Program-made: the position numbers and the translations under genes | Notes under the pieces: generated by a model | Told to the model about the DNA's origin: nothing | What the model saw: the letters and a program-made list of their open reading frames with translations, nothing else | Databases searched by the model: none | Shown: positions 1 through 33,038 of the stretch, one piece after another | Position numbering within the stretch: position 1 is the first letter of the stretch | How the letters are laid out: every line of letters begins with the position of its first letter | NCBI GenBank assembly: GCA_030950835.1 | Contig: JAUZQU010000124.1 | Span: 1 to 33,038 of the forward strand | Source: Mariprofundaceae bacterium | GTDB lineage: Bacteria > Pseudomonadota > Zetaproteobacteria > Mariprofundales > Mariprofundaceae | Length of the DNA stretch: 33,038 nt | Direction of reading: 5' to 3'

Positions 1-32
1 TTCCTTTCTATCTTCCGCGACATTTTCATGCA

Positions 33-71
33 GGTTGTGCATCTTTGTGCATTGCACGAACATGCACAACC
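33..71. repeat. Perfect 10-bp inverted repeat with nested 4-bp stem
   Basis: GGTTGTGCAT (33-42) / ATGCACAACC (62-71), with GTGC (47-50) / GCAC (54-57) nested inside. Confidence 0.75.
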
Positions 72-147
72 GCCAAAAATACCAGATTGGAATGCTAGTC
101 TCGACGGGCAGGTCGTTCCATGCAGGATGCAGCAGGAGGGTCAAGTT

Positions 148-759
148 TCACATGTTCAACTGCATTAAAGTCATAAGAAACTGCCGAACGTGAAAACCGT
201 AACGATCCGGCTCCAGAGAATAGTGCTCGGGATCAAGAAATTGCACGTCCCCGCCTATACGAAGACCATTCTTCTTCAGCGACGCACACAGCTTAGCCAG
301 CGAATCGGGCGCTAAAAATTTCGCCCGTCTCACGCTCACAAACCACATCGTATCATTACCAGCATGCACCACATCGGGCACGCAAAAGACCACAGGAACG
401 GTCATCCACAAATCCCCGTGTGTTGACCGATGCACCTCGAGATGAGGAACCCACTCATCACCGTAGACATCATAACGACGGATTGCATCAACACGCAAAA
501 GAGACAAGGGCCCATTACACGTCCACCCACCATATCCTCCAGCAACATAGACATCAATGCTATGCTCGCGCGTTGAGCCAACGATCCACCCGTCAGAGTC
601 AAGACAGCACTCATCCTCACAACAAAACCGTATTGGCGCGTGATACAGCTTGCCGTCCCTGGCAAGCAGAGGGATAACACCAACCAGGTCGTCATCACCA
701 CACTCTTGATCACCATCATACGGGACCCAAAAGGCTTGTTCAGGAAACTCGATAATCAT
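148..759 (-). CDS. Hypothetical protein, diverged paralogue of the 191-aa protein at 775..1350
   Basis: 203-aa ORF in the consistent operon strand. It shares the pattern TVPxxF...DV...VxVRRAxxxxP with the neighbouring ORF. Confidence 0.75.
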   Translation of the reverse strand: MIIEFPEQAFWVPYDGDQECGDDDLVGVIPLLARDGKLYHAPIRFCCEDECCLDSDGWIVGSTREHSIDVYVAGGYGGWTCNGPLSLLRVDAIRRYDVYGDEWVPHLEVHRSTHGDLWMTVPVVFCVPDVVHAGNDTMWFVSVRRAKFLAPDSLAKLCASLKKNGLRIGGDVQFLDPEHYSLEPDRYGFHVRQFLMTLMQLNM

Positions 760-774
760 CAGATCCCTCCTACA

Positions 775-1350
775 TCAAACAGGTACGTCTTCGTCCTTGA
801 GATACAGCGTCGCAGACTTCCAATCCCACTTATCAGAGCATTCGCTTGTCCACAGCCAGAGACTCTCGGGATAAGGACCGCAGCGAGGATCAATTTCGCG
901 AAAGATAAAACGCGGGGGGATAACTGCACGTCTAACAATGACGCGGTCATACACAGCAATAACATCAGACCGTGAAAAGCAAAGGGGAACCGTTACCGTC
1001 GTTTTTGGGAGAGACGGTGCACCGTGAAGACTTCGACGGCGGCGTACGCCGGCATGAAACCAAACAAGGGGTTCTACCTCTAGGTACTCTGGCGAGACCG
1101 GCTTGAATGATATGACCTTCCCGTGAGGTCCAAGAACAGGAATCTCAAAAACAAACGGGTAATATCCGCTAGCCGTAATATACATGTACTCGTCAAGAAC
1201 GCGGCAGGGATAGTGCGGTGTTGACCACCACGGGTACAACAAGTCATGATCCAGCGCAAACGTCGCAAGACCCACGAGAAGAGACGTCCTGTCATCATCC
1301 CCGTTCCCAACCAAACCAAACCACCCTCGCGTGTATGTTATCTCACCCAC
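775..1350 (-). CDS. Hypothetical protein, diverged paralogue of the 203-aa protein
   Basis: 191-aa ORF directly downstream of rsr, same strand, tightly packed. Confidence 0.75.
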   Translation of the reverse strand: MGEITYTRGWFGLVGNGDDDRTSLLVGLATFALDHDLLYPWWSTPHYPCRVLDEYMYITASGYYPFVFEIPVLGPHGKVISFKPVSPEYLEVEPLVWFHAGVRRRRSLHGAPSLPKTTVTVPLCFSRSDVIAVYDRVIVRRAVIPPRFIFREIDPRCGPYPESLWLWTSECSDKWDWKSATLYLKDEDVPV

Positions 1351-1353
1351 TGG

Positions 1354-3042
1354 TTAGGCCCCCGTGATAAATTGAGAGATGACCTGCGGTGCAGACGTGT
1401 CAAATCCCACAACATCAAGCATCCCACCATCGTTCGGATCGGCGATGGAAAAACTTGTTGCCGTCATACCAACCACGATGAGCTTAGCTGGAATGCCCAT
1501 TTTTCTGCGATATCTGGCCAACGCCTGGCAGGGATGAATCCCTCCGTACCATGTTTCATTGTCCGTGTAGACGATGAACACATCAACGGGAATACGATGA
1601 TCCTGTGCCCAGATCATAGGTAAAGCACAGTCAGTTCCTCCGGCTGGTAGACTGCGCGTCCGTTTGATAACACTATCAAGCCGCTCCTTCGCCGTTATGG
1701 GAAAATCACGCAATTCATGGCTAAAGGTCACGACTGCATAGGACTGCTCTGTCCGAGCCGTGACCATCGCCATAGCCGCAGCAGCTTCACGCGGTTTTAC
1801 ATGCATTCCAGAAACATATCCCAAATCCATTGAACCCGATACATCCAGCGCAAGGAGAATCCGCGCTCCCGTTGGCCCTACTGCCTTGAACGACAGGTAG
1901 AAGGCCTCATCTAATGCATCAATGATCGTCCCGACAGGACTCCACGTCAACGATCCTAACTCACCGCATCCTACCATGTAGATGTTCAAGGCTTGCAGAA
2001 TAGAGAGAGGATGGAGGCGAGCACCGATAATACGCTCCTCGCTCGTGAGCCGCTCTGCTACAAGCTTTGTGTGCGTGCCTAGCGGTGCAAGAAGGCCGAG
2101 AGCGGTCAGCCGTCCTAGGTTTCGCAACAAGGCTGTCATGGGTAAGCTGGGAAGCAAGGCTTCCCACACACGTGCTTCCCGAAGAAGTTCCGTCGGAAGC
2201 ATCTCCCACGTGAGCGAAGGATTTGAGGCAATCAGCCTGACAGCAGTGTTGACGGTCTCCTTGAGAGATGCCGACCGGTCCTTCTCATGACGGTAAACAG
2301 AAAACAGCTCTTCGTGTGCCTGGTGCAGACGAAGCGCGTCTTCTGGAATGGCGCTGATATTGACAGGACCATAGTGCGTTGGCTCTTTTTGCCGACGATC
2401 GACAAGACGAGCACCAAGGTTGTCAGGATCAACGTATAAACGGCAAATGGCATGGTGGGCTTCCGTTGGAGGAATCCAGTGCGAGAGACGCCAGGCATCT
2501 CGGTGCGTCCATCCAGCACGTGACTGGTACTTCATCAGCTGATAGAGAAGATCTTTTGGAGAAAGCTGGCTGTACCAGTTGCTGACAGCACGACGTAATC
2601 CTCTTCCCCAGCCTCGAAATGCTTGAACTTCGGAGAGAAACTGAAAAAGGTGTGTCGCGGTCCGTGCCACGCGAGGGAGAACCGTAACGGCTTCACGCCG
2701 TGCTTCTTCCGATCCCAGCGCCATCACCATGGCGAGCACAAAAAGAGCTGGCGTGTTCTTTGGTGCACGGCCGGCCGTGCTGATCTCTTCGACACGCTTG
2801 ACAACACGCAAACCATCATCCTTGATACAGCGAACCACGGCTTGCGCGTTGTCAATCGTCAGCTTTCTTTCTGACACGTAGTACGTCCCTCCCTCGCTTC
2901 CCAGGATAAGAAACCGATCGAGCCGAACCCAGTCACTAACGGGAAAGACATACCCTCCCGCGTCGTTCTGCACCTGGTTCTTGCCAGGAATAGGCTCCCG
3001 CTGAGGAGTTTCTAGCGTCTGAAAATGCTTTGCGTATGTCAT
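1354..3042 (-). CDS. rsr: TROVE domain protein, Ro60 orthologue (Rsr), with C-terminal vWA/MIDAS domain
   Basis: 562 aa. TROVE-like N-terminus (FPVSDWVRLDRFLILGSEGGTYYVSERKLT...). MIDAS motif LALDVSGSM, then AGGTDCALPM and VYTDNETWYG, and the Ro-like C-terminus GGMLDVVGFDTSAPQVI. AGGAGG Shine-Dalgarno just upstream of the ATG. Confidence 0.95.
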   Translation of the reverse strand: MTYAKHFQTLETPQREPIPGKNQVQNDAGGYVFPVSDWVRLDRFLILGSEGGTYYVSERKLTIDNAQAVVRCIKDDGLRVVKRVEEISTAGRAPKNTPALFVLAMVMALGSEEARREAVTVLPRVARTATHLFQFLSEVQAFRGWGRGLRRAVSNWYSQLSPKDLLYQLMKYQSRAGWTHRDAWRLSHWIPPTEAHHAICRLYVDPDNLGARLVDRRQKEPTHYGPVNISAIPEDALRLHQAHEELFSVYRHEKDRSASLKETVNTAVRLIASNPSLTWEMLPTELLREARVWEALLPSLPMTALLRNLGRLTALGLLAPLGTHTKLVAERLTSEERIIGARLHPLSILQALNIYMVGCGELGSLTWSPVGTIIDALDEAFYLSFKAVGPTGARILLALDVSGSMDLGYVSGMHVKPREAAAAMAMVTARTEQSYAVVTFSHELRDFPITAKERLDSVIKRTRSLPAGGTDCALPMIWAQDHRIPVDVFIVYTDNETWYGGIHPCQALARYRRKMGIPAKLIVVGMTATSFSIADPNDGGMLDVVGFDTSAPQVISQFITGA

Positions 3043-3093
3043 GGCATCCTCCTACGGAATTTGGATAAAATGACGAATAGTTGTCAATGACGA

Positions 3094-3180
3094 GGCAAAA
3101 ATAAAAGCACAACAGGCAAGAAGGCGATGAAGGGAGAATCGTTAGCAGCGATAACCCTTCATCCACGGCCCGTCGTGCTC
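3094..3180 (-). ncRNA. Candidate Y RNA (Ro-associated RNA) immediately upstream of rsr
   Basis: Minus-strand outer stem GAGCACGACGGGC (3180-3168) with GCCTGTTGTGCTT (3117-3105): 13 contiguous pairs, 3 of them G-U. Inner perfect 9-bp stem GATGAAGGG/CCCTTCATC (3163-3155 / 3134-3126), then ATCG/CGAT near the apex. A TTATTTTT tract follows the outer stem. Located in a non-coding gap next to a Ro gene. Confidence 0.5.
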
Positions 3181-3182
3181 AC

Positions 3183-3280
3183 CCTGCCAATCAAGCAGGC
3201 AAGTAAGCTGAGAAAGTGGCCTGGATGCGGTGACCTTTCCCATCCGGCCCGCTCAATCACCCACGCTACGATGAAAGCGT
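3183..3280 (-). other. Additional hairpins upstream of the Y RNA candidate, possibly part of the same transcript
   Basis: CCTGC/GCAGG with a 7-nt loop (3183-3199). GGCC-GGATG/CATCC-GGCC with one bulged base (3218-3249). ACGCT/AGCGT with an 8-nt loop (3263-3280). All lie in the same non-coding gap. Confidence 0.4.
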
Positions 3281-3307
3281 ACAACAGATAGCAATTCCAT
3301 GTCAAGA

Positions 3308-3664
3308 CTAGCGAGGAAGACGCGAAAAGGCAGAAATCCTCCAGCTCACACCGTCAAACCTGAGACCTGGAGTCATGGCCTCACCTTCAATAAACTGACG
3401 AAGTGCTTGCTGACGGTTCTGAAGCATCTGCCTGATTTCGTTCACCGGCGGTACAGGTGATGGGACTTCAAACACCTCGACACGCTCAACCCACTGACCT
3501 GTACGCAAGAGGTCAAGATCGGCTGGTTGAATATCAGGATCGACGGACGTAAATGTTGGATCAGCATAGATGCTTTCAGAACCCTGTGGGACAGGTGCGC
3601 GGAAAGCTACACGCCAAGCATTTCGGTTCCCTGGAGCACGTCCTAAGATGATGATTGTATCCAT
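3308..3664 (-). CDS. Hypothetical protein
   Basis: 118-aa ORF. TGAGG-like Shine-Dalgarno upstream of the ATG at 3664. No family recognised. Confidence 0.7.
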   Translation of the reverse strand: MDTIIILGRAPGNRNAWRVAFRAPVPQGSESIYADPTFTSVDPDIQPADLDLLRTGQWVERVEVFEVPSPVPPVNEIRQMLQNRQQALRQFIEGEAMTPGLRFDGVSWRISAFSRLPR

Positions 3665-3690
3665 CAGGACCTCACATCATGCGTAGAAAC

Positions 3691-3734
3691 AAAGAAAAGC
3701 CGACTCCCCGTCACGGAGGAACCAAGGAGTCGGC
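3691..3734 (-). terminator. Intrinsic (rho-independent) terminator or attenuator
   Basis: Minus strand: GCCGACTCC (3734-3726), loop, GGAGTCGGC (3707-3699), then TTTTCTTT. A 9-bp perfect GC-rich stem followed by a T-tract. Confidence 0.9.
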
Positions 3735-3765
3735 CCAAGGGGTGTGGAAGCACATAGGTGACGGT

Positions 3766-3794
3766 AGTATATCCGGTCAGTTACACGTTGTCAA
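3766..3794 (-). promoter_or_regulatory. Sigma70-type promoter
   Basis: Minus strand TTGACA (3794-3789), 17-nt spacer, TATACT (3771-3766). The -35 box overlaps the purM stop codon. Confidence 0.8.
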
Positions 3795-4723
3795 GGAAGC
3801 GTCACAATGTCCTTGATAAAGACATGAGGAGAGTCGTCATCAATGACCGTTCCGAGAACAAGAGGTTGCCACGGAGCAAGAAGCGCAATGGCCTGTTCCG
3901 TGTAAGAAGACGGAATGACGATGATGAATCCAATGCCCATGTTCCATGTCGTCCAGCACGTATAGTCGTCAATGCGTGCCTGGGAACGAAGAATGTCATA
4001 GACGGGTAGAGAACGAGGAAGCGCCGTAATACGATAACTGACCGTGTCGGAAAGACGAATGAGATTGAGCCATCCTCCTCCTGTGATGTGAACAAGTCCG
4101 TGAAGAGGAATCTGTGCTGTTGTCAGTGCCCGAACGGCTGGGACGTAAATAATTGTTGGCATAAGAAGCATGGGAAGGGTGTGAGGATTGAGGCCGAGAA
4201 TTCGGCGGGCAAGCGTATAGCCATTTGCATGAAGACCAGAACTAGCCAGACCAATGAGCACATCGCCTGGTTGAGGTTCAGTGCGTTCACGCTGCCAGCG
4301 GCGACCAATAGCGGTCACGGAAATGTCGCATGGAGTATCTGGGTGAAGAAGATCGGGAACAATAGCTGTTTCTCCACCCACGATGGGAGCATTCGCGTGA
4401 GCAGCAGCTTTGGCAAGGCTTTTGGCAAGCGTGTCAAGGTGCGGCCAGTTGGGATCCCGCAGGGAAAGCGTGTCGCAGAAGGCAAGAGGAAAAGAGAAGG
4501 CGCAGAGAAGGTCATTGGCCACCATGGCAATGGCATCTTGGCCAATCGGAGCAAAACGATTGGCTTGGGCCGCAAGAAGAAGCTTTGTCCCAACACCGTC
4601 TGTTGTAACGGTGAGATCTGTTCCAGGAATCTCAGCAGCAAAGGCGTGAGGAGACGGGATGTGCAACGCGGAGAGGAATGATGTGATAGTCGAGGTGTAG
4701 GTCTTATCAAGGTAAGCAGTCAT
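3791..4723 (-). CDS. purM: Phosphoribosylformylglycinamidine cyclo-ligase (AIR synthase, PurM)
   Basis: Motifs TTDGVGTKLLLA, IGQDAIAMVANDLL, IVGGETAI, GLASSGLHANGYTLAR and HITGGGWLNL. The ORF track starts at a TTG at 4747, but the ATG at 4723 (MTAYLDKTYTS) is a more likely start. Confidence 0.93.
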   Translation of the reverse strand: MTAYLDKTYTSTITSFLSALHIPSPHAFAAEIPGTDLTVTTDGVGTKLLLAAQANRFAPIGQDAIAMVANDLLCAFSFPLAFCDTLSLRDPNWPHLDTLAKSLAKAAAHANAPIVGGETAIVPDLLHPDTPCDISVTAIGRRWQRERTEPQPGDVLIGLASSGLHANGYTLARRILGLNPHTLPMLLMPTIIYVPAVRALTTAQIPLHGLVHITGGGWLNLIRLSDTVSYRITALPRSLPVYDILRSQARIDDYTCWTTWNMGIGFIIVIPSSYTEQAIALLAPWQPLVLGTVIDDDSPHVFIKDIVTLP

Positions 4724-4733
4724 GTATGCATGC

Positions 4734-4765
4734 AGCACACCACACAATTAAAGATGAGGTGTGCT
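4734..4765 (-). promoter_or_regulatory. Hairpin in the purM 5' leader
   Basis: Minus strand AGCACACC (4765-4758) and GGTGTGCT (4741-4734): a perfect 8-bp stem with a 16-nt loop just upstream of the ATG at 4723. Confidence 0.4.
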
Positions 4766-4781
4766 CACTGCTCGTCAAGAG

Positions 4782-5372
4782 CTACTGCAATTTATGATCT
4801 TGTAAAGAAGCTGCACAACAGCCTCTACCGCAAAACCAATTCTCCCCACAAGACGGAGGAAGATCAAAAATCACGTGAATACGGTGTGCTGAAGAATTAT
4901 TTACACACCAGTGCAGCTGCGTATTGTCAATCTCATAATACACTCCATAAGACAGGTGCTTTACAACATCTCCAACACCAAACAGCACACGAGAGTCTGT
5001 GACAACCGGAAAATGAAAACGGCGGCAAACAGTCAACGTGTTACCAGCGTCAACATGCGCAGGAATAACACTATAAGGACGTAGACGAGCAATGAGTATA
5101 CGTACAGCACAGGGTGGAACCGCACGCATGACAGAATCGCGTAACCCTATGGAATCAGCAACCGGACAGTGTACGTCGTACCACCCAACATAGTCATCAT
5201 CGCTACAGAAACGAAGAATCAGACATTTTACATTCTCATGTGTTCCAACAGACCTCCACGATGGCGTGTGTCGCACCCAAGCATACTCAGGTACGGCGCG
5301 TACTAAATCCTTAATAACAACAGCATCACGCGCGTTCTCTCCACACACACGTATACACTCCAGTAGCTTCAT
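4782..5372 (-). CDS. Aspartyl/asparaginyl beta-hydroxylase-like 2-oxoglutarate/Fe(II) dioxygenase
   Basis: 196 aa. Pattern IPAHVDAGNTLTVCRRFHFPVVT...YEIDNTQLHWCVNNSSAHRIHVIFDL matches the HxD...RxHxPV...G..xxxDN...H.V.N.S...RIHxxxD arrangement of the family. Confidence 0.8.
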   Translation of the reverse strand: MKLLECIRVCGENARDAVVIKDLVRAVPEYAWVRHTPSWRSVGTHENVKCLILRFCSDDDYVGWYDVHCPVADSIGLRDSVMRAVPPCAVRILIARLRPYSVIPAHVDAGNTLTVCRRFHFPVVTDSRVLFGVGDVVKHLSYGVYYEIDNTQLHWCVNNSSAHRIHVIFDLPPSCGENWFCGRGCCAASLQDHKLQ

Positions 5373-5722
5373 GGCATATTATCAGGCTCCATATGCTGCG
5401 TAAGAGGCTTACCGTCAGGATCTAGAATAGGCTTTCCCTCGTTTGCATGTACGCAAAGAATCGCCGTGTCATCCTCAAGAGCAATGATGGTATGATGCTT
5501 GTCTTTATCAACACCAAAAAACGTCGGCGCCGTAAATATTGACTCACGACCATCTACCTTTACCAACACACGTCCACGAATGACAATACTAATATGATCG
5601 TGTGGATGTCTGTGTCCTTCGTGAATAACATCCTTCTTTGGATAGTATTGTTTGACTATCCAGATGTTCCCGTAATAGCCAGTCTCAATAAGTGCTTTGT
5701 ACCCCTGCTTTTCGACAACCAT
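5369..5722 (-). CDS. Small single-domain cupin protein
   Basis: 117 aa. HEGHRHPHDHISIVIRGRVLVKVDGRE...KHHTIIALEDDTAILCVHA is a cupin metal-binding and beta-barrel pattern. Confidence 0.85.
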   Translation of the reverse strand: MVVEKQGYKALIETGYYGNIWIVKQYYPKKDVIHEGHRHPHDHISIVIRGRVLVKVDGRESIFTAPTFFGVDKDKHHTIIALEDDTAILCVHANEGKPILDPDGKPLTQHMEPDNMP

Positions 5723-5730
5723 AACACCTC

Positions 5731-6603
5731 CTATACGCGCGGGACAACCTCAGATGAATCAGGAAAGATACCACGGGGAATACCGCGCAGCATAGCTGAC
5801 ACATCAGGAAATTCAACACGTTCCGTATTTCTTTTAATTAAACACCCAGACTGCTTGTCAAAGTCGCACCACTTCATAATCCACTCCGCAACTCGATCCC
5901 GCGTGAGAAGACGTAAGGCACGAAATGGCCAATGCCTCTCACTCATTTGCCATCCTTTCCTCTCGCAGACCCTGCATGTTTCGTCATACATCCTAGAAAC
6001 ATCAGACAGAGTCGATCGAAGCGAAGCAATGTCAATACGATAAACTTCACATCCAACAACAGCAAGCGGCACGTCTTCCTCCTCATTAGCAGGGTCCTCA
6101 GCCTCCCAGACACCAATAACATGCGTATCACAAACAGCAACGTACAACCGTGGATTATCAGATGCCGTAATATATCTCCACCGTGCACCAAGATTTGGAG
6201 AAGTACCCCCTGTATACAGGGTGAACCGTGGATTCGTCGTACCAGGATCTGTCTTCTGATACGCCCTAATATCCGCGTCAATAGTATAGCCATACGGGTT
6301 CATACTCTGTCCCCATGTGGTGGGGAAAAATCCATATTCATGAACAGAAACTTGAAGAGATGACGCAGCAGCCGAGGCTGAACCCGTTGCCGTAGACAAG
6401 TTCCCTGTCTTCACAGCTCCACTTGCAATATGAGCATTGACAACCCAATCGTTCTTGAATGTCGTTAACGCCGAATCGCTCAGGTTCTGATTAAAAATGT
6501 TATCAAGAACTTCCTTGAGATAATTCCACTTGCCACGAGCTTGAGCAGAATCTAAGTTTCCTCCAGCCGCAGGATCAGTTGTATTTCCAAAATTCGATCC
6601 CAT
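5731..6603 (-). CDS. Tail-fibre-like or receptor-binding protein
   Basis: 290 aa immediately downstream of the gpJ-like gene. N-terminal segment is Ala/Ser/Thr/Asn-rich. Contains HIASGAVKTGNL and a Gly/Thr-rich region. Confidence 0.5.
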   Translation of the reverse strand: MGSNFGNTTDPAAGGNLDSAQARGKWNYLKEVLDNIFNQNLSDSALTTFKNDWVVNAHIASGAVKTGNLSTATGSASAAASSLQVSVHEYGFFPTTWGQSMNPYGYTIDADIRAYQKTDPGTTNPRFTLYTGGTSPNLGARWRYITASDNPRLYVAVCDTHVIGVWEAEDPANEEEDVPLAVVGCEVYRIDIASLRSTLSDVSRMYDETCRVCERKGWQMSERHWPFRALRLLTRDRVAEWIMKWCDFDKQSGCLIKRNTERVEFPDVSAMLRGIPRGIFPDSSEVVPRV

Positions 6604-6612
6604 ATCCTCACC

Positions 6613-9600
6613 TCACTTCGTGTAGTAGGGAACCGCAACCTGTGTACCATCTTTGATGGAGACAATCAAGTAACCAACGGGATTAGAAGGAAGGGCTGGT
6701 GCAGAACCGCCTCCCCCAACAGTCGTCTGCGTATCGAACGACGTAAGCGTCGATCCAACACGGGGATCTGAAAACATGAGAATAGGGTTAATCATCCAAA
6801 TGCGATCGGCTGCAACACTCGTCTGCATCTCAACTTTGTACCTTATCTTTCTCACAGCAGTCCTAATCAAACCCGTCCAGCCAGTCGTATTTCCAGATAC
6901 AATCCCATTCTCACTCAATGTCTCATACCCACCATCATTATACGTCGGTTCGTTTGTCCCCCACGTTGTACTCCCGTTTGTTTGATACGTGACCTTCACG
7001 GTAAAGATCTTCGTTCCCGTCCCAGCATTTTCTATGAGCTTTTCCGCATGAAACTCGGCTCTTCCTGTAAAATTTGAGCCAAGATCCATCAATGATTCAC
7101 TAGACTCCCAGGACGTAAGCGTTGTCACAATATCCTCATCCCACTTCTGCCCAGCACCATCCCACGTCGCCCCTGCGTCGTCCCACTTCGTCGCTGTGAC
7201 GGGACTGACGACAACGTCTGATATATCATTCTCTCTGTGCCTAAGATACGCGCTCGTAAATGCTCCTATCCCAACGTCATTGTGATCGAGAGTGTTCACA
7301 ACATCCGTTGAGCCAGACAACATAAAATCAACATATGAGAATGCCTGATTGAGATCACCTTGCAACGTGCTCACAAACTTGTCCGCTGTGATCGTCCCAC
7401 CGTATATCTTGGATGCATGCAAGTTGACAATTTTTGCATCAACAATAGCCGCATCCTGAATCTTCGTCTGTGTAATGGCAGCGTTTGCAATCTTTGCCTC
7501 CGTCACAGCCAAGTCAGCAATGGCAGCTTGGCCAACAGCCGCCGTAGCTATCTTTGCAGCAACGACAGCTCCGTCCGCGAGCTTCAAGTCATTAACAGCC
7601 TGATCTGCAAGATGAGAATTACCGACTTGCAATTGTCCAATCTTTGCGCTCGTAATGGCGGCATCCTTGATGTGAGCCGTATTAATAATGGCATTTCCAA
7701 TCTGCGATTCCTTCGTCAGCACAAAGTCAGCCGCTAGCATGTTGGACGTGAGAATGCCTTGATGAAGAGAGCTATTCCACAGCGGTTTCAGCGTGCCATT
7801 GTCATTCCAGGCTATGAGAAAATCGTTTCTCGTCAGCGACGGAAACGTCGTCGCTGACGTGGAAAGGGTCGTGTTCCCTTTCGTCCAGTAAATCCACCTG
7901 TCAGACGTATTCCCATCCGTAATGGAATAGGATGTCCCATCCAAGACAATCGTCATCCCGCTCCATGCCACAGATCCAGGAGAAGGCGAATCATCCGTCC
8001 ACGTCTCCCCCGTTAGCTCAACACGACCCGTATTGAGCTGAAGAGCAGAAATCGTGTCGTTCAGAGACTGGGGATCAACACCAACGGGCGTCGCTGTGAC
8101 TTCACTCGTAAAGATGAGATTCGAGATCGTTGCACCAAATGTGTCAAACGAAGCTACCTTAAAGTAATAGGCTTGGCCAATCAGCCCTGGAATATCTATG
8201 TGATTGTCTGTCCCTCGGTAGACCTCAGTGGCATCAGTTGGCGTGAAATTCGGCGTTGTTGAACGGTGAACAGAAAAACCTGCCAGATCAGGAATATCCA
8301 TGGGTCGGACAAAGGAAATGAGCACGCTAGTTTCACGAGCTTGAGCCGTTAGCCCGCTCGGGGGCAAGGGGACAGGATTAGAGACCGAAAGCTTAGCCTG
8401 AACGGGTGAGATCCCTCCGTGGATGTCACGAACAGCAACCGTGATGGTAAACTGCCGTGCAGGTGTACCATTTCCATCCTCGACATTCATGTCAAAGGTA
8501 TAGAGAAATTCGGGGTCTTTCAGATGGAGTGTACGACGCTCTGTCCCATCAGGGTTGAGAATACGAACTTCAAAATCCATGAAGTCGTCGTCAGCCGTAC
8601 AACCTGCTGGAATCCCGTCAATGTCAGCAGAAGGCTCATCAACATCAGCCCCGCAGGTCCGTGCCACGCGGTTCCATGCAAATAAGGCATGAGGCCCTTC
8701 AAAAATCCGGTTGTGCGGTGATGCAGACGTCCTGTCTTTATAATCCCTGAACAAGACAAGACCTGTCACGAGAGGAGGAGGTGTTGGAGCCTGCGGAATG
8801 ATTGTGACACGGGGAGAAAGCATAAGACCAGAACGCACGCCGGTGATGCTCACGCTCTGGGCAATGTACACGTACAAAACACCGGCTTGCCTGTCGGGAT
8901 CGTGCCAGATGGTGTTTGACGTGTTCCCGATAAAATTAAACGTTAACCCACCATCATTTGAACGATAGAGGTCAACGCTGGCAAAATTCGGGTCCTCAGG
9001 TTTCACCCACGAGAGAACAACTTCTCGGTTTCTCCCACCAAGCGAGATAGCTGTGAACTCCTCGACAAATGGAGGAATGACACCGCCAGGAAGCTGTGGT
9101 CTGTTACGCGAAAAGTCTTCCTGCGGAACGGCATCAACAAGCACATTGTCATTGTACTCGATTAATGTAACCTTGCACGTTCCGTCAGGTGTCTTGGAGA
9201 TGCTCATAATACGGTAATCCTTCACCGACGCAGCCTTGACACCGATAATGACAACATCTCCAGCCTGCGGTGTCTCAGCAAATGATGCCGTCGATACAAT
9301 CGTTACCGTATCCGTCTCGCCCGTTACAGGATCAAGGTCATGCGTTTCAATCGTCCCTGTTGCACTATGCCTGAGAATCATCTCGTACGTGTTTGACCCG
9401 CTAAATGACACAGGCATGTCGAGATGAACCGTACGAGGAGAGGTAAAGGCCCTGACCTTGACCCCTTCGGCTTGCTCTGCCGCTCCCCACTTGGTGTAGT
9501 AGCTCTGTACGCCGATACGATCGAAGACCTCTGCACCAAGCAGGTCCCAGCCGCACGTGGCCTCGGCCGTACTCTTGATGTACTTGATAAAATTCAGTTC

Positions 9601-12045
9601 CTTCCGCGCACGGCGCTCAACCTGGCTCCGCCGGCTCACCCCAATCATATTCACCTGCTTGACTGTGAGATGAGGCTGCGTGGATGACACAGCTTGCTGG
9701 TCTTCAACGGGTAGTGTCACAAGCTGGAATTGCTCAAGCCGATCAGCATACTGTAAGTTGAGCGCATTAAATTGCTGGCCGAGACTCAAAAATCCCCCTT
9801 TGAATGATGACAGGCCTCCCTCTGCCACCGTTGTTGATGACGTCAGAATGTTTGACCGCTGCACAGGACGATCAACTTTCACCTGATAAACACTTCCCGC
9901 GTTGATGAGAGCACCTTGAAAGGTGTTTGCCATCTCCGCCAAGATGTCCCACACCTTCCTTTGGTTGTCTACGACACGATCCTGCTCAAATCTTCGTTCC
10001 TTGATCGACCCGTCAGACTTCACATTCACAAGCTCATCGCAAAACTTGGCTTCGGTCTTGAATTGCTCAATATCGAGGTCTTTCTGGGGATCAAGAAATG
10101 CTCCCGCTCCGTACCGCGTGTTTGTCAGCAAGTCATAGACGTGCCAGACAGGATTCGAGGTCCATTGGTAGATATACTGACCGGTATCGACGGCCACGGC
10201 ATCATCACTGAACCGCTTGTATGTTCCTTGTACAGGATCCCAGTAGCAGTCGGAGTACTCGATCGTAGCATTGTTCACTTGAAGATGAGGAACCTTGCAG
10301 AGTTTGCCTTTCGCAAGGGCGTTAATCGTCGGGAGTGCCCCGCTCACTTGCTCATTTGCCAGAACACGGACAGCAAGAAGCGCCGTGTTAGGATAGGAAA
10401 GGCGCATGTCCGTAACGAGCACCATCTCCTGGAAGTCAACGTCAGAAAATTTCTTCGATCCTTTGTGATCTTCCGTCATGCGTGTCACACGAATGTCATA
10501 TTTCTCCTGTGGTGTACCGAGACGAGACTGCGGGATATAGACGCGCTTTTTGAGACGTGCCCTCCTTTTGTCAGTAAAGGTCACCTCATTAAAGAACGTC
10601 CACGTGACGTCTGTCGTCTTCTTAAACTCGATCTTGATCTTGACAGAGAGATCGGTGAACCTCCCATCGTTTTCAACCTTAAATAAGCCTTGCGGGAAGA
10701 AAAAGACCAGTTCAACAGAATCAACCGGTGAGTTCGTCGTGACAGTCACGGGCGTGTTAAACACAAGACCTGATCCAACAGGCTGCACAGTACGAACGTC
10801 CTGAAACTCTTCGATAACCGATTGCACATCTTTTCCTGTCCGCTGCTCGACGAAGATCTGGTGAAAGTTCGCAATCGGCTGGTTGTTCACCAAGTAGTTC
10901 GAGAGATAGCCAATCTCTCCTTCTCCCACGGCAAGCAGAATCAATGCCTCCTCAGGCTCATCAGGAAATGTGTACTCAACCTTCTGGGTCGTAGAAGACG
11001 TAAATACCCACTGCTTGACCGTGCCGATTCCAGCTTCGTGCGTCAGCTTGAGCCTCCAATCGGCCACCGATGCCGTCGTCAAGCCTTGCACACCCGAGCC
11101 ACTAATTGTGATAGTCGCCGTGTTTTTCTTCTGCTCCTGCTGCGTGGTCTTTCCAAACACCCGTGCCCAGTTAAAATTCACCGTCGGGAGCGCAGAGTAC
11201 TTGTAGTGATAGTGTAGCGATACGCCAAGATCGTACTGTGTCTGCGCCAGATTCCATTCCGTAAACGAAGTCGGTTCGTTATTCTGCACGTCTCCCCATC
11301 CCAGAAACGTCCACGTAGAATCCGTCTTCTTCTTGTACCAGAATCCCCAATTTCCAAGGACCGGCTGATCAAATGATGCAATAAATGTCGCCTCAAACCC
11401 TGTAATGTCCTCATCAATCGAAACAACAAACCGCGTCACATTATCCGTACCAGTTTGCGTGCCCTGACCAGTTACAGAAACAGGCCGTGTCCAATTGCCT
11501 CCAAAGCCCCGTGGACGTGTAAATACGGCAATGACCGATCCTCCGACGATGTGAGTCCCGTAAATTGGAGGAATGAGTGCTCCCTGCCCCTGCGTGTTTG
11601 AAATAGGTCCGAATGTGTACGTCCGAGTCTCATCCTCCTGGGCAAGGCCAAAGCTTGGTAGCTTAAACGGGAAGAGCAAGTCGATCATCCCGCCAACAAC
11701 CAGACCAATCCCCGTAGCAATAAGCGCCTTACCAAAAATCGCTCCTATTCCGCTCGTATAGTATGTCAGCGTTAAACCAATAGCGATTAACGCTGCCCCA
11801 GCAAGAATCTTAAAGACGGCCTTCTTCGCCTCAGACAAGGCCTTAAAGACAAGAGCCGGAGGATGAGACCACCTCCGTACGAAGAAATGAAGAGGATCGT
11901 CATCACGAACAGGAGAAGAATCAACTTTTACCGGAAGGACAATCGTCGTCCACGGATTGATCTCCTTGATATACGGAAAGGATGAGAATTCCTGTTCCGT
12001 GAGAACCTCAATGTCATCAAGCGTAAACGTCTTCATGGTACCCAC
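6613..12045 (-). CDS. Tail tip attachment protein (lambda gpJ-like), with a gpI-like hydrophobic N-terminal segment, Fn3-like domains and a C-terminal repeat region
   Basis: 1810 aa. YTFGPISNTQGQGALIPPIYGTHIVGGSVI, NPVWHVYDLLTNTRYGAG, Fn3-like repeats (PQAPTPPPLVTGLVL..., PVPLPPSGLTAQ...) and AAIxxAKI repeats. Position follows the gpK-like gene. Confidence 0.93.
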   Translation of the reverse strand: MGTMKTFTLDDIEVLTEQEFSSFPYIKEINPWTTIVLPVKVDSSPVRDDDPLHFFVRRWSHPPALVFKALSEAKKAVFKILAGAALIAIGLTLTYYTSGIGAIFGKALIATGIGLVVGGMIDLLFPFKLPSFGLAQEDETRTYTFGPISNTQGQGALIPPIYGTHIVGGSVIAVFTRPRGFGGNWTRPVSVTGQGTQTGTDNVTRFVVSIDEDITGFEATFIASFDQPVLGNWGFWYKKKTDSTWTFLGWGDVQNNEPTSFTEWNLAQTQYDLGVSLHYHYKYSALPTVNFNWARVFGKTTQQEQKKNTATITISGSGVQGLTTASVADWRLKLTHEAGIGTVKQWVFTSSTTQKVEYTFPDEPEEALILLAVGEGEIGYLSNYLVNNQPIANFHQIFVEQRTGKDVQSVIEEFQDVRTVQPVGSGLVFNTPVTVTTNSPVDSVELVFFFPQGLFKVENDGRFTDLSVKIKIEFKKTTDVTWTFFNEVTFTDKRRARLKKRVYIPQSRLGTPQEKYDIRVTRMTEDHKGSKKFSDVDFQEMVLVTDMRLSYPNTALLAVRVLANEQVSGALPTINALAKGKLCKVPHLQVNNATIEYSDCYWDPVQGTYKRFSDDAVAVDTGQYIYQWTSNPVWHVYDLLTNTRYGAGAFLDPQKDLDIEQFKTEAKFCDELVNVKSDGSIKERRFEQDRVVDNQRKVWDILAEMANTFQGALINAGSVYQVKVDRPVQRSNILTSSTTVAEGGLSSFKGGFLSLGQQFNALNLQYADRLEQFQLVTLPVEDQQAVSSTQPHLTVKQVNMIGVSRRSQVERRARKELNFIKYIKSTAEATCGWDLLGAEVFDRIGVQSYYTKWGAAEQAEGVKVRAFTSPRTVHLDMPVSFSGSNTYEMILRHSATGTIETHDLDPVTGETDTVTIVSTASFAETPQAGDVVIIGVKAASVKDYRIMSISKTPDGTCKVTLIEYNDNVLVDAVPQEDFSRNRPQLPGGVIPPFVEEFTAISLGGRNREVVLSWVKPEDPNFASVDLYRSNDGGLTFNFIGNTSNTIWHDPDRQAGVLYVYIAQSVSITGVRSGLMLSPRVTIIPQAPTPPPLVTGLVLFRDYKDRTSASPHNRIFEGPHALFAWNRVARTCGADVDEPSADIDGIPAGCTADDDFMDFEVRILNPDGTERRTLHLKDPEFLYTFDMNVEDGNGTPARQFTITVAVRDIHGGISPVQAKLSVSNPVPLPPSGLTAQARETSVLISFVRPMDIPDLAGFSVHRSTTPNFTPTDATEVYRGTDNHIDIPGLIGQAYYFKVASFDTFGATISNLIFTSEVTATPVGVDPQSLNDTISALQLNTGRVELTGETWTDDSPSPGSVAWSGMTIVLDGTSYSITDGNTSDRWIYWTKGNTTLSTSATTFPSLTRNDFLIAWNDNGTLKPLWNSSLHQGILTSNMLAADFVLTKESQIGNAIINTAHIKDAAITSAKIGQLQVGNSHLADQAVNDLKLADGAVVAAKIATAAVGQAAIADLAVTEAKIANAAITQTKIQDAAIVDAKIVNLHASKIYGGTITADKFVSTLQGDLNQAFSYVDFMLSGSTDVVNTLDHNDVGIGAFTSAYLRHRENDISDVVVSPVTATKWDDAGATWDGAGQKWDEDIVTTLTSWESSESLMDLGSNFTGRAEFHAEKLIENAGTGTKIFTVKVTYQTNGSTTWGTNEPTYNDGGYETLSENGIVSGNTTGWTGLIRTAVRKIRYKVEMQTSVAADRIWMINPILMFSDPRVGSTLTSFDTQTTVGGGGSAPALPSNPVGYLIVSIKDGTQVAVPYYTK

Positions 12046-12515
12046 TCAATCCCTTCAAATCTCACACCAAAACTCTTTCGCGAGTTGTAACGATTTAACG
12101 AAGAGAGAATCACCTTGTTTGGACCAACACCATTCATTCCGGCGGAAGCATGCAAGAGCTTATCTCCAGGGAGAACAAGTGCAGCGTGCGTCAGTCTGCG
12201 GTCAATCCACCCAACCGTATCAAAATGCGTCACTGGAGCATCAGGAGATAAAACAGAGACGGAAAGCCCATGTTCACGTGCCACAGACTCCACCAAACTC
12301 TGGGCGACGTTCCACCGATCGTCATCCGTATACAATCCGTCAAAGATGTGCGGGTCAAGAAATGAAATGTCGATCCCCATACGCTTATAGACGTAAAGCA
12401 CAACACCTAAGCAATCAAACCCAGGGTGCTCAGGCGTTCCCCTCCCTCCGATACAAAACGGTTGGCCTATGATCTCATCTGCTACAGCCTTGAGGTCACG
12501 AAGGCTCAACTTCAT
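12033..12515 (-). CDS. NlpC/P60-family peptidase, tail tip assembly protein (gpK-like)
   Basis: HPGFDCLGVVLYVYKRMG (catalytic Cys) and THAALVLPGDKLLHAS (catalytic His). The likely start is the ATG at 12515 in a TGATG overlap with the upstream gene; the ORF track extends to 12599. Confidence 0.88.
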   Translation of the reverse strand: MKLSLRDLKAVADEIIGQPFCIGGRGTPEHPGFDCLGVVLYVYKRMGIDISFLDPHIFDGLYTDDDRWNVAQSLVESVAREHGLSVSVLSPDAPVTHFDTVGWIDRRLTHAALVLPGDKLLHASAGMNGVGPNKVILSSLNRYNSRKSFGVRFEGIEWVP

Positions 12516-13207
12516 CAGCTCACCGTGTTTAAGATAACGCGATGATCCGTCACACCAGGAAACGCCCCAAATCTCTCCGTGTTGGCATGTGCCTTGCATC
12601 CATTGCTTGTATCATTCAAAATCTTTGAGCATGTGTTACCAGAGGAATCTCCTGGCGTGGAGAGAACAAATCCTGATGGTTGCGAGTAGGTGAAGGGTTC
12701 GGTCGTCGAGCGTATCCAACAGCCTTCACCTTTGTATGTATGCATACAGCGAGGGCGGGTGATACGACGGATCGGGACCTTGATGAGCGTTTCATCAAGG
12801 CGCGTGGCCAAATCAAGCGTGACTGTTAAGCTATCAAATGACGAGGAAAACACCACATACTGAAAGTCCATGCGCGCCGTCGGATCATTCAGCAAGTTGG
12901 CGTTCACGATCGTGATGAGACAGTTCTGCCCGACAAGACCGTTGTACTGCTCAATGTAATCCTGGAAAAGCCCGTTTGGCGATGCAAAGACAAGACGGGT
13001 GTCCGATATTCTCCCTTCCGCTGTTTGCTCAATGGCCTCAACACGAAAGGCGAAGGCTGTGTACGTCTGGCCATCAAACACGACATCTTCTGGATACTGA
13101 GCAACCCTGACAACAGTCGTCGCGTCAAGATGCTGCTCGACAAGATAGATCCACGGGCCTTGTTCGGTTTTATGAACTTCAGGAACAAACGGGGTTGGTA
13201 GCGCCAT
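12515..13207 (-). CDS. Minor tail protein, lambda gpL-like with four C-terminal cysteines
   Basis: 230 aa, between the DUF2460-like and NlpC/P60 genes. PRCMHTYKGEGCWI...NTCSKILNDTSNGCKAH. Confidence 0.8.
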   Translation of the reverse strand: MALPTPFVPEVHKTEQGPWIYLVEQHLDATTVVRVAQYPEDVVFDGQTYTAFAFRVEAIEQTAEGRISDTRLVFASPNGLFQDYIEQYNGLVGQNCLITIVNANLLNDPTARMDFQYVVFSSSFDSLTVTLDLATRLDETLIKVPIRRITRPRCMHTYKGEGCWIRSTTEPFTYSQPSGFVLSTPGDSSGNTCSKILNDTSNGCKAHANTERFGAFPGVTDHRVILNTVS

Positions 13208-13800
13208 TAGCTCCGTACTCCTTTGAATGTGACTTCACTAGAAATATGAGCCTTTCCCGCAATAATCTCACGATTCAAGGAGTCGCTCGAAAAGCGCACA
13301 AGATACCCAACGTAGACAAAATCGTTCGTGTTGTAGAATGTGTTCAATGCAGAGGCAAGCGTAATCGACGTCGCCGTCAATCCAGCCACGCGCACGCTCT
13401 CCATCACCCACGATGACACGCTTGTTCTTCTTCCTACGACAATCAAATTACCAATGCTCGTAGCCGATGTCGTAAATCTTGCCGTATTGGTCACTTCCAG
13501 CGTGGTTCCAGGAGGAGAATAATCCGCCGTTAATTGAGCATCATAGGCCCATGACGGGACGGTAAACGACTCAAATGCCCCCTTCCTTGCGTCATAAAAT
13601 GCCAAGAGATCGTCAAGCTCCCCATTCTCAAACGCTTGCTTGAAGTCAAACGTCAGATCAACAAGAGGAATCGACCACACCGTTCTCCGCTGCTCATGCC
13701 CAGAATCCATTTGCTGCACGTCTGTGCGCCAATTCACCGTTTTTTGTATGCGCACGTTATCGGGCTGGATGGAAAGAACGATTGACTCTCCCATGATCAC
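13207..13800 (-). CDS. Distal tail protein, DUF2460-like (gpM-like position)
   Basis: 197 aa. DFKQAFENGELDDLLAFYDARKGAFESFTVPSW resembles the FFxxRxGxxxxFxxxD region of DUF2460; synteny agrees. Confidence 0.7.
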   Translation of the reverse strand: MIMGESIVLSIQPDNVRIQKTVNWRTDVQQMDSGHEQRRTVWSIPLVDLTFDFKQAFENGELDDLLAFYDARKGAFESFTVPSWAYDAQLTADYSPPGTTLEVTNTARFTTSATSIGNLIVVGRRTSVSSWVMESVRVAGLTATSITLASALNTFYNTNDFVYVGYLVRFSSDSLNREIIAGKAHISSEVTFKGVRS

Positions 13801-16800
13801 CTCATCAGCACACGTCTCATTTGGCCATTCATTTTCACATCACGCGATACAATATTCACGACGGCATCTGGATTTTGAGCGAGGAACCTCCTGATTTCGT
13901 CAGGATCACTGAGGTTCACAATCGTCACACCCTTCTTGTCTCTCTCCGTTCCTACCGCAACGGGAACTGGTTGCCTTCCATCGTTTATCTCCTCCATCGT
14001 TTTGAGACCAAACTTCTCGACCGCCTTCCTCTTCATGACAAACTCGCCAGGCTCTAACAGACTAGGAACGCGATCACCAAAAATGCGTCTGCCGCGCACC
14101 AAGCCGCCGCGCTGAAAGAACTCTCCCTCTGGAAGGGATAACGAGCTGCCGGTTATATCAGCATTCGCATTTCCTTCCGTTGCCGAAGCTTCGGAACCTC
14201 CCTCGCCACCACCAAACATCCCTCCGATAATACTCGCCCCAAACGAAGCAAGGAGCTTAAAGATACCCTTCGTCACAAGAGATGCTGCTGTCTGTGCTGC
14301 GATGACCTCTATCGAACGCATCACACTCCGGAAGAAGTCTTTCATTGACGTGACACGTCCCTCAAAGACATCAAAGAAAAACTGAGCAAAGGACTGCTGC
14401 ATCTGACGCGCCGTCTCATCCGCAAGCGTGCGCATGAGACCGAAAGTCGTCACCGTCTGGTCACTGAACCTCTCAAGCTCGTCAAAGAAATCAAAAAGAA
14501 CGCCACCTTTTAACGCCGCGCGCGTCTTTTCAATCTCAGCTCTGACACGCTTTCGCTGCTCCCTCGTCAGCTCGCTCTCTCCCCCCTCAAGCTCCAGCTG
14601 CTTCTCCTCCGCTTTCAGAAACTCAAGCCGAGCCTTAAGACGATCCTCCCTGCTTGCGCCTTCTTCCTCAAGACGACGAAGGCGCTCCTCCGCAACTTGC
14701 ACACGGCGTGTGGCAATCTCTGATTCAGCCTGCCGCTGTATATCGGCTGTCTCCTTGGTCAGTGCCTTAATGCGATCTTCAACAGCCAGGCGTCGCTCTG
14801 AAATAGATAAGACGGCCTGATGGGCTTCCGTCAGTCCCGAAACGAGCTGGGCTTCCTCTTCAATAGCCGACGCAAAACGTGATTGAAGTGTGAGCAGCTC
14901 CTCTTGCAGAGCTTTCTTCCGTTCAAGATCGCCTTCGCCGACTTGTTGGATCTCTCGCTCCTTCCGCGCAATCTCCTCAGCGATAGAAGCTTGACGCGCA
15001 CGCACACGCTCAACGGAACGGGCACGGCGTTCAATCAGTTCACCGAGGAACTCCACACGCTCCTGAAGCTGTTGAGAGAACCTCGTCAGCTCGTCAATAG
15101 CTGACCTCGAAGACTGCGCAAACATCTTTGGAAGTGCCGCAATCTGCTCAATGGATAACCGGTCAGCCTCAGCAAGACGCTCACGGACGCGATCCATATT
15201 CTCGGCAACTTCCCGCAGACGACGCTCAACGCGGCTTGATTGCGCATCAAGAAGCCGCATGGCATCAGCGGATGCCTCGGAAATCCCTCCTAGCGAGAGC
15301 TGGATCTGCCGAATGACTGCGTCAAGATCGCGCAACCGCTCTTCAGCACGCGAAACTTGCTCCTTAGAAACGAAGACACGGCCAGGTACCTCCTCTTGTC
15401 CTCGCACAGCACCTTGAACGGTCGATAACTCGGTCTGCACGGCAAGCTTCGATTGCGCTTCAAATCCCCTGCGGAGCTGCTCGAGTGCCTGAAGCGCTTG
15501 CTGCCTAGCCTCATGAAGAATGCGAATGGCGCGTGACTTTCCCTCCTCCTGAATCCTGACAATTTCTTCCATCGCGCGTGCCTCGTCCTCAATATCCTGC
15601 GAACGAAGCTCCCGAAGCCGATCAACCGTTTCCTGCGTCGCCTGAACAATACGCGATGACGCATCAACAGACAGGCGTACAATACGATCAAGAGACGAGT
15701 TAATCTCCTGCCCAATGGCATCAGCCGTTCGCCTTCCAAGATCCGTTAGAATCGCCTCCTGCCGCTGGGCCTGCGCCTTTAAGAACTCATGCCGTTGCTT
15801 CTCAAAGTCTTCAAGTTGCGTCTGGATGGTACGGAGCGAGTCCTCAAGCTGACGTTCCTGATCACGAAGAGCTTTCCGCGTCTGTTCATCTGAGACAACA
15901 CGCAAGCGCTGCCGCGTTTCGGCCAGGCGCGTTTCAACATCCTGAAGCTGCCTCCGTAACGCCGTCTCCATGGGTTCGACAGCACGCTCGAACTCCTGCA
16001 TCAGCCTCTTTGTCTCTTCAAAGTTCTCACGCTGTGCCCTCTTAAACTCAATACGGAATCTCTCAACAATGGCTTGGATGGGCTGTGAGAGAGCTGTAAA
16101 CGCGGCTTTTGACTCAGCCACAAAATCAGATACCGCACGACGGACATCACGTCTAAATGCCTGCGTCAGAGAAACCTCTTGCTCGCGCATGGCATCCAAA
16201 AGCCGGCCGAGATTGGCTAGCTCAGCACGACTTTCAACCATGAAGGCTTCACGCTGATCACGAAGCTTTCTCAGTTCCTCTTCAATCTCAACACGTGTCC
16301 TCTCATCAGCCTCCTTCAACTGAAGCTCAAGGAGACGTTCCTGCGCACGGAAGGAAGCTTGTTGAAGCCTCACAATCTCACGCATGCGCTGTTCTTGCTG
16401 TTCGAGAGCTTGTACTTGGCGCCGAACAGCTTCGAGCGTCCGTATGGCAGGAGAGACATCATTAATCTCTTCATGAATTTGTGCAATCTGCTCCATGACG
16501 GATTGACGTGCACGGAGCAGTTCTAACTCTCTTCTTGCAACAATCAACCGCCGTTCCGCTTGCAACGCCTCTCTGTTGAGCTTCGCAAACTCATCAGCTT
16601 GCTCCTTGACGGCATCAGTTTGCCCCTCAATGAGTGCTGTGATTTCACTGAGCCGACGCTCAACCTCTGCGATTTGCTGCGCCAGCTCGTTAATGGCCTG
16701 CTGCCTACGCTCCAACGCTTGAATGCCACCAATGCCAAAAAATTCCCCAAGCGCGCCTACAGCCTTGCCAAGGAGACCAGCTGCCTGACGAGAGGCTTCA

Positions 16801-18560
16801 GCCTGCGTAAAGGCTTTCGTCGCCGCAGCCAGGTTTTCAACCTCAGCTTCTAACTCCTCCCGCAGCGACTGTAATGTTTGGGTAAGCTCACGTGCCTTAT
16901 CTTCGAGGACGAGCACGGTCGCTTGACGCAAGGATTCCAAGTTCGAGACATAGCGCTGGATGACACCGATGTTCTCCTCAAGCCTCTCACCCTGCTCCCC
17001 CAGTAACGCTGTTGTCCCTGGAAGGATACGGTTGGCCTCTTCAATCGCAGCATTCAGTTTCTCCTGCTCTTCTTTGCTGCGTCTCTTCGAGGCCGTTGCC
17101 GCCTCCATAACCTGCAGCGCTCGCCGTAACACAGACAATTGCGTCTGCTGGGCTTTTGCCTCGTTCAGCAAGTCCTCAGTCGCATCCCGTGTCACGGCGT
17201 CAAGAAGCTTTAACGCACCGACAAGACCGCCTACCGCCGCAGCAACAAGAGGGAAAAACCGCAATGCAAGACGTAAGACAAAGAGAAGATTCCGAAAGAC
17301 TTCCCCAATGAGAATCCTTCCAGCCTTCGTGAGTAATGTCCACGCCGTTGCAGCCGCCCCAGCACCCTCGGCTACACCCGTCACAGCTTTGGTGTAGGCC
17401 GCCAACGTGTTAAAGCTTGCCTTCATCCCTTCAACAAGAGCCGTGAGCGATGGAATGGCCTTTGATGCTGCGACAAAGTTGATGGCCAACAGGGCAAGCC
17501 TCACGCCGGACAGGATAGATGTAAACTGCACAATCGTTCCGATTATTTGAAGAAGAGGACCACCAAAAAACTGGAGAGACGCAATGAGTGTTGGGAAGCG
17601 AGAAGCCACTTGCGCCACTTGCGTGTCAAGATCGACAAGCGCCTTCGTCAAATCCTCACGGATCGTTAACGTAGCCTGCGCAACGGTCTGGTTATAACTC
17701 TCCCACGCCGCCTGATTTCTCTTGAGCGCTCCAAATAGGTTCTCGTCAAATGCCTGCGCCACCTTCCCAACAGCGAACTCCGTGGATTCCATAATCTTGT
17801 TGTAGACCGCAGCCGTACGAGAACCCTGCTGCATGTTGAGCGCAGCCCGTGTCACATTGATGCCCATGTTGGTCAGGCGGCGTGGAAGACCAACAAAGGC
17901 ATTGTCAATGGCAATGATGACGTCGAGAAAGTCTTGCTTCGCCACAACGGCAAAGTCAGCGGCACGCTCAATGAGCTTATCAATCTGCTCAGCCGTGAGG
18001 CCCGTCGAACGTGACATCTCCAGCATGATCAGCTGTGCTTGCCTGATCTCATCGGCTGAAACACCCGTCACCTGCTGGAGACGACGTGACGCCGTCACAA
18101 GACGCTCAAGAGAAACAGAGGCATCCCCCGTGGCACGCCGGTACGAATCGAGGGCAGCTTGCAAACCAAACTGCGTCTTCTCTAGCTCAATCCCAATACG
18201 CAGATACTCATTGGACGCACGCAAGAGACCGCTGCCAAGCGCTCGGGTGAGCTTACCAACGGCAAACTCCAACGCAGTCACACCCGCGAGGACCGTGCCA
18301 CCAATAATGAGTCCAAACTTTCCAGCCGAGGCAATGGCCCCTCCGAGAGCCACGCCAAGACCCCTGACCGTGGTACCAAGAAGGTTAAACTGCGTCGTTG
18401 AATCCTCAACAGACTTGTTCACCTTCTTGAGCTGCGCATCAACGTTCTCCGTGTCCTTGCCCGTCTCCTTGAGAGCTTGGCGGAGCGCACGTAAGGCAGC
18501 CACGACCTCACGCGGATCGGCATCAAACGAAAACTCTATGCCACCAATCGAAACACCCAC
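13797..18560 (-). CDS. Tail tape measure protein
   Basis: 1587 aa with long coiled-coil stretches. C-terminus FFQRGGLVRGRRIFGDRVPSLLEPGEFVMKRKAVEKFG is characteristic. Lies downstream of the frameshifted chaperone gene. Confidence 0.96.
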   Translation of the reverse strand: MGVSIGGIEFSFDADPREVVAALRALRQALKETGKDTENVDAQLKKVNKSVEDSTTQFNLLGTTVRGLGVALGGAIASAGKFGLIIGGTVLAGVTALEFAVGKLTRALGSGLLRASNEYLRIGIELEKTQFGLQAALDSYRRATGDASVSLERLVTASRRLQQVTGVSADEIRQAQLIMLEMSRSTGLTAEQIDKLIERAADFAVVAKQDFLDVIIAIDNAFVGLPRRLTNMGINVTRAALNMQQGSRTAAVYNKIMESTEFAVGKVAQAFDENLFGALKRNQAAWESYNQTVAQATLTIREDLTKALVDLDTQVAQVASRFPTLIASLQFFGGPLLQIIGTIVQFTSILSGVRLALLAINFVAASKAIPSLTALVEGMKASFNTLAAYTKAVTGVAEGAGAAATAWTLLTKAGRILIGEVFRNLLFVLRLALRFFPLVAAAVGGLVGALKLLDAVTRDATEDLLNEAKAQQTQLSVLRRALQVMEAATASKRRSKEEQEKLNAAIEEANRILPGTTALLGEQGERLEENIGVIQRYVSNLESLRQATVLVLEDKARELTQTLQSLREELEAEVENLAAATKAFTQAEASRQAAGLLGKAVGALGEFFGIGGIQALERRQQAINELAQQIAEVERRLSEITALIEGQTDAVKEQADEFAKLNREALQAERRLIVARRELELLRARQSVMEQIAQIHEEINDVSPAIRTLEAVRRQVQALEQQEQRMREIVRLQQASFRAQERLLELQLKEADERTRVEIEEELRKLRDQREAFMVESRAELANLGRLLDAMREQEVSLTQAFRRDVRRAVSDFVAESKAAFTALSQPIQAIVERFRIEFKRAQRENFEETKRLMQEFERAVEPMETALRRQLQDVETRLAETRQRLRVVSDEQTRKALRDQERQLEDSLRTIQTQLEDFEKQRHEFLKAQAQRQEAILTDLGRRTADAIGQEINSSLDRIVRLSVDASSRIVQATQETVDRLRELRSQDIEDEARAMEEIVRIQEEGKSRAIRILHEARQQALQALEQLRRGFEAQSKLAVQTELSTVQGAVRGQEEVPGRVFVSKEQVSRAEERLRDLDAVIRQIQLSLGGISEASADAMRLLDAQSSRVERRLREVAENMDRVRERLAEADRLSIEQIAALPKMFAQSSRSAIDELTRFSQQLQERVEFLGELIERRARSVERVRARQASIAEEIARKEREIQQVGEGDLERKKALQEELLTLQSRFASAIEEEAQLVSGLTEAHQAVLSISERRLAVEDRIKALTKETADIQRQAESEIATRRVQVAEERLRRLEEEGASREDRLKARLEFLKAEEKQLELEGGESELTREQRKRVRAEIEKTRAALKGGVLFDFFDELERFSDQTVTTFGLMRTLADETARQMQQSFAQFFFDVFEGRVTSMKDFFRSVMRSIEVIAAQTAASLVTKGIFKLLASFGASIIGGMFGGGEGGSEASATEGNANADITGSSLSLPEGEFFQRGGLVRGRRIFGDRVPSLLEPGEFVMKRKAVEKFGLKTMEEINDGRQPVPVAVGTERDKKGVTIVNLSDPDEIRRFLAQNPDAVVNIVSRDVKMNGQMRRVLMR

Positions 18561-18562
18561 CG

Positions 18563-19338
18563 CTACACCTTCTTGAGTGTTGATGGATCGATATTAAAAT
18601 GCTTCAGCGCCTCTTGAATCGACATCTCGCGTACCTTCTTCGGAGGACGCTTAGGCCTGGGAGGAAATGCCTCATGCATCTCCCCGCTCGGTGATGACTC
18701 CTTTGCTTTCTCCTCGAGATACTCCGCCAGCTCAGCCGCCGCCCCAGACATCAAGATGATTTGTCCGAGGGTGTGTCGCTCTGTAAGCTCGACAAGAGAG
18801 ACGTGCCAGCGCTGGCACGTAGACTCAAGAGCGAGCGCGAGACTCGTCCCTGCACGAGACTCATCATCCTTCTGAGCGCGATAACGCTTCCGCGCAAGGG
18901 CAGCAGCAAAAAATCGTGTTCACCATTTACTACGACTTGACCGCCACAGAGCGAAAGACATTCATCTAACGTAGCATGCTCGTCAACCCACTCAGCATCG
19001 TATTGCGTATCATCACCGTCGAGCTTGGCGTAATAATTCAATAAAAAAACCGCGCCCTGCCGAGCAATTTCGGCAAAATCATCTTGGGTCGCGGTTTCAT
19101 TCGGAGAAAGCTGTTTTGCATCAATCCTCTTGACCATGGGTGTGAGAACGTTCGCCAAACGCTTGGCAGGACCCATGGGAAGAGGACGGAGGGTAATCGT
19201 CTTGCCACCAACCGTGACTTGACGCCCTCCGTCTATCTGAGGAAACAGAATACGTTCCTCAAGCTGTCGAAGCTCCTCGTCAGAGAGGCCTTCAACAGCC
19301 TTGTCAAATTCAAGGTCGTTTAAGGCATCGTCAGGCAT
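18563..19338 (-). CDS. Tail assembly chaperone, -1 frameshift fusion product (lambda gpGT analogue), about 258 aa
   Basis: T TTT TTG heptamer at 18913-18907 in the 195-aa frame. The -1 frame is open from there and reads ...HDFLAAALARKRYRAQKDDESRAGTSLALALESTCQRWHVSLVELTERHTLGQIILMSGAAAELAEYLEEKAKES..., joining the 63-aa ORF. Confidence 0.88.
18751..19338 (-). CDS. Tail assembly chaperone, unshifted product (lambda gpG analogue)
   Basis: 195-aa ORF between the tail tube and tape measure genes. The C-terminal 50 residues after the slippery site are Ser/Leu-rich and look like an overlapping non-primary frame. Confidence 0.85.
   Translation of the reverse strand: MPDDALNDLEFDKAVEGLSDEELRQLEERILFPQIDGGRQVTVGGKTITLRPLPMGPAKRLANVLTPMVKRIDAKQLSPNETATQDDFAEIARQGAVFLLNYYAKLDGDDTQYDAEWVDEHATLDECLSLCGGQVVVNGEHDFLLLPLRGSVIALRRMMSLVQGRVSRSLLSLRASAGTSLLSSLQSDTPSDKSS
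18907..18913 (-). promoter_or_regulatory. -1 ribosomal frameshift slippery heptamer T TTT TTG
   Basis: Correct phase: the TTG is codon 144 of the 195-aa ORF (19338-18909 = 429 = 143x3). The new frame (18907-18754 = 153 = 51x3) matches the 63-aa ORF. Confidence 0.9.
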
Positions 19339-19377
19339 TATGCTCCTCCCCTTATGGGGTAGAGTGAGACGCTGCGA

Positions 19378-20211
19378 TTACACGGGCTGGAAGAGATACC
19401 GCTCACCGAGTACTAACTCGTTGGCCCATGTCGAGCTTGTCAATCCAAAGACGTTAAAGGCAAACGGAATCTTCGTATTTTCCGATACGCGGATATTCTC
19501 GACAAACTCCGCAGCAGCTTGAACCTTGTCAAACCGATGCACGAGCTGGAAGCCGTCGATAAAGTCGGCCACACCCAGCAATGTGTACGCCGGTAGGGCC
19601 GTCGTCCCGAACGGGATGAAGTTGGCAACAGGCTTCCCAACAAAGTCATCAACAACAGGAGCTGGGTTAAACCCTTGTCCTGCAAAGTGCACCTCAAGCC
19701 CGTTAATAGACGAGATAATCGCATAATTCTGCGACGTGTCCCACGCTGGAGTTGACGATGCCAACACAATCTCATCCCCAACGTACCAGGCATTTGCCGG
19801 CGAGTTGGCCAGCGAGATGACAGTTGCTGTTGGCGCGGTTGGCGTCGAGACAACCGTCAGGTTCGCAGGCGCGAGATACTTCGCCGCATTACTCGGGACA
19901 GACCCCAGAGCATTGATCACTGCACGGGTATCACGTGTTTGAATATTAAACGTGACCCGTGCCGCAAGAGACACCGTCGCTTGGAACTGCAAAACGCGCG
20001 GGATGCCCGTCTGCAATTCAAAGATGCCCTTGCTAACCGTGATGGTTGGCGTTTCCTCGTCCACAGGGCCGAGGTCACGAAATCCAGCCGGAGGATTTGA
20101 AATATCCACCCGAGCTGGAGTCCACGACGTGCCAAAATCGGCGATCAAAAACCGCTCAATGGCCAATGACACGTCACGAACGGTAATAGGGTTTGCATAG
20201 GTGACACCCAT
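19378..20211 (-). CDS. Major tail tube protein
   Basis: 277 aa, upstream of the chaperone and downstream of the tail terminator. GIFELQTGIPRVLQFQATVSLAARVTFNIQ fits a tube-like beta-rich pattern. Confidence 0.75.
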   Translation of the reverse strand: MGVTYANPITVRDVSLAIERFLIADFGTSWTPARVDISNPPAGFRDLGPVDEETPTITVSKGIFELQTGIPRVLQFQATVSLAARVTFNIQTRDTRAVINALGSVPSNAAKYLAPANLTVVSTPTAPTATVISLANSPANAWYVGDEIVLASSTPAWDTSQNYAIISSINGLEVHFAGQGFNPAPVVDDFVGKPVANFIPFGTTALPAYTLLGVADFIDGFQLVHRFDKVQAAAEFVENIRVSENTKIPFAFNVFGLTSSTWANELVLGERYLFQPV

Positions 20212-20222
20212 ACGTTTCCTCC

Positions 20223-20624
20223 TTACGATGTTTCACGCAAGAGCGTTGTCGTAAAGTTCAGCGAAAATACCACACGATTGTTGGCGTCACGGAAATGGAC
20301 GCCAGGTTCGTGATCTCCAAAAATCCGTCCTGGATTGTTCGCCAGGACGTTTGCCTGATTATCCAACGCTGAGAAGACCTTCTCAGCTTTCTGCATCCCT
20401 GACGTAATGCTATCAGCCCTGATCAGAACCTGAAACTGCACACGCTTAATGGCATTGAGGTCAGCAGCCAATCGAGGACCACCTGTTGGGATCACCGCAA
20501 CAGCCTCTGTTGGCTGATGGGGAAGCTGATACAAGAACACGTCAACGCCAAGCGTCCCTATTCCAGAGGTTTGGAGATGCGTGCCTACGTCATTCAGGAC
20601 TGAATCAGTCAGTTGCACCGTCAC
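20223..20624 (-). CDS. Tail terminator / minor capsid-like protein
   Basis: 133 aa. VQFQVLIRADSITSGMQKAEKVFSALDNQ...HFRDANNRVVFSLNFTTTL. Synteny agrees. Confidence 0.65.
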   Translation of the reverse strand: MTVQLTDSVLNDVGTHLQTSGIGTLGVDVFLYQLPHQPTEAVAVIPTGGPRLAADLNAIKRVQFQVLIRADSITSGMQKAEKVFSALDNQANVLANNPGRIFGDHEPGVHFRDANNRVVFSLNFTTTLLRETS

Positions 20625-20824
20625 GAGACAGCCTCGACATCAATGTCCATACGGACGACCATGATTTCCCTCAAGTCATGAGGTTTATGCGTCTGCTGTG
20701 TGACAGCATGCACAATGTTGCCGTTCTCAAACTTCAAGACCAACGTCCCGTAAAAGCCAGCCTTAGCCAACTTTACGAGAAGCCGGTCGTAAATGATCTG
20801 ACACTGCTTCTCAGGCGTCAGCAT
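20621..20824 (-). CDS. Small protein resembling DUF2292/YezD-like proteins
   Basis: 67 aa. KAGFYGTLVLKFENGNIVHAVTQQT resembles the YGxxxLxxxxGxIVxxxxTE pattern. Weak, short match. Confidence 0.4.
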   Translation of the reverse strand: MLTPEKQCQIIYDRLLVKLAKAGFYGTLVLKFENGNIVHAVTQQTHKPHDLREIMVVRMDIDVEAVS

Positions 20825-23800
20825 ACAAAACCAACTCTTTCACCCGATCCCACCAGGCCTCCCGCACAGTGTCAGGAAAGGCATACGCTTCAGGAACGCG
20901 CGTATATGCCACTCGTAAATGTTCCTCGGCACGTTTGACCTGCCGATTAAGATACCGATTGAGATCCTCAATGTCCCGAAACCATAAACGCTCAGATTTA
21001 TGCGACTCTGTGACCTGCCCAAGGCCAATAGCCATGGAGGCGTCAAGAACAAGAGGAATGTGCGTTCCCCCGTGAGGGATCATACCTGCTTTTGCGAGAA
21101 ACATCAGCGCCGACTGGTACACTTTCCAAGCATGCGTAAAATAGGGAAAATCATCCCTCCACATCTGATGCTCATGGTACAGTCGCACAATCTCCTGGAG
21201 ATGCAAGATATCGTCGTCAGTTAGCACCTTCCCTTGATCCACGGACCACTTGACAAGGTTTAAGTGGTCTCTGATGAGCAACACCCACGCGAGCTTACGC
21301 TCAGGATGCTGCTTGAGGTCCTTGATGAGCAGTTCCATATTCCGCGTCTTTATCTTCCACCTGCGGTCTGCCTCGGTGAGGTACCCGTAATGGGCTAACA
21401 TCGTGTCGGGTAACACCAGCGCAGGAACAACAGGCTGATCGTAGGTGCCTTCAGGACCGCTCTCGACATGCTCATGAATGACACCAACAAAACGGTATGA
21501 GGGACGACGCCGAAATATCCGCACGGGGACATCCTCATGATGCTCAGCATCAAGCGTGAGATGCCGCTGGCGGAGGACAAACCCCTCATAGAGAGAATCA
21601 TGCATGAGATACTTGTGCATGCCCCGCCCGTTGACAAGAACTTCATCGGCGTCGAGCCACAAGATCCAATCACCCGTTGCATGACGGATTGAGGCATTCC
21701 TCGCTGCTGCAAAGTCATGCGGCCATTCCCCTTGCGTGATGATCAGCGTCGGAGGTTGATAGACATGCGGTATGACCTTCTGGGCGATGGCCAGCGTGTC
21801 ATCCGTTGATCCCGTATCGTGAATGATGATCTCGTCAACATACGGAACCACACTCTTCAAGCACCTGGAGATGTTATCCGCCTCATCCTTCACGATCATG
21901 CAGCATGAAACACGTTGGTACGGGAGGGTGGTCTTAACCTTATGCTCAAGATCAATGGATCCAAACCCTGTCTTCTTTGGATTCGCTCTCCAGCAAATGA
22001 ACCAATGACCAACAATCTCTCCACGCGACGTGATCGTCCAAAACCCTGCATCGGAGAATACCTCGTCCTTTTCTCCGAAGATCTGCTGAATATCACGGAT
22101 AGTAAAGTGGTGAATATGCTGCGGAAGATGCTCTGCTCCCTCCTCATGTCTCCACGCAATGCTTTCCATCGGGCCAATAGGCATGGTCACGGCAACAAGC
22201 CCGCCAGGCTTGGCACAAAGCTCAATTGCGGAGAGGAACTCCGTCACGTGCTCAATATGCTCAAGAATCTCACCTGCCACAACAACATCGTACCGATGAA
22301 TGTGCTCCGTCCCTACACAAAGGTCACGCCACGACAACGTCTCGAAACGAAGATGCGATGGCGTCTTGGCGTGCGAAGCACTAAATTGCATGGCCTCTTT
22401 GATGACGCGATCCCCAACATCTACGCCAACGCCGTGCATGGGCGGCCATCGTGTATTCACATACGTGAGGAAGTCACCGTTGTGGCATCCCACATCAAGC
22501 CAGCTCCCAGAAACATGCCCACCGAAACGCTCAATGTGATCAGCCAACTTGACAAAACGCCACCGGTGATCCCAGTTGTCATGACACGCTGTGCTGCTCT
22601 CCACAAGATGAAACTGATCCGTCTTCCTCACCGAAACATCAATCAGTTGCTGCGCACGCTTCTCCCACTCATCAAGACCATGAAGCTTCGCCCAGTCTCT
22701 GACGGCCACAATGTCAGAGTGATAGATCAAATTCTCAAGAATGCGATCCCTCTTCTCGGCATACCGCTTCTCAAAGAGCTGTGTGAGCACACACTCCCAT
22801 TCCGCTGCAATATCATCCCAATACCGCTTGCGTTGAGCAGTCATTTCGACGCACTGGTGACGAAGGTCAAAGCTTCTGCCTCGCGCCTCGACAAGATCAA
22901 CGACAGCCTTGACAAAATCATCTTGATATCGTTGAGATGCGGCATCTCCCTCAATGAGAATACCAGCCTGCCCGACGGTTTCAGGAAGCGCAAAGTCTTT
23001 TGTCGTGATGGGAATGGCTCCGCAATGCTGAGCCTCCATGACGGAAATGCAGGAAATCTCAGCAAATTGCGTGGGATAGAGCCAAGCTTGCGCCCGACGC
23101 ATCTCCTCATAGAGGCGAGCCTTCGGTAGGTTTCCGAGAAACGTGACGTCAAGATCAGACGACGTCCGCGCTAACTCCTCGGCGGCTTCGATCTCATAGG
23201 AAACATGACGTGCCAGCGGAAGATCCTTTGAGAAGGTGTACCACGCAAGGCCAAGGCGGGCTTGCGGAATGCGCTTCTTGATCTGCGGCCAGATCCTTGT
23301 CAGCAAGATCTTCACGCCCCTCTCAGGACGCGAAGTATAGAGAAAATAATAGGGATCGCGCGGAGCACGCGGATCAGCAGGATCGCCGATCAGCTCACGA
23401 TCAATGCCATTCCTTGTAATGATCACGTGCTTGAGAAAGGCATCGCGTGAGTGAGCTGGAGCCTCTCTCTCATAGACGTAGAGATGAAATTGAGACAAGA
23501 ATAAGTAGGCATCTGTCTGCCAGAGATGTTCCTCCCACGACCCAAATCCTGATGGAAGGACATCGTGATTCCACAGCCAAATCATCTTTGCCCGTGTCTT
23601 CTTCGAGGCAAACACGGGATTTCTCACAATAACCAACAAGTCAAAGTCATAGACGGGACTGACATCATCAAACGTGCTGACGGGCAAGTATTCAACCCCG
23701 TAACGATCAAACGAAGCCTCGTCAACGGGGCAAAAGACCTTCACGCTATGCCCGCGACGTGCAAGCGCACGCGAAAGGCAGACAACAGCCGTCTCAGATC

Positions 23801-23879
23801 CACCCAAGCTTTCCTTCTCAACAGAATCAGCACGAATCGGTAATCCAGTCCCAACTAAAAATGCACAGGCGTATCTCAT
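20811..23879 (-). CDS. Multidomain GT4 glycosyltransferase - SAM methyltransferase - GT2 glycosyltransferase
   Basis: 1022 aa. GT4: GGSETAVVCLSRALARRGHSVKVF, LYTSRPERGVKILL, ISVMEAQHCGAIPITT. MTase: GSWLDVGCHNGDFLTYV...DVVVAGEILEHIEH. GT2: VSCCMIVKDEADNISRCLKSVVPYVDEIIIHDTGSTDDT...DWILWLDADEVL. Confidence 0.93.
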   Translation of the reverse strand: MRYACAFLVGTGLPIRADSVEKESLGGSETAVVCLSRALARRGHSVKVFCPVDEASFDRYGVEYLPVSTFDDVSPVYDFDLLVIVRNPVFASKKTRAKMIWLWNHDVLPSGFGSWEEHLWQTDAYLFLSQFHLYVYEREAPAHSRDAFLKHVIITRNGIDRELIGDPADPRAPRDPYYFLYTSRPERGVKILLTRIWPQIKKRIPQARLGLAWYTFSKDLPLARHVSYEIEAAEELARTSSDLDVTFLGNLPKARLYEEMRRAQAWLYPTQFAEISCISVMEAQHCGAIPITTKDFALPETVGQAGILIEGDAASQRYQDDFVKAVVDLVEARGRSFDLRHQCVEMTAQRKRYWDDIAAEWECVLTQLFEKRYAEKRDRILENLIYHSDIVAVRDWAKLHGLDEWEKRAQQLIDVSVRKTDQFHLVESSTACHDNWDHRWRFVKLADHIERFGGHVSGSWLDVGCHNGDFLTYVNTRWPPMHGVGVDVGDRVIKEAMQFSASHAKTPSHLRFETLSWRDLCVGTEHIHRYDVVVAGEILEHIEHVTEFLSAIELCAKPGGLVAVTMPIGPMESIAWRHEEGAEHLPQHIHHFTIRDIQQIFGEKDEVFSDAGFWTITSRGEIVGHWFICWRANPKKTGFGSIDLEHKVKTTLPYQRVSCCMIVKDEADNISRCLKSVVPYVDEIIIHDTGSTDDTLAIAQKVIPHVYQPPTLIITQGEWPHDFAAARNASIRHATGDWILWLDADEVLVNGRGMHKYLMHDSLYEGFVLRQRHLTLDAEHHEDVPVRIFRRRPSYRFVGVIHEHVESGPEGTYDQPVVPALVLPDTMLAHYGYLTEADRRWKIKTRNMELLIKDLKQHPERKLAWVLLIRDHLNLVKWSVDQGKVLTDDDILHLQEIVRLYHEHQMWRDDFPYFTHAWKVYQSALMFLAKAGMIPHGGTHIPLVLDASMAIGLGQVTESHKSERLWFRDIEDLNRYLNRQVKRAEEHLRVAYTRVPEAYAFPDTVREAWWDRVKELVLYADA

Positions 23880-23903
23880 CCGTCCAACCCTCCATTCCGT
23901 ATG

Positions 23904-24140
23904 TTAGAATCCAAAAATCCTCTTCGCAGCACGAAATCCTCGCTTCCCAAGTCTCTTGATCACTTCACGATTATGGTGGCGTATCACGGCAGCACGGGCT
24001 GCCGCGCGGGACCGAAACGTTCTCACCACACCACGCTTTGGCCCCCCGATCCTGACCCGATACAGGCCTCGTATCCGTCGGATACGTGACAAATCGCGGA
24101 AACGAGCCCGCACCGTGGCCAGACCTGTACGAACAAACAA
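23904..24140 (-). CDS. Small Arg-rich hypothetical protein, likely starting at TTG 24140
   Basis: The ORF track gives 141 aa (23904..24329), overlapping the upstream gene by about 175 nt. A TTG 13 nt after the upstream TAG would give a 78-aa product, MFVRTGLATVRARF... Confidence 0.5.
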   Translation of the reverse strand: MFVRTGLATVRARFRDLSRIRRIRGLYRVRIGGPKRGVVRTFRSRAAARAAVIRHHNREVIKRLGKRGFRAAKRIFGF

Positions 24141-24153
24141 CCGCTCGGCACGT

Positions 24154-24669
24154 CTACCGTATCGTCGTGGTGGCTTGCGGCCCAAGCGCTTGGCGGCGTC
24201 CCGCCTGAATATGTTTCTTGCGATGGCGCTCAGCCGGCGTCGTGACCTTGGTACCTCTGATCTTCTTCTCAATGGCACGCTCAACCCTCTTTCTCCACGC
24301 CTCAATAAAAACGGGCTTCTTTGACACAACTGTTTCCGTTACAGCGCGGGAAATAAACTTCGGTCCACGCCTTCCATCCACAAGGCGCTGACGCGCTTGC
24401 GTATCCTCGTGCACCTTTGCCGCATAGGGCGTGTCATTCTCAATGACCACCTTGCCCTTCTCATTTTCAGCCACACGTGTCGCACGCTTGAGACGCCCCG
24501 TTTGCTCCGGCGTGTAGGTACGAACGAGAGGAAGCGTGCGCTCTTCCAATTCCTCCCTGAGCGCACGTTTAAGAAGGTCAGGATAGGCGCGGATCAGTTC
24601 GGCAAGACGCTTGTCGGCCTCGGCAAATTGCTTGCTCGTGTCCTTGACCGTCAAAAATTGCCGAGCCAT
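24154..24669 (-). CDS. Head-tail joining protein, HK97 gp10-like
   Basis: 171 aa. KRALREELEERTLPLVRTYTPEQTGRLKRATRV...YAAKVHEDTQARQ. Confidence 0.75.
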   Translation of the reverse strand: MARQFLTVKDTSKQFAEADKRLAELIRAYPDLLKRALREELEERTLPLVRTYTPEQTGRLKRATRVAENEKGKVVIENDTPYAAKVHEDTQARQRLVDGRRGPKFISRAVTETVVSKKPVFIEAWRKRVERAIEKKIRGTKVTTPAERHRKKHIQAGRRQALGPQATTTIR

Positions 24670-25037
24670 TATCTCTCTGATCGTAGGCGTACGGAGACAC
24701 CAACGACACCCTCATAGAAGTCTGTGAGCGGCTGCACCGACGAGACCACCCCTTCCGTAAACAACACGTTTCCCGCGTGGTCTTTGCCGTCGCTCAACTT
24801 GTCATCAATATTCACCACCACACCCTTTTCAAACTGCACAGACACCTCGGGAACGATCGTGAGCTGTCCTCCAGCCACAACACGCACGTGCGAGACAGCG
24901 ATCAGGCATGGCACCGTCCGAGATGACGCGGTGTCGTACGATGGCTCACCCGTCACGGAGAACCCTGTCCTCGGCGTAATCGTGCACGTGTGGATCAACC
25001 GCGTCCTGAGTACCGATGACGATCCGAGGTTGAGCAC
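24669..25037 (-). CDS. Head closure-like protein
   Basis: 122 aa. HTCTITPRTG...SYDTASSRTVPCLIA... between the connector and gp10-like genes. Confidence 0.6.
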   Translation of the reverse strand: MLNLGSSSVLRTRLIHTCTITPRTGFSVTGEPSYDTASSRTVPCLIAVSHVRVVAGGQLTIVPEVSVQFEKGVVVNIDDKLSDGKDHAGNVLFTEGVVSSVQPLTDFYEGVVGVSVRLRSER

Positions 25038-25040
25038 GTC

Positions 25041-25565
25041 TTATCCCCGCAGCAAACGAGGTCCGCGTTTCCATTCCCGAAGCAACGCAGCGGCCTCATA
25101 CGACAAGACATGACCTGTGCCCGTCGAGGCAATAGAATGCGTAACCGTACCGCCTGAGACAGAAATCGATAACGTCCCACGCTGCTGCGCATTTAAGACA
25201 TCGGGTTGACCAATCTGCGCCAATCGATAGATCGCCTGGTAAACCTGCGCCTCAGGGACGTATTTCTTCTGCCTCTCAAGATCAATGGAGAACGACGAGA
25301 CATCCGTTAAGCTAAAACGAAACGAGAGACTCAACGAACGCGGGAAGGCCAACGCTTGGCGGAGGAACAGCGGTTCACCTAACCAAGGCCTGCTGTCAAT
25401 GTCACGGCAGGCGCGGAGAAGGGCCTGTGAGCGCTTCTCGTCATCATACGAGAACCACAGGGACGATGCCATCGTCGTGGCAGCAATGCTATTCGCGTCC
25501 GTCAACGTGACATACGAGTTAGAGGTTTCCCCTCCCCACGTCGCCACAAGCGTGACCACAGCCAT
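25041..25565 (-). CDS. Head-tail connector (DnaT-like/adaptor-type protein)
   Basis: 174 aa. NSYVTLTDANSIAATTMASSLWFSYDDEKRSQALLRACRDIDSRPWLGEPLFLRQALAFPRS is typical of phage head-tail adaptor neighbours. Confidence 0.7.
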   Translation of the reverse strand: MAVVTLVATWGGETSNSYVTLTDANSIAATTMASSLWFSYDDEKRSQALLRACRDIDSRPWLGEPLFLRQALAFPRSLSLSFRFSLTDVSSFSIDLERQKKYVPEAQVYQAIYRLAQIGQPDVLNAQQRGTLSISVSGGTVTHSIASTGTGHVLSYEAAALLREWKRGPRLLRG

Positions 25566-25570
25566 GATGC

Positions 25571-25834
25571 TTAGTCCTCAAATGAAAACTGCGAGAGGTC
25601 AGGCTTTCCCTTTACAGGTTTTTCCTTCTCACTCGCCCGTAAACGAGCTTGCTCGCGGGCCTGCTCAATCTCAGCAATCCCAGCTTCAAGACGATCCAGA
25701 AAGTCATACCAATACGCTGCCGGAATCGGTGAAATCACAGGATTCCTGAGCGAGCGGGCTTCCGCGAGCGCCTCACGAAGCTGCTTCAATCCATGCGCAA
25801 CCGTCACCTCCGTCCCTCCTCGCCTAGACCGCAT
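25571..25834 (-). CDS. Hypothetical protein
   Basis: 87-aa ORF tightly packed between the capsid and connector genes. Confidence 0.6.
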   Translation of the reverse strand: MRSRRGGTEVTVAHGLKQLREALAEARSLRNPVISPIPAAYWYDFLDRLEAGIAEIEQAREQARLRASEKEKPVKGKPDLSQFSFED

Positions 25835-26961
25835 TATGTTCCCGTGATGCTCGCACGAGCCATGCCTTCCTCATTGTACAATTCGACAGTGTACTCACCG
25901 ATAATCATTCCCTTCTCAGCATCGCCGGTCTTGGAGACAGGCTGGAATTGGAATGTCCTGCCTTGCAAGGGAACGACGTGAATACGGTTCGTCGAGATTG
26001 CAAACAAGGAGGAAGCTGGCATCCACCGAGACATCACGACACGCTGCGTGCCGTATGTTCCCTCATACGTATCAACCACGTTGCGGAAGGTCCCCTCTTG
26101 GTTTGTGACCCGTACGCGGGAACCCTGCAAGCTATCAATCTTCCGCTTGTGGATCGTATCAACCACCAACACATCAATATCGTTACCGCCTTGCGTCCAC
26201 GCGGACTCCACAACGTTCGCAATTAACGTATCCGAAAGCACGGCAATCGAGTGGATGTTGGTGGAAAGGAACGAACGCACGCCGCGCATGGTGCGGACAG
26301 CCGAAGAAGAGCCGATGGTGTTCCCTGAGAGAATGCTCAGGACCACAGCTTTCTCAAGTCCAACGACGGCTTCACGGAGACGCTTCGTCCGTTGATACGC
26401 AAGCTCATCGGCAATCCCGCCGAGGTTGCGGACGGCTTGACGAGAACCAGAGACGATCACGTCTTTCTTAAAGATCTGCATGTAATTGCTTCTCCGGACG
26501 CGACCAATCCCGATATCCTCGTCAACGTCGTCGCCTTCTAATGCCGCATCGGCGAGCACCGTAAACACACCACCTGTCCCCCAGGAGTTTGCGCTCGTTC
26601 CGCCAAACGCACGCTCAACCGTAATGGTGTTGCCTGAAATGACGGAAATCCGCATGTACTCCTGGCCGTCTGGATGGATGAGCAACTGCCCAACGAACAG
26701 CCGCTCAGCATCGCCGTTGGCGATCCCAATCTGCGTGTCAGCCGTTGTCGATGAGATCGCCGTTGATGCGGTGATGCTTTGAGGAGCTAAACTATCCTCC
26801 AACCACTCATGCAGCACGTTAAAACCTTCCCGCATGGGTGGCGTGAGGATATCAAGAAACGGTGTTTCAGACGGGGAAATCATCCCCACCTCTTCAGAGA
26901 CGTCCTCCGCTAACGACTGAAAGACGTTTGTGCCATAGATGGCAAGTCCATTAAAGGCCAT
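25834..26961 (-). CDS. Major capsid protein, SU10/DUF5309-like
   Basis: 375 aa. EEVGMISPSETPFLDILTP...SNYMQIFKKDVIVSGSRQAV..., GMIIGEYTVELYNEEGMARASI. Lies downstream of the scaffold-like gene. Confidence 0.88.
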   Translation of the reverse strand: MAFNGLAIYGTNVFQSLAEDVSEEVGMISPSETPFLDILTPPMREGFNVLHEWLEDSLAPQSITASTAISSTTADTQIGIANGDAERLFVGQLLIHPDGQEYMRISVISGNTITVERAFGGTSANSWGTGGVFTVLADAALEGDDVDEDIGIGRVRRSNYMQIFKKDVIVSGSRQAVRNLGGIADELAYQRTKRLREAVVGLEKAVVLSILSGNTIGSSSAVRTMRGVRSFLSTNIHSIAVLSDTLIANVVESAWTQGGNDIDVLVVDTIHKRKIDSLQGSRVRVTNQEGTFRNVVDTYEGTYGTQRVVMSRWMPASSLFAISTNRIHVVPLQGRTFQFQPVSKTGDAEKGMIIGEYTVELYNEEGMARASITGT

Positions 26962-26976
26962 CGTGTCCCTCCTTTG

Positions 26977-27903
26977 TTAGACAGGCTGACCTTGCTGACG
27001 AAGCGAGCGCTCCAACGCGGTCAGCTCTGTCTTCAACTTTGTCACCATCGCAATATCATTCGTATTTCCTGTGCGTTGTGCCAAGGCCCGAGCCTCATCC
27101 AGCTTCTGCCGAAGCGATTGCAGTTCGGCCGAAGCCGTCTGCGCACCAGGTCCTTGTTGATGTGTCCCACCGCTTCCCGTCTTGGTGGTTTTAGGTTTTC
27201 GTAAAAACGGAGGTAGCTCCTTAATCACACCTTCCTCAATTGTCGTGTCGAGGCCATCTTTCGTGGTATAAATCCACTGCTGTGTATCCTCGTCCCATCT
27301 GGTCTTATTCTTAAAATAGGGTAACGCAAAATCCACATCATAGACGTCAGCACGAGATAGCGCCGACGCAATGAGTGAATCACGCGCGGCTTCACGCCGC
27401 TCAATTTCCGCCTCAATGCGCTTCCGACGCTCCTCCTCAATCTGCCGCGTCAGCTCCTCTGTCCGTCGCATCATCTGGTCAAGCTGCCTGTGCAGGTCCC
27501 TGATTTGAGGGTTCTGTTGATCAGGCGCTTTCGTGAAACGACCAGAGGCATCACGTGGCGGTGTTGCACGGGTTGCATCGGCTGGCGGAGGTTGAGATGC
27601 CGCGTGCTGTTCCGTTGCCGGCGGAATCTCAGGCTCCGCAGTCTTGTGTTCAAAAAAGTCGTGAATACGTGATTGCAAGGCATCAAGCTGGTCGGTGAGC
27701 TTCTTCAACGCCTCACCTTGTGCTTTGACCTCTTCACGGAGAGCACGCTTGTTCTGCGCAACAATGTAATTCACTTGCTCCTGTGTGAAGAGTCTCTTAT
27801 CCCCGCTATCTTGCGGTGCCTCGGAAGATTGCAGATCACTTTGTTGGCCTTGACTCTCTTGTTGCGATTCGAGTGCGGCGTTTTGCGTGTCAAGTTCTGG
27901 CAT
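26977..27903 (-). CDS. Scaffold-like protein
   Basis: 308 aa. Gln/Glu/Arg-rich, coiled-coil-like, between portal and major capsid genes. Confidence 0.75.
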   Translation of the reverse strand: MPELDTQNAALESQQESQGQQSDLQSSEAPQDSGDKRLFTQEQVNYIVAQNKRALREEVKAQGEALKKLTDQLDALQSRIHDFFEHKTAEPEIPPATEQHAASQPPPADATRATPPRDASGRFTKAPDQQNPQIRDLHRQLDQMMRRTEELTRQIEEERRKRIEAEIERREAARDSLIASALSRADVYDVDFALPYFKNKTRWDEDTQQWIYTTKDGLDTTIEEGVIKELPPFLRKPKTTKTGSGGTHQQGPGAQTASAELQSLRQKLDEARALAQRTGNTNDIAMVTKLKTELTALERSLRQQGQPV

Positions 27904-27906
27904 ACA

Positions 27907-29475
27907 TTAACCTCCTTGTTGGGGAGTCTGCTGGACCCCTTGATCGGGTTGAGAAAACTGCTGTTGCTCAAAGAAAAACCGTTGCGCTGTCGTTTGCGCA
28001 ATTTCTTGCGCGACTTGAGCTTTGACAGCATCATCTTCCTTGTAGAGGAATTTGTTGGCAAGCTTCGTCCGCATAATTCGTGCAAAGGACACCGACTTGA
28101 TCTCTTCCACGGCACGGGAAAGCGTCGTCAATTCCTCATCAAATAGTTCAATCCCAAACTCTTCAGGATAGTCAATCGTCCCTCGCCACTCCTCATTCAA
28201 CCAGGCTGCCCACAGGCGGTGGATCTGCTGTTCCGCGTTCTCCAGCACCAACGCTTGCTCAGCCAGTGCTTGATTGGTTTCGTTAAAGTCGAAGGCATGA
28301 GAGACACCTGATTGACCTCGTGTTGGGTTAAGCGTCCCGCCAAGATGTGCCAGCGTGAACATCTCGGTTTTGAGCCGATCTATAGATTCGAGAATCATTT
28401 GAGCCGGCGCTGTTGGCGTGGCGATAAATTGCGGAGGAATATTGCCCGTGTACTCTAAAACGTTATTCGAGCCAATGATCACGTCCGTCGACTCGTCAGC
28501 CACGTCTTTATGCAACGTCAGGATCGACATGACTTTCTGATGCAATTCCTCGTCAAGCAACGATGTCCATTGGTATATCGCCACGTTGATCCCGCTGAGG
28601 TCAGTGAGAGCGGAAATCCCACAGCCTGGATCAAGACTACTTGGTTCACGAACGACAAGAACAACAGGTACTTCACCGAGCGGATTTGGCCCCTCGTCAA
28701 TCAGATTGACCTCTTTTCCGCGGATCTCATGCAAAAACCACTGCGTGCGTGTCCACGTCCGCACACGTTGAGCCTTCATCGTTGCCTTCATCGGGAGGGC
28801 GGATGACGTATACGGAGATGACCGAGGAAGCTGAACCGATGAGCTGACCAGCTCCGGTGAAAACGGGTCTTCTTGATCGGGAGCATCCTCCTTCCACCGT
28901 ATCCATAAAAACCGACCCGCCGCATCCTGCGCCCAATTGATTACCCGCGGAGGATCAACGGTGTACAAATACGGACGCAGACCAAATGCCAACCTGTCAG
29001 CTTCCGTCAGCAACGTCTCCGTCAGACGAGGCATATCAACCACGACATACACATGCCCGAAGATGTTCATCCTGCGGTGGACGAACTTCTTCATAAAATT
29101 GTTCATGTCGTGACCCTTGCCATCCACGTCTCGATAGAACTCTTGAAGCTCATCTGGCGTAACTGGAACGCCGCCGGTCCCCGAGATACGATCCGCCGAA
29201 CGAACAGGCGGGCGGTTGTAGATAAACGCCGAATAAATATCAATAATCGGCTGGCAGAAATTGAGATAATACGTACGCTGCTTACGACGCAAAAACGAGC
29301 TTTCATGCTCACGCTGGTGCTGGACAAGCAGATCACGAACCCGTATCCCGCCCTCGTAGACACGAAGAAAGGTATCCCAGCGCGCTTGCAAGCGCGTCAC
29401 GCAATCATGCTCAGCCAGCAGAATCGCCGCGAGATCAGGCTTGGTATTCGGTCGAGTCAACACAAGAGGCGGCAT
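27907..29475 (-). CDS. Portal protein
   Basis: 522 aa. RKQRTYYLNFCQPIIDIYSAFIYNRPPVR...LTDLSGINVAIYQWTSLLDEELHQKVMSIL. Synteny agrees. Confidence 0.85.
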   Translation of the reverse strand: MPPLVLTRPNTKPDLAAILLAEHDCVTRLQARWDTFLRVYEGGIRVRDLLVQHQREHESSFLRRKQRTYYLNFCQPIIDIYSAFIYNRPPVRSADRISGTGGVPVTPDELQEFYRDVDGKGHDMNNFMKKFVHRRMNIFGHVYVVVDMPRLTETLLTEADRLAFGLRPYLYTVDPPRVINWAQDAAGRFLWIRWKEDAPDQEDPFSPELVSSSVQLPRSSPYTSSALPMKATMKAQRVRTWTRTQWFLHEIRGKEVNLIDEGPNPLGEVPVVLVVREPSSLDPGCGISALTDLSGINVAIYQWTSLLDEELHQKVMSILTLHKDVADESTDVIIGSNNVLEYTGNIPPQFIATPTAPAQMILESIDRLKTEMFTLAHLGGTLNPTRGQSGVSHAFDFNETNQALAEQALVLENAEQQIHRLWAAWLNEEWRGTIDYPEEFGIELFDEELTTLSRAVEEIKSVSFARIMRTKLANKFLYKEDDAVKAQVAQEIAQTTAQRFFFEQQQFSQPDQGVQQTPQQGG

Positions 29476-29478
29476 GCA

Positions 29479-29802
29479 TCATCTCCTGCGCATCTCTGGA
29501 CGAGCGCCCGTTCTCAGCCACTGACGATGATGGGTGTTGCACAAGCCCTTGGCGTGATGGGGACGACGGCAGAGACGGGCTTGGCACAGCATAAACTTCC
29601 TTCTGTGCAGAGCTACATGATCACGCAATGGCATCACGGCCAAGTTGCGTAAGCGATTATCCATCTTTTTCTCGTTTTTATGATGAACAACCTCATCAGG
29701 ACGCAGACGCCGTCCTAAGCGCTGCTCCAGCAGTATGCGATGCTCAGCACGGGCCTGCTGAAGATCACGGTCCCAGACGATATGATGACGGTCATCACTC
29801 AT
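29479..29802 (-). CDS. HNH endonuclease with Cys/His C-terminal motif
   Basis: 107 aa. HRILLEQRLGRRLRPDEVVHHKNEKKMDNRLRNLAVMPLRDHVALHRR, then CQARLCRRPHHAKGLCNTHHRQWLRTG. Confidence 0.9.
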   Translation of the reverse strand: MSDDRHHIVWDRDLQQARAEHRILLEQRLGRRLRPDEVVHHKNEKKMDNRLRNLAVMPLRDHVALHRRKFMLCQARLCRRPHHAKGLCNTHHRQWLRTGARPEMRRR

Positions 29803-29813
29803 AATCGGACAAC

Positions 29814-30038
29814 TTAGCGTCTGCGCTTTGCACGCTCACGAGCAATCATGCGCTTGACAGCCTTCGAGAACACACGCACGAATGGACGTTTTCCCTCGCG
29901 AATGCGTTTGCGCAAGTTCTTGAAAAACTGAATTTGCTTTTCACGCTTCGCCACGCGAGCCTTTGTTCCGACTGCCAACACGCGATGCCGGCGCTTGCTG
30001 ATCAAAGCAAATTTTCCTGAATCCAGCTTCACGATCAT
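29814..30038 (-). CDS. Highly basic small protein
   Basis: 74 aa. KFALISKRRHRVLAVGTKARVAKREKQIQFFKNLRKRI resembles a short domain seen in other phage proteins. Confidence 0.65.
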   Translation of the reverse strand: MIVKLDSGKFALISKRRHRVLAVGTKARVAKREKQIQFFKNLRKRIREGKRPFVRVFSKAVKRMIARERAKRRR

Positions 30039-30223
30039 GTGCGAAAAGCCCTCTGTAATGCACGTTTCATCACGTGCCGCGTTTCACGCATTTTAGCTCG
30101 TTTCGTAATTATACGTGATTTCCCTATGCGTTTTGAACGCCTCCCCGACAGAGCCATCTTCATCTGGCGGATCTGACGCTTTAACCGCTTCCGCTCAGCT
30201 GGCGTATGATAGTGCAGCGCCAT
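30035..30223 (-). CDS. Highly basic small protein
   Basis: 62 aa, ATGA-type overlap with the next gene. Very Lys/Arg-rich, no family recognised. Confidence 0.6.
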   Translation of the reverse strand: MALHYHTPAERKRLKRQIRQMKMALSGRRSKRIGKSRIITKRAKMRETRHVMKRALQRAFRT

Positions 30224-30225
30224 GA

Positions 30226-31236
30226 CTAATCCCTCCTTCCGTCAGGACCATAGCGACGACGGCGGACAATCCAGCCTTTCTTGGCAGCACGCGACCGTTC
30301 CGCCGATGTCTGAAGACCCCTGACTTTTTTCATGCGAAACACTTTCTCGCGGAAAAACTTGGCAATACGCTCTCTCCGACGCTTGGGGAAAAACTTCTTT
30401 GGCCGACCTGGGCGGAGCTTCACACCAAGAGCGCGGTCAACACGCTCACCAGCCCGCTTAAGCTTCTCTCCTGCCACAACAAGGGTCGACCCTGGCGTCG
30501 ATCGTGATCGATCGCGGGGACGAGCTTCAGCAGGGAACCGTCGAGCAATAGCTGTCACCAGCGCACCACCGCCAAGCACAACAAGACCTTTCGCCGTCAA
30601 TCTGGCAAGCTTCATGCGCCGAAGTTCTGGAGAGAGCGGCTTTTTCTTAATGTCCTGAAATGTCCTGACGGTCTCCTTGAGCACATTCACCGTTCCCCGC
30701 TTGCGAAAGATAAAATCAAGCGGATCGGTGCGAACGAACTCCTTGCCAAGACTCGCACGGACGCCCCGAACAAACGATGCAGCTCCCTCAAAACGCCGAG
30801 CAACACGACGGGAAATACGGACCTTGCGCCCGAACAGACGGAAGATCCGCATAGGTTCGACACGTTCCGGACGCTTGAAAATCTTCCGAAGATCGATACG
30901 TGCTCGGACCTCACGGGATGGACGGAACGGCCGTGTAAGCACCAATCGCCGGAACGGACGACGACGGACAGGAGACTCTGCAAGCGTCCGGACAACACGC
31001 CGCGGATTACGGAAAACCGGTGACCCGACCGTTTTGGGTACAGCACGGCGTACAATCCGCCCGTTTTCTACGCGCGTGACGATCGTTTGCGTCTTTTTGA
31101 GGAACTTACCCGTCGCCGGATCTTTCAGACGCTTCGGAGCGGCCTTGCGCACGCTTTGATCCGGCGATTCCTTGAGCGCCTTCGACACCTTGCGTGGTGT
31201 GCCCACGCGCCTGCGTTGCTTCTTCGGCTCGGCCAT
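30226..31236 (-). CDS. Large, very basic hypothetical protein with one hydrophobic segment
   Basis: 336 aa, Arg/Lys-rich almost throughout. One hydrophobic stretch, GLVVLGGGALVTAIA. Confidence 0.7.
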   Translation of the reverse strand: MAEPKKQRRRVGTPRKVSKALKESPDQSVRKAAPKRLKDPATGKFLKKTQTIVTRVENGRIVRRAVPKTVGSPVFRNPRRVVRTLAESPVRRRPFRRLVLTRPFRPSREVRARIDLRKIFKRPERVEPMRIFRLFGRKVRISRRVARRFEGAASFVRGVRASLGKEFVRTDPLDFIFRKRGTVNVLKETVRTFQDIKKKPLSPELRRMKLARLTAKGLVVLGGGALVTAIARRFPAEARPRDRSRSTPGSTLVVAGEKLKRAGERVDRALGVKLRPGRPKKFFPKRRRERIAKFFREKVFRMKKVRGLQTSAERSRAAKKGWIVRRRRYGPDGRRD

Positions 31237-31239
31237 CGT

Positions 31240-31557
31240 TTATGCCAATTTTGCTCGAACGGTTAAGCGAAATGGAATGAGCTGCGTGATGACAAATCCT
31301 GAAGCATCGGTGATCTCAACTTCCGCATGAAGCTCACCGTCTACCAGGTCACCCGCAGCAAATTGATACTCGGCCACACCGCCCGCCGCGTCTGTAATGG
31401 ACATCGTCTTCGCCTGCACAGCTTGCCCATTGATGCTGTAACGCAGCGTGACGGTTGCACCTGAAAGAGAAATGACCGCATTCGTGTCTGCGTTTTTGCA
31501 CGTCACCACGAGCTTGCTGCCCGTGTCGGATGCGACAAAATCATAGTGAGAGGACAT
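31240..31557 (-). CDS. BppU N-terminal-like / Ig-like baseplate or fibre protein
   Basis: 105 aa. LVVTCKNADTNAVISLSGATVTLRYSINGQAVQAKTMSITDAAGGVAEYQFAAGDLVDGELHAEVEI. Confidence 0.55.
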   Translation of the reverse strand: MSSHYDFVASDTGSKLVVTCKNADTNAVISLSGATVTLRYSINGQAVQAKTMSITDAAGGVAEYQFAAGDLVDGELHAEVEITDASGFVITQLIPFRLTVRAKLA

Positions 31558-31563
31558 GTGTCA

Positions 31564-32166
31564 TTACGCCCACGTAATATCCAAGGCTCCTGCGGCAAAC
31601 TTGGGTGCGGGGTCTCCATTATTCACGGTCTTGGCCGTTCCCAAGTTTCCGTAGAGCAGCATATCCCCACCCGTTGAACGGGTCAGAATCGCCGTCGCCA
31701 CGATACTGCCCCAGTTGGCCGTCGGAGCTGGAAAAACAATGTCATTGGCATTATCCGTCAATCCATTACCGGCTGAAGCCGCATTCCAATTCGTATCAGA
31801 CGGGTTGTACAGCACACGCGCATAGCTTCCACCGGAGACCTCTGTGCCCCCACCGGTCTCCCCAGGAGCTGCCGTGTATAACGCCACGTAGAGAGGACGC
31901 TTCGGGACGCCCACGGCAATGGCTTGCCATGTCACGGTGTTGTCCGCTGTCTCATCACCAAGATTTGCCGTGTTCCACGTCGGCTCCGTAGACCCAGACG
32001 TACCAGCTGCCACACACTGGAAGAGCCGATTGTTCCATGTCGTCGGACGAACGATGTCCCCGACAGCATATGCTGTGCTCGCCGCCCAGGCATTAACAGT
32101 GAGAAGACCTGTCCGAAACAGGTGCGTGATCATCTGGTTCTCAAAATAGTCAGTCAGCTGCGACAT
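31564..32166 (-). CDS. Fibre-like protein with carbohydrate-binding-module-like N-terminal domain
   Basis: 200 aa. WAASTAYAVGDIVRPTTWNNRLFQCVAAGTSGSTEPTW and YVALYTAAPGETGGGTEVSGGSYARV. Confidence 0.65.
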   Translation of the reverse strand: MSQLTDYFENQMITHLFRTGLLTVNAWAASTAYAVGDIVRPTTWNNRLFQCVAAGTSGSTEPTWNTANLGDETADNTVTWQAIAVGVPKRPLYVALYTAAPGETGGGTEVSGGSYARVLYNPSDTNWNAASAGNGLTDNANDIVFPAPTANWGSIVATAILTRSTGGDMLLYGNLGTAKTVNNGDPAPKFAAGALDITWA

Positions 32167-32179
32167 GCTTCACCCTCCG

Positions 32180-32533
32180 TTACGAAACACGTGTGTGAAA
32201 GTGCACCACAGCGGTTGGTATCGTACCACGATACCATTGCTGTGCTCTTTTATAGTCACCATCAGAAAAGCGTAAGGGCCAGTATTGCAAAGCTTCTCCG
32301 TACCTGACAACAAGAAGCGCAATCAGGTACGAATCGTAGATATTCTGCCAAACCTGCACAAGAGGCCCGTACTTCGTCACCATCTGAGCCTGCCACTCGA
32401 CAAACTCAGGAGCAATCTCCATTGCCTGAAGATGCTCATCATAGGCCGCACGGCGTAAGGCCAGAAGGTCCTGATACGGCATGGCGGCCTCTTCTTCGCG
32501 TGTCATCATCAATAACTCAGCCTTTTTGGACAT
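32180..32533 (-). CDS. Hypothetical protein
   Basis: 118-aa ORF in the operon strand (GTG at 32536, more likely ATG at 32533). No family recognised. Confidence 0.6.
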   Translation of the reverse strand: MSKKAELLMMTREEEAAMPYQDLLALRRAAYDEHLQAMEIAPEFVEWQAQMVTKYGPLVQVWQNIYDSYLIALLVVRYGEALQYWPLRFSDGDYKRAQQWYRGTIPTAVVHFHTRVS

Positions 32534-32554
32534 CACATGCCTCCTTCTACCGCA

Positions 32555-33038
32555 CTAGAACGTTGCTGTGACAGCATGCGTCTGTGAGAACGTTGCTGTG
32601 AGATATAAGACAAGAATAATCTCGTCAGCCAGACCAGCGGGCATAAACATCGCCGTGGCCGTGAGAGCACTGACAAGGTTGATCGCTGTCTCAAGATCTG
32701 CCGCTGTCTCAACCGCGGCCGAAATGGCCGCGTCAAAAAGAACTGGAAGGAGCAATTGTGCCGATACACTAGCCGATGCCACAATCGACGTATCAAGCAC
32801 GATAGCTGTAGCAAGCTGACTTCCAAGCATGCATGTGCCTGAGAACTGCGAGTCAAATACAACCTGCGTGCTAAGTTCAGCTCCGGTTCCGAGAGACACA
32901 GGAAGACTTGACGTCAGCGCTATGCTCGTTGTCAGCGAGGGCTGCGGCAGTGTTCCTGACACCGCAAGCACGCTATCCAAGAGAATCTGCGTGGTGAGGT
33001 CGGATGCGAATGCCCCAGAGACGCCGATTCCTGCGTCA
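32555..33038 (-). CDS. Partial repeat protein with about 20-residue degenerate repeats, truncated by the window edge
   Basis: The frame stays open upstream of the called TTG start (32980) to the window end. It reads DAGIGVSGAFASDLTTQILLDSVLAVSGTL..., with repeats ending in LDS/LTS/FDS/LDT/FDA/LVS. Confidence 0.7.
   Translation of the reverse strand, partial: DAGIGVSGAFASDLTTQILLDSVLAVSGTLPQPSLTTSIALTSSLPVSLGTGAELSTQVVFDSQFSGTCMLGSQLATAIVLDTSIVASASVSAQLLLPVLFDAAISAAVETAADLETAINLVSALTATAMFMPAGLADEIILVLYLTATFSQTHAVTATF

Follow-up and report, generated by a model that had tools for sequence, protein, structure and literature searches.

A GT4-methyltransferase-GT2 fusion gene accompanies the capsid genes of uncultured phages and is a candidate for virion glycosylation

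The window, a stretch of 33,038 nucleotides, comprises an entire contig; the metagenome bin to which it belongs amounts to 1.83 Mb in 224 contigs. All phage structural genes of the contig are located on the minus strand, including a real open reading frame at 20811-23879 that codes for 1022 amino acids. It begins with ATG, and a Shine-Dalgarno-like GGAGGG 8 bases upstream provides a clear ribosome site. The product is a fusion of a GT4-type glycosyltransferase, a class I methyltransferase and a GT2-type glycosyltransferase. On the minus strand, the gene order starts with a portal (27907-29475), a scaffold-like gene (26977-27903), an SU10-type major capsid protein (25834-26961; Pfam SU10_MCP, E 4.2e-70; phrog_1328), the head-tail adaptor Ad1 (25041-25565; phrog_477, E 8.4e-16) and neck1, a tail completion protein (24154-24669; phrog_5, E 3.7e-8). 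The fusion gene follows, then a gene for 67 amino acids (20621-20824) overlapping its 3' end by 14 bases, and the tail terminator (20223-20624; Pfam Phage_tail_terminator_6, E 1.1e-13). Beyond the terminator lie the tail tube, a chaperone, the tape measure and the tail tip. The major tail or tube protein (19378-20211), a candidate acceptor, had no match in Pfam or PHROGs and was assigned by position; its homologues occupied the matching place in four related loci (L038, L210, L220 and L222). The site between head completion genes and tail terminator, as given by the sequence-only reading, was thus confirmed, with adaptor and neck1 upstream and the terminator downstream.

Several other features were observed on the minus strand of the window. 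Between neck1 and the fusion, a possible open reading frame for a very basic protein of 78 amino acids (23904-24140) matched no family. Upstream of the portal, the product of 31564-32166 combines a chitin-binding-type CBM_5_12 motif, just below the cut-off, with a following gp80/head-fibre domain and is, judged by these domains, a possible carbohydrate-binding head decoration. Behind the tail-tip gene, an unusual accessory gene set (1354-5722) codes for a Ro60/TROVE ring protein (1354-3042), an AIR-synthase-related protein (3791-4747), an Asp/Asn beta-hydroxylase-like protein (4782-5372) and a cupin (5369-5722). No RNA family of Rfam matched within the window.

Pfam detected three domains above the curated cut-offs in the fusion protein, Glyco_trans_1_4 at residues 182-329 (E 4.1e-8), Methyltransf_23 at 439-603 (E 3.3e-18) and Glycos_transf_2 at 658-747 (E 1.6e-19). 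With 30 sequences as input, AlphaFold modelled the protein confidently as three domains (pLDDT 84.3, pTM 0.83), which were compared to the PDB with Foldseek. The GT4-type domain (residues 1-372, 22764-23879; Glyco_trans_1_4 and Glycos_transf_1) has a GT-B fold and matched the retaining GT-B enzymes tll1591, MshA, PimA and the pneumococcal O-GlcNAc transferase GtfA. It contains the EX7E motif of GT4-type retaining glycosyltransferases (E274 and E282, 23034-23060): E274 was kept in 76 of 79 near-full-length members, with D in the other three, and E282 in 78. The class I SAM-dependent methyltransferase domain (residues 437-625, 22005-22571) is Rossmann-like, had NovO as fold match, and carries motif I (LDVGCHNGD, residues 461-469, 22473-22499) together with the acidic residues of this enzyme class. 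Methyltransf_23 was found in 29 of 30 relatives scanned with Pfam; D462 and the pair E540-H541 were each conserved in 77 and G468 in 75 of the 79 sequences, and motif I was degenerate in a few members (L024, L028). The GT2-type domain (residues 650-905, 21165-21932) shows a GT-A fold with the metal/donor motif DADE (residues 743-746, 21642-21653). All 79 members share the DXDE pattern, and D743, D745, E746, R727, N728, H802 and E803 are invariant. Its closest folds were the glycocin S-glycosyltransferases SunS and ThuS, its closest PDB chains by sequence GmaR (3.5e-23), SunS (5.7e-14) and ThuS. The C-terminal helical region (residues 906-1022, 20814-21164) is variable and poorly conserved, with a low-confidence tail at 990-1022. 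The initial recognition of three enzyme domains in one protein was borne out by Pfam, by the predicted fold and by recurrence in the relatives, and the domain calls and catalytic motifs proved correct. Since the same domain order recurs in 106 open reading frames, the architecture is not a product of chance.

Relatives did not appear in a single-protein search of viral contigs with the window fusion. Likewise, tblastn of the window protein and one relative against 50,697 public phage records gave no full-length match, and relatives of the host genus offered only ordinary bacterial GT2 or methyltransferase matches. A search of IMG/VR with an alignment of GT4 domains revealed at least 558 relatives. 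Among the fetched loci, the GT4-methyltransferase-GT2 order was present in 106 open reading frames, almost all on uncultured viral contigs. Together with a few GT4-GT2 variants of weak methyltransferase score, these formed 88 non-redundant clusters at 90 % identity. The identity of relatives to the window fusion was 24-33 % in an alignment of 30 sequences, and about 25-35 % was the level for the non-redundant set. The GT2 domains of the family formed one clade (SH-aLRT 95). Bacterial genome records with the full architecture were metagenome bins of Proteobacteria, SAR324, Desulfobacterales and Zixibacteria. A 982-kb contig of a Deltaproteobacteria bin (L108) holds portal, protease, scaffold, capsid, a GT4 gene and the fusion deep inside bacterial sequence; some carriers of the fusion are, from this placement, probably prophages. 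No prior description of this architecture beside capsid genes was found in the literature searched.

For the analysis of gene neighbourhoods, neighbour genes were clustered without regard to annotation and the representatives named with PHROGs. The usual order was portal, protease, scaffold, capsid, then an HNH gene, a small gene or an extra GT4 gene in some loci, followed by the fusion, adaptor, neck1, terminator, minor tail and tape measure. Within five genes upstream of the fusion, a major capsid gene was present in 52 of the 88 loci, within five genes downstream in none; connector or terminator genes showed the reverse distribution (40 of 88 downstream, 0 of 88 upstream). Considering only loci with more than 4 kb of upstream sequence, the capsid gene was upstream in 44 of 62. 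This linkage was not built into the sampling, because the loci were found by enzyme motifs alone, and the simple ORF caller would be expected to understate the counts, not to inflate them. Twenty of the 88 loci lacked a structural neighbour on the same strand within five genes, some of them being short contigs or miscalled open reading frames. A minority group (L035, L043, L151, L155, L175 and L195) had the fusion beside RCC1-repeat or tail-fibre-like genes instead of the capsid gene, and the acceptor may differ in this subgroup. Seven loci (L030, L072, L079, L100, L106, L108 and L181) contained a separate GT4-type gene of about 320-350 amino acids between capsid and fusion, which suggests longer glycans in those phages.

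The linkage was also seen in searches that started from the capsid. Downstream of capsid genes of lineage a (phrog_1005 type), the fusion occurred within 5 kb in 48 of 48 testable loci, and downstream of those of lineage b, the SU10 type of the window, in 28 of 46. Because the capsid queries came from loci with the fusion, and because some contigs nearly duplicate others, these fractions hold for the two lineages and not for all phages. Throughout lineage a and in most of lineage b, the fusion gene lies directly behind the capsid gene, usually within 1.1 kb. Pairwise distances of fusion and capsid proteins were correlated (Mantel r 0.85, n 40), also within lineage b alone (r 0.74, n 10), and similar values were obtained for fusion versus adaptor (r 0.81) and terminator (r 0.87). 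The fusion and the capsid protein co-diverge.

Closer relatives of the window differ in the presence and place of the fusion. L038 shares the order of scaffold, capsid, adaptor, head closure, neck1 position, fusion, 67-aa homologue, terminator and tube at 27-49 % protein identity. L220 and L222 have the gene order of the window, but the fusion is absent. In L222 the slot is empty, neck1 ending at 12921 and the small gene starting at 12926; this small gene is the homologue of the 67-aa gene, which in L038 is placed directly 3' of the fusion. In L216 the fusion is located further downstream. Within the capsid clade of the window, the fusion is an accessory gene of shifting place, and close relatives without it indicate that it is not essential for this capsid. 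The description of the gene as inserted, made in the sequence-only reading, therefore fits the window's own clade with its empty-slot relatives, but not the other capsid lineage in which every testable locus has the fusion. Isolates with related capsids, namely Roseobacter phages RDJL1 and CRP-6, Rhizobium phage RHph_Y60 and Sporosarcina phage Lietuvens, keep the cassette order without the fusion. Inserts or extra domains peculiar to capsid or tube proteins of fusion-bearing phages were looked for as a pointer to the acceptor, and none was seen.

Another type of fusion, separately derived, follows capsid genes in 18 of 44 loci of environmental phages. It also joins a GT2 and a GT4 domain in one protein behind the capsid gene, but in reverse order and connected by a TPR linker, and its GT2 domains belong to a clade separate from the GT4-methyltransferase-GT2 family. 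The Manatee Spring phage MW202524 carries such a protein (UOF78238) behind its capsid gene, with further transferases and methyltransferases downstream; the same arrangement, after SU10-type capsid genes and with extra transferases or methyltransferases downstream, was observed in L003 (3147-7307) and other loci. The arrival of two fusion types at one place would suggest that they have a substrate near the capsid in common.

A glycosylation of the virion is favoured by the association of the gene with capsid and connector genes in many lineages, by the absence of a membrane segment from the window protein and by the GT2 matches to peptide glycosyltransferases. The enzyme is probably a soluble late protein, whose product would be a short O-methylated glycan joined directly to a virion protein; capsid and tail tube proteins are the most likely candidates. 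Expressed late and residing in the cytoplasm, it would decorate the phage's own particle in three steps, before or during assembly. One transferase domain would use a nucleotide donor to place the first sugar directly on the virion protein. SunS, ThuS and GmaR modify peptides or proteins directly, and this first step falls more likely to the GT2 domain; GtfA illustrates that GT4 enzymes are able to start as well. The other transferase, presumably GT4, would add the second sugar, and the methyltransferase would O-methylate the product, probably to cap it. Among acceptors, the major capsid protein would be the likeliest and the tail tube the next, and the phage may benefit from a shielded or stabilized particle or an altered adsorption. 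The resemblance to SunS, ThuS and GmaR in sequence (GmaR, SunS) and fold (SunS, ThuS) has its bounds: these are single-activity or differently fused proteins, and despite the best matches, the GT2 tree did not place the phage fusions in a specific clade with GmaR and SunS.

Phage glycosyltransferases of the GtrB type modify the host surface, and GT4 and GT2 enzymes are common in lipopolysaccharide synthesis. Late in infection or during lysogeny, the fusion could change an envelope glycan such as the O-antigen or the capsule, either blocking superinfection or freeing progeny from receptor-bearing debris. The GT2 domain matches phrog_841 weakly (GtrB-like, E 0.011), and bacterial relatives of GT2 type occur in the same phylum; both agree with this possibility, which we nevertheless consider unlikely. 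The window protein has no membrane segment, with a maximum hydropathy of 1.35, and only 6 of 88 relatives reach 1.6; a flippase or another seroconversion partner is missing among the annotated genes of the window. The fixed order behind the capsid gene and the co-divergence with the capsid protein are unexpected for a trait directed at host receptors. As a GtrB-type seroconversion enzyme the fusion was rejected, lacking the membrane anchor and, among the annotated window genes, a lipid-carrier partner. The sequence-only reading had left the choice between glycosylation of a virion protein with O-methyl capping and alteration of host surface glycans; the former is now better supported, the latter gained no positive support.

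The acceptor could also be confined to the tail, i.e., tube, fibre or tip, with the capsid linkage merely reflecting the structural operon. In the window the fusion adjoins neck and tail terminator, not the capsid gene, and it abuts or nearly abuts terminator and tube in the window, L038 and L210. The subgroup beside tail-fibre or RCC1-repeat genes and the glycosylated tail tubes of mycobacteriophages (PMC12363180) point in the same direction. Yet a purely tail-directed enzyme is rendered quite improbable by lineage a and the larger part of lineage b, where the gene comes directly after the capsid gene. Even less can be said for a hypermodification of DNA, that is, glycosylation and methylation of modified bases in the phage genome: virus-encoded glycosyltransferases do modify DNA according to Pyle et al. 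2024 as cited in PMC12619734, but the window, only part of the genome, contains no base-modification genes, the linkage is to structural genes throughout, and peptide and small-molecule transferases are the best structural matches, so that this function is very doubtful. Finally, the protein might derive from an enzyme and serve structure or assembly at the head-tail junction without catalysis. The constant place among connector genes and the degenerate motif I of a few methyltransferase domains could be related to such a role, which is hardly credible with both transferase active sites almost invariant over 79 divergent sequences and with isolates of related capsids that have full connector sets without the fusion.

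A virion-glycosylating fusion would have two counterparts among known viruses. A064R of chlorovirus PBCV-1, a protein of 638 amino acids, performs two glycosyl transfers and one methylation on the capsid glycan (PMC9614988). A064R and the window fusion are both single viral polypeptides with two glycosyltransferases and a SAM methyltransferase; A064R finishes the O-methylated glycan of the major capsid protein, while the corresponding activity of the window fusion is predicted. The domain order of A064R, GT34-like, novel GT and C-terminal methyltransferase, differs from the GT4-methyltransferase-GT2 order of the window fusion and was rejected for it; moreover, A064R stems from a eukaryotic virus and extends an existing N-glycan, and no homology is claimed. 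Mycobacteriophages carry glycans on their capsid and tail tube proteins (PMC12363180), and glycosylated virion proteins have been reported for Che8 (PMC12363180, PMC11256854). The gp108 of Che8 (L357, 4172-5347), annotated only as glycosyltransferase, was identified with Pfam as a GT2 domain fused to a TylF/Methyltransf_24 methyltransferase. It resembles the window fusion in this combination and lies beside two further transferases, gp109 and gp110. In Che8, however, the cassette is made up of individual genes at the extreme right of the genome, with a methyltransferase of the Methyltransf_24/TylF type and a GT25-type gp110. Homology to the Che8 enzymes was rejected, as in hhalign gp108 matched only weakly, through its methyltransferase, and gp109 and gp110 not at all. 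A064R and the Che8 enzymes are functional analogues of the fusion, not family members; the fusion family is distinct from A064R and from the Che8 cassette and belongs to neither.

The particles of phages are usually regarded as protein alone, and to our knowledge it is mainly for some mycobacteriophages that glycosylated virions have been established. Dozens of divergent phages, for which metagenomes are almost the only source, show a genetic link between this three-enzyme fusion and the capsid gene. We tentatively suggest that particle glycosylation by a fused enzyme might long have been a fixed component of the capsid cassette, with enzyme and capsid protein inherited together as partners, and that a large uncultured lineage might possess virions with a coat of O-methylated glycans. 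Natural relatives with the fusion (the window, L038) and without it (L220, L222) in one gene order make the proposal directly testable. Should the fusion have the capsid as its substrate, glycan coats may be widespread on the particles of uncultured phages and have escaped notice for lack of isolates.
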